Shown here: in pieces, positions 1 to 64,000 of the stretch | Position numbering within the stretch: position 1 is the stretch's first letter | How the letters are laid out: each line of letters opens with the position of its first letter | NCBI GenBank assembly: GCA_025055765.1 | Contig: JANWWS010000033.1 | Span: 62,001 to 126,000, forward strand | Reading direction: 5' to 3' | Length of the DNA: 64,000 nucleotides | DNA from: Leptospiraceae bacterium | Lineage (GTDB): Bacteria > Spirochaetota > Leptospiria > Turneriellales > Turneriellaceae | Notes under the pieces: model-generated | Databases searched by the model: none | What the model saw: the letters and a program-made list of their open reading frames with translations, nothing else | What the model was told of the DNA's origin: nothing | Position numbers and translations under genes: made by a program

Positions 1-463
1 CTAGTGGTATCTTACAATAAGAGCAGCTTCGACTACAGCCATCTTGAATTTTTACCATGGCTCGGCTATGACGGCCCTTTACAGGCAAACCATAGCCAAA
101 AAGGCCATCCGTAGTTCGCTCGCTTTGTTCACCCCAAAGAAGGTAAGGGATATTGGCTTTTTGATTATTGGGGATGACTTGGTAGACACCCGGAAAGTTT
201 TTTAGTTCATCACCATCGGTAGTAGCGTAGCATCCTGTGACAATGATTTTTGCTCTTGGATTTTTTTCATGCAACGATCGGATAATGCTGCGGTTTTTCG
301 CGTCGGCCCTTGAGGTCACAGTACAAGTATTGATAAAAATAAAATCAGCCTCTTCTACGCGGGAGGTTAAAATAATACCTCTCTTTTCAAGATCTCCGCC
401 CAAAGCGTCTGCTTCGTAGCTATTTAGACGACAGCCAAAATTGACAATAAAAGCGCGGGCCAC
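1..463 (-). CDS. mtaB: tRNA t6A37 methylthiotransferase MtaB, N-terminal part (cut by window edge)
   Basis: This is the first 154 codons of a radical-SAM methylthiotransferase that adds a methylthio group to t6A37 of tRNA. I read it directly from the minus strand. It begins with a GTG at 463 and runs VARAFIVNFGCRLNSYEADA, the usual N-terminal UPF0004 start with a cluster-binding cysteine. A second conserved stretch, FINTCTVTSRADAKNR, follows, and the radical-SAM motif CxxxCxxC is seen as CSRSCSYC at the cut end. An in-frame stop lies shortly upstream and no ATG is available, so GTG is the likely start, although no clear ribosome binding site precedes it. The NFGCRLN form fits MtaB better than MiaB, but the C-terminal TRAM part is outside the window. 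It diverges from purH. Confidence 0.88.
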   Translation of the reverse strand, partial: MARAFIVNFGCRLNSYEADALGGDLEKRGIILTSRVEEADFIFINTCTVTSRADAKNRSIIRSLHEKNPRAKIIVTGCYATTDGDELKNFPGVYQVIPNNQKANIPYLLWGEQSERTTDGLFGYGLPVKGRHSRAMVKIQDGCSRSCSYCKIPL

Positions 464-638
464 AGTATGTTTTGGGGTTATTTCATGCTATGTCAATAAA
501 TTCCTAAAGAAGCTCTACTAATCGCCTGGAACGAAATTCGTCTTTGCTTTGATCTAAGAATTTCTTAAAAAGAATAATTGCCGTACTAAAGCTAAACTTC
601 CTTTCAAAAGAGCTTCAAGAAACGTTAAACCAGTAGGC

Positions 639-644
639 TTGACA
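639..644 (+). promoter_or_regulatory. possible -35 box (TTGACA) of the purH operon
   Basis: A perfect TTGACA lies 30 bases before the ATG at 674 in the 210-base mtaB-purH gap. No convincing -10 box stands at 16-18 bases; the nearest candidate, TATGGT at 668-673, is too far away. The assignment is therefore weak. The rest of the gap (464-638) shows nothing else recognisable. Confidence 0.3.
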
Positions 645-673
645 ATGTATTTTTTCTGCCAATTGTGTATGGT

Positions 674-2221
674 ATGAAAAAAATTAGGCGAGCTCTCATT
701 TCTGTTTCTGATAAGACAAATTTAATTCCTCTTGCCAAAGCCCTGAGAGAATTTGGTATAGAAATTTACTCAACAGGGGGAACACTTCAGGTACTTGCAC
801 AAGCAGAAATACCCGTACATTCTCTAGAATCCTACACAGGTTTTCCCGAAATGCTCTCTGGTAGGCTAAAAACTCTTCATCCCAAAATACATGCGGGGAT
901 CTTGGCGCGTAGAGATAATGAAGAAGACAGGAAAGCCCTTGAAAATTATAACATTTTGACCTTTGATCTTGTGGTAGTCAATCTCTATCCTTTTGAGGAG
1001 GTAATCTCAAGAGACAAATTTTCTTTTGAAGAAGCTATTGAAAATATCGACATTGGTGGCCCCGCGATGATTCGAGCAGCAGCTAAGAACTACCAATATG
1101 TGGCTGTGGTAGTAGATCCCTCCCAGTACGAGAGGCTTATAGAAGAGCTACGTGCCAATCAGGGTGCCACCTCCGAGAGCTTTCGTTTTTCTCTTATGAC
1201 AGAGGCATTTTCTCGCACGGCGTCATACGACATTGCCATTGCCCAATACCTGATGGCCATAGAAGGCTCGGAAAGCTTCCCAAGGCTACATCTCAGCTTA
1301 AGTTTAAAACAAGCTTTGCGCTATGGCGAAAACCCCCATCAAAAAGCAGGTTTTTATATATCTACTGGTCGCGAGGACCTACCCTGGCAACAAATACATG
1401 GTAAAGAGTTATCTTATAATAATATTTTGGATCTTGATATTGCGCTAAAGGTGGGTATGGAATTTCGAGAAAGTGTTTGTGCTATCTTTAAACATACAAA
1501 CCCCTGTGGTCTCGCGGCTGGTGGCTCCCAAAAAGAGAATTTGCAAAGAGCTATAGCATGTGACCCCGTGAGTTTTTTTGGGGGTATTGTGCTCATTAAC
1601 GAGGTGATTCACGAAGAGACAGCAGCTATATTAGCAGAGCACTTTCTTGAAATTGTGGTGGCCCCTGGTTTCTCGGAAGCTGCCTTTAACATTTTAAGTA
1701 AAAAGAAGAACCTACGTTTAATAGTAGTTCCAGAAATGAGCCATTTGCGAAGCAACCCAAGGGAGCTGCGTTCGGCAGCAGGTGGTTTTTTGGTACAGAC
1801 CTCCGATTCCGCTTTTGTAGAGAGCTCTCAACTACAAATTGTAAGTAATGCCAAGCCTGACGATAGACTTCTTGAAGAAATGCTCTTTGCCTTTCAGGTA
1901 GTAAAATACATTAAGTCAAATGCGGTGGTTTTTACACGAGACAAAATGACTCTTGGTATTGGAGCCGGACAGATGAGCCGAGTGGATGCGGTGCGCTTTG
2001 CTATTGAGAAGTCCAAGGCTCAAAACCTTTCCCTACAAGGCTCTGTCTTAGCCTCAGATGCCTTTTTCCCCTTTCGCGATGGCGTGGATTTAGCTATCGC
2101 CTCTGGTGTAAGGGCTATCATCCAGCCAGGCGGATCCTTGAGAGATGAAGAAAGTATTCAGGCGGCTAATCAAGCAGGCATTGTTATGGCTTTTACAGGT
2201 ATAAGACATTTTCGACATTAA
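674..2221 (+). CDS. purH: bifunctional AICAR transformylase / IMP cyclohydrolase PurH
   Basis: PurH catalyses the last two steps of de novo purine synthesis, formylation of AICAR with 10-formyl-THF and ring closure to IMP, in the cytoplasm. The N-terminal cyclohydrolase domain shows ALISVSDK and STGGT near residue 35. The transformylase domain carries the catalytic KHTNPCG motif near residue 272 and ends in GIRHFRH, the usual C terminus. Length (515 aa from the ATG at 674) is normal for the family. The frame also has a GTG at 665, but [14 protein letters not shown] is the family-like start. It heads a compact operon with the RNA methyltransferase, argH and the acetoacetyl-CoA synthetase. purF and guaB of the same pathway lie elsewhere in the window. 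Confidence 0.97.
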
Positions 2222-2225
2222 AAGA

Positions 2226-3575
2226 GTGCAGCTACGTAAACTTAGGCCCGGTGAATATGTAGAGCTATCCTGTAAGGAACTCGTTCCTGAGGGGTTAGGT
2301 CTTTGTCATTTAGAAAAAGAAGAATTTCAGGATAAATATAAACCTCTCACAGCTTTTGTCTGGGGAGCTCTGCCGGGCGAAAGATTGGTTGCGCGCATCG
2401 CCCGCGTCCATAGTAATCATTTTTTTGCCATTTTGGCACGTAAAAAAGAGCTTCCCTCAGATTGGGTAGGCCGACGTGGTTACCCTGAAGCTGATGAGGA
2501 TTTTGCACTATATAACCTTTCTCCCTTGCGCCAAAAACCCCCCTGTCCTAACTTTACTCTCTGCGGTGGCTGTAAACTTTTGCACCTACCATATGAAGAG
2601 ACACTTAACTATAAGATTAAGTGGCTAGCTTTACAGCTTGCACGCGAAAAAATCTCTTGGGACAAAATAAGGGTTGTTCCTTCGCCCAAAATACACCACT
2701 ATCGCAATCATGTACAAGTACACATCAATGCTGCAGGACAAAAGGGCTTTTATGCGCCCTTCAGTTATCGAGTAATGCCTTTTCCCGCCAAGGGATGCCT
2801 TCTTTTTGACCAGGAACTATGGGAAAAAAACTTCCCACCACAATATGAAAAAGTGCGCTGTGTGAGAAGCCGCATTGATTTCTTAGAAAGACAAGTGCTT
2901 ACAGTGCCCCTTTATAGTGCTGAGGACAAAAAAGCGACTTTTACCTACCATGTTGGATTTCCACAAGATACCATAACAAAAGTAACTCTTCCAAATACGG
3001 CTTTTTTTCAAATTAATTTAGCAGCTATACCCTTGTGGCTTGCTCATCTTGCCTCACTTTTAAAAAAAATTAGAGACGAGGGTGAGCTTTCGGTTCTTGA
3101 GCTTTTTAGTGGTTTTGGTTTTATCACCCGCATGTTGGCCTATCTTTTCCCCTTGCGCGTGGTTGCCATTGATATTTTAAAAAAGGAACTCTTGGGGAGT
3201 GTGAGAATTGTCAATGACAAGCTAGGTGAGGATCGCATGATGCATTTTTTAGACAACTATTATGAAGTAGATTTGTATGATTTAGAAAAATTACACAATA
3301 AGATTTTACCTGTACTAAAAAGGGAAAGCTTTAAGGTCTTGCTAATTAACCCTCCTCGTGCTGGTCTTGGCATAGAGTCAGTACATTTTTTCATGCAAAA
3401 TGTTACATTCTTAGGACGAGGCTGTGTCATCTATTCGTCATGCAATCCGGCAACTCTTGCGCGGGATTTAGCTATCTTTTATGATTACGGATACCAAATT
3501 GAAGATATGGTTCTTTTTGACTTTTTTCCCTTTACTTCCCATAGCGAGGTAGTGGTCTTTCTACAAAAGGTGTAG
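2226..3575 (+). CDS. RumA/TrmA-family RNA (uracil-5)-methyltransferase with Fe-S cluster
   Basis: This is an SAM-dependent m5U methyltransferase acting on rRNA or tRNA. Residues 1-75 look like a TRAM domain. Four cysteines at C107, C113, C116 (CPNFTLCGGC) and C191 match the RumA-type 4Fe-4S ligands. The SAM-binding motif LELFSGFGF is at 291-299, the NPPRAGL motif near 375, the catalytic cysteine in SSCNPATLARDL at C406, and the general-base glutamate near E441. Length is 449 aa. It starts with GTG at 2226, four bases after the purH stop, and argH follows one base after its stop. The substrate (23S U1939, U747 or tRNA U54) cannot be decided from sequence, so no symbol is given. Confidence 0.92.
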   Translation: MQLRKLRPGEYVELSCKELVPEGLGLCHLEKEEFQDKYKPLTAFVWGALPGERLVARIARVHSNHFFAILARKKELPSDWVGRRGYPEADEDFALYNLSPLRQKPPCPNFTLCGGCKLLHLPYEETLNYKIKWLALQLAREKISWDKIRVVPSPKIHHYRNHVQVHINAAGQKGFYAPFSYRVMPFPAKGCLLFDQELWEKNFPPQYEKVRCVRSRIDFLERQVLTVPLYSAEDKKATFTYHVGFPQDTITKVTLPNTAFFQINLAAIPLWLAHLASLLKKIRDEGELSVLELFSGFGFITRMLAYLFPLRVVAIDILKKELLGSVRIVNDKLGEDRMMHFLDNYYEVDLYDLEKLHNKILPVLKRESFKVLLINPPRAGLGIESVHFFMQNVTFLGRGCVIYSSCNPATLARDLAIFYDYGYQIEDMVLFDFFPFTSHSEVVVFLQKV

Positions 3576-3576
3576 C

Positions 3577-4965
3577 ATGGGTCAAAAACTCTACAGCGGA
3601 CGCTTTACAAAAGACATATCACCTATTACAACAGAAATTACCCAATCTATTTCATATGATCGGCAGCTGTATGCCCAGGATTTGGCTGTATCCCGAGCCC
3701 ACGCACGCATGTTATATGAAAAAAACATCTTAAGCGAAAAAGAGCTAGCTAGTATCCTAAAGGGTCTTGAGCTTGTTGAAAGAGAAATAGAGGAAGGCAA
3801 GCTAGTTTTTAAGCCTGAACTTGAGGATATCCATACCCACATTGAAAACCGCCTTTGCGAGCTTATTGGCGAAGATGGCAAAAAACTCCACACGGCGCGC
3901 TCCCGAAATGACCAAGTTGCTGCCGACACCCATCTTTACCTTTTGCAAGAGGCTCGGCGCCAAAAGAAAGATCTTGTGGCTCTGCTTGAGACAATTCTTG
4001 ACCTAGCCGAAAAACACAAGACGGATTTATGGATTGCCTATACCCATCTACAAGTGGCTCAGCCCGTTCTACTGTCCCATTATCTCTTAAGTTATTTTTG
4101 GGCCTTCCATCGGGATTTAGGCCTACTGGATTATGTCATAAAAGAAGCTGACCGCTGCCCCCTGGGAGCAGCCGCGGTGGGTGGCCCTAATTATGCCATT
4201 GAACCTGAACTTACGGCACGCCTTTTGGGCTTTCAGAAAACCTATGAAAATAGCTTAGATGCTGTGGCAAACCGTGACTACCAGCTAAACTATCATTTCT
4301 TTGCAAGCCGTCTATGTCTGCATGTTTCCCGGCTATGTGAAGATCTTATTATTTACAACTCACTAGAGTTTGGCTACGTACAGATGGACGATGAGATAAC
4401 CACGGGTAGCTCAATAATGCCGCAAAAGAGAAATCCTGATTTAGCGGAGATTTTGCGATCAAGATCAGCTCGAGCCTCAGCTAACCTTCTCTCTCTTATG
4501 ATGAATTTAAAGGGACTTCCCGCAAGCTACAACCGAGATCTGCAAGAAGATAAAATTTATCTTTTTGATAATATAAAATTAACTAGTGAGGTCATACTTG
4601 GTACAAAGGAACTCTTAGAGCATACACGCTTTTTACCTGAAAAAGTAGAGATCAACCTGGAAAAAGGTTTTGCCCAGGCAACAGACATTGCTGACTATCT
4701 TGTTTCTCATTATGGCCTACCTTTTCGCCAAGCACATGAACTCACGGCTAATCTTGTAAGATACTGTGAACAACAAGGAAAAACTCTACGCAAGCTAACC
4801 CTCGAAGAAATACAAGAAGTTTGGCCGCAACAATATCAATTCGATAAAGAGCTGCTTGATTTGACCCAAAGCCCCCGCCGACGCGGGGGCAGTATGAGCA
4901 CCCACCCTAACGAAGTGGAAAAACAACTTGAAAAAGCAAAGCAAAGCCTTATAGCTCACCTATGA
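3577..4965 (+). CDS. argH: argininosuccinate lyase ArgH
   Basis: ArgH splits argininosuccinate to arginine and fumarate, the last step of arginine synthesis. The fumarase-superfamily signature GSSIMPQKRNPD is at residues 277-288 and holds the catalytic serine. Other family blocks are seen: DIHTHIE near 84, SRNDQVAADTH from 109, and THLQVAQP from 156 with the conserved TH. Length 462 aa is typical. One deviation is PLGAAAVGGPNYAIE where most relatives have PLGSGALAGTxFPIDR, which makes the substrate loop unusual. The 3' end of the gene contains a perfect 8-bp GC-rich inverted repeat (separate entry). The stop overlaps the next start by four bases (ATGA), suggesting translational coupling. Confidence 0.95.
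   Translation: MGQKLYSGRFTKDISPITTEITQSISYDRQLYAQDLAVSRAHARMLYEKNILSEKELASILKGLELVEREIEEGKLVFKPELEDIHTHIENRLCELIGEDGKKLHTARSRNDQVAADTHLYLLQEARRQKKDLVALLETILDLAEKHKTDLWIAYTHLQVAQPVLLSHYLLSYFWAFHRDLGLLDYVIKEADRCPLGAAAVGGPNYAIEPELTARLLGFQKTYENSLDAVANRDYQLNYHFFASRLCLHVSRLCEDLIIYNSLEFGYVQMDDEITTGSSIMPQKRNPDLAEILRSRSARASANLLSLMMNLKGLPASYNRDLQEDKIYLFDNIKLTSEVILGTKELLEHTRFLPEKVEINLEKGFAQATDIADYLVSHYGLPFRQAHELTANLVRYCEQQGKTLRKLTLEEIQEVWPQQYQFDKELLDLTQSPRRRGGSMSTHPNEVEKQLEKAKQSLIAHL
4871..4890. repeat. perfect GC-rich 8-bp inverted repeat inside argH
   Basis: GCCCCCGC and GCGGGGGC flank a 4-base CGAC loop about 75 bases before the argH stop. In frame it encodes the SPRRRGGS stretch, a conserved loop of the enzyme, so the hairpin may be incidental to coding. 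There is no T-run after it. Confidence 0.6.
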
Positions 4966-6953
4966 TTGTGTGGCAGCCCCCTGCGCAAGCCGGAAAAGAA
5001 ACCCAAATGGGCAAGTTCATAAACTATCTTAACGAAAAATACTCCCTTCAGCTCTCTTCTTTTCGTGAACTACACCGCTTTTCTGTAGAAAAAAGTGAGG
5101 AGTTTTGGTTAAGCTTTTGTGAATTTGCCCCTTTTGTTTTCCATAATTTTCCCAGAAGGGCAATAGTAACGCATGAAAATTTTTGGCAAGCCCGCTTCTT
5201 TCCCGAGGCGCAAATGAATTTTACTGAGAATGTGCTGCGGCTTGGCCACGAGGAAGACATGGCTCAAAAAATAGCCCTTGTATGCTACCTAGAAGAAAAA
5301 AAGACAAAAGAGCTAAGCTTTGGCGAGCTTCGCCATAATAGTCTTATACTTGCCTCTTTTTTGCAAAAGCACGGATTTACGCCGGGCAAAAGAGTAGCTG
5401 CTGTCTTACCAAATAGCTGGGAAGCTGCCACAGCTCTTTTCGCTACCACTGCCCTCGGCGGTGTTTTTAGCTCTGCTTCACCTGAGTTCGGGGCTGAGGC
5501 CCTCATAGACCGCTTTGGGCAGATTAACTGTGAAGTCCTCTTTTTTTGTGATGGATATTATTATAAAGGTAAGGAACATTTTATTAGCAGTAAAGTATTC
5601 GAATTATTAAAAGAACTTTCTTGCGTTAAGGTGGCAATACTTTGTCCTATTATTGGGGATGATTCTTTATTAGCACAATTAAGGAAAAAATACCCACAGA
5701 TTTTTTTTGCGGAAATAGACGAGATCCTACAAAATGAGATTGGCTTATCCTCTTTTGCTTATATTAGTTTTGAGGAACCATTGTATATTATGTTTTCTTC
5801 TGGGACCACAGGAAGACCCAAAGCTATCGTACAGGGACTTGGTGTACTTGTAAATCAAATCAAGGAACACATACTCCACAATGACCTCAGATCCAATGAT
5901 ACTCTTTTGTATTACACCACCACTGGCTGGATGATGTGGAACTGGACAATGTCCACCCTTTTTTGTGGCACGACATTAGTGCTCTACGATGGCCACCCCT
6001 TTTATCCGAGCCCTGCTAGTTTGTGGGAAATTCTAGAAAAAGAGAAGGTCACGGTTTTTGGAACAAGTGCCCGCTACCTGGAGCTCTTAGAGCAGGTCTC
6101 ATACGAAAATCCCCCGAAAGGAGTAAAGGAAAATATCCGGCTTTTGCTCTCCACGGGTTCACCCCTTTATAAAGAAAGCTTTATCTATGTTCATGAAAAA
6201 CTTTTACCTCATAGTCAGATATGCTCCATTTCGGGCGGTACGGATCTCAATGGCTGTTTTGTTCTGGGAAACCCCCTGGAACCTGTCTATGCCGGAGAAA
6301 TCCAAGGTCCTGCTCTTGGCATGGCCGTGGCTGTCTATGATGAGGCGGGCAAGCCCACCAAGAATGTAGGAGAACTTGTTTGTGAAAAACCCTTTCCTGC
6401 ACAACCCTTATATTTCTTGGATGATGCGGATTACCAGAAATACCGAGCTAGTTATTTTGAAAAATTCCCAAACGTATGGTGCCATGGTGATTTTATTCAA
6501 GAGACAGAGCATGGTGGATATGTAATCTATGGCCGTTCTGATGCTACCTTAAACCCGGGAGGGGTGCGTATGGGAACAGCTGAGTTTTACCGCTGTCTTG
6601 AAAAACTCCCCTTTGTTGCTGACTCTCTTGTAGTGGGACTACCGATAGAAAAAAATGAAGCCGTGGTGCTTTTTGTCGTAGCCAAGACAGAGGAAGACAA
6701 AGAAAACATGAAACAAACCATAAAACAGGAGATCCGACAAAAACTTTCCCCCCGACATGTGCCACAAGCTATTTTCTTTGTACCTGACATTCCCTACACG
6801 ATGAATGGCAAGAAAAGTGAGCTTGCCGTAAAGCATGTCTTGTTGGGTAAAAAGGTAACAAATCGTGCGGCACTTGCAAAGCCTGAGGTACTTGATTTTT
6901 TTATAGAAAAGAAGGATTTTTTTATCTCTGAGCTCAAAAACCTAGCTAGGTAA
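4962..6953 (+). CDS. aacS: acetoacetyl-CoA synthetase (acetoacetate-CoA ligase)
   Basis: This ATP-dependent ligase of the ANL superfamily activates acetoacetate to acetoacetyl-CoA. The N terminus (MIVWQPP, then HRFSVEKSEEFW) is the ACAS-N domain typical of AacS rather than acetyl-CoA synthetase. The AMP-binding P-loop SSGTTGRPKAIVQG is at about residues 278-291, followed by STGSPL and the AacS-like ISGGTDLNGCF. The C-terminal catalytic lysine lies in TMNGKKSE near residue 620. Length 663 aa fits. It overlaps the argH stop by 4 bases and its 3' end overlaps the convergent SirB1-family gene by 12 bases. With acs and the thiolase further along, it suggests use of acetate, acetoacetate or fatty acids. 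Confidence 0.93.
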   Translation: MIVWQPPAQAGKETQMGKFINYLNEKYSLQLSSFRELHRFSVEKSEEFWLSFCEFAPFVFHNFPRRAIVTHENFWQARFFPEAQMNFTENVLRLGHEEDMAQKIALVCYLEEKKTKELSFGELRHNSLILASFLQKHGFTPGKRVAAVLPNSWEAATALFATTALGGVFSSASPEFGAEALIDRFGQINCEVLFFCDGYYYKGKEHFISSKVFELLKELSCVKVAILCPIIGDDSLLAQLRKKYPQIFFAEIDEILQNEIGLSSFAYISFEEPLYIMFSSGTTGRPKAIVQGLGVLVNQIKEHILHNDLRSNDTLLYYTTTGWMMWNWTMSTLFCGTTLVLYDGHPFYPSPASLWEILEKEKVTVFGTSARYLELLEQVSYENPPKGVKENIRLLLSTGSPLYKESFIYVHEKLLPHSQICSISGGTDLNGCFVLGNPLEPVYAGEIQGPALGMAVAVYDEAGKPTKNVGELVCEKPFPAQPLYFLDDADYQKYRASYFEKFPNVWCHGDFIQETEHGGYVIYGRSDATLNPGGVRMGTAEFYRCLEKLPFVADSLVVGLPIEKNEAVVLFVVAKTEEDKENMKQTIKQEIRQKLSPRHVPQAIFFVPDIPYTMNGKKSELAVKHVLLGKKVTNRAALAKPEVLDFFIEKKDFFISELKNLAR

Positions 6954-7868
6954 ACTGCGCATTAGTCTTTCCGTCAGAGCCCAGCGCTCTGTCCAACCTA
7001 TCTTTTGAAAGACGGTAGAAAGATTGGAAAGCATACGCCGGATAATTGTTGCGGAATTACAGGCCGAGAAAAACTGGCTTTGTAGGGGGTATTGATTGGT
7101 CTTTAGGAGATAAATAATGGCATCTTTGGGTATAATCCTGCCTCCATGAAAGGGGTCTAAGAAAAGCTCTAATTGGTTTGTCTCCCATTTTATGAGAAAG
7201 TGTCTTGGCATATTCACACCATAGATAGGCAGACCCAATCGGCGCGCCAAGATAAGGTAAATAGCCGAAAGGGAGATAGGGATGCCTCGCAGATTTTCTT
7301 GCTCAAGAAAGCTTTGCACACAGTGGCTGGCAGTTTCGTAAAAACAGTTTTCTTCTCCTATTAATCCCATGGTCTCAAAGAGAAAGCCATTTATAGCCCG
7401 AATGATTTCTTGGGCTCTGAGCCTAGCTGCATGCGTGCCCAACAAAGGAATGAAATGAAGAAAATTTTCTTTTTGGTTCTGCAGGTCAATAGCTAGACTC
7501 TGCATTCTTTCCCTAATTCTCATCTCCCAATTACTGAGTCGCGAAAAAAAATTTTCTTCTTTGTAGAGGGGATTATGGAGAAGTCCTATGTAAAATACCG
7601 CTTTTTCAAAAGGAAGAGCCTCATGGCCATTAAGGTCAAGCTTGGCTAGCTCTCGCTCCAAATAATCGCCAAGGTACTGGTTTTCCAAGGAACGTAAGTA
7701 AAGTCTTTCTACCGGGTCAGGCAAAAGTTCAATGTGCTGGGCTATTTTCGACCATGGAACATGCAACTGCAACAAGTGAAGATAGGAGGGATCATGCAAA
7801 AGTTCTCCTTTTCGGTAGGTTTCTCTGTAGATTTCGCTAAGCAGAAAGACGAGCTGATCCCCCCGCAT
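6942..7868 (-). CDS. SirB1-family (UPF0162, transglutaminase-like) protein
   Basis: This 308-aa protein carries the SirB1/UPF0162 core, recognised by RGIPISLSAIYLILARRLGL near residue 193, followed by MPRHFLIKWE and LFLDPFHGGR. These blocks define a transglutaminase-like fold whose members mostly lack a proven reaction. No signal peptide or membrane segment is visible, so it should be cytoplasmic. Relatives often carry TPRs; the residues before the core look helical but show no clear TPR. It starts with ATG at 7868, is convergent with aacS and divergent from the SpoIIE phosphatase gene. Family assignment is firm; function is unknown. Confidence 0.82.
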   Translation of the reverse strand: MRGDQLVFLLSEIYRETYRKGELLHDPSYLHLLQLHVPWSKIAQHIELLPDPVERLYLRSLENQYLGDYLERELAKLDLNGHEALPFEKAVFYIGLLHNPLYKEENFFSRLSNWEMRIRERMQSLAIDLQNQKENFLHFIPLLGTHAARLRAQEIIRAINGFLFETMGLIGEENCFYETASHCVQSFLEQENLRGIPISLSAIYLILARRLGLPIYGVNMPRHFLIKWETNQLELFLDPFHGGRIIPKDAIIYLLKTNQYPLQSQFFSACNSATIIRRMLSNLSTVFQKIGWTERWALTERLMRSLPS

Positions 7869-7953
7869 GGCTTAATAACACCCTCGCCTAGAAATCAAAA
7901 AAATTGTCTATCTTTTTTTCTTCGGCATATCTAGAAGCTTATTTCATAACTTC

Positions 7954-7981
7954 GCAAAATAAACTATATTTTGCAAAATAA
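7954..7981. repeat. 8-bp inverted repeat with overlapping direct repeat in a promoter region
   Basis: GCAAAATA and TATTTTGC at 7954-7974 form a perfect inverted repeat around a 5-base spacer. GCAAAATAA occurs twice as a direct repeat, at 7954-7962 and 7973-7981. The element lies in the divergent gap upstream of the phosphatase gene, just before a TTGACA at 7992-7997. An operator is plausible; an intrinsic terminator is unlikely because no T-run follows. Confidence 0.5.
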
Positions 7982-8035
7982 CGAAATATTGTTGACAGGT
8001 TTGCTCGCCATCTTTCTCGTGCACCAGGGGGATTT

Positions 8036-10153
8036 ATGAGTTCCTTTGTAAACAAAATAAGCCAAATTTCCATCCGCAAAAGGTTGTGGCTTATGGCCCT
8101 GCTTTTTATTAGTAGTTTGTTTTTAGCGACGGGAATAGGTCTTTTAAATCAGTTCCGCCACCACGAGCAAACTGATGATGCTTTGATTTCTGCCGAGACC
8201 GTTACTAGGGCCGTAGACACGGCGCGGAGTGCTCAGGTGGCCTTCAAAAAGCAAGTACAAGAATGGAAAAACACTCTCCTACGAGCACATGACCCAGAGC
8301 TCCGGCAAAAGTACTGGAGTCAATTTGAAAAAGAAGAAAAAAACGTCCTAAAATATCTCGAGGAGTTACGCTATTATTTTCAAAAACTAAACCTTGAGGT
8401 AGCAGTCGTTGATCGCGCCATTGAAGAACATATCGCGCTGGGGGAAAAATACCGAGAAAAAGTGCGGTTTCTAAAAACTGGTATTTTCGCAACGACCTTT
8501 ATGGTAGACGCTAGCGTTCGGGGAATTGATCGCTCTGCTACGGATTACATTGACCAACTGGTGAAACTCATGGAAGATACCCAGAATAAAAAATTCTCTG
8601 CTGTTCGCAGAGAAGCCGCATTAAGTTTTTGGGCTATTCTTATTTTTACTCTTTTAACGGCAAGCGCAGCCATTGTGTTTTTATTTGTGGTCGCCTTTCT
8701 TACAATTAAGAGTATAACAGAACCTATAAGCCAGACTATCCATATTTTTGATTCTATAAGTAATGATAATTTACATAACCAAATTGATGAAAAACGTAAA
8801 GATGAGATAGGCGAGATGTGGCGAGCCCTAGCGATTATGCAAAACCGACTACGAGAGCGCACGGAATCGCTTAATCGTAGCAACCAAATGTTACATCAGA
8901 CCCTACAGCAAGTGCAAGCAATTAAAGAAAAGCAAGATGGAGACTACTTCCTTACCTCCCTTCTGTCAAGGCCATTATGTTCGGTAAAAAGCAGCCATCC
9001 TGCTCTACGAGTTTCTCATTATATCCGTCAGAAAAAGACATTTTCTTTTAGAAAATGGAATCGTGAAATTGGGGGGGATATCAACATAGCCGATGAAATT
9101 GAGCTGAGGGGACGCGTATATCTAGTTATGCTGAACGCAGATGCCATGGGCAAATCTATCCAGGGTGCCGGTGGAGCAATTGTGATGGGTGCTCTATTTC
9201 GTTCTATTCTAGAGAGAACCAAAATGTCACCACAGGTAGCCGCTCAGTATCCAGAGAGATGGCTAAAAAACACATGGAGTGAAATCCAAAAAGTTTTTGA
9301 AAGCTTTGATGGCTCTATGCTCGTCTCTGCTGTCATTGCCCTCTTAGATGTAGAAACGGGTGTACTTTATTCTATTAATGCCGAGCATCCTCATATAGTA
9401 CTATATCGAGACAAAACGGCAAGCTTTTTACACACAGACTACACCTCTCGTAAATTTGGCACTATGCTCACAAACAACCGTATAGAGATTTTTGTAAATC
9501 CTCTAAGCCCAGGTGACATCATTATTTTGGGCTCAGATGGCCGCGATGACCTCATGATAACAGATGAACAGGGCAATGCGAAAATGAACGAAGATGAGAC
9601 TTTATTTTTGCGCATTGTGCATGAGGCGGAGGGAGTAATTGACCGCATTGTCCTGGGTCTACAAGAAAAAGGAGAAATCACGGATGATTTATCTCTCTTG
9701 GTGGTAGAATATGTAGGCGCGCCCTCCTCCTCTAAAAATGAGCTATCTAGCCACGAGCATAAAGCTTTAGACGGCCTCGAAGTAAGGGAATCCCAACGAC
9801 AGCTTATACTAAATTTCATGAGAAAGAAAGAATACCAGCAAGTTATTAAGTTTGGCAACATCTATCTCGAGAGATATCCCTTTGATAACGAGATGATGTA
9901 CATAGTCTCTTATGCCTGCAAAATGGCGCGCGACTACGAGACGGCAGCAGAATATGGTGAAAGACTGCGCCTGAGAGACATGGGCTTTTTTAAAAATCTT
10001 GTGAATTTAGCAGATATCCACCTCCAAAGAAGGGATTTTCGCCGAGCTAGTGAGCTTCTTGCTGAAGCGGAAGAGCTTGATCCACAAAATGAAAATATTG
10101 CTAAACTTAGAAATGCTCTTCAATCATCTAAAGCAGGCCTTTCGGTGAGCTGA
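8036..10153 (+). CDS. membrane SpoIIE-type (PP2C-like) serine phosphatase with HAMP and TPRs
   Basis: This 705-aa protein is a membrane-bound signal transducer expected to dephosphorylate an anti-sigma-factor antagonist. A first membrane segment spans about residues 17-38, an exported helical sensor region runs to about 195, and a second segment is at about 198-226. A HAMP linker follows (SITEPISQTI onward, to about 285). The SpoIIE/PP2C domain runs from about 310 to 565, with the metal-site blocks DINIADE and DAMGKSIQGAG (near 368) and GSDGRDD (near 499). The last 110 residues are TPR-like. A strong GGGGG ribosome site precedes the ATG. Its 3' end overlaps the opposing ArsR gene by 34 bases. 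A STAS protein at 51969-52310 is a candidate substrate, by inference only. Confidence 0.88.
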   Translation: MSSFVNKISQISIRKRLWLMALLFISSLFLATGIGLLNQFRHHEQTDDALISAETVTRAVDTARSAQVAFKKQVQEWKNTLLRAHDPELRQKYWSQFEKEEKNVLKYLEELRYYFQKLNLEVAVVDRAIEEHIALGEKYREKVRFLKTGIFATTFMVDASVRGIDRSATDYIDQLVKLMEDTQNKKFSAVRREAALSFWAILIFTLLTASAAIVFLFVVAFLTIKSITEPISQTIHIFDSISNDNLHNQIDEKRKDEIGEMWRALAIMQNRLRERTESLNRSNQMLHQTLQQVQAIKEKQDGDYFLTSLLSRPLCSVKSSHPALRVSHYIRQKKTFSFRKWNREIGGDINIADEIELRGRVYLVMLNADAMGKSIQGAGGAIVMGALFRSILERTKMSPQVAAQYPERWLKNTWSEIQKVFESFDGSMLVSAVIALLDVETGVLYSINAEHPHIVLYRDKTASFLHTDYTSRKFGTMLTNNRIEIFVNPLSPGDIIILGSDGRDDLMITDEQGNAKMNEDETLFLRIVHEAEGVIDRIVLGLQEKGEITDDLSLLVVEYVGAPSSSKNELSSHEHKALDGLEVRESQRQLILNFMRKKEYQQVIKFGNIYLERYPFDNEMMYIVSYACKMARDYETAAEYGERLRLRDMGFFKNLVNLADIHLQRRDFRRASELLAEAEELDPQNENIAKLRNALQSSKAGLSVS

Positions 10154-10509
10154 TCTCGCAAGGTCACACCTGGACTATGGATTTTCTCGAGTATCATACG
10201 GTCATACTTTAGAGACTCGTCTTCATCAAAGCGGTGTTTCAGTTCTCGGTAGAGAATTCCCGCTATGCTATTTGAGCTTTCTAATTCAGGATTAATGGAA
10301 TAGATAACCCAGCGACCCTGTTTTGTATCGATGAGCCAGTTGGCCTCTCTTAAGATCGCTAGGTGCTGTGAGACGGTGGACATCGAGAGATGCAAAACAG
10401 TTTTAATATCGTTTACTACCAAGGGGCCTTTCATTAAAAGAGCAAGAATCCGCAATCTTTGTTTATCAGAGATGGCCTTAAAGAGTTTTTCATACTCACG
10501 CAAGCTCAC
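10120..10509 (-). CDS. ArsR-family winged-helix transcriptional regulator
   Basis: This 129-aa protein has the ArsR fold: YEKLFKAISDKQRLRILALL is the first conserved helix pair and residues about 31-58 form the helix-turn-helix, with STVSQHLAILREANWL as recognition region and a wing at RWVIYSIN. The metal site ELCVCDL of ArsR/SmtB is absent (VVNDIKTVL instead), so metal sensing by that site is unlikely. The C-terminal tail overlaps the phosphatase gene by 34 bases in the opposite direction. It diverges from guaB across a 123-base gap. Its target is unknown; the two neighbouring promoters are natural candidates. Confidence 0.87.
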   Translation of the reverse strand: MSLREYEKLFKAISDKQRLRILALLMKGPLVVNDIKTVLHLSMSTVSQHLAILREANWLIDTKQGRWVIYSINPELESSNSIAGILYRELKHRFDEDESLKYDRMILEKIHSPGVTLRDQLTERPALDD

Positions 10510-10599
10510 GCTCTTAAATAATCCCCTTCTTGAAATGGTAAAGTGACATTACTGAAGAGGATCAAGTGAGCAGTAAAGTTCTATTTTGTATAGAAAAAG

Positions 10600-10627
10600 T
10601 TGACAGCGAAAGAAATGGGCTTACCAT
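10600..10627 (+). promoter_or_regulatory. likely guaB promoter (TTGACA / TACCAT), near-leaderless start
   Basis: A perfect TTGACA at 10600-10605 is followed after 16 bases by TACCAT at 10622-10627. Transcription would start at about 10633-10634, on the ATG itself, so the guaB message may be leaderless. No ribosome binding site is visible before this ATG, which agrees. The -10 match is only 4 of 6. Confidence 0.45.
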
Positions 10628-10632
10628 AGCCT

Positions 10633-12141
10633 ATGGCAGAAGAGCGGGATGGACTATCTGCTGAGGAACTTTTCCGTAGGGGGAAAGGATTAACGTACAA
10701 AGATTTTCTTATTTTGCCTGGCTATATAGATTTTACCGTAAACGAGGTGAATTTAGAAACCCGCATTAGCCGTAATATTCGTATCAAAGCACCCGTACTT
10801 TCAAGTCCCATGGATACGGTTACGGAAAGCACTATGGCTATTGCCTTGGCCCTCTTAGGTGGTCTCGGGGTCATTCACGCAAATTTAACAATAGAAGACC
10901 AGGCACATCAAGTTGAGCTCGTGAAGCGATATGAAAACGGCTTTATCACAGAACCGATTGTTCTTTCTCCCCACCACCGGATTCAAGATGTTGATGAAAT
11001 AAAAAAAAAGTATGGTTTCTCAGGAATACCTATAACCGAAGATGGTACTCTAAATAGCAAACTTGTGGGGATTGTAACTAACCGAGATATTGATTTTGAA
11101 AAAGACCGTAGTAAGTTTTTATATGAAGTAATGACCACAAACCTCATAACGGCACCTAAAGGCATAAGCCTACAAGAGGCCAATGAAATACTGCGAAAAT
11201 CAAAAAAGGGGAAGCTACCCATTGTAGATGAGAATGGTCGGCTAGTCGCCTTAATGAGCCGTACAGACCTTATTAAGAACAAAGAGTTTCCTCTTGCCAG
11301 TAAGGACGAACAAAAAAGACTAAGGGTCGCCGCTGCGGTCACCACACATCCCGAAGACCGAGAGCGAATTGAGGCTCTTGTGGAAAAGGGAGTAGATATG
11401 CTTGTCATCGACTCCGCCCAAGGTTATTCATCTTTTCAAATTAATTTGTTAAAAGAAATAAAGAAAAAATACCCATCTGTAGATGTCATGGCAGGTAATG
11501 TGGTTACCACAGAGCAGGCGGAGGCGCTTATTAAAGCAGGAGCTGACTCCCTACGAATTGGCATGGGACCAGGCTCGATCTGTATAACCCAGGATACTAT
11601 GGCCTCTGGACGCTCTCAGGCTACAGCGGTCTATTACACGGCGAAGATAGCTGCAAAATACGGAGTACCCGTAATTGCCGATGGTGGCATCACGAATATG
11701 GGCGACATCACGAAAGCCCTCGCAATTGGGGGCAGCGCCGTAATGATGGGAGCCCTTCTTGCTGGTACCAATGAAGCTCCTGGTGAGTATTTCTACGAAA
11801 ATGGAGTGCGGCTCAAAAAGTATCGCGGCATGGCCTCTTTAGAGGCTATGGAGGCCGCTGCAGCAGCCCGCCGATACTACAGCGATGAACAAAAAATTAA
11901 AGTAGCACAGGGAGTGTCGGGAGCTGTCATCGATAGAGGATCTGTCTTTGACTTCTTGCCTTATCTTATGCAAGGAGTAAAACACGCCTTTCAAGATATA
12001 GGGTATAAGGATATCCCCTCTTTGCACGCCGCTCTATACAATCATACTTTGCGCTTTGAACCACGCAGCCTTGCGGCTCAAATGCAAGGGGGAGTTCACA
12101 GCCTTTACTCTTACAAAAAGCCAATTATTGGAGCCGATTAA
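10633..12141 (+). CDS. guaB: IMP dehydrogenase GuaB (eukaryote-like type)
   Basis: GuaB oxidises IMP to XMP with NAD+, the first step towards GMP. The catalytic cysteine is C317 in [10 protein letters not shown], and the flap Arg-Tyr pair is R414-Y415 ([18 protein letters not shown]). Two CBS domains occupy about residues 105-220. The wording of many blocks is that of eukaryotic enzymes: [49 protein letters not shown] and [11 protein letters not shown]. Common bacterial GuaB has ICTTRxVAGVGVPQ at the same place. Length 502 aa matches that class. The gene looks leaderless and is followed after one base by the YbaN-type gene. Confidence 0.97.
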
Positions 12142-12142
12142 G

Positions 12143-12562
12143 ATGACTCGCGAAGGTGATCACCATAAAAGACCAGACCCGCTGCTCGTCCACCATAACC
12201 CTCTAACGAGAGCAATCCTGCTTATGATAGGGACTATCTCCTTAATCCTTGGAATCTTAGGTATTTTTTTACCTCTTTTGCCCACAACACCCTTTTTACT
12301 CTTGTCAGCAGCATGCTATGCACGTAGTAGCCGACACTTATATACTTATCTCCTCAACCACCGCGTGTTTGGCCCATACATCTACAAATGGCGAGTGGAA
12401 AAACGTATCCCCCTGCGTATCAAAATCTATGCCATTGCCCTCATCTTAATTACTGTCAACATAACCATTTTCGTTTTAGACTCATCTATATTCGTGGCTA
12501 AAATATTGGTTATTTTTATTGCTCTAGCCATAATTACCTATATCCTACGATTTCCTAGCTAA
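12143..12562 (+). CDS. YbaN/DUF454-family inner-membrane protein
   Basis: This 139-aa protein has the DUF454 signature: GILGIFLPLLPTTPFLLL followed by AACYARSS, HRVFGPYIYKW and RIPLRIKIYAI. The PLLPTTPF block at about residues 45-52 marks the family, known from E. coli YbaN but without assigned activity. Three to four membrane segments are predicted by eye. The frame is open further upstream, inside guaB, but the ATG at 12143, one base after the guaB stop, gives the family length. Its last 8 bases overlap the opposing membrane-protein gene. Confidence 0.85.
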   Translation: MTREGDHHKRPDPLLVHHNPLTRAILLMIGTISLILGILGIFLPLLPTTPFLLLSAACYARSSRHLYTYLLNHRVFGPYIYKWRVEKRIPLRIKIYAIALILITVNITIFVLDSSIFVAKILVIFIALAIITYILRFPS

Positions 12563-14414
12563 AAGCTGTCGTACTCCCCTTAACCCGGAGATGATAGACA
12601 TCATACGACAAGACATGGTGCTCGTTTAAGTGAATACACAATAAATGAGTGTCGGGAATTGAGGTTTTCAGGAAAAAGGCCATTTCTTTTAAACTAAATT
12701 CTTTTTTTTGAGAAAGAAAGCTCTGCAAGCTCTCAAGCCCAATAAAGAAAAAGAAACGATGACCTCTCTTGGTAAATTGCCAAAGCAGATACAACGGAAA
12801 AAGCAAGATACCCTGCAACACGAGAAATACAAACGTAGATTTAAACCACAAACCTCGACTTATTCTTAATGGCCAGAGCCTAAGTAATTTATAAAACACA
12901 AGAGAAGCGAAAGGAAAAGATAAGGCTGTGGCCCATAGCAAGATGGCCCTGCTTTTAGACAAAAAAAGTACCAGCACCATAGCTATGCCGGTGATAAGAG
13001 AGGCAACGAAAAGCGCAGAGATACTTTTGCGTAACCAACTGGCTAAACTATGAATAAAAAAGGGTAAAATATTTTTTTGAGAAATTTCTTTTCCACACTT
13101 AGCGCAGAGATTTGTTTTTTTGCCTAAGAGATTTCCACAATGAGGACAAACTTCCTTTTTTTGCTTTAGTTTCTTGTTAAACTTCATGATTTTGTCTTTG
13201 TCATGGTTATAAAAAAGAGGCGCTCCCCAAAAAGGTGCCAGCTCTTCTAAAGGATCTATCGAGAAATGACTATTTTTTCTTTGAACATCAAAAGAAGACA
13301 GACCTTTTTTTGTAGAAAGTGCCATAACGAGTTTCTCCGCCCAAGAACTATCTTTTGCCGTAGCATATCGTAGGATTGCCAAAAAAATGAGAAGGCATAA
13401 GAAGAGTTTTATTAATGCCAATTCACGGTCGCGAGATAATACAAAAGAGGAGAGAATTAAAAATAAAAGGGCCTTGGCCAAAAGTTGTAATTTTTTTCTC
13501 GATCTTTGGCTTGCGTCAAGTAATTCGATAGCAAGAAATAAGAAAAGTGAACTCCAAAAAACTATGGCAAAAACAAGTAAATTGAGACGCCAGAGAAAGC
13601 GAACCTCATGTCCATGTCGAAAGAGTTGAAAATAAAAAACCATGCTAGACAAAGTATCCGCCAAAAGCAGCAACGTTACAGTAAGAGAACTGGCAGAGAG
13701 AAGATAACGTAGATAGGGTAGAGGTAACTTAAGAAAAAGCATGACGACTCCAGTGAAAATGAGATAGGGAATAAGCCGCCAAATATTTAGGTTAAATGGC
13801 GTCTCCTTTTTTAACCAATTTTTTGGCAAAGAGAAAATCAGCTCACAATGCAATTTTTCTACCTCTTGTTCTGCATCTAATACCATAATGCTCTGTGATT
13901 GCTGCTTTTTGAATTTTTTCTCACTACCCTCTTCCCAAGAGATTACCCAGCTTTCCGTGAGTGGTGATAGAAAGACAAACTTAATGCTCAAAATTTCACT
14001 TTCCTTTAAAGGGAAAAAAAGAAGCGACAGGTAACCCTTCCCCTGGTGGAAGCGAATTGCTTCTTCCACGACGTAGCGCACTTCCAGATTCGTACCTTGA
14101 AGTTTTTCAAAGATAATTGCTTTCTCTCCGTGATCGCGATGCAAGATTAAGCTTGTGCGCAAGGGTAAGTTGTTTTGGTAGAGCCTGACTTTTTCTATGC
14201 GGCCGGCTTGGGAAAAAAAGGTTGCTTTTGTTTTTAGATAAAGGAGCCCACGGGTTATAGAGGAGTCATGGTTAAAGAAATACTTTTCTTGCACCTCAAC
14301 AGCCCCCGATGGAAGGGGATTTAGATAAACACGGTAATGGTATTCTTCCTGTCCCAACAGAGGACAGAGAAGAGCAAGAGTAGAGTAAGTACTTGCCCAA
14401 AGACAAGAGCGCAT
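12555..14414 (-). CDS. unknown multi-pass membrane protein with exported N-terminal domain and zinc ribbon
   Basis: This 619-aa protein begins with a signal peptide or first membrane helix (MRSCLWASTYSTLALLC). An exported beta-rich domain of about 195 residues follows, with stretches such as GAVEVQEKYFF and ILSIKFVFL. Five or more membrane helices come next, then a cytoplasmic loop with a CPHCG-x13-CAKCG zinc ribbon near residues 421-441, and two to three further helices. This order resembles DUF2207-type membrane proteins, but I cannot confirm that family. The frame is open from a TTG at 14444; the ATG at 14414 gives a better signal peptide. It diverges from the Pst-like ABC genes, suggesting a functional link that sequence alone does not prove. 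Confidence 0.7.
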   Translation of the reverse strand: MRSCLWASTYSTLALLCPLLGQEEYHYRVYLNPLPSGAVEVQEKYFFNHDSSITRGLLYLKTKATFFSQAGRIEKVRLYQNNLPLRTSLILHRDHGEKAIIFEKLQGTNLEVRYVVEEAIRFHQGKGYLSLLFFPLKESEILSIKFVFLSPLTESWVISWEEGSEKKFKKQQSQSIMVLDAEQEVEKLHCELIFSLPKNWLKKETPFNLNIWRLIPYLIFTGVVMLFLKLPLPYLRYLLSASSLTVTLLLLADTLSSMVFYFQLFRHGHEVRFLWRLNLLVFAIVFWSSLFLFLAIELLDASQRSRKKLQLLAKALLFLILSSFVLSRDRELALIKLFLCLLIFLAILRYATAKDSSWAEKLVMALSTKKGLSSFDVQRKNSHFSIDPLEELAPFWGAPLFYNHDKDKIMKFNKKLKQKKEVCPHCGNLLGKKTNLCAKCGKEISQKNILPFFIHSLASWLRKSISALFVASLITGIAMVLVLFLSKSRAILLWATALSFPFASLVFYKLLRLWPLRISRGLWFKSTFVFLVLQGILLFPLYLLWQFTKRGHRFFFFIGLESLQSFLSQKKEFSLKEMAFFLKTSIPDTHLLCIHLNEHHVLSYDVYHLRVKGSTTAFS

Positions 14415-14489
14415 AAGAAGAAAATTAAATTCTGGTTCGGTCAAAAGAAAAAAAGTTGCTATTTTGTTAACACGAAAAACACATGGAAC

Positions 14490-15182
14490 ATGCGCAGCTT
14501 GCGCATTTTGAACATTTGGGAAGTATTGGCATTTTGTGTTGTCTCTTTCCTCTCCCTTGTTTTTCTTACAACTCCTTGGTTTTTACCAGGAAAGCCTAAC
14601 TTTACCCTGCCAGAAATTAATTTTTACATAGGCCAACTCTTCGCTGCTTTTTTTATATCTCTTTTCGCATCAGGACTCATTAGCTTGTTTTCGCTTCTTC
14701 TCTTGCCAGATGAGCTGAGGAAAAAACTTTCGCAGTTTTTTATGTTTTGGGGGTATTGGCCTGTTATTTTATTTGCTCTTTTTTTTTCTTCGTGGCTTAG
14801 TGAGAATTATTATGTCCTCTATATTTTTTATGCACTTTTGCCTACAGGCTTACTCTTAAAAACAGCAGACCTACCAAGGGAATTGAAACAGGCAATAGTA
14901 GCCTTTGGTGGGAAACGCAAAGATATCTTCTATAGCATTCTCTCCTTTGAACGCTCTCAAGTCATATTTTTTCTCTGGCTGCACTTTTTGCGTATAAGTA
15001 GTGATTTTCTTACGTTTTTTTATTTATATTTGCGTACCAATATTTCTTTTCCCACAAATCCTACCATCTTTCTTCCACCACTAAAGGTAGTCTTGGTCCT
15101 TAATTTGTCTTTTTACCTAGTGTTTTTCTTTTTCTCTACTTTTCTTATGAAGAAAAAGGAGGATGTATTTGCCGAGCTCTAG
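14490..15182 (+). CDS. Pst-like ABC transporter permease, degenerate (PstC/PstA position 1)
   Basis: This 230-aa hydrophobic protein has five to six membrane helices. Near residue 135 it carries an EAA-like coupling loop, LPRELKQAIVAFGGKRKDIF, as in phosphate-type permeases. It is shorter than typical PstC (about 300 aa). It is recognised as Pst-like mainly because the ATPase encoded two genes later is clearly PstB-like. The start is taken at the ATG at 14490; the upstream extension of the frame runs antisense over the neighbouring gene and looks non-coding. Its 3' end overlaps the next permease gene by 20 bases. No PstS-type binding protein is encoded nearby. Confidence 0.72.
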   Translation: MRSLRILNIWEVLAFCVVSFLSLVFLTTPWFLPGKPNFTLPEINFYIGQLFAAFFISLFASGLISLFSLLLLPDELRKKLSQFFMFWGYWPVILFALFFSSWLSENYYVLYIFYALLPTGLLLKTADLPRELKQAIVAFGGKRKDIFYSILSFERSQVIFFLWLHFLRISSDFLTFFYLYLRTNISFPTNPTIFLPPLKVVLVLNLSFYLVFFFFSTFLMKKKEDVFAEL

Positions 15183-15936
15183 GCCCATCGGTGCTTACAT
15201 CCTTTTATCTTTTTCTCTGGGATTAGCTGTAGCTTTTTTCTTACCAAGTATTATCGCTCAAAAGACAGTTCCCCCCTACGAGCATTCTTTGCATTTCTTT
15301 GAAACAACATTAAGGCCCTTTTTATGGGCTTTTCCCTTAGCACTTACTTTGGGTATTGTCTTTGCTATTACTCTGAGCTACTCCCCCCGCCATGGTAAGC
15401 CCCATTATATGGTTTTATCTCTTTTCGAGTGGTTATCCCTAATGTTCCCCCATCATTTTGCCTTGGCTTTTTTGGCCATTGCCTTTGGCTTTCAGTTATA
15501 CTTGAGCTGGGATAAAGCTCTTTTTTTTACTTACTTTACGTTTCTTTTCTCCAAAACCGTGGTGGTCTTTTTGCACAGCTTTCACAAGCTAAAAAAATAT
15601 GTCTATAGGGCAGGTATCTCCTTTGGTGCGGGATACATAGAAAGCTTATTACGCCTTGTTTTACCCTGTGTTTTACCAGAAAGTTTGGCAAAAATATTGA
15701 AAAGAGCTGCCTTTCTATTATCGGATGTGTTTGCTGCTTATGTCTTGCTTATCATTGCGCAAGATAACCCTAATTTGCCTGCTGCAGCCTTGCTTTTTCA
15801 ACAAGGAGAAAATGCAAATATAATGATGAAACTAACTTTGTTTTTGGTTATTCTCTTGCCGCAATTTTTTTTATGGTCTCTAGCAGCTTTGTTGTCGTAT
15901 TGGGGCCGCCACAACCGCTATGCTTATGTACAGTGA
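15163..15936 (+). CDS. Pst-like ABC transporter permease, degenerate (position 2)
   Basis: This 257-aa protein has six hydrophobic segments. Its coupling loop around residue 148 reads VYRAGISFGAGYIESLLRLV followed by LPCVLPESL, close to the EAA loop of PstA (AxxALGASxxxTIxxVxLP). It overlaps the upstream permease gene by 20 bases and the ATPase gene by 17 bases, so the three are translated as one unit. The substrate is uncertain: Pst-type proteins import phosphate, but this set has diverged, and the ATPase lacks its catalytic glutamate. Confidence 0.75.
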   Translation: MYLPSSRPIGAYILLSFSLGLAVAFFLPSIIAQKTVPPYEHSLHFFETTLRPFLWAFPLALTLGIVFAITLSYSPRHGKPHYMVLSLFEWLSLMFPHHFALAFLAIAFGFQLYLSWDKALFFTYFTFLFSKTVVVFLHSFHKLKKYVYRAGISFGAGYIESLLRLVLPCVLPESLAKILKRAAFLLSDVFAAYVLLIIAQDNPNLPAAALLFQQGENANIMMKLTLFLVILLPQFFLWSLAALLSYWGRHNRYAYVQ

Positions 15937-16693
15937 AGAAAAAGAAAAAATCCGCTTTGAAGACTTTAGTGTTTTCTTAAATGATAGGCAAATTTTAAAT
16001 CGCATACGTTTTTCTGTTTATGAAAAGACCATCTGCTCTCTTGTAGGGCCAGAAGCTGGAGGCAAAACCTACCTTCTCTACGCCATAAATCGCTTGCTAG
16101 ACCTGGAGGAAAATTGCCGTATTCAGGGAGCCCTTTATGTTGATGGCCATAATATCTATGCTCCACGACAAAAGCCTCAAAAACTAAGACTAAAAATGGC
16201 AATGGTTTTTCAAGAACCAAATCTGTTTCCGTTTAGTATAGCAGAAAATATTAAATATGTGCTGCGCTTAAGAGGCATATCCAACAAATCTGAATTAGAA
16301 GACCGCACTATAGAAGCTCTGCGCCGCACAGGTCTATTGAGAGAGGTGCATGATATGTTAGATAAACCTGCCTCTCTCTTAGAACCTTCACAAGCCCAAA
16401 GATTATCTGTAGCAAGAGCTGTGGCATGTGATGCCGACATCTTACTATTAGATAATCCCACAAAATTACTCGATGCAGCTCAAACCCAACACCTAGAAGA
16501 ATTATTTTTGGAACTTAAAGAAAAACATACCCTTGTGCTTGTCACCCATAACTTGCGCCAGGCTGCCCGACTCTCTGACTATACGGCTTTTCTTTTTAAA
16601 GGCTCTATCATAGAATATCTGCCCACCAATAGGTTTTTTACTTCACCAGAAAAAGAAATCACCCAAAAATATATTAGTGGGCAATTTGGCTGA
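15920..16693 (+). CDS. PstB-like ABC ATPase lacking the catalytic glutamate and canonical signature
   Basis: This 257-aa nucleotide-binding protein aligns with PstB along its length, including THNLRQAARLSDYTAFLF and the C-terminal ITQKYISGQFG. The P-loop GPEAGGKT (about 39-46) keeps its lysine. The Q-loop is FQEPNLFPFS, and the switch histidine in VTHN is present. Two critical parts are altered. The ABC signature, LSGGQ in PstB, reads LEPSQ. Walker B reads LLLDNPTKLLD instead of LLMDEPTSALD, so the catalytic Glu is Asn. A homodimer would have two such sites and should hydrolyse ATP poorly. It may start at 15920 or at the ATG at 15926. Confidence 0.85.
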   Translation: MLMYSEEKEKIRFEDFSVFLNDRQILNRIRFSVYEKTICSLVGPEAGGKTYLLYAINRLLDLEENCRIQGALYVDGHNIYAPRQKPQKLRLKMAMVFQEPNLFPFSIAENIKYVLRLRGISNKSELEDRTIEALRRTGLLREVHDMLDKPASLLEPSQAQRLSVARAVACDADILLLDNPTKLLDAAQTQHLEELFLELKEKHTLVLVTHNLRQAARLSDYTAFLFKGSIIEYLPTNRFFTSPEKEITQKYISGQFG

Positions 16694-16694
16694 C

Positions 16695-17549
16695 ATGCGC
16701 ATAACTTATTATGGCACCCGAGGCTCTATTCCTGTTTCCGGGAGGGATTTTTGCGAATTTGGAGGAAACACGACCTGTGTCTTAATCGAAGAAGGCAAAA
16801 CCGTGGTCATTATCGATGCGGGAACGGGTATCCGCAACTGTGGGAATGAACTTCTACAACGCAAAATAAAGGAAATCCATATCCTCTTCACACACACTCA
16901 CTGGGACCACATACAGGGCTTCCCTTTTTTTGGACCTGCCTATAGCCAAAATCACCATATATTTATCTATGGGGAAACAAAATTTCTTCCCCGCTCTCGT
17001 TCGATATTAGACATTCCTGGAGAAAATGAGGATTGGCAAATCCAGAAAGCTCTTTCATGGCAGCAATTTTTTATGTTCTTTCCCGTACCCTTGGAACAAA
17101 TGCCGTCCAAATTAGTTTTCTTTCCTATTAAGCCGGGAGAGGCTTTTTTCGTAGATGACCTAGAGATTCTACCCATTGCCCTATACCATCCTAACGGAAG
17201 CCTGGGTTTTCGCTTTAGCAGCCGAGGCAAGGTTTTTGTTTTTTGCACGGATGTGGAGCACAATACCGAAATTTCCCAAAAGCTAAGTGATTTTGCAAAA
17301 GGAGCAGATATCTTTGCCTATGACAGCCAATATACGCCCGAAGAATACGAACAGGGACGCAAAGGCTGGGGCCATTCGACTTACAAAGAAGGCGCCCGTA
17401 TCGCTACTATTGCCGAAGTCAAAAGCTATCATATGATCCATCATGACCCATCACATAACGACGCTAAGATTTTAGAGATGGAAGAAGAAGCAAAAAAAAT
17501 ATTCCCCTCAACCTTGGCAGTGAGAGAAAAAAATATTTTTGATATTTAG
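16695..17549 (+). CDS. MBL-fold metallo-hydrolase
   Basis: This 284-aa cytoplasmic protein is a metallo-beta-lactamase-fold hydrolase of the kind beginning with YYGTRGSIPVSG and FGGNTTC. The metal-binding motif HTHWDH gives H67, H69, D71 and H72. Later ligands are plausible in FCTDVEHN and MIHHDPSHND. Related proteins include phosphodiesterases, but the substrate cannot be read from sequence. I place the start at the ATG at 16695, one base after the ATPase stop, rather than at the upstream in-frame GTG (16677). The tight spacing puts it in the ABC operon. Its last 4 bases overlap the convergent murE gene. Confidence 0.87.
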   Translation: MRITYYGTRGSIPVSGRDFCEFGGNTTCVLIEEGKTVVIIDAGTGIRNCGNELLQRKIKEIHILFTHTHWDHIQGFPFFGPAYSQNHHIFIYGETKFLPRSRSILDIPGENEDWQIQKALSWQQFFMFFPVPLEQMPSKLVFFPIKPGEAFFVDDLEILPIALYHPNGSLGFRFSSRGKVFVFCTDVEHNTEISQKLSDFAKGADIFAYDSQYTPEEYEQGRKGWGHSTYKEGARIATIAEVKSYHMIHHDPSHNDAKILEMEEEAKKIFPSTLAVREKNIFDI

Positions 17550-19069
17550 CGCATACCCAGCTCATGAAGGAGTCTTAGTACAACTTCTCGATCACTAAAG
17601 GGAATTCTCTTTCCCTGAATCAGTTGGTAATTTTCATGTCCCTTACCTGCCACAACCAGTACCTCTTGGGCTTTGAGAATCTGCAAGCCAATACGGATGG
17701 CCTTCTCCCTATCAGGCATAACGACATACTGGCTTGTGGTGATCCCTTTCTTTATATCGTTTATTATTTGCTGAGGATCTTCTGAGCGAGGGTTGTCATT
17801 CGTCAGTATTATAAAATCAGCAAACTGAGACGCTACCTTCCCCATTTGGGGCCTCTTTTCTTTATCTCTCTCTCCACCACAACCAAAGATAACAATAATA
17901 CGCACGGGATTAAGTTCATCAATACATTTAAGTAGGTTTTCTAAAGCAGCCGGGGTATGAGCATAATCAATGACCACGTGGCGATTTTCGGATGCAGCAA
18001 TTACCTCTAGTCGGCCAGGTGGGGGTGAAAGCTGAGATATAGCGCTAAGGATCGGTTCAGCTTCAAAACCCAAAAGCCTGAGTCCCAAAAAAACTGTAGC
18101 TAGGTTCATGAGATTGTAGCGGCCAAGAAACTTGGTTTTTAGTTGATAGCTTTTTTGCCCAAACCACAGGATAGCACAATAGCCACTCCACGAGGGCTCT
18201 ATGCTCACAAGTTGCGCATCCCCGTTGGGACCAAGAGTTATAATGGGGAAAGAAGCATTTTCCGCTCGAAGGTATGACAAAAGCTTTATACCCCATTGGG
18301 TATCTGTGTGCACAATGACCCCAAAGACTGCCTTGGGATAGTGGCGAGATTGCTCGAGGATCTCTTGAAATAAGATCTTTTTTGCCTCAAAATAGTTTTC
18401 CATGGTCTGGTGATAATCTAAATGATCCTGGGACAGGTTCGTAAAAACGGCCAGATTCCATAAAACCCCTGAGAGCCTGCCTTGATGAAGTCCAATAGAA
18501 CTCGCCTCTATGGCTACATAGCGTATTTTCTTGCGTTCTGCCAGAGAAAGGTAACTATGCAGAGAAATAAGATCAGGTGTGGTAAGAGGGTTTTCCATTT
18601 TAGATTCATTGAGGTATATCCCTAAAGTCCCAATATAGGCTGCCCTATGGCCCATCCTTTTGAGGGTATCATAGAAGGCCATAGCAATCGTTGTTTTGCC
18701 ATTTGTGCCCGTTACACCAATGACCATCTGGGAACGGGTAGGATCTCCATAAAACCAAGAAACAAGACGACCAAGTGCTTTAAAAAAATCAGAACTAAAA
18801 AAGATGGGCTGACTGCTTTCGTAATCGGGATGGGTGACAATTTCCGCTTCGTATTTCGCCGCTACAAAGACAGCACTAGCTCCCTTTCGTAGAGCTTCAA
18901 AAATAAAGTCCTTTCCCTTATTGTGCAATCCGTCAAGGGCCAAGAAGCCATAGCCTTTGCGCACAAGCCGGCTATCACTGACCAGTTTGCGAAGCTTAAT
19001 CTCACTTCTCTTCCCCGGGGTATGCCACCCCATGGCTAGGAGATCCACCGAGGTTAGTATACGCGGCAT
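17546..19069 (-). CDS. murE: UDP-MurNAc-tripeptide synthetase MurE, meso-DAP type
   Basis: MurE adds the third residue to the peptidoglycan precursor in the cytoplasm. The ATP-binding loop GVTGTNGKTT is at about residues 118-127. EASSIGLHQGR and YAHTPAALEN are standard Mur-ligase blocks. The selectivity loop near 424 reads DNPRSEDP, the DNPR form that binds meso-diaminopimelate rather than lysine. This fits Leptospira-type peptidoglycan and argues against ornithine-using spirochaetes. The C terminus (VVAGKGHENYQ) is intact and length (507 aa) is normal. It lies alone between the convergent MBL gene and acs, with a 16-base gap to acs. Confidence 0.96.
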   Translation of the reverse strand: MPRILTSVDLLAMGWHTPGKRSEIKLRKLVSDSRLVRKGYGFLALDGLHNKGKDFIFEALRKGASAVFVAAKYEAEIVTHPDYESSQPIFFSSDFFKALGRLVSWFYGDPTRSQMVIGVTGTNGKTTIAMAFYDTLKRMGHRAAYIGTLGIYLNESKMENPLTTPDLISLHSYLSLAERKKIRYVAIEASSIGLHQGRLSGVLWNLAVFTNLSQDHLDYHQTMENYFEAKKILFQEILEQSRHYPKAVFGVIVHTDTQWGIKLLSYLRAENASFPIITLGPNGDAQLVSIEPSWSGYCAILWFGQKSYQLKTKFLGRYNLMNLATVFLGLRLLGFEAEPILSAISQLSPPPGRLEVIAASENRHVVIDYAHTPAALENLLKCIDELNPVRIIVIFGCGGERDKEKRPQMGKVASQFADFIILTNDNPRSEDPQQIINDIKKGITTSQYVVMPDREKAIRIGLQILKAQEVLVVAGKGHENYQLIQGKRIPFSDREVVLRLLHELGMR

Positions 19070-19085
19070 GAATCGGTGGCTAGCC

Positions 19086-21047
19086 TTAAACCTTAACCCT
19101 TTCCCTTACTAAGGTTTCTACAACAGCAGGCTCAGCTAATGTGGTGGTATCTCCTAGGTTTTCAATATCCCCCGACGCTATCTTGCGCAAGATGCGCCGC
19201 ATGATTTTGCCACTTCTTGTCTTCGGCAAGGCAGCGGCAAATTGAATAATATCAGGCTTCGCTATGGGGCTAAGTTCGCGCGCTACTTGCTCCACAAGCT
19301 CCGCTTTTAAAGACTCTGAAGGCTCTACATGGGCTTTTAATGTCACAAAAGCATAGATACCTTGCCCCTTGATCTCGTGTGGATAGCCCACAACGGCAGC
19401 CTCGGCAACCTTAGGATGAAGCACAAGTGCAGATTCAATTTCGGCAGTCCCCAGCCTGTGACCAGCCACATTTATAACATCATCCACTCTACCAGTAATC
19501 CAGTAGTACCCATCTTCATCTCGACGGCAGCCATCCCCTGTAAAATAATAACCTTTAAAAGTAGAAAAATAAGTATCATAAAAACGCTTTTCATCACCAT
19601 AAACACCACGCATAATCGAAGGCCACGGAAACTTGAGACACAGATTGCCTTCGCAAGGGCCAGAAAGTTCCCTGCCTTCGCCATCGACAATAGCCGGCTG
19701 GACCCCAAAAAAGGGCAAGGTTGCAGAACCTGGTTTTTGTGGTATAGCCCCAGGGAGAGGGGAAATGAGAATCCCTCCGGTTTCTGTCTGCCACCAGGTG
19801 TCCACCACGGGACAGCGGGAATTCCCTACCGTTCGAAAGTACCAAAGCCATGCCTCAGGGTTAATAGGCTCACCCACCGAGCCTAAGAGGCGCAGACTGT
19901 CTAATTTATGTTTTCTTACTGGTTCTTCGCCATAACGCATAAGGGCCCTGATAGCCGTGGGAGCAGTATAGAAAATATTTACCGAATATTTTTCACAAAT
20001 AGCCCAAAAACGATCCACATCGGGGAAAGTTGGCACACCTTCAAACATCAGGGAGGTCGCCCCATTAATTAGAGGCCCATAGACAATATAACTATGCCCA
20101 GTTACCCATCCAATATCAGCCGTACACCAATAGGTATCCTCATCTCGTATATCAAAAACGTATTTATGCGTCATGGCCGTGTACACCCCATAGCCCCCTG
20201 TGGTGTGAAGAACCCCTTTGGGCTTCCCCGTCGAACCCGACGTGTATAAAATAAATAAGGGATCTTCTGCATCCATTTCTTCAGGAGGACATTCATCCTG
20301 GATATCCTCTTTTTTCATCTCGTGATGATACCACATATCCCTTCCCTCAACCCAAGAAGCCACATCATGTCCTGTTCGCTTCACAACAAGCACCCGTCTA
20401 ACTTCAGGACAGCTTTTTAGAGCTTGGTCTGCATTTTGCTTAAGGGGTATAATTTTCCCACCACGAAAACCGCCATCGGCGGTAATGAGAAAACTGGAAC
20501 GCGCATCTAATATTCGGTCTTTCAAGGCATCGGGACTAAAGCCACCAAAAACCACGGAATGTATAGCTCCAATACGGCAACAAGCCAAGACAGCTACCGC
20601 TAGCTCCGGTATCATAGGAAGGTAAATGGTAACCCTGTCTCCCTTTTTTACACCATGTTTCTTTAATACATTGGCAAGACGACATACCTCGCGATAGAGC
20701 TGCTGGTAAGTAATGGTTCGGGATTCATCGGGGAAATCCCCCTCCCAAATTATTGCGGCTTTATTTTTACGAAATGTGCTAAGATGTCGATCTAACGCAT
20801 TGTAAGAGAGATTTAGCTTCCCACCCAAAAACCATTTTATCTTTGCGTTGGCAAAATCGTGTTCTAAAACCTTGTCCCATTTTCGAAACCAAGTGATGTG
20901 CTCCTCTGCTTCCCTTGCCCAAAACTCCTCAGGATTTTCAATGGAATAGGTATATTTTTTTTTATATTCCTCAAGGGATCCCAGGCGGGCTTTCTTAACA
21001 AAATCCGGATTTATCTCTGTTGGATGGAAAACAACCTTTTGCGACAT
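19086..21047 (-). CDS. acs: acetyl-CoA synthetase Acs
   Basis: Acs makes acetyl-CoA from acetate, ATP and CoA. The 653-aa protein shows the whole family pattern: EEFWAREA near the N terminus, the P-loop [20 protein letters not shown] near residue 265, [31 protein letters not shown], and the acetylation-regulated lysine in [13 protein letters not shown] near residue 610. A strong GGAGG ribosome site precedes the ATG at 21047. It is followed by murE. The pairing looks positional rather than functional. Together with aacS and the thiolase it supports growth on acetate or fatty-acid breakdown products. Confidence 0.97.
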
Positions 21048-21978
21048 AGTTCCCTCCTCACCCTGATATTGGAGTATTCTTGCTCCTCATTTGCTAAAGT
21101 CAACTAAAAAGAAACCCATAGGTATTAACCTTGAAGGCATATGTTGCACAAGCCTTAGAGAAAGTATATGTTCCCCCAAGCGGTTTTCCCGAGAGAAAAA
21201 TAAGCAAAAGATTAGGAAGATGTCCAAGTAATTAGATAACCCTGGGCCAATAAAGCAGAATTTTCTTTGGGAAAGCTGGGGCCCCCCTTTTAGTTACGCC
21301 GATGCCTCTCGTTTCCTGTTATGGAATTCCTGAAAAGCTTACCGTAAACATGACCTGAAACTTATCCCACAGGATATTTCATACCTCCAGCTTCAGCTAG
21401 GAGGCACCAATAAGGCACTTATTGATCACTCTCCCGACAACCACAGAATCAATTATGCCCAGAGCCTATCGAGAAGCTCGAACCACTCAATACAACCATA
21501 TTGCGCAAAATATAGCTCACAAGAGGGTATAACATAAGAATAGAGCGTCATTTTATCACCAATGACTTTTCCCCTAGTGCACACACACCGACAACTCAAC
21601 ATACTTCGAAGCATGACGCCTTTCCAAAAATTCTGTGATCAGCTAAATTCGCCTATAGGCTACCTTTTTGTCCAGAACTTGACAAGTGGCCGGCAAACCT
21701 AGTCCACTATGGATTTCCTGGCTAAATCCAAGTGTATGACCCCAAAGCCGTATGACAAAATATTCACATAACCTTTGTAAACCTATCCGAAAAAAGCAGG
21801 CCTCCTTATTCTGAACCAGACAAACCAAGAGATAAGCACATTTATTAATGGCTTTAATGAGATACGAGACTCTCGTGAGCTCTTACTTGAAGCGAAAAAG
21901 AAAGAAGCGGGACACCCTTCACCACGCAAAAGAAAAACAGCTTCGCTGTTTATCTGAGACTTCCGCTAAAAGGAAACC
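21048..21978. other. 931-base stretch without a recognisable gene
   Basis: Between acs and the two-RHH gene no frame looks coding on either strand. The longest, 61 codons at 21643-21828 on the minus strand, has no recognisable relative or ribosome site. The stretch contains GGAATTCC at 21322, GGATTTCC at 21709 and a terminator at 21925-21951. No tRNA, 6S, SRP or RNase P signature was found. Decayed DNA around an accessory gene is a plausible reading. Confidence 0.6.
21925..21951 (-). terminator. intrinsic terminator after the two-RHH gene
   Basis: On the minus strand AAACAGC-GAA-GCTGTTT forms a perfect 7-bp stem with a 3-base loop (21935-21951), followed by a T-rich tail TTCTTTTGC. It lies 28 bases beyond the stop of the 21979-22548 gene. 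Confidence 0.8.
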
Positions 21979-22548
21979 TTAACTCCTGCTGCGGCGCTGC
22001 CAGTAATAGCGCAAGTACATCGGTAATTCTCCCGATGGTTTGCAGTGATAATCCTCCGGTGAAAATAGCTCCTTACTATGGAAATCCATAATAGGAATCC
22101 CCACCACCGTAGAATAGTAACACTTATGCCTTGCCACCAACTTTGTACCATACCAAAAAAGCCTCCAATATGGGATTCGCCCCGAAAGAAAACTATCCAA
22201 ATAGCGCACCAACGCAATGCGCAATACCATACTGGTGGTAAGCCCAAAGCGATACTTAAGCTCACAAAAAAGCCGCTCATCGTCCCCATGAAGCACTACA
22301 TTGATCCGGCACAGCTCACGTGATGGAGTAGAGTTTTTCTCTTTCAACTTGTGGGCCATCTCCCGCATTTTATTTAGATCAACCACCTTTTTGCGAGCTA
22401 GCTTAAAGGCGCAAAAGCGAACAACGGCCGACATACTGGTGTTGGATTTAGTTGCCGCCTGGCGTAGCTTCGCCATTAAAGCCGGATTAAGGCGCAGATC
22501 CCAAAGACCTTTCGAGCTACCATGTCCATTGCTTTTTTTCACAATCAT
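21979..22548 (-). CDS. two-domain ribbon-helix-helix-like protein (DUF1564-like)
   Basis: This 189-aa protein has no signal peptide. Two segments look like ribbon-helix-helix units: LWDLRLNPALMAKLRQAATK followed by NTSMSAVVRFCAFKLA (about 15-52), and CRINVVLHGDDERLFCELKY followed by GLTTSMVLRIALVRYLDS (about 81-120). Each is a short beta strand, then two helices with a small-residue turn. The C-terminal 65 residues are basic and aromatic. The layout recalls DUF1564, a family described from Leptospira, but I recognise this only by general resemblance. Its promoter region holds four TTTG blocks spaced 10-11 bases apart. The gene is flanked by about 930 and 346 bases of non-coding DNA, so it looks accessory. 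Confidence 0.6.
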   Translation of the reverse strand: MIVKKSNGHGSSKGLWDLRLNPALMAKLRQAATKSNTSMSAVVRFCAFKLARKKVVDLNKMREMAHKLKEKNSTPSRELCRINVVLHGDDERLFCELKYRFGLTTSMVLRIALVRYLDSFLSGRIPYWRLFWYGTKLVARHKCYYSTVVGIPIMDFHSKELFSPEDYHCKPSGELPMYLRYYWQRRSRS

Positions 22549-22562
22549 ATAGAAATCTGCCT

Positions 22563-22614
22563 ATATATAACCTCGAGTTTGCCAAAAATTTGCAGAATTT
22601 TGCCTATTTTTGTG
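22563..22614 (-). promoter_or_regulatory. candidate promoter and phased TTTG operator of the two-RHH gene
   Basis: Four TTTG blocks begin at 22578, 22589, 22599 and 22609 on the plus strand, a helical spacing of 10-11 bases. On the minus strand a TATATA (22563-22568) sits close to the gene start at 22548, so the phased blocks would cover the -35 region. RHH proteins commonly bind tandem sites cooperatively, making autoregulation plausible. This is inference. Confidence 0.4.
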
Positions 22615-22860
22615 AAAAAATCAAATTTTTTATAGAAAACCTACAGGGGAGAATCGCCTGGGGCAGCGAACATTGAACTTTCTAGGATTTCCATACTCAT
22701 GGTGAAGATCCCAATCAATACTCGAAGTTGGCAACCCATGCTGTATACCAGGCGATTTACCAATAAAACCTGGGGGTAACCACCTTAAATAGCCTGTCTC
22801 CATGACTAAAACAGAGCTCTATGGCTTAGGCCCATTCTCGTGAGAGGATAAACTTAACTT

Positions 22861-22882
22861 CTAGTAAGGAATTCCTGACTAG
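22861..22882. repeat. 22-base palindrome after the DUF35 gene
   Basis: CTAGTaAGGAA and TTCCTgACTAG pair at 10 of 11 positions with no loop. It lies 12 bases beyond the stop of the DUF35 gene and is not followed by a T-run, so it could be a binding site or a weak terminator. Confidence 0.55.
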
Positions 22883-22894
22883 GTAGCCAAACTC

Positions 22895-23224
22895 TCAGGA
22901 GGCAAGCTCAAAGACAGGGGTCAGAGGGTCCTCATAGTGGCGAAACCTTACCTTGTCACCAATCTTTATATTAAAAGGGCTTTCCGTATCGACTAAAGCC
23001 GTCAAAAACATATTTTCGACCGTACGCACGACTGCAATTACATAGGGGGCTCTATCTTTAAACTTCCCTGCGGGCACAAAGCAGTTTACTGTATAGGTAT
23101 GGATTTCCCCCTCCCCTTTGGCCTCATATTCTTGAATTTTCTCACTGCCGCAGGCTGGGCAAACGGCAACACCCCGTGGATGCACCGTTCCACAGTCCCC
23201 ACACTTAATCGCAGGAATGTTCAT
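22895..23224 (-). CDS. DUF35-type zinc-ribbon OB-fold protein, thiolase partner
   Basis: This 109-aa protein has a rubredoxin-like zinc ribbon with C8, C11, C22 and C25 (CGDCG and CPACGS). An OB-fold domain follows, with GEIHTYTVNC and FNIKIGDKVRF. That is the DUF35 architecture, known to partner non-decarboxylating thiolases of the SCPx/archaeal type and to shuttle acyl-CoA or stabilise them. Its ATG overlaps the thiolase stop by 4 bases, and the two are surely co-translated. No metal-site residue is missing. Confidence 0.88.
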   Translation of the reverse strand: MNIPAIKCGDCGTVHPRGVAVCPACGSEKIQEYEAKGEGEIHTYTVNCFVPAGKFKDRAPYVIAVVRTVENMFLTALVDTESPFNIKIGDKVRFRHYEDPLTPVFELAS

Positions 23225-24432
23225 AGATCACTGCGACCCAAAATATGGACAGCTGAAATCGCGCCGGGCCCCCCAAGTACATGTGTCAGCGCATATTTGG
23301 CATTTTTCACCTGCCTCTTTTCGGCCCGATCTTGCAACTGCCATGTCATCTCGACAATTTGACCCACTCCCGTACATCCGATGGGATGTCCCTTGGCGCA
23401 AAGCCCACCGGAAGTATTTACTGGTAGCTTGCCACCAAGGCGCGTATGTCCATCCATAGCGAACCACCCACCCTTGCCCTTCTCCACAAACCCTAGGTCC
23501 TCAATATTCATAAGTTCCGTAAAGCTAAAACAGTCATGGCATTCCACAACATCAATATCTTCCGGTTTTAGATTAGCCATGCTATAGGCTTCTTTAGCCG
23601 CAGCCACAGTGGCCCTCATGGTTACGTGGGAGTCCCGAAATGCGACACTAAAGGACCCCCCGCCATGACCTGAGCCAAGAACTTTTACAGCCATTTTTTT
23701 GTTCAACCCAAGAGCCTTATCTTTTGTGGTGAGTACCACAGCGGCACTTCCATCAGTAATCAGTGATACTTCCTGCGTACTAAATGGCGTCGCCACGATG
23801 GGAGATTTTAAAATTTTTTCCACTGACACCTCTCTCTGCTTATAGGCATACGGATTAAGTGAGGCATGGTATTTATTTTTGGATGCCGAAAAAGCCAGCA
23901 TTTCCCTTGTGGTTCCGTACTCGTGCATATGCCGATGAGCGAACATAGCAAACATGGTTGCCCCATTCATCCCCACCCCAGATTCGTACCGGTAATCCAC
24001 ACCTGACTTTGCCCATTGCAGCTGCATATCGGCATCAGCTTCCTCCAGGGGCACATTCATTTTCTCTACCCCTAGAACAAGTACGGTATCGTAGATGCCT
24101 GCTGCTATAGCAATATAGGCCTGCCGAAAAGCCACCCCGCCTGAAGCACAAGCTGCCTCAAAGCGCACTGTAGGTACGTGGGGCAGTCCAAGGGAGGTGG
24201 CAGCCAGAGCTGCGAGAGTATTTTGGTTGTTAAACTGATTGGCATTATAATTGGCAAGATAGATTGCTTGGATTTCTCTTTTGTCTATGCCCGCATCCTT
24301 GATGGCGGGGATTGCTGCCTCGGCGATGAGTTTACGTAAATCGGCATCCCGCCGGTTGCCGTGGACACTTTCGTGAGCTCCTACGATATACACCTCTCTC
24401 ATAGCATCCCTTACAGCTGTGAGATCCGACAA
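23221..24432 (-). CDS. thiolase, SCPx / archaeal acetyl-CoA acetyltransferase type
   Basis: This 403-aa thiolase condenses or cleaves acyl-CoA, plausibly acetoacetyl-CoA. The nucleophilic cysteine is C95 in EAACASGGVAF. The SCPx-type block VVECHDCFSFTELM and the catalytic NTSGGLCAKGHPIGCTGVGQ are both present. This form, paired with DUF35, differs from the FadA/AtoB type. The start may be the first codon or the ATG at codon 11 (MREVYIVGAHES), which matches relatives better. Degradation of fatty acids, acetoacetate use or synthesis of acetoacetyl-CoA are all possible; aacS in the same window supports acetoacetate metabolism. Confidence 0.9.
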   Translation of the reverse strand: MSDLTAVRDAMREVYIVGAHESVHGNRRDADLRKLIAEAAIPAIKDAGIDKREIQAIYLANYNANQFNNQNTLAALAATSLGLPHVPTVRFEAACASGGVAFRQAYIAIAAGIYDTVLVLGVEKMNVPLEEADADMQLQWAKSGVDYRYESGVGMNGATMFAMFAHRHMHEYGTTREMLAFSASKNKYHASLNPYAYKQREVSVEKILKSPIVATPFSTQEVSLITDGSAAVVLTTKDKALGLNKKMAVKVLGSGHGGGSFSVAFRDSHVTMRATVAAAKEAYSMANLKPEDIDVVECHDCFSFTELMNIEDLGFVEKGKGGWFAMDGHTRLGGKLPVNTSGGLCAKGHPIGCTGVGQIVEMTWQLQDRAEKRQVKNAKYALTHVLGGPGAISAVHILGRSDL

Positions 24433-24483
24433 GAAGGGCTCTGTATTTTGTCAAGAATTTGGCCTTCGCGACCCATATACCCA

Positions 24484-24543
24484 GGTGTTAATAAGGAAAT
24501 CCATACCGCCGAAAGCATATGACCATTATGGATTTCCATAGTC
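24484..24543. repeat. inverted GGAAATCC / GGATTTCC pair forming a 14-bp stem
   Basis: TAAGGAAATCCATA at 24484 and TATGGATTTCCATA near 24530 pair at 13 of 14 positions around a loop of about 32 bases. The right arm is itself a perfect TATGGA-TT-TCCATA palindrome. It lies 28 bases beyond the stop of the repeat-protein gene and before the thiolase start, in a 138-base gap. Terminator or protein-binding site cannot be distinguished. Confidence 0.6.
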
Positions 24544-24570
24544 GCTTTGTAGAACAGGCCCTTTCCTCAC

Positions 24571-27500
24571 TTACCAGAGGCTAGGGCTATGAGCCTGGCA
24601 CATTGGCTGGAAATTTGGCGGCAATGGATTGTAGGTAGTCTGGATAGAGGGGGATAGATGGTCTCCGCAGCCAATGAGCACCACGAGGTCTGTAAGGTTG
24701 GTCGTATCGCTGTTAAGCATGTTCACCACTGTATCCACAGAGGCTGCAGAAAGATTGTTAAGCACTGCCTGTGCCAGATGGCTCACACCAATCCCTGGGT
24801 AGTCACGGTAACCTATGGGGGCTGTAGTGTAGCCACCACTGTTATGCCGTACACCGCTATTTGTCTGTACTATCATACGCACCATGGCTTCTCGGGTGGA
24901 TATATTCGGCCCTGTACTATTATAGTTAATAGCGTTGGCCCCCTTATCCACGCTGGTAAGGATATGGGCCAGTCGTCCCACAGCGTGGTTTAAGACCAAA
25001 CGCGAAACACTTCCTGATGAAACAATAGCGGCAGGCTGCTGAAGGGCAGGTGTGCAGGAAGAAAGGCCACTTATCGTAACGCTCACCGTTGCTCCACAGC
25101 CGGCGCCTCCTGAGGTAAGCCTTACGCCTAGAAGCCCTCCGTCGTGCATGATCGCTGTTGCTGTTGGCGCCGTGGCACAGCCGGTAAAGTTAATGCTGGG
25201 TGTGCCTGTGCAGTTTGCTACTGCATTTACTGCCGATTGGCCAATTAGGGCACTGAGGTTTGCAGTGCCAAGTCCTCCCGGAAGAGAATTAGGATTATGG
25301 TTATAGGTGGAGGGAGGATTAGGTAAGAGTTGGGCAATCAGGGTGTGGTCTGCATGGGCATTGGTGTTACTACCCACTTCAGCAGCATTCCCAATCATAT
25401 TTACTAAAATAGCTAGCTTCTTCATATCCGGATTTGCTGTCGTGTTTTGCAGTGTGTTCAATAAATTTACCATAAGGTTTACATTTGCCCCATTACTGTT
25501 GGTCAGTACGGCATTAATGAGGCCAACGAGGTTGCTACTGTTGCCTACACCATTTGTGAGCATTACTATTTTCTGTATATCTGTCACATCCTTGAGCAGA
25601 GTTGCTAACTGCTGCATGGCATCTTCACCATCATCATCGCGAACATAATCAATTAAATTTACCAACTTTCCCATGCCGGTGGCGTTTTGTCTTGAGCCTG
25701 CGGCGGCATCCCAGTTGTTAGGACCGAGAGTCCCGTTAATTAATGCTGCGAGTTTACCTGTACCCTGGGTGGCGGTTGCTCCAATATCCATGAAATTAAT
25801 CAATCGGCCCATTTTGTTAATGGAGCTCACCTGATTAACCAAAAAGTTTAGTTGGTTGATGTTTGTGACGTTATCCACCACTTTAGCTAATTTTTTGCCT
25901 GCTGCTTGCTCATCGTTGTTGTTTGCATCATCTTTTTGTGAACCAACAGCTACTATGTTGACCAAATTGCGGATATTTGTTGGGGAGATATTGTTGATCA
26001 TAGATACGAGTTTGGCAGGGTCCGCCACATTTTCAATTAAGTAGACTAGTGTCACCACCGCGGTCTTACGTCCAAAGGGTGCGCCGGGAGGGGCTCCCCA
26101 GACGTGGCCTGCTGCTTCGCATGCCGCTTGGGTAGGATGCCCGGGCACTCCGTCGCTACAGCCATCTACTTCGCTTGCCTTAAAAATGCCGTTTATAATG
26201 GCAGAGAGGTTTGTGGTTAGTGTAACATCATTTATGAGATCCACAACCTTGCATACATTAGTGACCCCATTAATGATGTCTCTCGTCTTGATTGTTCCTT
26301 CTTGAAGGGGGTCGAGGTTTGAGATAAGCACCTGCAGCTTGCCAAGGTAACTGCTTTGTTGTGCCGCGTTCGCAGCAGCACATGGGGTAGGATCTGCCCC
26401 AAGCCGTCTTCCATCGACAAGTCGCCTCAGACGAGGAATATTTGCTAAGGAAACTTCGTTTATAATAGATGCTAGCTTGCCAACATCGGTATGTACAATG
26501 ATGTTGGTAATGGCGCCTCCTGATATGGTGGCGGTAATGCTAGCTCCGGTTCCTGCGGGCGTAAAGGAAAAGGTGGGGTTTGTACAGCCACTGCCTCCAT
26601 TTGTGATGCTCATGAAGACCAGCTTGCCACCATGTCCGTAATAAGTTCCACTAGCTGGTGTTGTACAGCCTGAAGCGGTGGTCCAGCTACCCGTCACACC
26701 GTAGCCACTTGTTCCACTAAGGGCTGACATACTGTTAAGGAGGGTGGTGACATCCCCTATGGTATTGACATCCTGGATTAAGCGAACAAGCTTATCCATA
26801 TCTGAAATACCGTCAATCAAAGCAATTAGCTTTTGGTAGTCGCTTGTTGTATCACTGTCTTCGGCACTATCGGTGAGGTTGTTTATGGTGGCCACCAAGC
26901 GGGGGACCGCTGAATTTGCGGAATGGGGATTTCCCTTCGTGGTAGCCGAACCCGCCCACGTTTGCGGCCCCCCTATTTGGCCTGTCCAGGTTGAACCATC
27001 TTCTGCCTTGTTGATGAGCTGGCCTAACCTAGTGGGGGAGCTAATGTTATCTATGATGGCAATCAAAGTACTCAACGATGAGACCTGATTTACTATATAA
27101 CCCACCTTAGTGGCATTGGTCACCGTGTTTAAAATGGCCACTAGTTTGCTGACATCACTGACATCTTTTATTACAGTGACCATATTGCCAAGGGTGCTTA
27201 CACTTTCTAGTGCTTCAATAAGCCGGTCAGCATTTGTGGTATCTTTTATAAGAGCTCCCAGCTTGCTGACTTTGGTGGTATCGGGCGTGGCACCCCAATT
27301 TGCATGCTTTAGCAAATCACAGATTTTGACGCAGCTTGATGTCCCCGAGTCTACGTGTGCTAATATCCGGGCCATGCGTTGCATGCGGGGAGTATCTTGA
27401 GCATTTTGCATCCCCCGGCTTATATCAAGTCCTGTACCACCACTAGGCCCGCCCATGAGAGGTATAATGAGATTTTGTATTTCTGCAAGGGTTAGGGAGT

Positions 27501-27957
27501 TCACTAGACTTGCGATATTTGCGATGGTATCGTTGTCCGCTGGGGGAGAAGCAGGAGCATTCCAGGCTGCACCTACGGGCAGGTTAGCGCTCATATTCGA
27601 AAGGATGGCGGCATCTGTTTCTAGCAAAAGCCTTAGAATGCGGACAACACCGAGCCCTGTTGCTGGGGGTCCATCGTTACCAATAAGGGCAACCAGCTTA
27701 TTCGCATCCGACACAGCGTTGACTAGTTGTACGATGTTGGAGACCCCTGCTCCATAACTAAGAGCATTCAAGGATTCAAGACCTATTCCTGTAAGTAGTA
27801 TGTTGGCCTTCTCCTGCCCTAATAGACGGCGCCATTCCTCTGTGCTTAATGTGCGCCCACTATCTTTTCGGCGGTTTTCCTCAAAAGGTGTTAGCTTTTG
27901 TTGGGTGCAATAAGATGCCACCAGCAACAGGATAAAAAACCCTATCCTGAAATTCAT
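24571..27957 (-). CDS. giant exported repeat protein with about 25 copies of a 13-residue KLVxLINxVSxxx motif
   Basis: This 1128-aa protein is not recognised. It has a signal sequence (MNFRIGFFILLLVASYC) whose cysteine may be lipidated, although Tyr at -1 is unusual for a lipobox. From about residue 70 to the end it is built from a degenerate 13-residue unit, [KR]L[VA]x[LI][IL][ND]x[VI][ST]xxx, with six or more copies in strict tandem at about 240-330 (for example KLVAILNTVTNAT and KVGYIVNQVSSLS). Two beta-type inserts interrupt it, near 430-500 and 960-1020, both rich in GGSGC and TATISGG. A GGAGG ribosome site precedes the ATG at 27957. A surface-exposed solenoid is my inference. Confidence 0.75.
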   Translation of the reverse strand: MNFRIGFFILLLVASYCTQQKLTPFEENRRKDSGRTLSTEEWRRLLGQEKANILLTGIGLESLNALSYGAGVSNIVQLVNAVSDANKLVALIGNDGPPATGLGVVRILRLLLETDAAILSNMSANLPVGAAWNAPASPPADNDTIANIASLVNSLTLAEIQNLIIPLMGGPSGGTGLDISRGMQNAQDTPRMQRMARILAHVDSGTSSCVKICDLLKHANWGATPDTTKVSKLGALIKDTTNADRLIEALESVSTLGNMVTVIKDVSDVSKLVAILNTVTNATKVGYIVNQVSSLSTLIAIIDNISSPTRLGQLINKAEDGSTWTGQIGGPQTWAGSATTKGNPHSANSAVPRLVATINNLTDSAEDSDTTSDYQKLIALIDGISDMDKLVRLIQDVNTIGDVTTLLNSMSALSGTSGYGVTGSWTTASGCTTPASGTYYGHGGKLVFMSITNGGSGCTNPTFSFTPAGTGASITATISGGAITNIIVHTDVGKLASIINEVSLANIPRLRRLVDGRRLGADPTPCAAANAAQQSSYLGKLQVLISNLDPLQEGTIKTRDIINGVTNVCKVVDLINDVTLTTNLSAIINGIFKASEVDGCSDGVPGHPTQAACEAAGHVWGAPPGAPFGRKTAVVTLVYLIENVADPAKLVSMINNISPTNIRNLVNIVAVGSQKDDANNNDEQAAGKKLAKVVDNVTNINQLNFLVNQVSSINKMGRLINFMDIGATATQGTGKLAALINGTLGPNNWDAAAGSRQNATGMGKLVNLIDYVRDDDGEDAMQQLATLLKDVTDIQKIVMLTNGVGNSSNLVGLINAVLTNSNGANVNLMVNLLNTLQNTTANPDMKKLAILVNMIGNAAEVGSNTNAHADHTLIAQLLPNPPSTYNHNPNSLPGGLGTANLSALIGQSAVNAVANCTGTPSINFTGCATAPTATAIMHDGGLLGVRLTSGGAGCGATVSVTISGLSSCTPALQQPAAIVSSGSVSRLVLNHAVGRLAHILTSVDKGANAINYNSTGPNISTREAMVRMIVQTNSGVRHNSGGYTTAPIGYRDYPGIGVSHLAQAVLNNLSAASVDTVVNMLNSDTTNLTDLVVLIGCGDHLSPSIQTTYNPLPPNFQPMCQAHSPSLW

Positions 27958-28062
27958 AATGCCTCCTAATTTAAATCCCTATCTAACGATCGTTATATAA
28001 TTATGAACAACAACAAGAAACGGGGCCAAATTTTTTTGCCAAGACTGGTGCAGCGCACAATA

Positions 28063-31017
28063 TCAATATCCATAGCTGCAATCCCCACTTATGAGATCAT
28101 CGGCACAGTTTAAGTTAATGCGGCTTAATCTGCCATTGTATGTAGCTGTCATATAGAGATATCTTTTTGAGGCAAGGGACTGAGAGGTGGGTACAAAGAG
28201 GACTGCCTGGGGCTCGAGGTACCACGTAGGAAGATAGTGCATACCTCCTTTTAGAGGATCAACAGGGGGGCTATGGTCCTCATTTTGCCAGGCCAGATGT
28301 CCTCCGCCAAGCCAGTGGCTCTCTCCTGTGCTGATTTTACGCCGCACTATCCTTTGGTTCCTACGATCCGCAATATATAGATAGGTCCCGTCACTTGTCA
28401 CATCTTGTGGGGAGGAGAAGCGATTTCGTTGAACTCCTGCTGGGGTAGGATGGTTTCCCCAACCTTGAAAATCACCTCCCAACCATTGGAAGTGAGTGGC
28501 ATCGTATCCTGTTTTCTTAATTCTCACAATACGATGGTTGCCACTATCGGCAACATAGAGGTATTGGGAATCACCCCCTATACCTGTGGGCTCTCTGAAA
28601 AAGCAGGAGGTACTACCCGCATGAGGGCTTTGCCCTGCGCTTGAGTTTTCCCAGCCATTACACGAGGTTGGTCTCCCATTGCCTATGTAAGCTTCAAAAG
28701 CCCCCGTGGTGAGATTGCGCCGCACAAGTCGACGCCCGCCGTAATTTACCACATAAAGCGCGTTATTTGCCTCATCTACATAGATTCCCCATGGTATGTA
28801 GAACATAGTCACATCATATTCATAGTTGGAGAGCAAATAAAGCTCGTCCCGGCTCATTGGAGGCTGGGTGCCTGTCCCAACTGTTGCCCGACAAGAGGAT
28901 GCTGCGGGCGAAAAGGGTTCACACTGCCAATGGTCGTTTATACTTTTGGGCAGTCCCAGCCAGGCAATGAAACGGCCGTCTTTATCATATTTTACCACCC
29001 GCATATTACCACTGTCAGCTACGTAAAGATTTCCCGCGCTGTCTGTGGCAAGTCCACGTGGTTCAAAGAAACTGCGTCGACAATGGTTATTTACAAAACG
29101 ACCTGGTCCCCAATGGTAGCCATCTAATAGCTCAGAGTCAAAAGTGCAATCTAAGGTTAACTCCCCCAATCGCCCTTGAAAGGCCCCGTCTGCGGCTCTA
29201 TAGCGGCTAACCGCCATGTTAATGTAGTCAGCCACATAAAGGAAGCCCGTAGTGCCATCTCGATAAAAAGCAATCCCCGCTGGACGGTAAAAGAAACCAG
29301 CTTCATTACCCCAAGGAGCTCCCTGATCCGTCTGCCAACCATCTTGACCTCCACCCACCCACGAAGAATGGTTTCTCTCATCCACGGGGAGATTTCCTAC
29401 AGGAAGACAGTTACTGTCTGTTGTGGCATTGTACACAATAATATGGTATACCTGGCATGGGTCAAAAAGGTCTGGTGGAATATTTTGGCTTGCCCTAAAA
29501 AGATGGAGTTTGGCATCCCCGTGGTAGGGGATTTCACTGTATGTATTAATGATAAAACCAAGCGCCGGATGCGTTCCCCTGTTAGTAGGGTTGTAGGGAG
29601 AATCTAAGAATTTGGGCTGTGCACCCGGACAACTGTCACTGGGGCCATTGTGCGTGTAGCGAAAAGTAAAGTAGGAAAACCCTTTGATGCACGATGGTGC
29701 TTCATAAGACACGGCCAGGCTTGAAGGCAAAAACGAAAGTCCCCCCTCACCTGCGGGCATGAGCCCAATTCCTCTATACGACAGTTCATATTTGCGTGAC
29801 CCAGGGCCGCCATCCCCCAAATTTATGGCGCTGCCATCTTCACGGATGAGGGTCGTTAGATTTTTACCCGCCTGGCTAAGGTAGCTTGAAATCACATAAT
29901 CACGGTAGAGGTCGGAAAAGCTACCACCGTTAACTTGATTCACAAGGGGCCATAGTCCCATAAGATCAGGGTTTTCCACAATGACGAGCTGGCGAAAGCC
30001 TATTTCTGCAGAAGGGCCCAGGCGGTGACGTAGATAAGAGAAAAAAAAGAGTGATTGTACATATCCGGTGCCTCCCTCTTTAAATTCCAAGAGGGAGGGA
30101 GCCTTTTGCAACTCTGCCTGGATGAGAGGAGAGGCATGCAAAGTAAGCCTCTCCTGAAAAGCCGAGGTGGTGTTCGCCACAAGGTGGGGGGCATTCTCGG
30201 CCATTCCCTCAGCTATCCACAGATCATGAATTTTAAGCCTCTCTCGAGTTACCCGGCGGTACCAGGTGAACAGATGAGAAAGCTCGTGCAAAACCACATC
30301 TTTGAGATAGTTTCTCGCCAAAGCGCTTTGGTTATCAAAGGCCACACCATTGTACGTGGGATTGAGATCAATGTAGACGAGAGCATTTTCATTAGAGCGC
30401 CCACGCAAAAGCTGAACAGTAGGGGGCTCATAGCGGGATATGAGCAAGGGGGACAGATATAGACCTCTCGTAAATTCATCAGAAAATAAATCGCGCGGTG
30501 AAAAGAATCCCGCGATAAACTGACCCGTCTTCGTATAGTCATCTCTAATATCCGTGGCGAGAATAACAATTCTCTGGTAGGGATGAATTTCGGGAAAATA
30601 ATTATCTCCATAAACTCGCTTTAGCTTTGGCAGGTGGACCTCAAAGAAATCGAGGAATTGCTGTGCCTCGCTTGCTGGCATGAGGGTGGCATAGGAGCTG
30701 TCTCTATAAAGTACAAAGTGTTCACTTAGAGCAAGTTTTTGGGCTTCTATTTGGTAAAAACCGTCAAGAGAAGGGCTAGCCTCCTGTCTACGATCTCGTA
30801 GCCAAAAGAGGGCCTGGGCAGGACCTCCTTCTAGGCCCGTACCCGGAAGACCTGTGCGAGGAGTAATAGATGGAAGGGGTAGCTCTTCCCCTAATGCTTG
30901 TTGAAAAATAACCTCACCAGGAAGAGAGCAGCGAACCCAAAACACAAAAACAAAAAAAAAGAGAAAACAAATATTTTTCTCTTGGCACCATGCCCTGCGA
31001 AATGATCTTGCGCCCAT
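28063..31017 (-). CDS. exported HExxH metalloprotease with C-terminal six-unit NHL propeller
   Basis: This 984-aa protein starts with a basic stretch and a hydrophobic segment ending in FVFWVRC, a possible lipoprotein or uncleaved anchor. The zinc motif HELSH is near residues 244-248, and WIAEGMAEN about 22 residues later supplies the third ligand, a gluzincin layout resembling M30-type peptidases. The last 420 residues contain six NHL-like units, each with a LYVADSGNHRIV-type strand, which should form a six-bladed propeller. The open frame extends to a TTG at 31071, but the ATG at 31017, after GGAACTAAGA, gives a more usual signal sequence. It lies 105 bases upstream of the repeat-protein gene, on the same strand. 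Confidence 0.82.
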   Translation of the reverse strand: MGARSFRRAWCQEKNICFLFFFVFVFWVRCSLPGEVIFQQALGEELPLPSITPRTGLPGTGLEGGPAQALFWLRDRRQEASPSLDGFYQIEAQKLALSEHFVLYRDSSYATLMPASEAQQFLDFFEVHLPKLKRVYGDNYFPEIHPYQRIVILATDIRDDYTKTGQFIAGFFSPRDLFSDEFTRGLYLSPLLISRYEPPTVQLLRGRSNENALVYIDLNPTYNGVAFDNQSALARNYLKDVVLHELSHLFTWYRRVTRERLKIHDLWIAEGMAENAPHLVANTTSAFQERLTLHASPLIQAELQKAPSLLEFKEGGTGYVQSLFFFSYLRHRLGPSAEIGFRQLVIVENPDLMGLWPLVNQVNGGSFSDLYRDYVISSYLSQAGKNLTTLIREDGSAINLGDGGPGSRKYELSYRGIGLMPAGEGGLSFLPSSLAVSYEAPSCIKGFSYFTFRYTHNGPSDSCPGAQPKFLDSPYNPTNRGTHPALGFIINTYSEIPYHGDAKLHLFRASQNIPPDLFDPCQVYHIIVYNATTDSNCLPVGNLPVDERNHSSWVGGGQDGWQTDQGAPWGNEAGFFYRPAGIAFYRDGTTGFLYVADYINMAVSRYRAADGAFQGRLGELTLDCTFDSELLDGYHWGPGRFVNNHCRRSFFEPRGLATDSAGNLYVADSGNMRVVKYDKDGRFIAWLGLPKSINDHWQCEPFSPAASSCRATVGTGTQPPMSRDELYLLSNYEYDVTMFYIPWGIYVDEANNALYVVNYGGRRLVRRNLTTGAFEAYIGNGRPTSCNGWENSSAGQSPHAGSTSCFFREPTGIGGDSQYLYVADSGNHRIVRIKKTGYDATHFQWLGGDFQGWGNHPTPAGVQRNRFSSPQDVTSDGTYLYIADRRNQRIVRRKISTGESHWLGGGHLAWQNEDHSPPVDPLKGGMHYLPTWYLEPQAVLFVPTSQSLASKRYLYMTATYNGRLSRINLNCADDLISGDCSYGY

Positions 31018-31197
31018 TCTTAGTTCCAACGAGCGAAACCGATATACTGTTATATAGAAGTTAGACGACAAAACCGAGAAAAAGTCAAGTTTTTTTCGAT
31101 AAGGACTTGTCTAACAAATTCTTTTGTTTGCCCCTTGGTGAAACAGCCCCTGTCAGAAACGAGGGGAGGCCTAATTTCTAGGAACAGAGCTTTTTGC

Positions 31198-31377
31198 ATG
31201 ACAAAATCGAACTGGATAGCGCTCTTTTTCCCGCTTTACTGTGGGTTAGCTGTGTTTTCCTTGGCTTCCCATGCAGAAAAATCGGTGGATAACCCATTCC
31301 CACGGTTTGGTAAAAAAGGGATTTGTCCTAATTATCGCCTTGGCTTTAATTATCCTGAGTTGTGTGTCACACGTTGA
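31198..31377 (+). CDS. possible small exported protein overlapping the next gene out of frame
   Basis: A frame from the ATG at 31198 encodes 59 residues with a convincing signal peptide (MTKSNWIALFFPLYCGLAVF followed by SLASHA). Its mature part then overlaps the next gene in a different frame and ends without any recognisable domain. It may be a true small exported peptide, a chance frame, or the original N terminus of the next gene separated by a frameshift. No clear ribosome site precedes it. Confidence 0.25.
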   Translation: MTKSNWIALFFPLYCGLAVFSLASHAEKSVDNPFPRFGKKGICPNYRLGFNYPELCVTR

Positions 31378-31663
31378 AGAAAGTGAGGAAATTAAAGTTT
31401 ACCCTAATCCCTATAGGCCCACCGCAGGTTTTTTGACCATTAAAGATAAAAACGGGAATTCCTTGGGCAATCACGTTGAGCTTATCGTGTACACCCAAAA
31501 CTACGAAGAAGTATACCGTGGCAGACTGCAAAATGACAAGTACGCTGGCATCGACAACCAGGGGGAGCCATTGCGCTCCGGTCTTTATATGCTGAAAATT
31601 ATACAAATAGAACATGGGCAAGAAAAAATTATGAGTTATGCCTATAGACTCGTGGTCGAATAG
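31271..31663 (+). CDS. small lipoprotein with FlgD/sorting-tail-like Ig domain
   Basis: This protein of up to 130 aa carries a lipoprotein signal (VKKGFVLIIALALIILSC, lipobox LILSC at about residues 28-31). The mature domain begins IKVYPNPYRPTAGFLTIKD and ends PLRSGLYMLKII followed by YRLVVE. This matches FlgD Ig-like domains and the type A C-terminal tail of type IX secretion cargo (VYPNP...SGxYxxxI). Here it stands alone as a lipoprotein. The start is uncertain: ATG at 31271, or the TTG at 31307 just before VKKGF, which gives a cleaner signal. The PorV-like gene follows 9 bases later. Confidence 0.72.
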   Translation: MQKNRWITHSHGLVKKGFVLIIALALIILSCVSHVEESEEIKVYPNPYRPTAGFLTIKDKNGNSLGNHVELIVYTQNYEEVYRGRLQNDKYAGIDNQGEPLRSGLYMLKIIQIEHGQEKIMSYAYRLVVE

Positions 31664-31672
31664 GGAGGTAAA

Positions 31673-32683
31673 ATGCGTAGCTTCCTTTTAGCGCTGGGTG
31701 TTTTTCTCACAACATCCCAGGCTGCCGAATTTTTAAAAACCAACTTTGGAGCCCGCTCTGTGGCTCTGGGCAATGCTTACGGGGTAATCGTAAACGATCC
31801 CTCAGCCCTCCACTGGAACCCAGCTGGTCTTGCCAATATCACGGGAGAGAAAACCACCATCAGGAAATTAGAGGATATCACGCGGGAGGCTGAGTCCGCC
31901 TTCGAAGAGAAAGAGTTTTCGGAATTTCTTGAGGAAAAGGAAAAATCCCAGGGTCCTCAAAGTGTGGCACGTACGGAGAGAGGTTTTGAACTTCAATGGT
32001 ACAACGCAGCGGCCTTTCTGCCCATGAACGGTTATACGGGATTTTCGGGAATTGGTCTTACGGCCTTGGGTGGCACTTTAGGGGCGGCCGCCTATGGTGC
32101 TCTTTCCCAGCGTATACAGGCATACGACAGTGCAGGAAATGCTGTCGCCTCCCGGGATTTCCGGGCTCTGGCTGCCTATCTAGGCTATGCCCGGCAAAGC
32201 GGTGCCTTGCGATGGGGGTTTAGTCTCATGGGTCTTGAAGAGGGCATGCAGCGCCGCCGTCAAGGCGGCGGTGTCCATATTGGTGCTCAGATGATTCCCA
32301 TTCCCATCTTATCGGCAGGGATTGCACTGCAAAATTTAGTGGGAGCTGTGCAAAAAGAAGCCAGCAATAACCAAAAATGGGAAAAATTAGATACCCTGCT
32401 GCGTTTTTCCTTTGCCATAACCACACCACCACCGCAAGCAAATATGAAGATTATCTTTGGCTTTACCTCAAATTTGGACCGTCGTCAAGAAGCTGTACGG
32501 ATGAATCTGGGCCTGGCCTATAGCCTAAGCCAATATCTCTACCTCATGTTTGGTTTGGATCACGGCAATCCTGCTACTGGGCTGGGTATTATGGTAAGAC
32601 CGCTCCACCTTGCCTATGCGGTAAACCGTGACAGCGTTTTTGGTACTCTACAGCATTATGTAGAATTAAACCTAACATTCTAG
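31673..32683 (+). CDS. PorV/UPF0164-family outer-membrane beta-barrel protein
   Basis: This 336-aa protein has a cleavable signal peptide ending in SQAAEF. The conserved start TNFGARSVALGNAYGVIVND followed by PSALHWNPAGLA is the hallmark of the PorV/UPF0164 group of FadL-like barrels. Alternating hydrophobic stretches continue to the end, and the last residue is Phe (VELNLTF), the usual barrel terminus. PorV in Bacteroidota is the type IX secretion shuttle, and the UPF0164 relatives in spirochaetes have no established role. A GGGAGG ribosome site precedes the ATG. It forms a pair with the sorting-tail-like lipoprotein gene upstream; folP follows 2 bases after the stop. Confidence 0.83.
   Translation: MRSFLLALGVFLTTSQAAEFLKTNFGARSVALGNAYGVIVNDPSALHWNPAGLANITGEKTTIRKLEDITREAESAFEEKEFSEFLEEKEKSQGPQSVARTERGFELQWYNAAAFLPMNGYTGFSGIGLTALGGTLGAAAYGALSQRIQAYDSAGNAVASRDFRALAAYLGYARQSGALRWGFSLMGLEEGMQRRRQGGGVHIGAQMIPIPILSAGIALQNLVGAVQKEASNNQKWEKLDTLLRFSFAITTPPPQANMKIIFGFTSNLDRRQEAVRMNLGLAYSLSQYLYLMFGLDHGNPATGLGIMVRPLHLAYAVNRDSVFGTLQHYVELNLTF
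32252..32270. repeat. GC-rich 7-bp inverted repeat inside the PorV-like gene
   Basis: CGCCGCC and GGCGGCG flank a GTCAA loop. In frame it encodes the RRRQGG stretch, so it may reflect coding only. No T-run follows. Confidence 0.5.
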
Positions 32684-32685
32684 CA

Positions 32686-33516
32686 GTGTGGGAAAAGGAA
32701 AAACTCCTACCTGAAATATGGGGGATCATAAATCTAAGTGAAGACTCATTTTATCCCCCCTCACGCACGAAAACCCAAGACATTATTAAAGTCAGTGAAG
32801 AGCTCCTAAAAGAAGGGGCCGATATGCTGGATTTAGGCGCAGAAAGTACGAGGCCAGGCAGTCGTCCCATCAGCTGGCAGGAAGAGATTCGTAAGCTAAA
32901 AGAAGCCTTGCTACATTTGCGCCAATACTACGGACAAGAGTTCCTCGCCCAAAAGGTTTCCGTGGATACCTATAAGCGTGAGGTGGCAGCCGAAGTACTT
33001 TCGCTGGGGGTTAGAACAATTAACGACATTAAAGCTGGGCGGGATAGAGATATGCTCCAACTGGTAGCCAACGCCGGGGCCCAAATTGTACTCATGCATA
33101 TGCAAAACGAACCCTATAATATGCAGGATAATCCTACCTACCAAGATGTTGTAGCAGAAGTTATGGAATTCCTAGACACCCAGACTCGTAAGGCCTTAGA
33201 CATAGGCGTAAGGGCTGAGAAAATCATCTGGGACTATGGGATCGGCTTTGGAAAAACGCTAGAACACAATCTCAAGCTCTTGGCAGCAACGCCTAGGTTT
33301 TTGGAAAAAGGTTTTCGCCTACTTGTAGGGGTTTCAAGAAAATCCTTTTTGGGTAAACTGCTTGACATACCTGAACCTGAAGAACGAAGAGAGGCAAGCC
33401 TCGTCGTGCATACCTACCTTGCCCTAAAAGGGGTTTCTATACTACGAACCCATGATGTCAGGGACGCCTGGCAGATGAGATGCGTGCTTAAAGCCCTTAT
33501 GGACCATGCTATCTGA
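32686..33516 (+). CDS. folP: dihydropteroate synthase FolP
   Basis: FolP joins p-aminobenzoate to the pterin pyrophosphate in folate synthesis. The 276-aa protein shows the second signature (GADMLDLGAESTRPGS near 45-60), VSVDTYK, and the C-terminal GVSRKSFLG. The first signature, usually MGIVNVTPDSFSDGG, reads WGIINLSEDSFYPPS, so the TP pair is replaced by SE; the pyrophosphate-binding Asn and DSF remain. It starts with GTG at 32686. The gene overlaps cdaA by 11 bases, opening the folP-cdaA-ybbR-pdxJ-acpS-ruvB run. Confidence 0.93.
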   Translation: MWEKEKLLPEIWGIINLSEDSFYPPSRTKTQDIIKVSEELLKEGADMLDLGAESTRPGSRPISWQEEIRKLKEALLHLRQYYGQEFLAQKVSVDTYKREVAAEVLSLGVRTINDIKAGRDRDMLQLVANAGAQIVLMHMQNEPYNMQDNPTYQDVVAEVMEFLDTQTRKALDIGVRAEKIIWDYGIGFGKTLEHNLKLLAATPRFLEKGFRLLVGVSRKSFLGKLLDIPEPEERREASLVVHTYLALKGVSILRTHDVRDAWQMRCVLKALMDHAI

Positions 33517-34318
33517 TATAACGGAGCTTCTAACGAGCATCCGAGCTTGGCTTGATATCCTGCTCGTTGCTTTTCTATTATACCAAATCTACCGATTGGT
33601 AGCCTCTTCCCGTGCTATCCCTATTCTAGTGGGCTTGCTTTTGTTTCTCTTACTCTCCCCCATTTCGCGTTTTCTGCAACTTGAAACCCTGAGTTTTATC
33701 TTTGATATCTTTTCCAATTTCCTCATTATTGCGGTGATCGTAACCTTGCAGCCTGAGCTGCGACGCATGTTTTATCGTATGGGTCAGGCAAGTTGGATCC
33801 GCCAGTTCATGACCTTATACCAAATTCCAGTAGATGAGATTTTGTCCTCTCTACAGCATTTTTCAGAAACAAAAACGGGAGCTTTACTTGTCCTCGTGAA
33901 TAAAACCGGACTGCAGCACCTGGCAGAAAGTGGTATTGTGCTACAGGCAAAGCTTAGTCGCGAACTCCTTATGAGTGTCTTTTATGAGCAAAATCCACTG
34001 CACGATGGAGCGGTCATTATTGAAGGCCACACTATTACTTCTGCTGGGGTATATTTACCACTTTCCACCTCAGCTAAATTAAAAAAGACACATGGGGCTC
34101 GCCATCGCGCTGCTGTTGGGATTACCGAGGAATCCGATGCTTTGGCAATAGTCGTCTCGGAGACCACGGGCAAGGTAAGCTGCGCCTTCATGGGAGAATT
34201 AGCCGAGGCTGTAGACATCAATGTCTTAAAATCTCTATTAAGCGCTTTTAACGCAGACCGATTGGCCGAAGAATGGGAAAGCCAGATGCAGCTTCTTCGC
34301 CACCTAAGAGGAGCCTAA
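33506..34318 (+). CDS. cdaA: diadenylate cyclase CdaA (DisA_N domain)
   Basis: CdaA makes cyclic di-AMP from two ATP at the inner membrane. The 270-aa protein has three hydrophobic segments in residues 10-85 and then the DisA_N domain. The catalytic motifs are DGAVIIEG near 166 and RHRAAVGITEESDALAIVVS near 199, both intact. It is followed directly by ybbR, whose relatives (CdaR) regulate CdaA; the cdaA stop is adjacent to the ybbR ATG. Roles in wall and potassium homeostasis are known from other bacteria. Confidence 0.95.
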   Translation: MLSDITELLTSIRAWLDILLVAFLLYQIYRLVASSRAIPILVGLLLFLLLSPISRFLQLETLSFIFDIFSNFLIIAVIVTLQPELRRMFYRMGQASWIRQFMTLYQIPVDEILSSLQHFSETKTGALLVLVNKTGLQHLAESGIVLQAKLSRELLMSVFYEQNPLHDGAVIIEGHTITSAGVYLPLSTSAKLKKTHGARHRAAVGITEESDALAIVVSETTGKVSCAFMGELAEAVDINVLKSLLSAFNADRLAEEWESQMQLLRHLRGA

Positions 34319-35320
34319 ATGGCTGACTTTTTGCGTATCTTTCGTGTACGCACCATCCCGAAGCTTTTTTCCATCCTGGCCGCCCTCCTGCTTTATCTCT
34401 ACGTACAGCAACTTCAAGTACGAGAGGTAAAGCTCAATGTGGCTTTATCGTACCAAAACAAGCCTCCTGGTCTTGCTTTAGTGGGAGAGGTACCTCGCTT
34501 TGTCGTAGTAACTCTGGCAGGTCGAGAAGAAGCTCTTAAATTCTCGGCAGTGCACTTAAGGGCTGAGGTCAATTTAGCTATGGCGGAAAGCGGCCGAGCG
34601 CTTTACCCAGTCGAGTTTGACAAACGGCAGTTACCTGAGAATGTCAAGGTGCGCCAGATCCCTTCTTTTGTTGAGCTTACCCTTGAAAGAATAGTGCGCA
34701 AAAGAGTAAATGTGCGTGTACGCACTGTGGGAAAAGTGGCGGACGGATTTCGCATACAAAAAATACACTACCAACCTGAAAATGTACTGGTGGAGGCTCC
34801 CGAAAGCCTGATAAACGGGATAAAGGAAATCCATACCTCCCCCATATCTCTTGACGGCTTAAAGGACAATATAGAGCGCCGATTAAGGCTTGTTTTCCCA
34901 ACAGGAGTCCAATCAGAGGTGAGCGAAGTTGAGGTGCGGGTTTCAGTAATACCTCTCGAGTTAAGTGGCGAAAGACAATTTGAAAATATCCCCATCCGTG
35001 CCATAAACCTCGACCCTGCCCTCTATGCCGATTTTTCTGATAAGACAGTTAAAGTGACCATAGTATCGGAAAAAGAAATACTAAAAAAACTTTCTCCAGC
35101 CGATATTAACGCATCCGTGGATCTCTCCGAGACCCGCTATAATCCGCGTACAGGCAGTGTGTTGCCCTATGAAATAGAACAGGGTTTGCCGGTGAAAGTG
35201 AGGCTTATGCGATATACCAAGGAAGCAAGTATAACGAGTTTTTCTCCCGAAAACGTATCGGTACGCTTTCGAGTGAAAGAAGAATATCGAAAGAGGGAGG
35301 TAACAGAGGAGAAACCATGA
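34319..35320 (+). CDS. YbbR-domain protein, CdaA regulator (CdaR-like)
   Basis: This 333-aa protein has one N-terminal membrane anchor (about residues 14-30) and an exported part with about three YbbR repeats. YbbR-like strands include VEAPESLINGIKEIHTSPIS near 155 and DKTVKVTI near 240. It begins immediately after the cdaA stop, the arrangement usual for cdaA-cdaR. Regulation of CdaA is known for some relatives; here it is inferred from context. The C-terminal tail of about 30 residues is charged and reaches the pdxJ start. Confidence 0.88.
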   Translation: MADFLRIFRVRTIPKLFSILAALLLYLYVQQLQVREVKLNVALSYQNKPPGLALVGEVPRFVVVTLAGREEALKFSAVHLRAEVNLAMAESGRALYPVEFDKRQLPENVKVRQIPSFVELTLERIVRKRVNVRVRTVGKVADGFRIQKIHYQPENVLVEAPESLINGIKEIHTSPISLDGLKDNIERRLRLVFPTGVQSEVSEVEVRVSVIPLELSGERQFENIPIRAINLDPALYADFSDKTVKVTIVSEKEILKKLSPADINASVDLSETRYNPRTGSVLPYEIEQGLPVKVRLMRYTKEASITSFSPENVSVRFRVKEEYRKREVTEEKP

Positions 35321-36066
35321 AGGTGATTCGTCTTGGCCTAAACATGGATCACGTAGCTACTTTGCGTAACGCAAGGGGGGAAAATGATCCTAGCCTTTTG
35401 GAGCTTGTCTTTGAAGCCCAAGATGGTGGAGCAGACCTCATTACCATGCACCTACGCGAAGACAGGCGCCATATCCAAGATGAAGATCTCTTTGAGGTAA
35501 GAAAACACGCCAAGCTACCTATTAATCTAGAAATGGCGATGACTGATGAAATGCTAGCTATTGCTTTAGATCTAAAACCTCATAGTGTTTGCCTTGTACC
35601 CGAGAGAAGACAGGAACTTACCACAGAAAAAGGATTAAACATTGGGGAACACTTTAGCCGTCTGCAGCAGTTTACAGAAAAACTTCAGGGGGCAGGCATT
35701 GCTGTTTTTCCCTTTGTTGAAGCCAATACAGCCGATCTAAAATTAGCAAGCATAGCCCACTGCCAGGGTGTGGAAATCCATACCGGCCATTATGCGCGGA
35801 TATGGAAGAACCCATACTTGCGCAAGCAAGAGCTAGCAAAAATCCAGCGCTGTGCTCAGGAATGTGCTGAGCTGGGGTTGGAGCTTCATTTAGGTCATGG
35901 GTTAAATTACTTTAATATCTATGACCTGCTTTCTCTACCTGGCCTAGAGGAGGTAAATATTGGCCATGCCATCATTGCACGAGCATTAAAAACTGGTTTA
36001 CAAAATGCGGTAAGCGAAATGAAGGCTATTTTACGTCAAGTTCATGATTGTGGGGATAGGGACTGA
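35317..36066 (+). CDS. pdxJ: pyridoxine 5'-phosphate synthase PdxJ
   Basis: PdxJ condenses 1-deoxyxylulose 5-phosphate with 3-amino-2-oxopropyl phosphate to make pyridoxine phosphate. The 249-aa TIM barrel has the family blocks LGLNMDHVATLRNARG, DLITMHLREDRRHIQDED, NLEMAMT, CLVPERR and GHGLNYFN with EVNIGHAI. All conserved catalytic residues seem present. It overlaps ybbR by 4 bases and acpS by 23 bases. Confidence 0.96.
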   Translation: MKVIRLGLNMDHVATLRNARGENDPSLLELVFEAQDGGADLITMHLREDRRHIQDEDLFEVRKHAKLPINLEMAMTDEMLAIALDLKPHSVCLVPERRQELTTEKGLNIGEHFSRLQQFTEKLQGAGIAVFPFVEANTADLKLASIAHCQGVEIHTGHYARIWKNPYLRKQELAKIQRCAQECAELGLELHLGHGLNYFNIYDLLSLPGLEEVNIGHAIIARALKTGLQNAVSEMKAILRQVHDCGDRD

Positions 36067-36430
36067 CATTTGTGAAAACGAGCGGATTAGGTCGCTTTGG
36101 CAAATTTATGGCCAGCGCTTCCTTGAAAGAATTTTTCATGAGGAAGAAATCCACTACTGCTTAGCCAAAAAAAATCCTGTACCTCACTTAAGTGGGCGCT
36201 TTGCCGTAAAAGAAGCTTTTATTAAAGCTCTTGGTTTATCGCGTACGCTGCATCTATCGTACCGGGAAATTTATCTTAGCGGAAGGCAGGGCCGCAAAGA
36301 GCTTAGACTTAGTGGTATCTTACAAGAGATCTTTCATGACATAGGCGCGCAGCGAGTGCACTTTAGTATTTCCCACACAAGGCATTATTCTACCGCAGTG
36401 GTTATCTTAGAAAAAGACCATGGCCTCTAG
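36044..36430 (+). CDS. acpS: holo-acyl-carrier-protein synthase AcpS
   Basis: AcpS moves phosphopantetheine from CoA to the serine of ACP (acpP in this window). The 128-aa protein starts IVGIGTDICENERI, with the magnesium Asp in GTD. RFAVKEAFIKALG holds the second conserved acidic residue, and SISHTRHYSTAVV ends the domain. It overlaps pdxJ by 23 bases and ruvB by 11 bases; pdxJ-acpS adjacency is common in bacteria. Confidence 0.94.
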   Translation: MIVGIGTDICENERIRSLWQIYGQRFLERIFHEEEIHYCLAKKNPVPHLSGRFAVKEAFIKALGLSRTLHLSYREIYLSGRQGRKELRLSGILQEIFHDIGAQRVHFSISHTRHYSTAVVILEKDHGL

Positions 36431-37451
36431 AAAAGATAGGGAGATATTGCAAGAGCTGCGACAAGAAAAGGCCCTCTCACTGAGGCCACAATCTTTTGAG
36501 GAATTTGTTGGGCAAGACCAGGTGGTTCAAAACCTAAAGGTTTTTTTAAAAGCCGCCCAGATGCGAGGAGAAGCCTTAGACCATGTCCTATTATCTGGGC
36601 CCCCTGGTCTTGGCAAAACCACTCTTGCCCAACTACTTTCGTCGTACCAGGGAGGAAATTTTTACCAAATAGCGGCACCCCATATAAGGCGAGCAGGAGA
36701 TTTAGTGAAATTGCTATCCTTGCTTGAGGAGCGAGATATTCTTTTCATTGATGAGATCCATCGTTTGAGTGCGCCAATAGAGGAAATACTATATATGGCC
36801 ATGGAAGACCGGGAAATTGACATACCCTTAGGGGAAGGTTTGGCTACAAAGGTGGTCAAGTTAAATCTGCCAGCTTTTACGTTAGCGGGAGCCACCACGA
36901 GACCAGGTGCTCTCTCAAATCCCTTGAGAGAGAGATTTGGTATTAAACTCCGCTTGCATTTCTATAATTTGGAGGAACTTGTAAAGATCCTCGAACGAGC
37001 TGCCTGGCGCTGGCAAATTAGCTACGACGAGGGTGTTTTGGCGTATATCGCCATGCGCAGCCGTAGAACCCCACGTATAGCCTTAGCTTTACTACGGCGT
37101 ATTTGGGATTTTGCCCTTGTCGACCAGCAAAAAAAACTGAGTCTGCAACTAACTCAAAAAGGATTTGCTCAACTGGGCATAGACGATCTTGGGCTAACCG
37201 AACTTGACCGAGAATTATTACGTATATTAGCAGAAGATTATGGCGGAGGTCCTGCTGGTTTAAAGGCTCTAGCCTCGGCACTTGGCGAGGATACAGAAAC
37301 AATTGAAAATTTCATGGAACCCTATTTAGTGCAGTTAGGGCTTCTCAAACGCACCCCAAGAGGTAGAGTAATTACCGTGAAGGCACAGATGCATTTAAAA
37401 ACGAACCCCACTTTAGACTTATTCGAGGAATTTACAGGAGGCAATTTATGA
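36420..37451 (+). CDS. ruvB: Holliday junction branch-migration ATPase RuvB
   Basis: RuvB is the hexameric motor for Holliday junction migration, working with RuvA. The 343-aa protein starts its core with LRPQSFEEFVGQ. Walker A GPPGLGKTTLA is near residues 60-70, Walker B ILFIDEIHRLS near 106, and the GATTRPGALSNPLRERFG sensor block near 160. The winged-helix C-terminal domain is complete (QLGLLKRTPRGR). The order pdxJ-acpS-ruvB is compact and co-translational, with an 11-base overlap upstream and 4 bases downstream. Confidence 0.97.
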   Translation: MASRKDREILQELRQEKALSLRPQSFEEFVGQDQVVQNLKVFLKAAQMRGEALDHVLLSGPPGLGKTTLAQLLSSYQGGNFYQIAAPHIRRAGDLVKLLSLLEERDILFIDEIHRLSAPIEEILYMAMEDREIDIPLGEGLATKVVKLNLPAFTLAGATTRPGALSNPLRERFGIKLRLHFYNLEELVKILERAAWRWQISYDEGVLAYIAMRSRRTPRIALALLRRIWDFALVDQQKKLSLQLTQKGFAQLGIDDLGLTELDRELLRILAEDYGGGPAGLKALASALGEDTETIENFMEPYLVQLGLLKRTPRGRVITVKAQMHLKTNPTLDLFEEFTGGNL

Positions 37452-37834
37452 GGAAAATTTGTGTTTTGCTATGCTTTCTCTTATCTTACAGCAATCTTCT
37501 GGGCTTGCAAGATTCTCTTGAAAGCCGAGGCAGAGACCTTATGAGTGCTCCACCGTTTCTCTCCCAAGATGGGATAGCAAGCGAAGAAGAAGAAAGTCCT
37601 ATTCGCCGCAGTGAGGTACTTTTTCTTGTTAGTTTTCCCTTTACTTTACTTTTAAATGCAGCTACCACCTATACTTTTTACCAAATTGCCACAGGTAAAA
37701 ATAGATACACAGTGCCATTATGGGTTGTCACAGGTATGGGAGCGGTCCTTTTTTCAACCGCCATTGTTTGGTATGACGGTGCACATCAAAGCCACGGCCT
37801 ACGTATGGCCTATACCTATCTTCTCAAGCATTGA
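37448..37834 (+). CDS. unknown small exported or membrane protein
   Basis: I do not recognise this 128-aa protein. It has a signal peptide (MRKICVLLCFLLSYSNLLGL), an acidic stretch (SEEEESP) and two hydrophobic segments (VLFLVSFPFTLLLNA and VPLWVVTGMGAVLFSTAI). It overlaps the ruvB stop by 4 bases, so it is translated with the operon, and converges on rodA with an 11-base overlap. The coupling supports a real gene. Confidence 0.65.
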   Translation: MRKICVLLCFLLSYSNLLGLQDSLESRGRDLMSAPPFLSQDGIASEEEESPIRRSEVLFLVSFPFTLLLNAATTYTFYQIATGKNRYTVPLWVVTGMGAVLFSTAIVWYDGAHQSHGLRMAYTYLLKH

Positions 37835-39341
37835 TAAAACGGCGCATGTAGATATTTAGTAAGATACCTACAGCAATAAAACTCACAATCATGTTACTTC
37901 CGCCGTAACTCACAAATACGAGGGGTATGCCTGTCACGGGCAAAAGGCCAAGGGCAATACCTATATTAATTACAATGTGGCTAAAGAAAATGACGGTAAT
38001 CCCTGCTGCCAAGAGGGCTCCAAAATCATCTTTTGACTGCAGTGCAATTTGCACTCCGCGAAAAACCAAGCCGAAGAGAAAAAACAAGGTAAGTGTGGTT
38101 CCCCAAAGTCCAAATTGCTCTCCAATTACAGAAAAAATGAAGTCATTGTACCACTCTGGTAGGTAGGGAGTTTCACCCCTTGTCATATCACCCTTAAAAA
38201 TACCTTTCCCCAAGATTTTCCCTGAGCCAAGAGTGATTAAGGAGTGGCGTAGTTGGTAGCCTGCTCCTTTTGGAAATTTTTCTGGGTTGGCAAAAGAAAT
38301 AATACGTACAACTTGATGAGGTTTGAAATTTACAAGTTTCCTAAATACAAAAGCACCTGCTAACGAGAGAGCGCCAATTAAAGCCATTGTGGTAATCCTC
38401 CGATACCAGGCCCTCCGTATAGCATAATAAAGAACCCAGAAAATAAAATAGATGAGGGCGAGCACCACAATACTTAAGATCATGGCGAGATTACTTCGGA
38501 AAAAATCTCGCAGCAAGGATGGATTTTCCTTTTCGAGATCTTGTACTATGGTTTTCAACAAAGCCAAATTGTCGCTTTTGACAAGCTCCATAGCAGCCCA
38601 GCGTTTGAGACTGTCTTTTTCCGAGATCAGGCCACTAAGCTCGGGCCTCTCTATGTATTCCCAAATTTCAAAGCTCAGAACGCGTACGGCATCAGCCAGG
38701 CGAAAATTTATCTCTTTGAGACGTGCATAGAGATCATCCACTAATATATACTTTTCATACTCTAAATACAAGGGTATAACCAGGGTAGAAAACCCCACAA
38801 TGGCAAAACCAAAGATAACGGAAGTATTGGCACCACCAATATAGAGCAAGGCGAAAAGTAATACTAGATACATCATGGCATATCCTAGATCGGGTTGTAA
38901 GGCAATCAAAACCGCTGGTACGAGAGCCATAAGAGCAGGGATTATGAGCTCCCGAGGTTTGTCTATTTCCGTTTCGCGCAAAACCAGATAGCGACTTAGG
39001 GCAATGACCAAGAAAAGCTTCATAAACTCGGAGGGCTGAAAGCCCATGCCATATAGGCGCAACCAGGCCCGTGCTCCCTTAATTTTAGTGCCTACGAAGG
39101 GCAGGAGAGTTAACACAAGCAAAAGGATACCCAAACCATAAAGAAGAGGAGCATAGACCCCTAGCTTTTGGTAGTTAGTGAAGGCAAAAACCAACATGAG
39201 AGCAACACCAATGATTAACCAAAGCGTCTTTTTAAAGGCGAGCTCCTCACCTATTCCGCCACCGCCTAATAGGGTCAGTATGCCAATTAGGCTACTACCT
39301 ACCGCAAAGGTAATCAATAAATAATCAATTTTGCCGCGCAT
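37824..39341 (-). CDS. rodA: peptidoglycan glycosyltransferase RodA with a large internal insertion
   Basis: RodA is the SEDS polymerase of the elongation machine. Normal SEDS blocks are GARAWLRLYGMGFQPSEFMK near 89-108, LQPDLGYAM near 148, FPKGAGYQLRHSLITLGSG near 356, PYLPEWYNDFIFSVIGEQFG, and PLVFVSYGGSNM. The protein is 505 aa, well above the usual 370-420. The extra part lies at about residues 194-312, between two core helices: a charged helical stretch (YARLKEINFRLADAVRVL, ERPELSG, KSDNLALLKTIVQDLEKENP) followed by an added hydrophobic helix. It is the last gene of mreB-mreC-mreD-mrdA-rodA; its ATG follows the mrdA stop directly. Confidence 0.93.
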   Translation of the reverse strand: MRGKIDYLLITFAVGSSLIGILTLLGGGGIGEELAFKKTLWLIIGVALMLVFAFTNYQKLGVYAPLLYGLGILLLVLTLLPFVGTKIKGARAWLRLYGMGFQPSEFMKLFLVIALSRYLVLRETEIDKPRELIIPALMALVPAVLIALQPDLGYAMMYLVLLFALLYIGGANTSVIFGFAIVGFSTLVIPLYLEYEKYILVDDLYARLKEINFRLADAVRVLSFEIWEYIERPELSGLISEKDSLKRWAAMELVKSDNLALLKTIVQDLEKENPSLLRDFFRSNLAMILSIVVLALIYFIFWVLYYAIRRAWYRRITTMALIGALSLAGAFVFRKLVNFKPHQVVRIISFANPEKFPKGAGYQLRHSLITLGSGKILGKGIFKGDMTRGETPYLPEWYNDFIFSVIGEQFGLWGTTLTLFFLFGLVFRGVQIALQSKDDFGALLAAGITVIFFSHIVINIGIALGLLPVTGIPLVFVSYGGSNMIVSFIAVGILLNIYMRRFINA

Positions 39342-41195
39342 TTAGGAGACCTTGCGATAGCCTATTTTACGGGCATGTCGCAAGAAGATTTCACGCGCTA
39401 CAGGAGCTGCCCCTGCGGCACCTGTGATGCCTCTTTCGACAAAGACCCCTACTACAATCATGTTTTCTGGTGGACCATCTACGGGACCATACCCAATAAA
39501 CCACGCGTGCTGGGTGGTATTGGCAAAGCGCTCGCGAGAACGGGTCTGCACAGTTCCTGTTTTACCAGCAATGGGGTAAAGCCCCGATCCCTGAAAAACA
39601 GAACGTGCGGTACCCTCTGTCACCACGCGCCGCAAGGCTTTCTTTATTACCTCCAGAGTACTGCGAGAAATGGGTAGTTCATAAAGAACTCTCGGCTTAA
39701 TCACCTCTTTAATCTCATCATTTTCCGCAAAACGAATTTCCTTCACCAAATGAGGCCAATATACCACCCCATCATTGACCAGAGCTGCATAAAAATTGAC
39801 CATGCCAATTAAAGTGGTTTCCAGAAACCCTTGGCCAACAGATAGGTTCACCGTATCCCCATCAAACCAGCGCGTTTGAAACTGCTTCTCTTTCCAAAGG
39901 GGAGAGGGAACAAAGCCACTGACCTCAAAAGGTAAATCAATTTGACTTAAACGGTCTAAGTAAAAATAGCGGGCATACTTAATGATTGGCTCAGCACCTA
40001 TACGGTAGCCAAGCTCATAAAAATAGACAGAGCAACTTTGAGAGAGGGCATTTACCAGATCCATATAGCCATGCACTGCCCAATCATAAAAAACAGTATC
40101 GGGAAGCCCACGGTATGAGCTCTTAAGAGTAAATTTGCCTGGGCAAAAAAAACTTTGCTCAGAGTTGCTGCGTCTTTCTTCTAACGCCGCCAAAGCAACA
40201 AGTGGTTTAAAAGACGAGGCTGGGGGGTATTTCGCGGAGATGGCCCGGTTTAGCTCCGCTTTTTTTTGCAACATTTCTTGAAAGTGAGCCGCTCTTACCT
40301 CACGGTCCGGATCTACTAGCAGATTGGGATTGTAATCTGGTTTGCTAACTAGCGCGAGGATTTCCCCTGTAGCCGGCTCAAGAGCAATCAAGGCACCTGT
40401 GCGCTCACCCATAGCCTGCCATGCTGTCTGTTGAAGTTCGGCATCAATGGTGAGCACAAGGTTGTTACCCGGAATAAAATTACGAAATACCTTCTGCTCC
40501 TCGACATCACCACTTGCTGTCTTAATTTGTACAATCTCGCCATCTTCCCCTCTCAAAATGGCATCGTAATAAGCCTCAAGACCATTTTTACCAACAAGTT
40601 GATAACTCTTAATCCCAGCCTCAATTTCCTTCTTGCTGGGTAAACCAACATAGCCCGTGACATGGGCCAAAACCGGCCCCAGATTATAATGCCGACGTGT
40701 GCTTTGTCTAATAATAAAGCGACTAAAACTAAGATAGTAGTCCGCTAAGACTGTATGTTGGGCTGGAGAAAGGTTTTCTACGAGAACAATTTCTTCATTT
40801 TGCCTTATCTTGCTTTCTGTAATTTTTTCTAATAAACTACCTCGTTTAAGCTTAAGCAATCTTTCTAACTTTGCCACTTCGGACCTAAGTTCTCCACTTC
40901 GAAAATGAGAGGGAATGGCTATGAGGTCTAATGTGCTCTTGTTAGATACAAGGTAAGTGGCCTTTTCTCTGGCAACATAATTGCGGTCAAAAATCTCCCC
41001 TCTTGGTGCTGGTAGGGGAACCACTTTTCGAATAACACGCTTTGACTTTTCATAATATTCCTCACCCTTGAGGGCTTGCAGATACCCGACCCGCAAGACA
41101 AGTATGGTAAAAGATACACTCACAAAAAAGGTAAAGCCCCAAAGTCTTTTGCGCAGCCTTTGCCAGAGTTTAAATTGTTGCGCAGTTTGAGCCAT
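39342..41195 (-). CDS. mrdA: penicillin-binding protein 2 (MrdA), transpeptidase of the elongasome
   Basis: This class B PBP cross-links peptidoglycan during elongation with RodA. The 617-aa protein has a membrane anchor at about residues 20-40 and a PBP dimer domain up to about 240. The transpeptidase domain carries the nucleophile motif S327-S-F-K330 (YPPASSFKP), the second motif SQSCSVYFYEL with S387-C-S389, and KTGT near 545. PAPRGEIFDRN near 63 is typical for PBP2. The start is 3 bases after the mreD stop. Confidence 0.95.
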   Translation of the reverse strand: MAQTAQQFKLWQRLRKRLWGFTFFVSVSFTILVLRVGYLQALKGEEYYEKSKRVIRKVVPLPAPRGEIFDRNYVAREKATYLVSNKSTLDLIAIPSHFRSGELRSEVAKLERLLKLKRGSLLEKITESKIRQNEEIVLVENLSPAQHTVLADYYLSFSRFIIRQSTRRHYNLGPVLAHVTGYVGLPSKKEIEAGIKSYQLVGKNGLEAYYDAILRGEDGEIVQIKTASGDVEEQKVFRNFIPGNNLVLTIDAELQQTAWQAMGERTGALIALEPATGEILALVSKPDYNPNLLVDPDREVRAAHFQEMLQKKAELNRAISAKYPPASSFKPLVALAALEERRSNSEQSFFCPGKFTLKSSYRGLPDTVFYDWAVHGYMDLVNALSQSCSVYFYELGYRIGAEPIIKYARYFYLDRLSQIDLPFEVSGFVPSPLWKEKQFQTRWFDGDTVNLSVGQGFLETTLIGMVNFYAALVNDGVVYWPHLVKEIRFAENDEIKEVIKPRVLYELPISRSTLEVIKKALRRVVTEGTARSVFQGSGLYPIAGKTGTVQTRSRERFANTTQHAWFIGYGPVDGPPENMIVVGVFVERGITGAAGAAPVAREIFLRHARKIGYRKVS

Positions 41196-41198
41196 GTC

Positions 41199-41720
41199 TT
41201 ATACGGAAGTCTTCTCCTGGGGTATGGCCCAGTGCAAGACCTTAAACCAGACCACCGCCACGATAGCTGTATAAAAAGACTCGGGCAAAAGAACCCCACC
41301 TATGACTTGGGCAGATTGACCACTATGAAAGAGAGAGACCTCTATGAACTCCAATACACCCTTGGCTATACCCGCAATAAGGTGAATAAGGAAAAGTACG
41401 AAGGCCCCTTCTTTTTGAATTTGGCCTGCTATTTTCCCCACAAAAAAGCCTATTAAAGTTTTTGGTAGGGCATGTGTCCCCAGGTAGTATTTGGCTTCCC
41501 CTGTAGGGTAGAGATAGCCTCCTATGTTCATATCTTGCAGCAAACCACCAAGGAATCCCACCCAAATACCAGCAAAGGATCCCTTGTAAAGGGCAAAATA
41601 AATTGTTAGAATTAACAAAAGATCTGGTTTAATGTGGCCAATGCGAAAAAAATCCACACTCGTTTGTAGAAAATAAGAAACAACTATGGCAATTAAAATG
41701 ACAATTTTTTCAAGTAGCAT
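41199..41720 (-). CDS. mreD: rod shape-determining protein MreD
   Basis: This 173-aa integral membrane protein has about five membrane helices. IGHIKPDLLLILTIYFALYK near residue 27 and GIWVGFLGGLLQDM near 51 are the usual MreD blocks. It belongs to the elongation complex with MreB, MreC, PBP2 and RodA. Identity rests on these features together with its place between mreC and mrdA, which is the standard order. Confidence 0.92.
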   Translation of the reverse strand: MLLEKIVILIAIVVSYFLQTSVDFFRIGHIKPDLLLILTIYFALYKGSFAGIWVGFLGGLLQDMNIGGYLYPTGEAKYYLGTHALPKTLIGFFVGKIAGQIQKEGAFVLFLIHLIAGIAKGVLEFIEVSLFHSGQSAQVIGGVLLPESFYTAIVAVVWFKVLHWAIPQEKTSV

Positions 41721-41727
41721 AATTTAA

Positions 41728-42729
41728 CTAAGGGAATTCCTTGGCTTCTGTGGCACGAAGTTTCTCATCCACTATTTTTACGTGACTTTCAGAACTGGAA
41801 GCCTGCTCATCTGCCAAGGGTGGCTCCTGCACATTTTCTGGTGTGAGAGGAGGAAACTTTAGCAAGTCTATCTCTGGTTTTTTGCGCAAGATAAAGACGA
41901 AATCGAGCCGCTTTAAATCCACTATTGGTATCACCTCCGCCCGTTGGTAACTACCAAGACGCTCAATGCGGTTACCTACCACACCGACAGGCAGCCCTCG
42001 TGGAAAGATGCCATCCCCCCCTGAAGTAATGAGCTCATCACCTGCCCTCAAGAAGACGCCGAGGGATAAATACTCGAGCACTGGATTTTCTTCCCCTGGG
42101 GAACGGCCCACAAGTAACGCCCAGTGACCCGTCTTCTTTAACATAACCCCGAGGCGGGAATAACTATCCGATATAGGAAGAATACGCGCCGAGAAACGAT
42201 TGACTTGGATAACTTTGCCTACCACACCAAAATTGAGTTTTTCTTTTTCGGTATCCGTGGCTGGATGTACTTGATAGGCTACCACAGGCATATATGGTTC
42301 AATGCCATGTTCTTTCCCCTTGTTAATTATTATAGTGCGGAACCAATTATCGGGGTCTTGGGAAATAACCTCGGCTTGCTCGACCGCTAATTGGGCGGGA
42401 GCCGATAGCTGTAGCAGCTGGCGCAGTCGCTGGTTTTCTTCTAATAGCTGAAGATAACTGACCTGTAGATTTTTTGCCTCTTTCAACTCTTCCCTTAGGA
42501 GATCCCGCTCCCTTTGTAATTCAGCGTAGGAACGATAGCTATCGAAAAATCGCCCCAAGCCCTGTCCAAGGGAGTGCATCATTGCCGTAAAAAGGTCTAA
42601 AACCTCAACGGCCTGACTTGCTGTTCTTACGAGTATATTTGACTGCCAGATGAGGCTTGAGAGACAAAAGAGAACCGTAAAGGCTAGAGAGAGCGCAGAT
42701 TTGTACTTCGCGAGAAACTCTGCCAGCAC
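41728..42729 (-). CDS. mreC: rod shape-determining protein MreC
   Basis: MreC anchors the elongation complex in the periplasm. The 333-aa protein has an N-terminal anchor (about 12-30), a coiled coil (AELQRERDLLREELKEAKNL, about 68-105), and two beta domains with the conserved blocks VISQDPDNWFRTIIINKG and VLKGDELITSGGDG-like AGDELITSGGDGIFPRGLPV. The C-terminal 50 residues are acidic and Pro-rich. It starts with GTG at 42729, immediately after the mreB stop. Confidence 0.95.
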   Translation of the reverse strand: MLAEFLAKYKSALSLAFTVLFCLSSLIWQSNILVRTASQAVEVLDLFTAMMHSLGQGLGRFFDSYRSYAELQRERDLLREELKEAKNLQVSYLQLLEENQRLRQLLQLSAPAQLAVEQAEVISQDPDNWFRTIIINKGKEHGIEPYMPVVAYQVHPATDTEKEKLNFGVVGKVIQVNRFSARILPISDSYSRLGVMLKKTGHWALLVGRSPGEENPVLEYLSLGVFLRAGDELITSGGDGIFPRGLPVGVVGNRIERLGSYQRAEVIPIVDLKRLDFVFILRKKPEIDLLKFPPLTPENVQEPPLADEQASSSESHVKIVDEKLRATEAKEFP

Positions 42730-43752
42730 CTATTTCATGCCCTTAATGAACTTTAGCTCCTCCAAATACCGACCTGCGCCCAAGGCTACACAATTAAGGG
42801 GATTTTCTGCTCTAATAACAGGAACACCTGTCTCTTTAGAGAGAAACTTATCAATACCTTTTAACAGGGATCCCCCTCCCGTAAGGACAATGCCCCTTTC
42901 TACTATGTCGGCTGCCAACTCTGGCGGAGTTTTCTCAAGGACTTGTTTGGTTCCATCTAAGATGGCATCGAGCGGCTCTTTGAGGGCCTTGCGCATTTCG
43001 ATGCTATCAATGACTAGGGTTCGTGGCAAACCAGTCATAGCATCACGGCCCCTAAGCTCATAAGTCTCTACCTTCTTGCTATCAGGATAGGCATTGCCAA
43101 TAGCAAATTTCGCTCTTTCCGCCGTAGCTTCTCCAATAACCAAATTGTAATGGCGACGCAGGTGGTTGATGATGGCTTCATCGAATTCGTCTCCTCCTAC
43201 TCGGATAGATTCCGCAATCACCATTCCGCCAAGGGAAATCACAGCAATCTCCGTCGTGCCCCCACCAATGTCAATAATCATGTTGCCTGCCGGCTCATGC
43301 ACGGGTATATTGGCCCCAATAGCCGCTGCCATGGCCTCCTCAATTAAGTAGATTTCTCTTGCCCCGGCTTGCTCCGCCGATTCCCGCACAGCCCTCCTCT
43401 CTACTTCGGTAATTCCGGAGGGTACCCCAATCACAATGCGCGGTTTAACTAAGGTAGTACGGTTGTGGACTTTATTAATAAAGTATCGTATCATTTTCTC
43501 GACAGTTTCAAAATCGGCAATAACCCCATCTTTCATGGGTCGGATGGCCACAATTTCACCTGGTGTTCGGCCTAGCATGCGCTTCGCCTCCTGACCTACG
43601 GCCACCACCTTACCTGTCCCTGCATGAACGGCAACAACCGATGGCTCGGAGAGCACAATTCCCTGACCCTTGACATAAACCAAGGTATTGGCAGTACCTA
43701 GATCTATGCCCATGTCGTTTGAGAATAACGAATGAATCCAGTCAAAGATCAT
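42730..43752 (-). CDS. mreB: cell-shape actin homologue MreB
   Basis: MreB forms membrane-associated filaments that guide wall elongation. The 340-aa protein has actin-fold ATP sites: [12 protein letters not shown] near 15-26, the [18 protein letters not shown] block near 160, and [15 protein letters not shown] near 290. [19 protein letters not shown] near 108 and [17 protein letters not shown] are diagnostic for MreB. A TAAAAT box ends 6 bases before its ATG, so its message could be leaderless (separate entry). Confidence 0.97.
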
Positions 43753-43758
43753 AGCCCT

Positions 43759-43785
43759 ATTTTAAAAGAAAAGACAGCTTGACAA
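43759..43785 (-). promoter_or_regulatory. likely mreB promoter, near-leaderless
   Basis: On the minus strand TAAAAT (43764-43759) stands 6 bases before the ATG at 43752; TTGTCA (43785-43780) is 15 bases upstream of it. Transcription would begin on or next to the start codon. The 15-base spacing is short, so the -35 assignment is weak. Confidence 0.4.
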
Positions 43786-43889
43786 TCATTCTGCAATTCT
43801 CCCATTGCCCCTCTACTAGTGGTAGCCTTGGGGTTAGGCGAGAAAGCCTCAGCTTCTGTAAGAAACTCATGATCTCACCACAAGAAGCA

Positions 43890-44804
43890 ATGTCTGGCAC
43901 CAAGGTTGCTATCCTGGGTGCCACAGGCTTTATTGGAAGTGCCGTCGCACAAGAATTACAGCGAAGTGGTGCAAAACTTTTCCTTCTGGGTCGAAACGAA
44001 GAGAAGCTACGCCAACTGTTTCCCCTGGCTGAAGTCGCCTATTATGACGGCTCCCACCACATAGATTTAAGCCATAGACTTGAGGGAAGTGCCATAATCA
44101 TAAACCTCATAGGAGAGAGCGTTGCTCAAAGGTGGAACCGTGAAGTTAAGGAGAAAATAAGGTCAAGCCGCCTCAACTCCACCGTGTTTTTAGCTAATAA
44201 CGTGAAAAAAATGCATGTCAAACCTCAGATAGTCCTTCAAGCCTCAGCCATCGGTTACTATGGAAACAGAGGGGATGAGATTTTAGATGAAAATTCGCCC
44301 CCGGGTACGGGTTTTTTAGCAGAACTTGCCCAAGATTGGGAAAAAGCAGCCCAGCCCATCGCCGAGCATTGCCCACTGGCTATTTTAAGATTTGGCATTG
44401 TTCTTGGCAAAAATGGTGGCTTTATGACCCGGGTTGCCCCTCTCTTCCGCCTCTTCTTAGGAGGTCATCTAGGCAGTGGAAAGCAATTCCTATCGTGGAT
44501 ACACTTAAAGGATGTCTTAGGAATTGTGCGCTTTCTTATCGACAAACGACAGGGTGGAACATATAACGTTACCAGCCCCCAGCCCTTGGCCGCAAAGGAA
44601 TTTTTTCGTGAGCTAGGCAAGGCAATCCACCGCCCCTCCTGGCTACATGCCCCTGAATTTGTGTTGCATCTCCTCTACGGAGAAATGGCCAAGGAAGTTT
44701 TACTCTCAGGTCAAAGAGTTCTCCCTCTCGCCTTGCAACAAAAAGGCTACTCCTTTCGCTTTCCTATTCTGCCTCTGGCTATCCATTCCCTCCTGCACGA
44801 GTAA
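43890..44804 (+). CDS. TIGR01777-family NAD(P)-dependent epimerase/dehydratase-like protein
   Basis: This 304-aa protein is an extended SDR (SulA/YfcH-like family). The nucleotide loop is ILGATGFIGSAV (8-19), followed by the family blocks NLIGESVAQRWNREVKEKIR, SAIGYYGNRGDEILDE and LRFGIVLGKNGG. The YxxxK catalytic pair is not in its classical form, as is common in this family. I choose the ATG at 43890; the frame stays open upstream, with ATG at 43869 as the other option, but the extra residues have no similarity. Its substrate is unknown. Confidence 0.87.
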   Translation: MSGTKVAILGATGFIGSAVAQELQRSGAKLFLLGRNEEKLRQLFPLAEVAYYDGSHHIDLSHRLEGSAIIINLIGESVAQRWNREVKEKIRSSRLNSTVFLANNVKKMHVKPQIVLQASAIGYYGNRGDEILDENSPPGTGFLAELAQDWEKAAQPIAEHCPLAILRFGIVLGKNGGFMTRVAPLFRLFLGGHLGSGKQFLSWIHLKDVLGIVRFLIDKRQGGTYNVTSPQPLAAKEFFRELGKAIHRPSWLHAPEFVLHLLYGEMAKEVLLSGQRVLPLALQQKGYSFRFPILPLAIHSLLHE

Positions 44805-44881
44805 GGCAAAAAAATGCGGAAAAGGAAAAAAACTTGCCATTTTAGGTAATTTTGCAAAGCTTGCGGTAAGCTGAGGTGAGT

Positions 44882-45592
44882 ATGCTACAGATGGAACAAT
44901 TAGATACCCTAGAAGCAAGAGTGGTGAAGGCCCTTGAACTCATATCAGATCTTCGCTTAGAGAATAGTCAGCTAGAGGCAGAAGCAGAAAAACTTAAGTC
45001 AAGCAACGACCAATTGAAATTATTAGCCGAAGACAAGGAAAGACAGGCCCAAAAACTACAAGAGGAACTTAATGAAGCCAAAAACGAACTACTGCGTCTG
45101 AAAGCCCGAGAAGAAGAACTTGAAAAACGAATTCTCACCATAATAGCCAAACTCGACCAAGTGCAAACTTTTGAGAGACAAAAGGAGGCACCTCCTGCCG
45201 CAACCACATCACCTGCCCAGGAGCTAACTACGGCAAAGCCAGAGGAGGTCGAAGCAGCTCCTCTGGCGGGACAAGCACCACCATCCCTGAACAACCTGCA
45301 AGTCAAAGATGAAGAAGAAGCTCTCATTGTAGAAGAAACGCCCGAAACAGAAGAAAAAGCGGCGGCTCCCTCAGCACCCATTGTGGACGAAAAAGGCGGA
45401 GATAGCGAAGAAGAAGAGATTATCTTGTTAGAAGACGAAGATGAAGAAATCATTATTTCCGATGAAGAACCTAAATCAGAAGAAAAGATAGCAAGTGAGG
45501 AGGTCCGCCCAACAGAGGAGGAAGATGTCTTAGGTGTGTTTGATGAGGAAGACGAGGAAGACTTCTTAATAGTAGATGAGGAGAGCAAGTAG
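44882..45592 (+). CDS. coiled-coil protein with long acidic tail, upstream of zapA
   Basis: The first 110 residues are a strong coiled coil with many Leu at heptad positions (VVKALELISDLRLENSQLEA and onward). The rest, about residues 110-235, is low-complexity and very acidic (EEEEIILLEDEDEEIIISDE), Pro- and Ala-rich at its start. No domain is recognised. Its position 5 bases before zapA suggests a ZapB-like cell-division partner, but sequence similarity to ZapB is not evident. Start may be GTG at 44876 or ATG at 44882, the latter preceded by GAGGTGAGT. Confidence 0.65.
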   Translation: MLQMEQLDTLEARVVKALELISDLRLENSQLEAEAEKLKSSNDQLKLLAEDKERQAQKLQEELNEAKNELLRLKAREEELEKRILTIIAKLDQVQTFERQKEAPPAATTSPAQELTTAKPEEVEAAPLAGQAPPSLNNLQVKDEEEALIVEETPETEEKAAAPSAPIVDEKGGDSEEEEIILLEDEDEEIIISDEEPKSEEKIASEEVRPTEEEDVLGVFDEEDEEDFLIVDEESK

Positions 45593-45597
45593 TTACG

Positions 45598-45939
45598 TTG
45601 GCAGAAACACAACTTACAACTACACGAGTTGAAATTTTAGGGCGCCCCTACACTCTGAAGGGGGATGTAGACCCCCAATACATGGTACAATTAGCAGATT
45701 ATGTGAATGGCCGACTGCGGGAGTTGCGGCAAATAGCACCCCAAGCTGATTTTCAAAGACTGGTACTTCTGCTCTGCCTCAATCTAGCTGATGAAATTTT
45801 TGAATTGCGCAAAAGGCTGAACCAAATCCCCGAAGGCCTTACACCAGAGACTCTACGTGCCATGTACGAAAAAACGCAGAATCTTATTGAAAAGCTTGAA
45901 GCAGGGCTAATTGGGGAACCCTTGCGTGAATTAAAATAA
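45598..45939 (+). CDS. zapA: cell division protein ZapA
   Basis: ZapA binds FtsZ and bundles the Z-ring. The 113-aa protein shows the ZapA domain: TRVEILGRPYTLKGDVDPQY followed by LADYVNGRLRELRQ, then a coiled-coil helix (LNLADEIFELRKRLNQI). It starts with TTG at 45598; no ATG or GTG is available early enough in frame, and a GGAG lies 13 bases upstream. The gene follows the acidic coiled-coil protein by 5 bases and its 3' end overlaps the SprA-like gene by 9 bases. Confidence 0.88.
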   Translation: MAETQLTTTRVEILGRPYTLKGDVDPQYMVQLADYVNGRLRELRQIAPQADFQRLVLLLCLNLADEIFELRKRLNQIPEGLTPETLRAMYEKTQNLIEKLEAGLIGEPLRELK

Positions 45940-48900
45940 GATCCTTGCCCCAAGACCTACTTGAAACGAAAAAATTTCCTGCCTGATTTTGCGTGTTACA
46001 GGATCACGGTAACTATCCCAAACCAGTCGCAAGTCAAAATCTCCACTTACATTAGGATGCAGGTTCATATCAATTTTTTGGTATAACGTGTACTGGTCTA
46101 AGGTGGGCTTGGTCAACAATTGATAGATATCGTAATAGAGGCGGTTTAAATTGAGCGAAAAACGAATTTGGTAGCGAGGGTTATAGCGCAACATGAGTCC
46201 TGTAAGTTCCTGTAATAGGTTTTTGAGTCCAACCATTTCTGTACGGTATTCCACAGCATAATCATAGCCATACTCCCGCTCACGAATACCGGTAGAAGGA
46301 CGGGGGGGGATGGATTTTAAAATTAGCACATCCTCTGGGGGGTCTGTCGAGCGGATATAATGTTCCTCGTTATAGTCGCGAATCGTTATGCCAACCTGAA
46401 AGGCAAGAGAGCTAAATGTTCCTCCTCGTTCGTACCAGCCAAAATTAAGCCCAAAAGTGGGATTAATTCTGTCTTCCCGTAAGTTTTCTGTAATGCGCAT
46501 AGTGCGATCATAAGCTAAATTGAGATCCAAACTTGAGGAATGACCTTCTTTCTTTGCCCAAAACCAAAAGTCGAGTAGCTGCATGAGGTCCCATGTCTGT
46601 AGAACAGAATAGCCCCAATTGGCCGACTGGGAAGGTAAAGCCTTAAGATTGTTGCGCACAGTGTTTTGAGCGAGGCGAACATCGGTTCTTAAAGTCAAAG
46701 GAGAAAAAACATCCCATTGGGCAGAGGTATTAAAGTTTTCCCTTAGGGTAATACTGTTGTCATAGTTTTGAAAAGCCATATCATAGCCAGGTTCGGCTTG
46801 TGGCACAAGGGTCATCTGGCGCACAAAATCACGAGCTCGCGAAAAATTGTTCCGACCCACATTCTTCGTGGAGGTAAAATGGTGCCACATGGGGTACTGC
46901 CAAATGAAGTAAGTATGTTCCGCTAAAGGAGGTAAGGTACGGCGAAGACCATAAGGATCTTCATAGATCCCTGTTTTCGCAGTAAAGGGTAACGAATTTT
47001 CATTAAAAAGAATTTCTCTTGTGAAAGAGGGAGTGAGGGCACGCAAAATAGAAAAGCGTGGAAAAACTTTTTCGAAACTTATGGGTAAGGTAATCTTCGC
47101 CATTGTCTGAGTAAGTGGTTGCTTAAGCCTCTGATAGCGTGGCATCTGGTAAGTTAAGATGTTGTCACGGAACGACGTTTCCTGATAGCTTGCCGTAAGT
47201 GTAAACTGAGGAGAAAAAATGGCAAGATTTTGCCACAAGAATTGAAGCTCATAGTTAGTCTGGCGCTGACGGTAGCGAAAATCCCTTGGCTGGCTGAACC
47301 AAGGTAAATAGAAATCTCCCTCTACAGGGGTGAGGTTATTGTTGTCGGTATAATTCTTAAACACAAGCTTAGTACTGCGATGTGCGTAGGAAGGATTAAG
47401 ACTAATGGGGCCCCATTCCAAAGCTAGACTACTTGTAGCATCTTCCATTTGCTCTTTTTCTTGGCGGTCAGTATAAACCTCTGGTAAGAGAAAAAGGGGC
47501 ATGGCCGGTATGTGGCTTTGTTCTGAACGAGAAAAAAAACGCACACTGCTTTTAAGCTCATAACGGATTTTTGTTTTAAATATTTCGGGAAAATTCTCCT
47601 GAAGTATTAATGCCGGCGTGTGGGTGCGCTCCTTGACGACAAACTTTTGCCGGCGAGGGTTCTGGGCAAGTAAAGGATTTGTTTCAGCCACGACCTGGCT
47701 ACGCTCATGGTCAAAACGGCGGTACTGGTGGCTCAGGGTTAACTGCGGCACATGGGGGTTGGCAAAGCGAAAAAACTGCTCTATGGCATGATCTTGAGAG
47801 TGTGTACGGCCCTGCTGGTTTACATTGGCAGTAACCACTTCTGGGTCGGCATCACTCAATATTTGCAAGAGGCTATAGCGGCTACGCCAGAAGGGAAAAA
47901 GAGCTGTGCCAACCTGGAACTCTTGGCGCCTTTCATCCATATTCGTTTCTGTTTGACCCACTGAAGCAAAGCGTCTGCCCCGAAATCTTTCTTTATAATT
48001 AAGTTTGATATCAGATAAAATGGGTACACCACTTGCTGTTACAAAAATAGGCTTAGTGATTTCCATAGTAAATTCTGTTTTATAGGCATCATCTATTTGA
48101 ACTCGGGGCTCTTCTACATAAATTTCGTTAACCCAAATAACGCCCTTGGCCTGGGGATTTTCGGTACGCACTCCTACGGAAAGTACATTGATTTCTTTTA
48201 AGTTTACCTGCCCTGATTGTTTTTGGCTCTGCCTTAAGAGAAACTGTAGTTTTTGCCAACCTGAATTTTTTATAGGAGATGAAAACTCAAGGTAATCCCG
48301 TTCACTGGAACCTATGCGGAAAAGAAAGCTCGTTTGGGGAGGCTCGTCCCGGTAATTAACCCAAACAGTAATTTTGTCATAAAAGCGCAAATCCATGGTG
48401 TTACTAAAATTTCGCCTCACCGTGATTTCTTGGTAATTGGTTGAGCTAAAGTCGTATGCTAGACGCAGAGCAGCTTCTCTCATGCGCGCATATTCCGTGT
48501 TAGTGCGCCTACCATGCAAGGCCTCCCATGTCGATCTTTGGGATAAGAGAAAAGACTCAGTGCGATATTCGTTTTTGGAAAAAAAATTATCGATATTGGC
48601 TACCGAAAACACCTGGGGGTCTGTCACAGTCTCGCTGACATTGTCATAGCGAAGGGCCTCAATAAAACGCCACCGGGAACCTCCAAAGCGCATCCCGGAA
48701 ATGAGCATTCTACCCTTACCATTTTCCGATCCCGGCAATGGGCGCAGATAGAGCCTAATTGTCCGAACCTGCCGCAGGGCTTTTTTTTCTTCTGGGGTCA
48801 GTCTTCCCTTGTCAATTTGAATGCGAAAGAGCTTCCAGTCACCTGGTAAAAGGGTATTACTATGACCTTGCTCAAAAACATAGGCATTGTTACTGCTAAC

Positions 48901-51900
48901 AGGTATTGTCAGGATAGCTTGATCTTGGCTTAACAGCCCATTGCGGTCAAGATCTTCTGTGTCAAGCACACCATTGCCTTTCGTTACCGGAAATCCCGCA
49001 ATGTCAGGTCCAGCACCCACTATGGTCCTGGCAGAGTCGCAGTTGGGTGGATCAAAGACATAACCCCTATCCTCCGAGCGCAACCCATCTCGTTCCGCAT
49101 CTAATACAAAATTACGCTCACCTGCATCCCAATATTCAAAACTATCGCGAATACCATTTCCATTGGTGTCTCCATCCACACCATCAAGCCCAAAGTCTTC
49201 GCTGTCAAGCCGTCCATCAGAATCACTGTCTTCACTCACGGTACCCAAATCGAGAAACCACTCCACTCCCGACAAGGCCACCGCATCTATGAGCCGTGCA
49301 TTAAATTCAAGGTAGGTAATATTACTAAAGTCGGCCCCAATGGGAGAAAAGTTCCGTGTCATCACGGCAACATAGCGATTTGAACTTAGAGGAGCCAGCG
49401 AGAAATCAAATTCAAGTACAAGAGAGACCTGTCTTTCTGCCTGCGCTACATTCAGCTGCGAGGGATCTAAGTGACCCTCTGCCACATTGTATGGCCCAGA
49501 AAGTTGGCTATAGGGAGGTGAGGCAAAGGGCGAGACACCCAAATCAAGTAAGCCCCGCCTTACATCCGCAGGATCCCGGTAGTAGCGATAGTATAGGGGG
49601 GCTCTACTGCAAGGATGAAAAAAGACATTAGTCCCCGGCACAAGGGGAGGTGAAGCAAGTATCCAGTCTTTGTCAGAGATCTCAATGTCAAATACATCCT
49701 CCGAAGATTCCATATCATCGATTAAAGCCATCCCAAAGGTATTTGGGTTGTAAAACGAACGAGCATATTCCCCATAAGCATTGATCTTTACAGGAAGTAA
49801 GTCAAAGTCTACTCCTGGGACAGTATTGAACAAGCGAGTAATCCGTTCTTCGTCAAAATTGAGGTTAAGGTCAAACTCTGCCACAAGCCGGGAAATAGGC
49901 TCTTGTCCTGGTAGAGGAGCTACCGTAGGTTCAAATTGCCCATTGTAGAGTATAGTTGAGCCAAGCTTTACACTGCGATTTGCCTCGTAATCCGTACGCA
50001 ATCCAGCAATGTAGCCCTGTGTACTTGTACCAAAAGGAGAATACTCATAGCTAATTTCAATAACTGTATCTGGACCAATCACTGGGTCATTGGGATTGAT
50101 AAACGAAAAATAACCAGAGTTATAATCCACGTAATACTTCGATGGATCGACCAAAGCACCGTTAATACGCACAACCACCGTATTGCGCATGATATTGGTA
50201 TGGGAAAGCCGGTAGTTGCGCACCTCGTGGCGAAAGTCCGCCCTTAGGTAAACTAGCGAATTTTCTGCCACAAACGATGGCTGTCGGTCTGTGTAAATGG
50301 TACTTTCCGCCAGAGGCGTAAGATAGAAATTACCCGAAGAGTCCCTGAGTTGTTTAAAGGGCTCCCGCAAATTAAACGAGATAATCCCTTGCAAAAAGTC
50401 AATTTGGTAGCTACCTAGCTGAGCAAGTTGCCCCACGTTTTGAAAGCCGCGGTTAACCACGCCCAATTGAAAGGCCGCTTCTTGGATAATAGGCACACCT
50501 AGTTCATAAATCCCCCTTACTTCGTAGATATCCAAATTAAACTTTTGGTCATCAATAATAATGACGTCCTGACTGCCGTTGTAGTCCACATCTTCTTGCA
50601 GAGTGCTTTCCCAGCGCAAGAAGGTCTCAATTACACCTGTACCACCATCCTGCCAAGCAGTGGGATCGCAAGTAGGACCTCCCGAGGCACGAGTGTATTG
50701 CACAAAAAGACGAAAATTGTCACTAATCCCCCTAAAAAAGACGATGCGCCCCATACGGGGATTAAAGCCATAATCCTTACCTTCTTGCAAGAGATGGTAG
50801 GTACCAAGAGAATTACAGGTGGTAAGCTGGCAGCGTAAGGAAATTTTTTCCCAAGGCACAGCAGAAAGTGCTGTATCATTGCGCGGGTCCCGGTCATCGA
50901 GATAAATACGCAAAGAGCCAGGATCAATATCTACCGGCAACGGCACAAAAGTAGCGGCATTGGCCTTACGAGAGGTAAGGGTGGCTAGGGCTTGAGGGGA
51001 ATTCTTATCCCAGGAAGAAGCGTTAATGACGGGAGAGCAGCCATCCCCATAATGAAGGAAGGGTTCAAGCTGGTAATACTTGCGAGGTGTGAAGCGGTAT
51101 TCTGGCAGGAGCACCGTGCTATTTCGGAATCCTCCGGTAAAACGGTCAATGGCATGCTCTCCCTGGGTAAGGGTGGCAATGGTATGGAATTTCAACTTCC
51201 CTCTTTCCATGCGGGATTCGAGACCCACGGTTTGCTTGCCTCGTTGCTCAAAGACAGCAAACTCAGACTTCGGGAAAGAAAGTTCAATATTGCCAAAGGT
51301 TACCTCTTGTACAAATTCACGTCGGCGTAGGGCTTTATATTGTACTTTAAACGTATTTTCTGTCTGCCTTTCGTTTTTGTCAAAATCGATGTCCACCGTT
51401 ACACGTCGCCCTATTTTCCCCTTAATATTAACCTTCATATCCATATTTAGGTCAAACCCACGCCGTATGGTATTAGAAGTAGCTAGGAGAGTGTCGTTGA
51501 GGCGATCTTCCTGACTTACATAAAAGCTATCGCCGTAAGTAGCCCGCATATTCGTGCGTCCAAAGATGCGTAGTCGTACCGCACCATAATCAACTCCAAA
51601 ACCCCTTTCCCCTTCACTTACCAAAACATCTTGCTCCGCCTCCCATTTTTGGTACTCATGAAAATCCCCTTCGTAAAAGGCAAAGTCCTCTTCTTCCCGC
51701 ATTTGAAATTCTCGCTCCCAATCGCGATCTTCTTCGACAAGGGATAATTGGTCCTCTTCTTGCAACCACCGCTGCCACAGTTTACGCCGGCGTTCTTTGA
51801 CCCTCTCTTCTTGCTTTTCTGAGGCGCTTAAATCTAAAAGCCAAAAGTGAGTGTGGGTGAGAAAGAAATAAGCAAAAAGAAAAATAAGGGTAAAACTAAT

Positions 51901-51930
51901 TAGCCTTATATTAAGTCGAAGAACACTCAC
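45931..51930 (-). CDS. SprA-like giant outer-membrane protein
   Basis: This 1999-aa protein resembles SprA, the type IX secretion translocon barrel of Bacteroidota. A signal anchor (about 8-30) precedes a charged Arg/Glu-rich region. SprA-like stretches follow: DLNMDMKVNIKGKIGRRVTV followed by DIDFDKN, and VTFGNIELSFPKSEF. A Ca-binding-like Asp repeat is at about 895-935 (SDSDGRLDSEDFGLDG, DTNGNGIRDSFEYWD). The C-terminal half is barrel-like and ends with GARILF. It starts at GTG 51930. SprA homology is judged by eye. Overlap with the PorV-like gene's functional class is notable (finding). Confidence 0.75.
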   Translation of the reverse strand: MSVLRLNIRLISFTLIFLFAYFFLTHTHFWLLDLSASEKQEERVKERRRKLWQRWLQEEDQLSLVEEDRDWEREFQMREEEDFAFYEGDFHEYQKWEAEQDVLVSEGERGFGVDYGAVRLRIFGRTNMRATYGDSFYVSQEDRLNDTLLATSNTIRRGFDLNMDMKVNIKGKIGRRVTVDIDFDKNERQTENTFKVQYKALRRREFVQEVTFGNIELSFPKSEFAVFEQRGKQTVGLESRMERGKLKFHTIATLTQGEHAIDRFTGGFRNSTVLLPEYRFTPRKYYQLEPFLHYGDGCSPVINASSWDKNSPQALATLTSRKANAATFVPLPVDIDPGSLRIYLDDRDPRNDTALSAVPWEKISLRCQLTTCNSLGTYHLLQEGKDYGFNPRMGRIVFFRGISDNFRLFVQYTRASGGPTCDPTAWQDGGTGVIETFLRWESTLQEDVDYNGSQDVIIIDDQKFNLDIYEVRGIYELGVPIIQEAAFQLGVVNRGFQNVGQLAQLGSYQIDFLQGIISFNLREPFKQLRDSSGNFYLTPLAESTIYTDRQPSFVAENSLVYLRADFRHEVRNYRLSHTNIMRNTVVVRINGALVDPSKYYVDYNSGYFSFINPNDPVIGPDTVIEISYEYSPFGTSTQGYIAGLRTDYEANRSVKLGSTILYNGQFEPTVAPLPGQEPISRLVAEFDLNLNFDEERITRLFNTVPGVDFDLLPVKINAYGEYARSFYNPNTFGMALIDDMESSEDVFDIEISDKDWILASPPLVPGTNVFFHPCSRAPLYYRYYRDPADVRRGLLDLGVSPFASPPYSQLSGPYNVAEGHLDPSQLNVAQAERQVSLVLEFDFSLAPLSSNRYVAVMTRNFSPIGADFSNITYLEFNARLIDAVALSGVEWFLDLGTVSEDSDSDGRLDSEDFGLDGVDGDTNGNGIRDSFEYWDAGERNFVLDAERDGLRSEDRGYVFDPPNCDSARTIVGAGPDIAGFPVTKGNGVLDTEDLDRNGLLSQDQAILTIPVSSNNAYVFEQGHSNTLLPGDWKLFRIQIDKGRLTPEEKKALRQVRTIRLYLRPLPGSENGKGRMLISGMRFGGSRWRFIEALRYDNVSETVTDPQVFSVANIDNFFSKNEYRTESFLLSQRSTWEALHGRRTNTEYARMREAALRLAYDFSSTNYQEITVRRNFSNTMDLRFYDKITVWVNYRDEPPQTSFLFRIGSSERDYLEFSSPIKNSGWQKLQFLLRQSQKQSGQVNLKEINVLSVGVRTENPQAKGVIWVNEIYVEEPRVQIDDAYKTEFTMEITKPIFVTASGVPILSDIKLNYKERFRGRRFASVGQTETNMDERRQEFQVGTALFPFWRSRYSLLQILSDADPEVVTANVNQQGRTHSQDHAIEQFFRFANPHVPQLTLSHQYRRFDHERSQVVAETNPLLAQNPRRQKFVVKERTHTPALILQENFPEIFKTKIRYELKSSVRFFSRSEQSHIPAMPLFLLPEVYTDRQEKEQMEDATSSLALEWGPISLNPSYAHRSTKLVFKNYTDNNNLTPVEGDFYLPWFSQPRDFRYRQRQTNYELQFLWQNLAIFSPQFTLTASYQETSFRDNILTYQMPRYQRLKQPLTQTMAKITLPISFEKVFPRFSILRALTPSFTREILFNENSLPFTAKTGIYEDPYGLRRTLPPLAEHTYFIWQYPMWHHFTSTKNVGRNNFSRARDFVRQMTLVPQAEPGYDMAFQNYDNSITLRENFNTSAQWDVFSPLTLRTDVRLAQNTVRNNLKALPSQSANWGYSVLQTWDLMQLLDFWFWAKKEGHSSSLDLNLAYDRTMRITENLREDRINPTFGLNFGWYERGGTFSSLAFQVGITIRDYNEEHYIRSTDPPEDVLILKSIPPRPSTGIREREYGYDYAVEYRTEMVGLKNLLQELTGLMLRYNPRYQIRFSLNLNRLYYDIYQLLTKPTLDQYTLYQKIDMNLHPNVSGDFDLRLVWDSYRDPVTRKIRQEIFSFQVGLGARILF

Positions 51931-51968
51931 CCCAGCCTTTTAGACGAGAAAAAACTGCCCTTGGGGTT

Positions 51969-52310
51969 TTAGCTATCACCTTGGAGGCGGTTTCTCAATT
52001 CTACTTCGGTTAGAATCGGGAAAACATTTATAAGTCCAGAAATCTTAAAAACCTTTTCAATTGTGGGCTTAAGACCGGCTAAGGAAACCTTACCACCAGC
52101 CTCCTGTATCTGATGAGCAATCTTGATAAGTGTGCCTATACCACTTGAATCGACAAAGTTAATATTCGAAAAGTCAATGAAAACTTCTGTGTTCTTGCCA
52201 ACAGCTATTTTATCCATACGATTCTTTAATTCGAGAGAGGAGTACATATCTAAACTTCCCTTTGGCTGGAGGACTACCAGATCCCCCTTTTGCACTACCT
52301 GGATCTCCAT
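51969..52310 (-). CDS. STAS-domain anti-sigma-factor antagonist
   Basis: This 113-aa protein is a SpoIIAA-like STAS domain. The phosphorylatable serine lies in FVDSSGIGTL (S55-S56), the position used by anti-sigma kinases. A SpoIIE-type phosphatase, such as the one at 8036-10153, would reverse it. It diverges from a small exported-protein gene. Its partner kinase is not in the window. The start is the ATG at 52310. Confidence 0.92.
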   Translation of the reverse strand: MEIQVVQKGDLVVLQPKGSLDMYSSLELKNRMDKIAVGKNTEVFIDFSNINFVDSSGIGTLIKIAHQIQEAGGKVSLAGLKPTIEKVFKISGLINVFPILTEVELRNRLQGDS

Positions 52311-52409
52311 AATACCCCTCCCAAAAAAATCTTGCCCTGGTGTGGAACCATGCTATATAGTTACTTTGCGGTGGCAACATAAAGAAAAACCGCAAAAGGA
52401 GTAGCGTTC

Positions 52410-53030
52410 ATGCCACACAAAACCTATCTTTTTCCAAGAATAAATGGTAAGGTCCTTGTGATACTGGGACTAATGTTTTCCTTACCAGCCTTTTCACAGG
52501 CCCAGGAAAAGAAAAATCCAACAGGCGCAAATGAAATCCAAAGTCGGGAAATTGAACGACTTCATCGCGAGCTTTCTGAGGCCATTCAAAACACCCTCGG
52601 CCAGCAAAAGGTAGAGAATTTCATAATCCCCTTGGGTCTGGGACTGCGGCGAATCTTGGGGCAAAAAGAGCCCTTTGTATACCAAGAAGAAGCCCGTATT
52701 AAGCTATCTAACGGCGTCCCCGAGAGTGTGGAATTTTATTACTACCAAAGTAATGAAAAAACGGTCTTCACCCAAGAAAGAACTATTACAAATAATAACA
52801 TTCGCTCCACCGAATTAGGAAAAATTGTTATTGCCTATAAATCAAATATGGACCAACCTGTTACGTACACACTAGAAAGTCTCCACAGCGAAAGCTCGCG
52901 ACAAAGGGTCCTCTCTATGTACCGCGATTATCTTTTGGAATGCCTGAAATATTTAAATCTACAGGCCACAAACCGCAAAGCCACGGAACAGATAACATTA
53001 CAAAAAGTTCTTTATATTGGCACTAAGTGA
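52410..53030 (+). CDS. unknown exported protein
   Basis: I do not recognise this 206-aa protein. It has a signal peptide with likely cleavage at SQA-QE (about residue 31). The mature part contains ELSEAIQNTLGQQKVENFII and a beta-like stretch (RIKLSNGVPESVEFYYYQSN). The ATG follows a gap of 99 bases from the divergent STAS gene. The HAD-phosphatase gene starts one base after its stop, so they form a unit. Confidence 0.7.
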   Translation: MPHKTYLFPRINGKVLVILGLMFSLPAFSQAQEKKNPTGANEIQSREIERLHRELSEAIQNTLGQQKVENFIIPLGLGLRRILGQKEPFVYQEEARIKLSNGVPESVEFYYYQSNEKTVFTQERTITNNNIRSTELGKIVIAYKSNMDQPVTYTLESLHSESSRQRVLSMYRDYLLECLKYLNLQATNRKATEQITLQKVLYIGTK

Positions 53031-53031
53031 G

Positions 53032-53655
53032 ATGCCAACCGTTCTCTTTGACATTGATGGAACGCTAATTCATTCTGGGGGAGTTGGTCAAAGAGCCCTT
53101 TTGCGCTCATTTGAAGACTTAACCAATAAAAAAATCCAAATAAACCCCCTATTCCTTGCTGGTAGAACCGATTATTTTATAATATACCACCTTTTGGAAA
53201 ACTACCTAGGTGGCTATGAGAGGCATAAGCACGAAAGACTACTGGAATTATACCTACAATACCTAGCAGAGGAAATAGCGAAATCACCCCCAAAGGTTTT
53301 GCCCGGTGTCTACGAGGTTTTGAACTCCCTTCGGGACCAAGGAATCCGTCTAGGACTTCTCACAGGCAATGTAAGAGAAGGGGCACGGCTTAAGTTGGGG
53401 GATTTATACTCCTATTTCAGTATAGGTTTTTTTGGTGACGAAGAAGAAGACCGCAATATGCTTGCTCTCAAAGCGCGATCTTACCTTGAAGATGAATTTT
53501 GGATTGTAGGAGACACCCCCCATGACATTAGCTGTGCACGGGCAGGTGGTGGTAAATGCATTGCCGTAGCCACAGGCCATTACAGTCGACACGAACTTGC
53601 CGGAGCAGATTATGTCTTAAACAGTTTGGAAGAGTGGTTTTTCTATTGGCACTAA
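53032..53655 (+). CDS. HAD-superfamily hydrolase (phosphoglycolate-phosphatase-like)
   Basis: This 207-aa protein carries HAD motif I FDIDGTL near residue 6, motif II LLTGNV near 102, and motif III/IV VGDTPHDISCARAGG near 160. The helical cap lies between I and II, as in Gph-like phosphatases. The ATG at 53032 is one base after the previous stop and is preferred over the in-frame TTG at 53017. The substrate is unknown. It ends next to the convergent small lipoprotein gene. Confidence 0.88.
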   Translation: MPTVLFDIDGTLIHSGGVGQRALLRSFEDLTNKKIQINPLFLAGRTDYFIIYHLLENYLGGYERHKHERLLELYLQYLAEEIAKSPPKVLPGVYEVLNSLRDQGIRLGLLTGNVREGARLKLGDLYSYFSIGFFGDEEEDRNMLALKARSYLEDEFWIVGDTPHDISCARAGGGKCIAVATGHYSRHELAGADYVLNSLEEWFFYWH

Positions 53656-54039
53656 CTACTTTCTTTTTAGATCAATTGTCTTTTCTATTTTCGCAATTTG
53701 CTCTTCTATAGTAGGTTTTTCTTCAAGGGGGATGCATATTCCTGGCCGTCCCGAGCGGATATGGCGCTGGTAATAAGCCAGGATATTTTCATAATGAAAA
53801 TTGCCATCTTCGGAGAGAAACTCGGCATCAATATAGTGCTCCCCCCTCAAAAACCGCCCTTCTGATGGATAGCACACATCAATAGGCGTATTCTCTTTAC
53901 AAGAAATAATCAGAAACACGAAAATAAGCAAGCAAAAGTAAAGGAAGCCCCGTGTATTTACGCTACTTCTTGCATCTACCTTCGTATATCGGTCTTTCTT
54001 TTTTCTTCGTGGCCAAGAATAAACTTGCGTTTCATACAT
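53656..54039 (-). CDS. unknown small lipoprotein or membrane-anchored protein
   Basis: This 127-aa protein has a long basic N terminus (about 30 residues, PRRKKKDRYTK) then a hydrophobic segment ending LIISC at residue 47, a plausible lipobox. The mature part is small and hydrophilic, with FLSEDGNFHYENILAYYQRH. No domain is recognised. It starts 9 bases after the lpxB stop on the minus strand and may be the third gene of purF-lpxB. Confidence 0.55.
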   Translation of the reverse strand: MYETQVYSWPRRKKKDRYTKVDARSSVNTRGFLYFCLLIFVFLIISCKENTPIDVCYPSEGRFLRGEHYIDAEFLSEDGNFHYENILAYYQRHIRSGRPGICIPLEEKPTIEEQIAKIEKTIDLKRK

Positions 54040-54047
54040 AAATCCCC

Positions 54048-55163
54048 CTAGAGCCTGAACTCTTTCTCTAGCTCGTATGCGATTTTTTCTGCCGAGCTTC
54101 CATCCCCCAACTTCCTTGCTACCATGGCGAGATCTTGCTTCATTTTCTGACGATAGAGCTCATCAAAAAGAATTTTCTCCGCAAGTGGCCAAGCCTTAGC
54201 TAGCCTGACCTCATGCTGCCACAACTCGGGAACAATTTCTCTGCCAGCAAGAATGTTGGGCATACCAATATGATTAATCTTTACTAAAGTTAAGGCAATC
54301 CAATAAGACAAATACGATGCCTTATAGACCAGAAAGAAGGGCACTTGAAAAAAGGCACATTCTAAGGTTACGGTGCCCGAGCAAGCAAAGGCCGCATAGG
54401 CCCGAGAAAGAACAGAAGCTGCCGGTTCGCTAGATAGCCTAACCTTTGGTGGGAGCTTGTAGAGTTTCAAAAGATCCATGATGTGAGAGCTTGCGGCGGG
54501 TATTACAAAGAAAAAGTTTTCATTTCTCTCTGAAATTCTTTTTATTAAGGCAATAAAAAAGGGCATAAGCTTTTTAATTTCCAACGGCCGTGAGCCTGGC
54601 AAAATGGCAATGAGATTTTTGTCTTCTTTTTTGCGGTACTTTTTCCACTCCTTTACTAAGGGGTGCCCCACAAAAAAAGCTTTAATATTTTCTCTTTTAT
54701 AAATTTCCACCTCAAAATCATAAAAGCAAAAGACGGAACGAATGTATTTTTTTATTTTATAGATTCTCTTATATCGCCATGCCCAAATCTGGGGGCTTGC
54801 AATGAGATAACAGGATATTCCCAACTGGGAAAGTTTTCGTGCAAGGCGCAAATTAAACCCAGGAAAATCAATCAACACGGCATGGCTTACCTGGCGCCGT
54901 ACGGACTCTCGCACGAGATGCGACATAATCTTTTTCAAGCGAAAAAAAGAAAAAAGGATTTCCACAATCCCTACTACAGAAAGATCCTTCGTGGAATAAA
55001 GAAGCTCTACTCCTATGTCTTTTAGACCATCTCCTCCTACGCCAAAAAAAACATAGCCTTTTCTTAAAGAAAGCTCCTTTAAAATACTCTGCCCTAGCCT
55101 ATCTCCCGAAGTCTCTCCCGCTACAATGAGGATATTTTTTTTAACGTTTTTCTTCAATTTCAT
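54048..55163 (-). CDS. lpxB: lipid-A-disaccharide synthase LpxB
   Basis: LpxB joins UDP-diacylglucosamine and lipid X to form the lipid A disaccharide. Family blocks are AGETSGDRLGQSILKEL near 16-32, LIDFPGFNLRLA, LIASPQIWAWR, ILPGSRPLEIKKLMPF and SGTVTLECAFFQVPF. Length is 371 aa from the ATG at 55163. The frame is open further upstream, but those 34 residues are read across purF and are hydrophobic without similarity. It overlaps the purF 3' end by 23 bases. Presence of lpxB supports an LPS-bearing spirochaete. Confidence 0.92.
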   Translation of the reverse strand: MKLKKNVKKNILIVAGETSGDRLGQSILKELSLRKGYVFFGVGGDGLKDIGVELLYSTKDLSVVGIVEILFSFFRLKKIMSHLVRESVRRQVSHAVLIDFPGFNLRLARKLSQLGISCYLIASPQIWAWRYKRIYKIKKYIRSVFCFYDFEVEIYKRENIKAFFVGHPLVKEWKKYRKKEDKNLIAILPGSRPLEIKKLMPFFIALIKRISERNENFFFVIPAASSHIMDLLKLYKLPPKVRLSSEPAASVLSRAYAAFACSGTVTLECAFFQVPFFLVYKASYLSYWIALTLVKINHIGMPNILAGREIVPELWQHEVRLAKAWPLAEKILFDELYRQKMKQDLAMVARKLGDGSSAEKIAYELEKEFRL

Positions 55164-56586
55164 AAATATCAAAAAGGGATTTTTGGTTCGACCATTCCAC
55201 TCCCTCATCCAAAGGTACAGGGTATTCACCACTAAAACAAGCAGCACAGAAAGAAGAAGGGTCACGAGCAGCCTCTAGCATGCTTTCCAGTGAGAGGTAG
55301 GCCAGGGTATCTACGCCCAAATAGCGGCGTATCTCTTCTAGGGAGTGGGTAGCGGCAATAAGATCGCGCTGACTTGGTATATCGATCCCGTAAAAGCAGG
55401 GATGCCTTGTTGGTGGGCTGGCAATGCGTACATGGATTTCCCGAGCCCCTGCTTGTCTTAGCATTTTGGCAATCTTCCTCTGGGTGGTACCACGCATAAT
55501 ACTATCATCTACCACAACTATGCTTTTTCCCTCTACTACGGATTTTATAGCATTGTACTTTAATTTAGCCCCAAAATCTCGTATCTTTTGATCGGGTTCA
55601 ATGAAGGTCCGCCCTATGTAGTGGGACCGAATCAACCCCATATGGTATGGTATGCCACTTTCTGCAGCATAACCCAGGGCCGCGACAAGGGAACTATCAG
55701 GTACGGGCATGACAAGATCCGCTTTGGCAGGTGCTTCTCGGGCAAGTCGTTGCCCCATTTCATAACGAATATTATACACAGGTTTGCCAAAAACAAGCGA
55801 ATCGGGCCTTGAGAAATAGACAAATTCAAATACACACAGGCTTGTCTTTTGCGGTGTAAAGGGAAAGCGAGACTCTATCCCGGTCTCTCGAAAACACAGC
55901 ATCTCACCTGGCATGAGATCGCGCACATATGTAGCGTCTATGATATCAAGAGCACATGTCTCAGAAGCCAAAACCCAACCTTGATCCTTTTGTCCAAGCA
56001 CAAGGGGTCGAAAGCCATGGGGATCCCGAATCGCATAAAGGGCAGTCGGAGTCAAAACCAAAAGGGAATAGGCTCCCCTCACCTGCGAGAGAGCGTCAAC
56101 AAGGGCTGCTTCAAAGCTCGACTCAGAGGAACGCGCCATGAGATGCCCTATTACCTCCGTGTCTACCGTAGTTTGGAAGAGGGATCCCTCTTGCTCGAGA
56201 CGTTTGCGTAGCTGCCAGGCATTTGTGAGGTTGCCATTGTGAGCTAAGGCCATAGGGCCAAAGCGAGATTCGAGCCGGATAGGCTGCGCATTGCGCAAAA
56301 AACTTGCTCCCGTAGTTGAATAGCGGTTGTGAGCTATGGCATACTGCCCCACAAGTTGACGTAGTTTTTCTTCTGTAAAGACATCCGCTACCTTGCCCAT
56401 ACCGGCATATCGATATAACTTTTCTCCATCGGATGAGACGATACCCGCACTTTCTTGTCCCCTATGCTGAAGGGCATAGGCCCCTAAGTAGGCATAATTA
56501 GCAGCTTGTGGCACCTGGAAAAGACCTACAATACCACATTCCTCTCTCGGACGCCCTCGCCAGCGCATGGCACTCTCCACGCCCAT
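55141..56586 (-). CDS. purF: amidophosphoribosyltransferase PurF, Fe-S type
   Basis: PurF starts purine synthesis by making phosphoribosylamine from PRPP and glutamine. The N-terminal propeptide (MGVESAMRWRGRPREE) precedes the catalytic C17 in CGIVGLF. The PRPP loop is IVVVDDSIMRGTTQRKIAK. Four cysteines match the Fe-S enzyme of B. subtilis: SLCVFEF, RHPCFYG and the pair in FCAACFSGEYP. The 481-aa length fits. Second start M7 is possible. purH and guaB of the same pathway are in the window. It is the first gene of a unit with lpxB. Confidence 0.95.
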   Translation of the reverse strand: MGVESAMRWRGRPREECGIVGLFQVPQAANYAYLGAYALQHRGQESAGIVSSDGEKLYRYAGMGKVADVFTEEKLRQLVGQYAIAHNRYSTTGASFLRNAQPIRLESRFGPMALAHNGNLTNAWQLRKRLEQEGSLFQTTVDTEVIGHLMARSSESSFEAALVDALSQVRGAYSLLVLTPTALYAIRDPHGFRPLVLGQKDQGWVLASETCALDIIDATYVRDLMPGEMLCFRETGIESRFPFTPQKTSLCVFEFVYFSRPDSLVFGKPVYNIRYEMGQRLAREAPAKADLVMPVPDSSLVAALGYAAESGIPYHMGLIRSHYIGRTFIEPDQKIRDFGAKLKYNAIKSVVEGKSIVVVDDSIMRGTTQRKIAKMLRQAGAREIHVRIASPPTRHPCFYGIDIPSQRDLIAATHSLEEIRRYLGVDTLAYLSLESMLEAARDPSSFCAACFSGEYPVPLDEGVEWSNQKSLFDIYEIEEKR

Positions 56587-56701
56587 TTTAGAAACCTTCT
56601 TCTAGCGAAAAGCTAAATCGCTAATTGACAAGCTGGCAAAGCCTATAAAAAAGATTTGCACCGAGCTAGAGAGAACATAAATCCGGGTATTAATAAGAAT
56701 C

Positions 56702-58072
56702 ATGGAAAGCCGAACCGCAGACGAAGCCAGTTATTACAAGGAAAGAAGGCTTATGGCCATCCGCAAGATGGCACCGAAGAGTCTCTTAGTTCTTTACGCA
56801 CCAGCGCCTGTGGAAAGAAACCATGACACAACCTATCCCTATCGCACTTCAAGTGACCTTCTCTACCTTACCGGTATTGCCGAAGATAACTTTGGTATAA
56901 TTTTAGCCAGCGATGGAGAGCTTCATGTTTTTTGCCAAAGTCGAGATCCAGAACGAGAACGTTGGCAAGGCCCCGTTTTAGGGCCAGAAAAAATTGCCGA
57001 GCACTTAGGCTTAGATAGGGAATTTGTCCATGATTTTCGAGAATTTCGGCAAGAACTTACGAAAAAGCTCCAAAGTTGCGATACTCTTTACTATCCCTTT
57101 GGGCAGGACAAAAATTTTGATAGTTGGATTTTAGGAGAAATCCACAAATTGCGCCTCCAGGCCAGAAAAAAGATTTCTTTTCCTGAGCAAATTATCCACT
57201 CAGGAAAAATCTTGCATGAACTACGCCTTATAAAAGATGATTTAGACCTCACTTACCTACGCAAGGCTGTGGCCATCTCTAGCCGAGCTCACAATTTGCT
57301 CATGGCCTATACCCGCCGATTCCCGCAAGGAATCAGCGAGGCAGAAATGAAAGCCTTTTTGGAGAGGGAATTTCGCCGCCAGGGAGCCGAAGCGCTCGCC
57401 TACCCAAGTATAGTGGCCGCAGGACAAAATGCCACTATTCTTCACTATGAAAAAATGTCCGGCTTTGCCCAAAGTCATGACCTGGTACTAGTGGATGCTG
57501 GTGCCGAATATCGTGGCTATGCTAGCGACATCACGCGTACCTTCCCAGCTGGAGGAAAATTCTCACCGCTGCAAAAAGAAATCTACAGCCTAGTTCTTGA
57601 AGCCCAAAAAGCAGCTATTTCCGCCGTAAAACCGGGAATAAGCCTAGAAGATATCCACCAAATTGCTGTTCATGTACTTTGCGAGGGACTATGGAAGTTT
57701 GGGCTTTTGCGCAAAATACCACAATTTGGCAAGAACACCATAATCTGGCATTTTCCGACAAGTTTAGATGAGGTAAAAGAGAAGGAATTCTATAAGCTTT
57801 TTTATATGCACCGAACCTCCCATTTTCTAGGTCTCGACGTCCATGACGTAGGGCGCTATTACCAAGACGAAAAACCCCGCCCATTGGAAAAAGGGATGGT
57901 TTTTACCATAGAGCCAGGTCTCTACTTTCCCATAGAATATGACTTTATCCCCGAGGAGTTTCGTGGCATAGGTATCCGCATTGAAGACGATATCTTAGTA
58001 ACAGAAGACGGATGTGAGATATTAACTAAGGATTGCCGCAAAGAATGGCAGGATATAGAAAATCTTAAGTGA
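56702..58072 (+). CDS. pepP: Xaa-Pro aminopeptidase (PepP, M24B)
   Basis: This 456-aa peptidase removes N-terminal residues before proline. The N-terminal domain (RTSSDLLYLTGIAEDN) is typical. Metal ligands are seen in VDAGAEYRGYASDITRTFP (two Asp), HRTSHFLGLDVHDVG (His), FTIEPGLYFP (Glu) and GIGIRIEDDILVTEDGCEIL (Glu). All five are present. It stands alone, 115 bases from the divergent purF start. Confidence 0.93.
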   Translation: MESRTADEASYYKERRLMAIRKMAPKSLLVLYAPAPVERNHDTTYPYRTSSDLLYLTGIAEDNFGIILASDGELHVFCQSRDPERERWQGPVLGPEKIAEHLGLDREFVHDFREFRQELTKKLQSCDTLYYPFGQDKNFDSWILGEIHKLRLQARKKISFPEQIIHSGKILHELRLIKDDLDLTYLRKAVAISSRAHNLLMAYTRRFPQGISEAEMKAFLEREFRRQGAEALAYPSIVAAGQNATILHYEKMSGFAQSHDLVLVDAGAEYRGYASDITRTFPAGGKFSPLQKEIYSLVLEAQKAAISAVKPGISLEDIHQIAVHVLCEGLWKFGLLRKIPQFGKNTIIWHFPTSLDEVKEKEFYKLFYMHRTSHFLGLDVHDVGRYYQDEKPRPLEKGMVFTIEPGLYFPIEYDFIPEEFRGIGIRIEDDILVTEDGCEILTKDCRKEWQDIENLK

Positions 58073-58220
58073 GACCCTGGCTCTCAAGCTAATGTATTAT
58101 GATGGCCCCTGCGCGAAAGCTCTTGCATGAAAAATCCAAGCCACAAACAACAAGCATAATTTTCGCATACAAAGGTTCCTTTTCTATTTGACATAGCGGC
58201 AAAAAGTAAGACGGGTGCTT

Positions 58221-59606
58221 ATGGACCGAGTGGACTACGCTGTCATTGGTAGCGGCCCAGGTGGCTATGTTTCTGCCATAAGGGCGGCTCAACTTGGTCT
58301 TAAGACGGTAGTTATAGAAAAAGCGGAAGTCGGGGGTGTTTGTTTAAATTGGGGATGTATCCCAACAAAGGCTTTGCTTCATTTAGGACATCTTTACCAG
58401 CAAGTAAAAAAAGAGACGTGCTTTCGCCACAAGGAAAAGCTCGAGCCTGATTTACATGCTATGGTGCAACATTCTCGGGAGGTGGCATCTCGTCTGTCAC
58501 GGGGAATCGAGAGTCTTTTTCGCAAATACAAAGTAGAGCTAATTCGTGGTCATGCCTACATTGAGGCTCCGGGGAAGTTGCACATTCGCCAGAATGGAGA
58601 AAAAAAAGATCTTGTTGCCGAGAAAATATGTATCGCCACGGGAGCACGAGCTCGCGAGCTGCCTCATATTAAATTCTCCTCCCGGGTTATATCTTACCGT
58701 GAGGCTTTAGTTCCCCAAGAGATCCCACGTAGATTCTTGGTGATTGGAGCGGGGGCCATAGGCTGTGAATTCGCTGATTTTTATAACTGCCTTGGCTCAG
58801 AAGTAACTTTAGTGGAAGTAGCTAAAAGCATTTTACCTTTAGAAGAGGAGGCACTTTCCTCTGTACTAACCAAAGCTTTTGAGGAAAGAGGAATTCGTGT
58901 TTTTGTGAACACAACGGTGAGCCGTTTAGAGGAAAATCAAGACGGCCTTGTGGCCCAATTAGATCAAGGAGGCCAGGTATTCCACGAGCGCTTTGACCAA
59001 GCTCTTTTAGCCGTTGGAGTTGTAGCTAATATCGAGGATCTAGGTTTTGAAAATACAGGGGGATTTCTAGATAAGGGAGTCATTAAAGTTGATGAATACT
59101 GCCGGGTCTCAGGTAGCCGCAATATTTTTGCTATTGGAGATGTAATTGGAGGTAAGCAGTTGGCTCATAAAGCCTCCCATGAAGGCTTATTGGCTGCCGA
59201 GGTTGCGGCTGGTAAAAAAGTTGAGCCTCTAAATAGTCTCTACATACCTAGCTGTATTTACACCAATCCCCAAATAGCTTCGGTGGGATATAAGGAAAGC
59301 GAACTTAAAACAGCAGGCATCCCCTATGAAATCGGTAGTTTTCCCTTTGCGGCATCTGGTAAAGCCTTAGCGTTAGGTGAAGCCGTTGGCTTCTGCCGTA
59401 TCTACCTGCACAAAGAAACGGGAGAGCTTTTAGGGGCCCATCTTGTAGGTCCTGAGGTAACCGATCTCATTTCACATATCTCCCTTGCTTTTACAGGAGA
59501 GCTCAGCTACCATGAGTTTGCTCATGCGGTTGCCCCGCACCCTACCCTGGCAGAGTCTCTTTTTGAAGCTGTTTTAGCAGCAAAAGGACGCAGTTGTAAT
59601 ATTTAA
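58221..59606 (+). CDS. lpdA: dihydrolipoyl dehydrogenase
   Basis: This flavoprotein reoxidises dihydrolipoyl groups of 2-oxo-acid dehydrogenase complexes or glycine cleavage. The 461-aa protein has the FAD site VIGSGPGGYVSAIRAAQLG (8-26), the redox pair C41 and C46 in GGVCLNWGCIPTK, the NAD site VIGAGAIGCEFADFY near 175, and the catalytic HAVAPHPTLAESLFEA near the C terminus. The ATG at 58221 is preferred over the in-frame GTG at 58215. A TTGACA lies at 58188-58193, but no -10 box is convincing. It converges on rnc with a 4-base overlap. Confidence 0.95.
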   Translation: MDRVDYAVIGSGPGGYVSAIRAAQLGLKTVVIEKAEVGGVCLNWGCIPTKALLHLGHLYQQVKKETCFRHKEKLEPDLHAMVQHSREVASRLSRGIESLFRKYKVELIRGHAYIEAPGKLHIRQNGEKKDLVAEKICIATGARARELPHIKFSSRVISYREALVPQEIPRRFLVIGAGAIGCEFADFYNCLGSEVTLVEVAKSILPLEEEALSSVLTKAFEERGIRVFVNTTVSRLEENQDGLVAQLDQGGQVFHERFDQALLAVGVVANIEDLGFENTGGFLDKGVIKVDEYCRVSGSRNIFAIGDVIGGKQLAHKASHEGLLAAEVAAGKKVEPLNSLYIPSCIYTNPQIASVGYKESELKTAGIPYEIGSFPFAASGKALALGEAVGFCRIYLHKETGELLGAHLVGPEVTDLISHISLAFTGELSYHEFAHAVAPHPTLAESLFEAVLAAKGRSCNI

Positions 59607-60340
59607 AGTTCCTTTTCTGGGCCACCAAGACGATTTTTTTCAATGAAATTTTTAGCGGCCATCTGATCAGCTTTCTTGCGAGACGGGGCAGTTCCCTCGC
59701 CCACCTTTTTGCCTTCAATCCAAAGTTCTACCGTAAAAATTTTCGAATGATCAGGCCCCAATGCCGAAACAAGTTTATATTCCGGTTGTACCTTTTTTGT
59801 TTTGGCAAGATAGACCTGTAACCAGGATTTATAGTCAATGCTTTCTTCAACCTTACGTCCCTCACTGAGGTACGGTTCCCAGTGACGCAAAACAAAGCTT
59901 TTCACCGACCTAAGTCCACCAATGAGAAAAATAGCACCAATTAGTGCCTCTAAGGAATCAGCTAAAACCCCTTTGCTATGCTTTGTTCGGCTCTCACCAC
60001 GCCCTCTCATTAGAAAATCACCTAGATTAAGTTTTTCGGCGATTTCGGCAAGAGTGGGCGCACATACCAATTGTGCCTTACGAGCTGTGAGACGACCCTC
60101 ACTTAGGTGGGGGTAGCGGTGATAGAGGTAGTCAGCGATAACGAGGCCTAAAACGGAGTCCCCCAGAAACTCAAGGCGTTCGTTGTGATTCTCGGCTAAG
60201 AGGGCCCCCTTATGGCGCATCGCTTCATTGGCATAGCTTTTATGGGTTAGGGCTAAATCAAGAATTTCTAAATTTTTCTGGGGAATTCGGCACTTTCTGG
60301 CAAACTCTGCAAGCGCTTTTGCTCTCTCGCCAGATACCAT
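59603..60340 (-). CDS. rnc: ribonuclease III
   Basis: RNase III cuts double-stranded RNA, including rRNA precursors. The 245-aa protein has the catalytic signature NERLEFLGDSVLGLVIADYL near residues 52-71 and the second acidic block ADSLEALIGAIFLIGG near 127. A double-stranded RNA-binding domain fills the C terminus (KSWLQVYL through EGTAPSRKKADQMAAKNF). The start codon lies immediately after a hairpin plus T-run (60341-60363), so its expression is probably tied to that element. fabG, acpP and rnc are on one strand; fabF is not here. Confidence 0.95.
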   Translation of the reverse strand: MVSGERAKALAEFARKCRIPQKNLEILDLALTHKSYANEAMRHKGALLAENHNERLEFLGDSVLGLVIADYLYHRYPHLSEGRLTARKAQLVCAPTLAEIAEKLNLGDFLMRGRGESRTKHSKGVLADSLEALIGAIFLIGGLRSVKSFVLRHWEPYLSEGRKVEESIDYKSWLQVYLAKTKKVQPEYKLVSALGPDHSKIFTVELWIEGKKVGEGTAPSRKKADQMAAKNFIEKNRLGGPEKEL

Positions 60341-60363
60341 AGAAAAAGGGGCTTTCGCCCCTT
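60341..60363 (-). terminator. intrinsic terminator/attenuator between acpP and rnc
   Basis: On the minus strand AAGGGGC-GAAA-GCCCCTT forms a perfect 7-bp stem with a GAAA tetraloop, followed by a T-run and then the rnc ATG. It starts 4 bases past the acpP stop. Partial termination would lower rnc relative to acpP. Confidence 0.8.
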
Positions 60364-60366
60364 AGT

Positions 60367-60612
60367 TTACTTGCCTAATTTTTCTTCAATATATTTGGCA
60401 ACATCGCCAACTGTCTGGATTTTCTCCGCATCCTCATCGGGAATTTCAATACCGAATTCCTCCTCGAGGGCCATTACAAGCTCTACCGTATCCAGAGAGT
60501 CGGCGCCAAGATCATCAATGAAATGGGATTCATTGGTGATCTCAGCCTCATCAACGCCTAATTGCTCGGCGATGATTTTTTTTACTCTTTCCATCGCTTC
60601 TTGTGGGGTCAT
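60367..60612 (-). CDS. acpP: acyl carrier protein AcpP
   Basis: AcpP carries acyl chains in fatty-acid and lipid A synthesis. The 81-aa acidic protein has the phosphopantetheine serine S39 in [19 protein letters not shown]. The AcpS that loads it is encoded at 36044-36430. It lies 68 bases after fabG and is followed at once by an intrinsic terminator. Confidence 0.97.
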
Positions 60613-60680
60613 GAGAATTCTCCTTTTCTATTCCTGAAAAATCAGGAAGATTTGGTTTTTGCCTTAATTTTCCATGAAAA

Positions 60681-61436
60681 TTAAAGGCCAGCTATTCCCC
60701 CATTGACATCGATTACCGCCGCGGTGATGTACGATGAGAGTTCTGAAGCTAAGAACAACACCACCCGTGCTATGTCTATGGGCTGCCCCGGCCTCCGCAT
60801 AGGGATGGCCGCAAGCATTTGCTCCCGCAATTTTTCGGGGATTTTATCAGTCATAGCGGTCTGCACAAACCCGGGGGCCACCGCATTTACCCGAATCCCG
60901 AAAGGAGCAAGCTCCTTCCCCAACGCCTTTGTAAAACCAATCACTCCTGCCTTTGAGGCTGAGTAATTAGCCTGCCCAGGATTTCCATGGGCAGCAATCG
61001 AAGATATATTGACAATCGCTCCTTTTTTGGTTTTGCGCATGTGCTGCACGACAGCAAATGTACAATTATAGGTTCCTGTGAGATTAATGTCAATTACTCT
61101 TTGCCATTGGTCGCTTTTCATTCGTAAGAACATGCCATCCATGGTAATACCCGCATTGTTCACTAAAACATCAATCTTTCCCCACTTTGCGACCACATCA
61201 TTTACCATGCTTTCTACAGATTCCATCTTAGCTACGTCGCAAGTGTAACTTAGCGTCTGCCCACCCTTGCCCGCAATTTCCTCTGCAGTGGCTTTAGCAG
61301 TAGCCTCATCGATATCCGTTATGACCACCTTACTCCCGTATTCGGCAAAAAGCTCAGCAATAGCTTTGCCAATCCCTCGACCTGAACCTGTTACAATTAC
61401 CACAGCATCTTTTAAATCTTCAAACAAATATTTCAT
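60681..61436 (-). CDS. fabG: 3-oxoacyl-ACP reductase FabG
   Basis: FabG reduces 3-oxoacyl-ACP with NADPH in the fatty-acid cycle. The 251-aa short-chain dehydrogenase has the cofactor loop VTGSGRGIGKAIAELFA (15-31), NNAGIT near 88, and the catalytic Ser-Tyr-Lys (INISSIAAH and ANYSASKAGVIGFTKALGKE). The C-terminal GIRVNAVAPGFVQTAMTD and the last residues are typical. An SDR of another substrate is possible, but acpP next door supports FabG. Confidence 0.93.
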   Translation of the reverse strand: MKYLFEDLKDAVVIVTGSGRGIGKAIAELFAEYGSKVVITDIDEATAKATAEEIAGKGGQTLSYTCDVAKMESVESMVNDVVAKWGKIDVLVNNAGITMDGMFLRMKSDQWQRVIDINLTGTYNCTFAVVQHMRKTKKGAIVNISSIAAHGNPGQANYSASKAGVIGFTKALGKELAPFGIRVNAVAPGFVQTAMTDKIPEKLREQMLAAIPMRRPGQPIDIARVVLFLASELSSYITAAVIDVNGGIAGL

Positions 61437-61843
61437 AGGTTGGCTCCAAAAGCAGGGATATTACCCAAAAGGCGCATGTTTGTGAAAGTTTTTTTTGTAT
61501 CTTTATATGAACAAAGCCAAAATTTTTGCCCATTTTTCGGAAAAATCCTTCCCCATAGCTGGGCATGAAAAAGAAAGAGCCCCCCATAAGCAAAGAAATT
61601 TGATGCTCTAAGGATGCCGTTTGGTGACATAATCAAGAAAGCCACCCCCTGCAAAAGAGGGCATATTGCATATGGAACCACGAGGTTAGGATTTCCATAA
61701 CAAGAGGCAAAGAAAATTCTTTTTGTGGATGCAGGAGTACGCTTTTCCAGGTGCATATATTAGCTGTCATCCTTCGATAATAACGAAATTTCTGTGCTTT
61801 TAATTATCTTTACAGTATAATGAAAGGTGGGGGAATGCCATCC
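61437..61843. other. 407-base divergent gap between fabG and nuoG
   Basis: No gene is seen; a 107-codon minus-strand frame here has no protein-like features. The gap holds a GGATTTCCATAA motif at 61692 and a perfect TATAAT at 61816-61821. Confidence 0.6.
61816..61821 (+). promoter_or_regulatory. possible nuoG -10 box (TATAAT)
   Basis: A perfect TATAAT stands 28 bases before the ATG at 61844. The -35 region at the right distance (TGTGCT) is poor. If this is the promoter, transcription starts near 61828, which rules out the in-frame ATG at 61820 as start codon. Confidence 0.4.
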
Positions 61844-63421
61844 ATGGTGGAAATTTTTGTCGATGGCCTCAAACTTCAAGTAGATGAAAAAAAGAACCTT
61901 ATCGATGCCTTAAAAGAGAAAGGCATCCATGTACCGCATTTTTGCTACCATCCAGCTTTGGAAGTTGTGGGCATGTGCCGGATATGTCTTATCGAGGTGG
62001 GTTCTGTGAAAATCGACCCTCAAACCAAAGAACCCGCTCGAGACGACAAAGGTCAAGTAATAGTGCAATGGAATCCAAAATTTCAAGCAGCATGTAACAC
62101 TCCTATCACTGCCGGCATGCACATCCGGGTAGCTAGTGAAAAAGTAAAAAAGGCCCGCGAAGGTGTTATGGAATTTTTGCTAATAAACCACCCTCTCGAC
62201 TGTCCTGTCTGCGACAAAGCAGGGGAATGTTCGTTGCAAGATTATTCCTTTGCGGTCGGGAATGAAACTACTCGATACCGGGAAGTAAAACGAAATATCC
62301 CCCAAGAAAAAATTGGAACGAATTTGCTCATAAACCATAATCGCTGCATTTTGTGCTACCGTTGTGTTCGCTTTGACCGTGATATAGTGGGCATCCATGA
62401 CCTTGAGATGCAAGCTCGGGGTAATGATACAGTAATTGCCTATACGCCACCACCTGGTTCTCGCGATACTCTTTTAAACCATAATTACCAAGGCGCCCTT
62501 GCGGATATCTGCCCCGTAGGGGCACTTCTTAACGAAAATACCCTTTTTCGCTCACGGGTTTGGTGGTACCAGCAAAACCAATCCATATGCCATGGCTGTT
62601 CCACTCTTTGCCGGGTAACTACTAATGTGAAAAACAACGAGATCTACCGCTATATGCCCCCTGAGGAACCAGAGAAAAATGGCTTTTTTATCTGTGATAA
62701 AGGCCGTTTTTCAACGACAGACTTTTCTCGGGACCGATTACTTACCTACCTCATAAAAGGGCATGGTAGCAAATCCCGAGATGTTCTTCCACAACTTGCA
62801 GACCTCTTTCATCAAGCACATTCCCTTCTGTTGGTAGGTGGCACCACCGAATCATGTGAGGATATAGACAGAATTCTCAGCCTAGTACAAAAATGGCAAG
62901 CCAAGGGAAAACAAGTAAACTGGGAGTACCGCACCCAGCCGTATATGTGGCGCGGAGAGTGGGATAAAAAGGTTGACTTTTTACTTATGGTAGACCAGAG
63001 ACCTAATAGTAACTACCTCCGGCAGAAGATATCAGGCTTTACCTCCCAGGAGAAGTGGCAAGAAGCTTTACAAGAAGCTGATCTCATAATTGTCATTAAT
63101 GAATTTGCTGCCCCCTACAGCTACCGCATAGAAAACTATGCGGATATAGAAAAACTTTATTTATTTAAGCTCTTCGAAGAGAAATCACTGTGGTCAAAAA
63201 CCGTCCTGTTAAATACCCATGCTAATGCAGCAACGGCTAAAGCGTTGGCGTCTTTACCCATAATGGTATTCCCGGAAAAAGCGGGGACTTACATAGATAA
63301 AGAAGGCGTGGCTAAGAAAAGTGCCCAAAGCCTTACACCAGCCCAAGGGCTTTTATCTTCTGGTCAGATTTTAGCAAAGTGGAATGATTATGTGGAGCAA
63401 GACTCACTTGCCTATGTCTAG
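61844..63421 (+). CDS. nuoG: NADH-quinone oxidoreductase subunit NuoG (complex I)
   Basis: NuoG is the iron-sulphur electron-transfer subunit of complex I. From the ATG at 61844, cluster ligands are C34, C45, C48 and C84 (2Fe-2S), H116, C120, C123 and C129, then C168, C171, C174 and C223. A further CxxCxxxC-x27-C at C249, C252, C256 and C284 is the N7 cluster motif. After it the protein is short: 525 aa, where many relatives reach 700-900 because of the molybdopterin-like domain. Starts at 61820 and 61835 are also in frame; [13 protein letters not shown] is the family-like start with GGTGGGGG upstream. Confidence 0.9.
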
Positions 63422-63429
63422 GAGGGAAT

Positions 63430-63954
63430 ATGGCTACTAAAATAGTTCAGGTTCATCAAAAATACGCCTGGAAGTGGTGGCAGAAATTTTACTTCATGTC
63501 CATTACCGCGGGTCTTTTGGTAACGTTAAAGCATTTTCTGAAGTCGGCTATCTTGCGCAGGCAAGTAACCGTACGCTACCCAGAAGAAAAAAGACCCCTT
63601 TCAAGTCGTTTTCGCGGATTGCACCGCTTAAAAAAAGATGAGGAAGGAAGGCTGCGCTGCACCGCCTGTTATTGCTGTCAATGGGTGTGCCCAGCCGATG
63701 CAATTCATATCGAAGCGGCTGCCGTAACAGCAGAAGAACAGCACCTGTACCGTGAGGACAAATATCCCAAAGTCTTTCAGGTGGATCTCTTGCGATGTAT
63801 CTTTTGTGGACTCTGCGAAGAGGCCTGCCCCAAAGGAGCTATTTACCTTGATGGGGGCATACCTATGCCCGATGACAGTCGCGATCGCCTTATTTTAAAC
63901 AAAGAAGATATGATAGAAAGCGTCGGAGGAAAGCTAATTGGCGAGAGGGTTTGA
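63430..63954 (+). CDS. nuoI: NADH-quinone oxidoreductase subunit NuoI (complex I)
   Basis: NuoI carries clusters N6a and N6b. The 174-aa protein has two ferredoxin motifs, C77/C80/C83/C87 in [12 protein letters not shown] and C123/C126/C129/C133 in [12 protein letters not shown]. The N-terminal membrane-associated helix ([20 protein letters not shown]) is usual. It follows nuoG by 8 bases after a GGAGG site, and the next gene overlaps its stop by one base. Confidence 0.95.
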
Positions 63955-64000
63955 TGCTTGAGAGCACTATCAACGAAGCTTACGAAAAAAAAAACGAAGA
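63954..64000 (+). CDS. start of a further gene of the nuo cluster (cut by window edge)
   Basis: An ATG at 63954 overlaps the nuoI stop by one base (TGATG) and runs in frame for 15 codons ([15 protein letters not shown]) to the window end. The coupling suggests a real gene. The fragment is too short to identify; it does not look like a membrane subunit. Confidence 0.4.
   Translation, partial: MLESTINEAYEKKNE

Follow-up and report, generated by a model that had tools for sequence, protein, structure and literature searches.

What a Pst-type ABC transporter is retained for when the catalytic motifs of its ATPase are altered is the question raised by a block of genes in the window, by which we mean the whole 64,000-nucleotide stretch of DNA that was analysed. 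The source genome of the window (G000) is 2.51 Mb in size, is distributed over 50 contigs and is 99.4% complete. The PstC-like, PstA-like and PstB-like genes of the block are intact open reading frames, all on the forward strand and overlapping by 20 and 11 bp, and the gene for an MBL-fold hydrolase follows, starting either at ATG 16695 just past the ATPase gene or at GTG 16677 overlapping its end (Table 1). No tRNA or Rfam features were found in the window, and promoter and terminator scans gave numbers near chance. The question has a wider bearing, as how Pst informs the cell of phosphate, and whether this signalling needs transport, has long been argued on the basis of engineered mutants.

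Table 1. Features of the block, of the gene before it and of the Pit-type transporter (positions are those of the window unless a locus is named).
Feature	Position	Strand	Remarks
Zinc-ribbon membrane protein, 629 aa	12555-14444	-	No confident family
PstC-like permease, 230 aa, extremely diverged	14490..15182	+	Via alignment of five syntenic orthologues
PstA-like permease, 257 aa, extremely diverged	15163..15936	+	Via alignment of five orthologues
PstB-like ATPase, 255 aa, catalytic motifs lost	15926..16693	+	TIGR00972 256 bits, full length
Walker A GPEAGGKT	16046..16069	+	Gly and Lys kept; Ser-Gly of canonical GPSGCGKS replaced
ABC signature position, LEPSQ instead of LSGGQ	16379..16393	+	
Walker B end, Asp-Asn instead of Asp-Glu	16451..16456	+	
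PstB-type C-terminal tail	16550..16690	+	All five degenerate proteins retain 15/18 of the sites invariant in canonical PstB
MBL-fold hydrolase, HTHWDH metal motif intact	16695..17549	+	PF12706 E 4e-15
Long Pit-type protein	L121:3552-5828; also L122, L123, L124, L125	- (L121)	C-terminal region of about 250 aa

The ATPase is a full-length PstB homologue with altered motifs

Membership of PstB was judged with the TIGR00972 equivalog profile at its curated cut-off of 343.2 bits. The window ATPase scores 256.2 bits (E 2.6e-76), which is below this cut-off, and the match spans residues 9-255 of the protein and positions 2-248 of the 248 in the profile; it is therefore full length and includes the C-terminal tail, in agreement with the first-pass annotation of this DNA, which had the ATPase aligning with PstB to the end. 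It aligns through the last residue, at 44% identity, with the canonical PstB from a relative, G005.

The motifs of the window ATPase read GPEAGGKT (Walker A), VFQ (Q-loop), LEPSQ (signature), ILLLDNPTKLLD (Walker B) and VTHN (H-loop). The Walker A pattern GxxxxGK[ST] is satisfied, yet without the canonical Ser-Gly. The protein fails at LSGGQ (LEPSQ) and at the Walker B Glu (LLLDNP for LLLDEP, Glu to Asn), and both motifs were re-read exactly as first annotated. Two changes were not on the earlier list: the Tyr of the A-loop and the Ser-Gly of the P-loop are altered as well. The reading of the protein as Pst-derived but lacking the catalytic apparatus is supported. The H-loop His and the Q-loop Gln are present, and are lost in some orthologues. 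Given the changes in Walker A and the lost A-loop Tyr, the window ATPase may bind no ATP at all.

Orthologues in the family carry different lesions

The TIGR00972 search covered 61 genomes, 40 of which gave matches over the cut-off. The order is represented by 18 genomes, and 13 of the 18 belong to the family of the window. This family is probably the spirochaete group around Turneriella, a genus that NCBI assigns to Leptospiraceae (Leptospirales, Spirochaetota). Within the family, seven genomes carry a canonical PstB, five carry a degenerate PstB only and one (G012, 83% complete) carries none. The five (G000, G002, G003, G004 and G006) represent four genera, with G002 and G006 both in genus g3. 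Their best TIGR00972 matches are full-length and sub-threshold (242-302 bits), and a canonical PstB over the cut-off was found in none of them. The five blocks are syntenic, each with PstC-like, PstA-like, PstB-like and MBL genes and, in G002 and G006, with a PhoU gene between PstB and MBL. All five ATPase frames are free of internal stops.

Motifs were read in the 30 of the 40 over-cut-off PstBs for which loci were returned, the other ten being left out. Walker A, the signature, the Walker B Asp-Glu and the H-loop His are intact in all 30 (the signature is LSGGQ in 29 and FSGGQ in one). Among the degenerate proteins the signature reads LEPSQ in the window, LNLSQ in G004, LSLPE in G003 and LKPSA in both G006 and G002, and Walker B ends, in the same order, in DN, DD, DE, NE and NE. 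The Q-loop residue is Gln in the window and G004, His in G003 and Pro in G006 and G002; the H-loop residue is His in the first three proteins and Gln in the last two. Each protein therefore carries several lesions. Those common to all five are in the signature and at the A-loop Tyr, the Walker A Lys is kept throughout, and the remaining catalytic lesions vary by lineage. As to the catalytic Glu of Walker B, it is Asn in the window and Asp in G004, and G006 and G002 keep it without the Walker B Asp. Orthologues that keep both Glu and LSGGQ had been named beforehand as the sign of a locus in recent, pseudogene-like decay; the outcome was mixed, with Glu kept in three of the five (G003, G006 and G002) and LSGGQ in none.

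Eight more proteins, a partial PstB and seven that are PstB-like, were read from five other genomes of the phylum (L150-L156 and L159); LSGGQ, the Walker B Asp-Glu and the H-loop His are present in eight of eight. No further degenerate PstB of the phylum was found among these eight and the 30 proteins read above (61 genomes searched). For annotators, a PstB-like match alone is no proof of ATP-driven phosphate uptake.

The first-pass annotation had suggested that the module might pair with a canonical PstB encoded elsewhere, an idea that is not supported, as no PstB over the cut-off was found in the window genome or in the other four. In a broader form of this idea, the degenerate ATPase (PstB*) would be one half of a mixed machine completed by some other, intact ATPase of the genome. 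About 20 other ABC ATPase domains are available for this in the window genome; however, there is no PstB among them. The runner-up with TIGR00972 reaches 170 bits and has the motifs LSGGM and DEPTTGVD, unlike PstB, and lesions of signature and Walker B in one chain would be expected to spoil both composite ATP sites, even in a mixed dimer. We regard a mixed machine as highly improbable.

Diverged permeases and no PstS

Both permeases had been described as short and diverged, and they are indeed shorter than those of G005 (PstC 230 versus 294 aa, PstA 257 versus 285 aa), with no Pfam or NCBIfam model matching either. Taken singly, the PstC-like and PstA-like proteins of the window are not detectable against canonical profiles. 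The alignment of the five PstC-like orthologues matches E. coli PstC (9k3s_B, E 8.7e-6) and, by hhalign, canonical PstC (E 5.7e-16), and that of the five PstA-like orthologues matches PstA (9k3s_A, E 3e-7) and canonical PstA (E 9e-17); these PstA and PstC chains of 9k3s are the best solved-structure matches of the two alignments. The AlphaFold models of the window permeases (pLDDT 42 and 47) were too poor to use. Between genera the permeases are 22-31% identical, with almost no sequence constraint.

The searches for PstS, PhoU, PHO4, Na/Pi cotransporters and PhoR covered 18 genomes (G012 excluded). The PstS-type family PF12849 had no match in G000, G002, G004 or G006, which widens the earlier observation that PstS is missing near the locus to the whole window genome, and no binding-protein-like gene is present among the genes flanking the block in the window. 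The lone PBP of G003 was rejected as a PstS, because it scores about 130 bits with PstS and 209 bits with an orphan paralogue from G005, to which it is closer.

Fast divergence of the permeases would suit a change of substrate, and one alternative is therefore a re-targeted but working transporter, in which the permeases have switched substrate and the divergent ATPase slowly hydrolyses ATP through non-canonical motifs. The retained Walker A Lys, and the Q-loop and H-loop kept in the window and G004, are in line with this. It is opposed by the loss of the signature Gly-Gly in all five proteins, by a changed Walker B Asp or Glu in four, and by the loss of the Q-loop or H-loop residue in three. 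In addition, no binding protein of the PstS type was found in the window genome, and no gene beside the block looks like one. We consider this alternative improbable.

Phosphate supply and signalling partners

PhoU (PF01895) is absent in three of the five degenerate-Pst genomes (G000, G003 and G004) and survives in G002 and G006 only. All five carry a long PHO4 (Pit-type) phosphate transporter, with open frames of 759-892 aa. In six genomes of genus g6 that were searched, PHO4 is short (329-357 aa) and the long form was not found; G001 and G013-G017 have no PHO4 and G018 has a weak match only. The possibility that the long Pit protein ends in a PhoU-like domain was considered and rejected, as the hhalign probability of 0.4% gives it no support. 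G003 and G004 also have Na/Pi cotransporters, which were not found in G000, G002 and G006.

The best scores with the PhoR model come from other families of the order (283 bits in G016, 240 in G014 and 238 in G013). In the family of the window the scores are at most 187 bits, canonical members included, and the best in G000 is 174. No PhoR over the cut-off was found in the 18 genomes; the model is proteobacterial, and its absence is therefore suggested rather than firm. With no strong PhoR in the family, the classical Pho output is therefore either missing or unrecognised. In G016, the strongest PhoR-like match (G016:C50:8343-9320) lies on the same contig as the pst-phoU-MBL genes (MBL at L144:1501-2349).

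Selection acts on the ATPase

Between G002 and G006, dN/dS (NG86) is 0.29 for pstC, 0.17 for pstA, 0.13 for pstB and 0.07 for phoU, compared with 0.17 for MBL, 0.19 for purC and 0.21 for aat. Between G000 and G004, PstB is 61% identical, next to 62% for MurE, 58% for MBL, 30% for PstA and 25% for PstC, and the pstB differences by codon position are 37% at the first, 20% at the second and 60% at the third. The constraint on the ATPase is therefore about as tight as that on the neighbouring genes, which is not so for the permeases. These substitution patterns indicate that the degenerate ATPase is under purifying selection, which argues against the recent decay of a pseudogene-like locus that the first-pass annotation had offered as an alternative.

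A slower decay deserves separate consideration. The block could be a relic whose pump became dispensable through Pit-type supply and whose frames stay open only by translational coupling to MBL. Several observations would fit a relic: the lesions accumulate and differ by lineage, PstS was not found in four genomes and is represented in the fifth by no more than a distant relative, three genomes have lost PhoU, the permeases are nearly unrecognisable and the tree branches are very long. However, the ATPase is as conserved as MurE between G000 and G004, the dN/dS values of pstB and pstA in genus g3 are 0.13 and 0.17, the five ATPase frames contain no stops and second codon positions would not be preserved by coupling alone. 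A relic in slow decay is thus an unlikely explanation, although one with some standing.

Origin of the block and its link to MBL

In a sister family, G016 has a canonical pstC-pstA-pstB-phoU-MBL operon followed by a convergent murF-like gene, an order shared with G002 and G006; its PstS is on a contig separate from the pst operon. Judged by this synteny, the degenerate block thus derives in place from a canonical pstCAB-phoU-MBL operon. The five degenerate proteins are set apart in the PstB tree by one branch (98/96, or 92/89 when G003, which has the longest branch, is removed), and this is compatible with one loss of the motifs; long branches may attract each other, and a single loss is therefore not proven.

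The MBL gene stands downstream of the Pst-like genes in five of five orthologous loci, so that the coupling to an MBL hydrolase first seen in the window holds throughout, and it also stands behind the canonical pstB-phoU of G016. The HxHWDH motif of MBL is present in 18 of 18 cases. In G005, G001, G012 and KLAP116, MBL lies apart from pst, between aat and another gene that we take, by eye, to be argS. As MBL stands without adjacent pst in the canonical-pst family members looked at, its place in the block does not prove a functional tie. A tree of the MBL proteins does not place the five inside the group of the canonical-pst members of the family.

The C-terminal tail keeps most of its conserved sites

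A site was taken as invariant if it is conserved in 28 or more of the 30 canonical PstBs, which gave 94 sites. Those kept in every one of the five degenerate proteins are 6 of the 19 nucleotide-contact sites, 15 of the 18 C-terminal tail sites (residue 214 onward in G005 numbering) and 24 of the 57 others, the site sets having been drawn after the alignment was viewed. Nucleotide-contact sites differ from tail sites (Fisher p 0.0025), and the difference between nucleotide-contact sites and all other invariant sites pooled is not significant (p 0.13). The sites still conserved in the five, chiefly those of the PstB C-terminal tail, are direct candidates for signal-carrying surfaces.

A Pst complex that may signal without pumping

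A sensor rather than a pump, as had been proposed at first, remains the best reading, in the form of a Pst complex that no longer pumps and is retained for regulation or as a scaffold; we give this about an even chance of being correct. It is favoured by the signature being lost in all five proteins and intact in all 30 canonical ones, by the lack of a canonical PstB, by the syntenic canonical operon of G016, by purifying selection, by the retained tail sites, by the long Pit in five of five genomes and by the E. coli PstB mutants described below. It is opposed by the absence of PhoU in three of the five, by the lack of a strong PhoR, by permeases that are nearly unconstrained, by the pooled comparison of sites (p 0.13), by the chance that no ATP is bound and by the MBL genes that stand apart from pst. 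With PhoU missing from three genomes and no clear PhoR, a sensor of the classical Pho kind becomes less likely.

In one branch of the family, PstS and the ATPase signature with other catalytic residues have been lost and the permeases have diverged fast; the genes remain open, and a long Pit-type transporter is carried instead. The remaining PstC*A*B* complex would still assemble in the membrane without being able to form the ATP sandwich dimer, and would therefore rest in an open, inward-facing and non-pumping state. The conserved PstB tail and surfaces would then dock a cytosolic partner, the complex being kept as a receptor or scaffold. In genus g3 this partner would be PhoU, and elsewhere the operon-linked MBL hydrolase is the first candidate. 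Should the P-loop still bind some nucleotide, the complex may report on energy or phosphate status. A stronger claim, which we hold tentatively and at somewhat below even, is that this is a natural and selectively maintained Pst complex with both composite ATP sites dead and PstS gone, serving purely as a receptor or scaffold in the membrane and working with PhoU in one genus and with a new partner, perhaps MBL, in the others. If true, signalling by Pst would have been separated naturally from pumping by Pst in a clade that keeps PstCAB.

Compared with PstSCAB-PhoU (PstB TIGR00972; chains 9k3s, 9k3x and 9k3y), the degenerate loci share the C-A-B order, full-length PstB homology with its C-terminal tail, permeases traceable to PstA and PstC and, in two genomes, PhoU. 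They differ in having no PstS, no LSGGQ, an altered Walker B, Q-loop or H-loop, diverged permeases and a PstB score under the equivalog cut-off. According to PMC5775613, E. coli PstB loses phosphate uptake with either of two changes, Q160K in the signature or E179Q in Walker B, and Q160K signals phosphate sufficiency whereas E179Q signals starvation. It is therefore possible in principle to signal without pumping. A 1988 paper in the reference list of PMC5775613 states, by its title, that PstA Arg-220 is needed for transport and not for repression. The mutants resemble the degenerate proteins in having the signature or catalytic Glu changed and in being transport-dead, which is predicted here; they are laboratory point mutants with PstS, PhoU and PhoR, whereas the proteins described here are natural, carry multiple lesions and are kept over several genera. 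The Gln equivalent to E. coli Q160 is retained in the window protein (LEPSQ).

FtsEX is similar in that an ABC fold passes a signal instead of moving a substrate; FtsE is reported to have ATPase activity, whereas both composite sites of the degenerate PstB should be dead. SUR1 is an ABC protein that works without transport. No paper on phosphate transport or pstB in Turneriella was found, and none on a degenerate PstB among the matches listed, by title and start of abstract.

Neighbouring genes

The block had been suggested as possibly one five-gene system with the divergent zinc-ribbon gene (Table 1). This gene proved to be neither conserved nor linked, a homologue being found in one of 17 other genomes (G004, 24% identity) and there on another contig, and it was rejected as a member of the system. 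In G004, two more overlapping genes follow MBL (L035:4266-6130, reverse strand), one of them DUF4350; they are absent from this position in the window. In G003, an ORF of 1425 residues (L036:94-4371, forward strand), putatively TPR/CHAT-like by eye, runs straight into the PstC-like gene with an overlap of 8 bp. Further along the window, at 41199-43752 on the reverse strand, a row of ORFs resembles by eye a putative mreB, mreC and mreD cell-shape cluster.

Follow-up and report, generated by a model that had tools for sequence, protein, structure and literature searches.

Helical repeat proteins of the HEAT, ARM, TPR, PPR, Sel1, and LRV families are built from units of 24 to 45 residues. Among systems that link lipoprotein genes to genes for outer-membrane barrels, SusC-type transporters are much larger than the barrels of about 300 residues considered here, and Slam, which has a TPR domain, is likewise larger than those barrels (designated OmpI and OmpII below). 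The envelope of the Turneriella branch of spirochetes is little studied. The Slam lipoprotein export system has been described (PMC9090332), and in Leptospira, lipidation predicted from sequence does not reveal the destination of a lipoprotein (PMC2698987). Turneriella, together with Pseudomonas, has been linked to tumors in Hydra (PMC7081986).

The window analyzed here is a stretch of 64,000 nucleotides from a member of the Turneriellaceae (GenBank assembly GCA_025055765.1, contig JANWWS010000033.1, positions 62,001 to 126,000). A preliminary description of this DNA had given, correctly, the coordinates and length of an open reading frame for a giant repeat protein, leaving unstated that it lies on the minus strand. 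We call this protein gB. Its features and those of its neighbor, in window coordinates, are as follows.

24571-27957, minus strand: giant repeat lipoprotein gB, 1,128 amino acids (open reading frame; gB branch of the tree, support 97/98)
27907-27957, minus strand: predicted signal peptide and lipobox, residues 1 to 17, MNFRIGFFILLLVASYC (from the sequence)
26992-27264, minus strand: strict tandem of 13-residue repeats, predicted as single helices, residues 232 to 322 (periodicity z = 6.2; AlphaFold2 helices)
26488-26727, minus strand: inserted beta-module 1, residues ~411 to 490 (six strands in a low-confidence model)
25243-26484, minus strand: second helical repeat region, residues ~492 to 905 (motif positions, helical moment z = 4.0, secondary structure)
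24988-25242, minus strand: inserted beta-module 2, GGSGYT type, residues ~906 to 990 (insert accounting)
24574-24987, minus strand: C-terminal domain, residues 991 to 1128, common to gA and gB (55% identity with the gA of the same genome)
28063-31071, minus strand: NHL-propeller/metalloprotease lipoprotein, 1,002 amino acids from the first possible start (Pfam NHL, E = 1.6e-20)
30274-30288, minus strand: HELSH zinc-binding motif, residues 262 to 266 of the protease partner (homologue alignment)

The 13-residue repeat of gB

The preliminary description had counted a recurring motif about 25 times in gB, with a strict 13-residue period at about residues 240 to 330, and both observations held up. 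A relaxed core motif ([LMIV]xx[LIVM][IVLMA][NDEK]x[VILMT], position 2 restricted to VIAGSTNRKQ) occurred 27 times, versus 1.4 ± 1.2 in composition shuffles (maximum of 7 in 1,000 shuffles), and seven motif pairs were exactly 13 residues apart, versus a shuffle mean of 0.0015 (maximum of 1 in 2,000 shuffles). Chance low complexity was ruled out by the shuffles as the source of the repeat. The strict tandem covers residues 232 to 322, with the units KLGALIKDTTNAD, RLIEALESVSTLG, NMVTVIKDVSDVS, KLVAILNTVTNAT, KVGYIVNQVSSLS, TLIAIIDNISSPT, and RLGQLINKAEDGS, and the hydrophobic autocorrelation over residues 226 to 322 gave a z of 6.2 at lag 13, with −0.3 at lag 12 and −0.2 at lag 14. Outside this tract, the repeats are grouped about three at a time, as in the second helical region (residues ~492 to 905), with loops and the two beta-rich modules lying between groups. 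Twenty-eight family members yield the consensus [KN]-L-[VA]-x-L-I-N-x-V-T-x-x-S; their most common motif spacing is 13 (64 cases), and their motif density is 14 per 1,000 amino acids, versus 0.8 in the other open reading frames of more than 200 amino acids at the same loci.

A solenoid of either helical or beta type had been proposed, and it was the helical version that was borne out. Relative to shuffles, gB as a whole had a helical hydrophobic moment of z = 6.8 and a beta moment of −3.1. An AlphaFold2 model of residues 226 to 410, built with three relatives (pLDDT 67, pTM 0.72; pLDDT 77 to 86 in the tandem part), placed helices at segment positions 18-27, 31-40, 44-53, 57-66, 70-79, and 83-92, a unit of one 10-residue helix and one 3-residue turn every 13 residues. 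Regular tandem helices with a constant period, by which the alpha-solenoid class is recognized, are thus present in the modeled segment with a period of 13, and the model supports a regular alpha-solenoid with one helix per 13 residues between residues 226 and 410. Two of five segment models exceeded a pLDDT of 60, and the full-length model, made from four sequences, reached a pLDDT of 38 and is good for secondary structure alone.

No Pfam or NCBIfam repeat family matched gB up to E = 1, the HEAT, ARM, TPR, PPR, Sel1, and LRV models included, and none matched five of its relatives at 0.01. PHROGs yielded no gB match, and the family profile, when compared with PDB sequences, gave marginal matches only, with E values of at least 0.024, one of them to an M2-1 protein and another to a designed one. 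A PDB sequence match to a beta-module was rejected as a chance match. Foldseek comparison of the medium-confidence gB model with the PDB produced no significant match (best E = 0.96, TM 0.30), the second and likewise nonsignificant match being the designed helical repeat DHR8; against viral models, there was none at E ≤ 0.001, and resemblances to tape-measure proteins were nonsignificant. Neither the repeat nor the gene set described below was found in the literature, coverage of which was incomplete. The preliminary description had been unable to fit the repeat to a named class, and a Pfam search and a structure prediction, along the lines that it had proposed, returned no known family and a regular helical segment. 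Because no family or fold matched and the segment model was regular, a helical solenoid of no named class is supported.

The N terminus of gB, MNFRIGFFILLLVASYC, reads as a lipoprotein signal peptide with the lipobox VASYC17, in which Cys17 would be lipidated. The signal peptide and lipobox cysteine, by which spirochetal outer-membrane lipoproteins are recognized, were identified by eye, and most full-length family members likewise have an N-terminal hydrophobic stretch followed by Cys. Asp and Glu are absent at positions +2 to +4 after the Cys in gB and nearly all complete relatives. We therefore predict that gB is lipid anchored, and we infer that it resides at the outer membrane or cell surface, outer and inner leaflets being indistinguishable from sequence.

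Variable modules and the giant family

Two stretches of gB, residues ~411 to 490 and 906 to 990, are not helical. These beta-modules show 28 to 38% identity to the closest gB relatives (28 to 29% for module 1), versus 45 to 48% in the helical core. Module 1 is absent from gA, and module 2 is much longer in the relatives than in gB. Relatives also carry inserts of 20 to 91 residues at recurring sites, after residues 334, 751, 937, 952, and 969. GGSGYT modules from a related giant of the gA type resemble parts of cyanophage proteins, the inserts showing about 38 to 67% identity over 42 to 72 residues to cyanophage structural, baseplate, and tail proteins. Compact relatives, in genome G110 and in the 1.11-Mb cluster of G005, have no GGSGYT motifs in gA and gB, versus up to eight in the larger Turneriella giants, and the solenoid therefore appears to have grown by gaining GGSGYT-type modules through insertion.

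The family comprises at least 28 sequences of 696 to 2,099 amino acids. Relatives of gB occur in the same bacterial family and in one genome from another family of the order, and giants as a whole were found in 13 of 393 genomes from the phylum; one of these, G110, falls outside this class. All relatives found came from the same phylum; the preliminary description had held that matches confined to related spirochetes would favor novelty. Beyond the phylum, the search covered an insensitive pattern scan, phages (for one module), viral contigs, and plasmids; no giants were found on the viral contigs or plasmids. A single-sequence scan of genome contigs returned no relative, and an alignment scan of those contigs recovered three loci but neither G013 nor G110, which shows the method to be insensitive. 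In the tree, the gA and gB branches split with support of 97/98, and the window protein is a gB, basal to the Turneriella gBs; the giant at locus L049 is a gA by BLAST and a gB by tree.

The genome that holds the window encodes two further giants, a gA of 1,249 amino acids and, elsewhere, a gC of 1,814 amino acids. The C-terminal domain of gB (24574-24987) is 55% identical to that of its own-genome gA (L035:12714-16463) and about 40 to 43% identical to that of gB orthologues, which suggests either exchange between the two genes by gene conversion or a shared partner. The gC giant (L034:10433-15877, contig C49) has a distant OmpI-like protein of 320 amino acids nearby, along with a 196-amino-acid lipoprotein-like protein and a 484-amino-acid protein that recur beside gC at locus L042.

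A conserved gene set around the giants

Three genera, one of them outside this class, keep the gene order metalloprotease/NHL, gB, OmpI, OmpII, gA. It is complete in G005 (1.106 to 1.116 Mb) and G110, with gC giants upstream; in G003, the contig runs through protease, gB, OmpI, and OmpII and breaks off in the first part of gA, and in G013, halves of the set lie at two contig ends. Turneriella has the additional order gB, OmpIII, OmpIV, OmpI, OmpII, gA. The genome that holds the window has gB and the protease gene here and gA, OmpII, and OmpI on another contig, gB and gA not being neighbors. A gC giant is usually also present in genomes with the set. Synteny and the likeness of their C-terminal domains mean that gA and gB belong together.

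The phylum-wide search covered giants, protease, and OmpI. Of the 393 genomes, 11 had the protease and 12 had OmpI; all of these were among the 13 giant carriers, and neither gene was found in any other genome of the phylum, although related genomes are not independent. Giants, protease, and OmpI were all missing from G002 and G006, of the same family; the absence of a gene from an incomplete genome is weak evidence. G110, however, is a case apart: none of the other genomes among the 46 of its order carries the cluster. Its complete set (L073, G110:C93:40000-56000) lies in a stretch of 61.5% GC, versus 40 to 51% in the other lineages. A lone carrier among 46 genomes and this composition together fit transfer of the whole block. 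Contamination as the origin of the cluster is unlikely because its GC content differs from that of the other lineages, even though G110 stands alone as a carrier in its order.

Many OmpI and OmpII proteins end in QAGVVF- or GYTAGLF-like sequences with an aromatic or leucine terminus. Since they had no Pfam match and gave weak beta-moments (z mostly 0 to 2), their identity as outer-membrane beta-barrels is rated as probable.

A secreted metalloprotease gene had been noted beside gB, and the alignment agrees. The gene shares its strand with gB and lies 105 bp upstream of it, and HExxH plus a downstream Glu, the pattern of gluzincin-like metalloproteases, is present in its product and invariant in all seven aligned homologues; the neighbor at 28063-31071 is a metalloprotease-like protein of putative activity. 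The protease gene adjoins gB in G003, G005, G013, and G110. It is missing from the giant-bearing genomes G004 and G008, and paralogues stand alone in G005 and G007, and the protease may therefore have a role separate from the giants. Two protease/NHL paralogues (L074:6252-9416, without a Pfam match, and L075:8021-11416) have no giants alongside, and each lies beside a 516-amino-acid membrane-like protein. Next to the protease gene in the window is a divergent pair on the plus strand, a small lipoprotein-like product at 31271-31663 with weak likeness to a type IX secretion sorting domain (TIGR04183, E = 0.0023, below the cutoff) and a PorV/PorQ-like protein at 31673-32683 (NF033709, E = 5.6e-11, below the cutoff).

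The preliminary description mentioned neither the inserted beta-modules nor the large paralogous family nor the conserved gene set with its OMP-like barrels and metalloprotease. This gene set, apparently an undescribed one of the outer membrane, is the stronger finding.

Possible arrangement and comparison with known systems

The anatomy of the gene set and of the giants is well supported by what was computed, namely the lipobox, the helix-per-13 segment, gene order, co-occurrence, the protease motif, and the variable inserts; from these we infer function. Our tentative reading, which we hold at somewhat short of an even chance, is that lipid-anchored gA and gB solenoids, paired and docked on the barrels, make up a protease-processed outer-membrane scaffold for the display of variable modules. 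Both giants would leave the cytoplasm through Sec, receive a lipid anchor, and reach the outer membrane; there the solenoids would pair with each other and, docked on the two barrel proteins, build a long scaffold. The beta-modules, held in loops, would be the variable, surface-facing part, with a putative role in adhesion or recognition, and the metalloprotease would trim or remodel the assembly or its targets. It is possible, more tentatively, that this is a new multiprotein outer-membrane machine of spirochetes, with paired 13-residue-solenoid giants, phage-tail-like modules, two barrels, and a protease, encoded by a block mobile between distant lineages.

The anchors might instead lie in the inner leaflet, the solenoids crossing the periplasm to tether the barrels to peptidoglycan or the flagellar compartment. 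Lipoproteins linked to barrels often face the periplasm, rods of helical repeats fit tethers, and in Leptospira predicted lipidation leaves the destination undecided (PMC2698987), but variable, phage-tail-like beta-modules and turnover of inserts are seen more typically in exposed regions that serve recognition, and family searches of the giants found no peptidoglycan-binding domain; we consider such a periplasmic scaffold unlikely, though far from negligible. The conserved protease motif and the pairing of lipoproteins with barrels would also suit a Sus-like complex for nutrient capture, in which a polymer bound by the giants is cleaved by the protease/NHL lipoprotein and the products are taken up through the barrels. 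This is improbable, given about 300 mature residues per barrel, far below SusC-type transporters, and the lack of any Pfam transporter or binding domain in barrels or giants.

Strict linkage of the barrel genes with the giants is what would be expected of dedicated, Slam-like export factors whose cargo is matured by the protease. OmpI and OmpII, however, have neither the size nor the TPR domain of Slam, and two barrel types accompany each pair, which leaves this explanation quite improbable. A last alternative, that the giants are nothing more than lineage-specific lipoproteins whose repeat follows from composition and whose neighbors are there by chance, would agree with the narrow distribution and the lack of a known homologue, but the repeat lies far above shuffles and gene order and co-occurrence persist across three genera and 393 genomes, respectively, making it hardly credible.

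SusCD-like and Slam-dependent systems share with the gene set the linkage of lipoprotein genes to outer-membrane barrel genes, whereas here the barrels are small, the lipoproteins are solenoid giants, and a metalloprotease/NHL partner is added; no sequence relation was found, and no Pfam match to SusC, SusD, or Slam appeared in giants or barrels. The partner resembles HExxH-plus-Glu (gluzincin-like) metalloproteases with an NHL propeller in its HExxH...E pattern and NHL repeats and differs in combining them in a lipoprotein of 950 to 1,131 amino acids, with no Pfam or NCBIfam family other than NHL above the cutoff. Modules like those of cyanophages are here inserted as loops in a bacterial helical solenoid lipoprotein. 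The gene set is a discrete and testable outer-membrane system. Like the HEAT, ARM, TPR, PPR, Sel1, and LRV proteins, gB has tandem short amphipathic helices predicted to stack into an elongated rod, but its unit is 13 residues and one helix, whereas theirs span 24 to 45 residues. This unit is roughly half as large as the alpha-solenoid repeats common in nature and has no Pfam, NCBIfam, or PDB match, and gB would therefore widen the range of helical repeat architectures known so far.

Follow-up and report, generated by a model that had tools for sequence, protein, structure and literature searches.

A family of giant predicted spirochaetal lipoproteins built from 13-residue units, and its conserved gene module

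LP1, encoded on the minus strand of the window (the whole 64,000-nucleotide stretch of DNA analysed here), belongs to a repeat family that is real, unnamed and unusual in the length of its unit, and the gene module in which this family is found is well supported. Three paralogue classes make up the family, LP0 (1554-2099 aa), LP1 and LP2, of which we read at least 26 members besides three in the distant spirochaete G110 and a fragment in genome G004. The LP1 open reading frame is a genuine gene, with the frame exact, a Shine-Dalgarno sequence and ATG in place and relatives that span the full length at 36-43% identity, so that the 1128-aa product proposed in a preliminary description of this DNA stands as it was drawn (Table 1). 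The same description had called the product exported; the more specific prediction, from the lipobox cysteine Cys17, is a lipoprotein. That description had overlooked this lipobox, as well as the paralogues, the barrel-like partners and the conserved order of the genes. LP1 carries the signal peptide and the lipobox cysteine near residue 20 by which spirochaetal lipoproteins are recognised, and this cysteine is an invariant alignment column, though the tyrosine at position -1 is unusual for a lipobox.

Table 1. Positions of LP1, its parts and the genes associated with it (window coordinates unless a contig is named).
Feature	Position	Strand	Basis or remark
LP1, predicted 1128-aa lipoprotein of 13-residue helical units	24571..27957	-	ORF, unit count, >25 relatives
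Shine-Dalgarno AGGAGG 5' of the LP1 ATG	27962..27967	-	direct sequence reading
LP1 signal peptide and lipobox, Cys17	27907..27957	-	MNFRIGFFILLLVASYC; Cys column invariant, 17 aligned members
Strict array, seven 13-residue units, residues 232-322	26992..27264	-	13-mer starts; AlphaFold2 helix per unit
Beta-type G-x-G-[YC] insert 1, residues ~415-490	26488..26715	-	predicted strands 421-489
Second repeat region, residues ~495-880, about 18 units, spacing 13-53	25318..26475	-	profile
Beta-type insert 2, residues ~912-985	25003..25224	-	alignment, full-length model, motif counts
Conserved C-terminal domain, residues 1005-1128, end ...GCGD...C...W-stop	24574..24945	-	invariant residues, 16 members
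M30-like metallopeptidase and NHL beta-propeller lipoprotein (M30-NHL)	28063..31071	-	upstream of LP1; start may be ATG 31017
HELSH zinc motif of M30-NHL	30274..30288	-	invariant in five homologues
BarA, BarB and LP2 (locus L008)	G000:C49 512-518 kb
LP0-like gene	G000:C49 490-496 kb

The repeat unit of LP1 has the consensus K/R/N-L-A/V-x-L-I/V/L-N-G/N-V/I/L-T/S/D-D/N-x-x. Applied as written, the regular expression of the preliminary description finds only two matches in LP1 and none in shuffled sequences, while a loosened form finds 19, compared with 0.8 on average and never more than 6 when the sequence is shuffled 1000 times. With a 13-column profile and a threshold of 6 bits, 35 units are recovered, where shuffled sequences yield 1.55 (maximum 4). 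The LP family itself served to train this profile, which makes the count partly circular; an excess over shuffles is present in every family member. The repeat as first described is thus real, and its number of copies, then put at about 25, lies nearer 35 by the family profile. The strict 13-residue period reported near residues 240-330 was found again as seven consecutive units, within which the 13-mers quoted at the time begin at residues 245, 258, 271, 284 and 297 and hence follow each other exactly; this gapless run is the longest among 30 family proteins and fragments, and the commonest unit spacings across the family are 13, 15 and 16. Autocorrelation of residues 226-345 peaks at lags 13, 26 and 39 (z 7.4, 7.4 and 6.7), and over the whole of LP1 at lag 26 (z 5.4) followed by lag 13 (z 4.1). 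At the DNA level, Tandem Repeats Finder (TRF) detected no tandem repeat in the gene and thus no recent duplication, so the units are old.

Structure prediction points to one short helix per unit. An AlphaFold2 model of residues 205-325 built from 24 in-register rows reached a mean pLDDT of 73 (79-88 in the central blocks) and a pTM of 0.57, and its helices, of 9-12 residues each, lie at model positions 39-48, 52-60, 65-74, 78-86, 91-100 and 104-115, i.e., one per 13 residues, in agreement with the autocorrelation at 26. The strict array is therefore predicted to form an alpha-solenoid of very short, 26-residue hairpins; of the helical or beta solenoid envisaged at the outset, the model backs the helical form for this array, and a beta solenoid is not favoured. 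The full-length model from 17 sequences is unreliable (pLDDT 48, pTM 0.31) and too weak for a fold search, and we used its secondary structure alone, which has a helix per unit in the repeats and strands in the inserts. A regular solenoid is hence predicted for the strict array, and given the low confidence of the full-length model a superhelix continuous along the whole of LP1 would be an extrapolation from it.

No named repeat class was found for LP1, which the preliminary description had likewise been unable to place in one. LP1 and its relatives gave no family match in Pfam, NCBIfam or PDB sequences, and the HEAT, ARM, TPR, LRR, Sel1 and PPR families of Pfam matched neither 17 members at E 0.01 nor further members. 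In HEAT, ARM and TPR repeats the unit is 33-47 residues long and holds two or three long helices, whereas in the strict array of LP1 the unit has 13 residues, the hairpin 26 and each predicted helix 9-12. Scattered weak matches to DUF4363, Tse3_N, IcmW, DUF6860 and EPSP synthase in Pfam, NCBIfam or the PDB were at chance level and were rejected as relatives. When the array model was compared to the PDB with Foldseek, nothing matched at E 0.001 or below; the top rows were the de novo designed repeats DHR14, DHR4 and DHR49, which are tandem helical hairpins like LP1 but have longer helices and, at a best E of 0.11, are not significant. VIA-align ranked MgtE chains first (Z 8.2 for 8gpv, with 102 residues at 4.4 A, and Z 7.9 for 2zy9), with a Z of 8 lying within the background for helical repeats by the tool's own note. 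The MgtE N domain (MgtE_N, PF03448), which is superhelical, has one short helix per repeat, as in the LP1 model, with the pattern L-x-x-[LI]-[LI]-x-x-[LV], but its period is 12 residues (lags 12, 24, 36 and 48 with z 16-19 in 20 spirochaete MgtE proteins) against the 13, 26 and 39 of LP1, and it is a cytosolic domain of about eight helices as opposed to a predicted lipoprotein with about 35. Profile-profile comparison of MgtE_N with the LP1 repeat gave no match (hhalign probability 0.3%), and the Pfam MgtE_N model, which picks up FliG-length frames too, matched no LP protein. MgtE_N is the nearest architecture to LP1, and LP1 is not a member of it by sequence or by period.

Two stretches of LP1 depart from the repeat and carry G-x-G-[YC] signatures (the inserts of Table 1), the first of which is missing or bigger in relatives. 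Across 17 LP1 and LP2 proteins of 736-1744 aa, length rises with the G-x-G-Y motif count (Spearman 0.89, p 2e-6) and shows no correlation with how many helical units there are (Spearman 0.00). The LP1 of G110 is compact, at about 850 aa when mature, and has a single such motif. Beta decorations have thus been gained and lost on a helical core, and it is the inserts that drive length variation in LP1 and LP2.

The C-terminal domain follows yet another course. Eight of its residues are invariant in 16 members (E1023, V1026, R1027, G1057, C1097, D1099, C1120 and W1128), and tryptophan is the final residue of most complete LP1 and LP2 proteins. In IQ-TREE phylogenies the N-terminal parts of LP1 and LP2 fall into two clades (100/100), whereas the C-terminal domains group by genome and not by paralogue class: LP1 and LP2 of G110 pair with each other (99/98), and the LP1 of the window joins the LP2 proteins of its own genome (G000) and of G004 (80/84). 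A single LP1 clade was rejected for the C-terminus (p-AU 6e-5), as was, for the N-terminus, a tree in which the window LP1 joins those LP2 proteins (p-AU 1.5e-7), both values being somewhat optimistic because the clades to be tested were named after the first trees. The C-terminal domains of LP1 and LP2 have evolved in concert within each genome.

Directly upstream of LP1 lies the metalloprotease gene already noted in the preliminary description. Its product has an NHL propeller (PF01436, 72.5 bits against a cut-off of 20) and the motifs HExSH and EGxAE, in which H262, E263, H266, E288 and E292 are invariant in five homologues, and its profile matches lugdulysin (7bb8) at E 1.5e-13. It shares with lugdulysin and the M30 peptidases this profile match and an HExxH motif with a downstream glutamate, but unlike them it is a lipoprotein and carries a fused NHL propeller, and its best match to Pfam M30 (PF10460) is weak, with no clear match overall and one of five members matched at E 0.0062.

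Elsewhere in the window, a divergent pair lies on the plus strand (31271-32683). Its first product is small, putatively a lipoprotein, and gives a weak Ig-like signal of the FlgD/Por-tail type (E 0.02-0.09, short of the cut-offs); the second is PorV/PorQ-like, matching NCBIfam PorV_fam at E 5.6e-11, again short of the cut-off. The combination recalls parts of type IX secretion, here outside Bacteroidota. The protein encoded at 45934-51939 on the minus strand is 2001 aa long, has a hydrophobic segment at its N-terminus and gave no Pfam match at E 0.01.

Within the data searched, the more than 25 relatives of LP1 come only from Turneriella-type spirochaetes and one distant spirochaete, a restriction to related spirochaetes that the preliminary description had named as a sign of novelty. 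Of 61 near genomes 12 have them, G013 from the window's order and the rest from its family. Among 296 genomes of the phylum they also occur in the distant G110 but not in its genus-mate G181, and the near-complete genomes G002 and G006, from another genus of the window's family, have no LP. A locus search in G287 (initial E 4e-4) gave no LP match, and we treat that hit as chance. A single-protein scan of 84,980 genomes with poor back-translated patterns found nothing, and an alignment-based scan found ten loci, apparently all from genomes already in the set; the latter also missed G110, so these scans do not prove that LP is absent outside the phylum.

The order of the neighbouring genes is conserved as well. 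In G110 (L087) it runs LP0, M30-NHL, LP1, BarA, BarB, LP2, and in G005 (L029/L030) M30-NHL, LP1, BarA, BarB and LP2 are consecutive with frames that overlap or nearly do, so that this five-gene order is common to two spirochaete orders. In the window genome the module is split, with M30-NHL and LP1 in the window and the other three genes at L008. Among the 296 phylum genomes, BarA occurs in 12, BarB in 12 (one weak) and a strong M30-NHL in 11, and all 12 genomes with BarA, the 11 with a real BarB and the 11 with a strong M30-NHL are among the 13 that have an LP (naive hypergeometric p 2e-20 to 2.5e-18, to be read with the few independent origins in mind). Based on these patterns, LP0, M30-NHL, LP1, BarA, BarB and LP2 form a well-supported candidate for a conserved cell-envelope module of spirochaetes. 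The presence of the whole module in G110 and its absence from the genus-mate suggest horizontal transfer or repeated loss.

BarA and BarB are probable outer-membrane proteins that may be beta-barrels, a reading that draws on their leader peptides, the absence of family matches to either (and of PDB matches to BarA) and their mostly C-terminal phenylalanine; a crude strand-alternation test on the copies at L008 and L035 did not support barrels (z 0.9, 0.0, 1.4 and 0.2). A third barrel-like type, BarC, adjoins LP1-like, LP2 or LP0 genes (L027 9598-10554, L032 1120-2082, L036 13917-14900, L007 6833-7795), and three of its genes were recognised as weakly BarA-like. Upstream of the module, G005 has two more repeat proteins (L029 2652-6812 and 9440-13303), which brings this one genome to about seven family genes.

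How might these proteins work together? With somewhat less than even confidence, we infer that LP1 is a lipid-anchored outer-membrane solenoid which is docked by its C-terminus, displays its beta inserts and acts with M30-NHL, the location, docking, display and function all being part of what is proposed. LP1 and LP2 would both be anchored by lipid in the outer membrane, and the C-terminal domain of both, with its conserved Cys pair, Asp and terminal Trp, would dock them on a single partner, for which the putative outer-membrane proteins BarA/BarB are plausible candidates; that this domain is kept alike in LP1 and LP2 of each genome is what contact with such a partner would lead one to expect. 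The solenoid would then be a curved scaffold on which the variable beta inserts of G-x-G-Y type face outward, where they could serve in adhesion or capture a ligand or polymer, and M30-NHL might trim or mature the complex or its ligand.

Other sites open to spirochaetal lipoproteins are the inner membrane and a position facing the periplasm. LP1 could be a connector anchored in the outer membrane's inner leaflet, its solenoid spanning the periplasm and tethering the outer membrane to peptidoglycan or to a partner in the inner membrane. The long, rod-like shape of LP proteins, their conserved C-terminal domain and neighbours of outer-membrane type would suit such a connector, but the fast-varying beta inserts and low charge resemble exposed decoration and Pfam detects no peptidoglycan-binding domain in LP, and we consider this arrangement unlikely. 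Less likely again, LP1 and LP2 could be substrates that M30-NHL cleaves and BarA/BarB export or release as mature solenoids, as the fixed gene order with a protease of intact motif and a C-terminal sequence common to LP1 and LP2 of each genome, like a sorting signal, might indicate; yet homologues of LP1 or LP2 at L008, L035, L027 and L036 stand with barrel-like genes and no adjoining protease gene, and no cleavage site was identified. The view that the repeat is merely an amphipathic sequence of biased composition that takes up no defined fold can draw on the low confidence of the full-length model but is highly improbable given the excess of units over shuffles in all members, the strong lags 13 and 26, the conserved column pattern and the confident central helices.

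Returning to the docked and displaying solenoid, a wider and more doubtful version of it would be a multiprotein outer-membrane apparatus with three classes of giant solenoid lipoproteins of 13-residue units, docking by a co-evolving C-terminal domain on outer-membrane proteins dedicated to them, and M30-NHL as a processing or ligand-handling subunit. Fixed gene order, shared presence and concerted evolution of the C-terminus make a physical complex a testable prediction.

A search of one literature library found no paper on the LP family, its gene module or 13-residue alpha-solenoids, and both family and module lie outside Pfam and NCBIfam. At 13 residues per helix, the LP unit would be near the smallest for an alpha-solenoid, the sole near parallel that we found being MgtE_N at 12. 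The family and its module mark a clade of free-living spirochaetes, among them the cultured species Turneriella parva, which together with Pseudomonas induces tumours in Hydra (PMC7081986). The predicted complex belongs to a type of envelope whose outer-membrane proteins are poorly known and, if the proposed apparatus is real, it would be a previously undescribed outer-membrane apparatus of spirochaetes.
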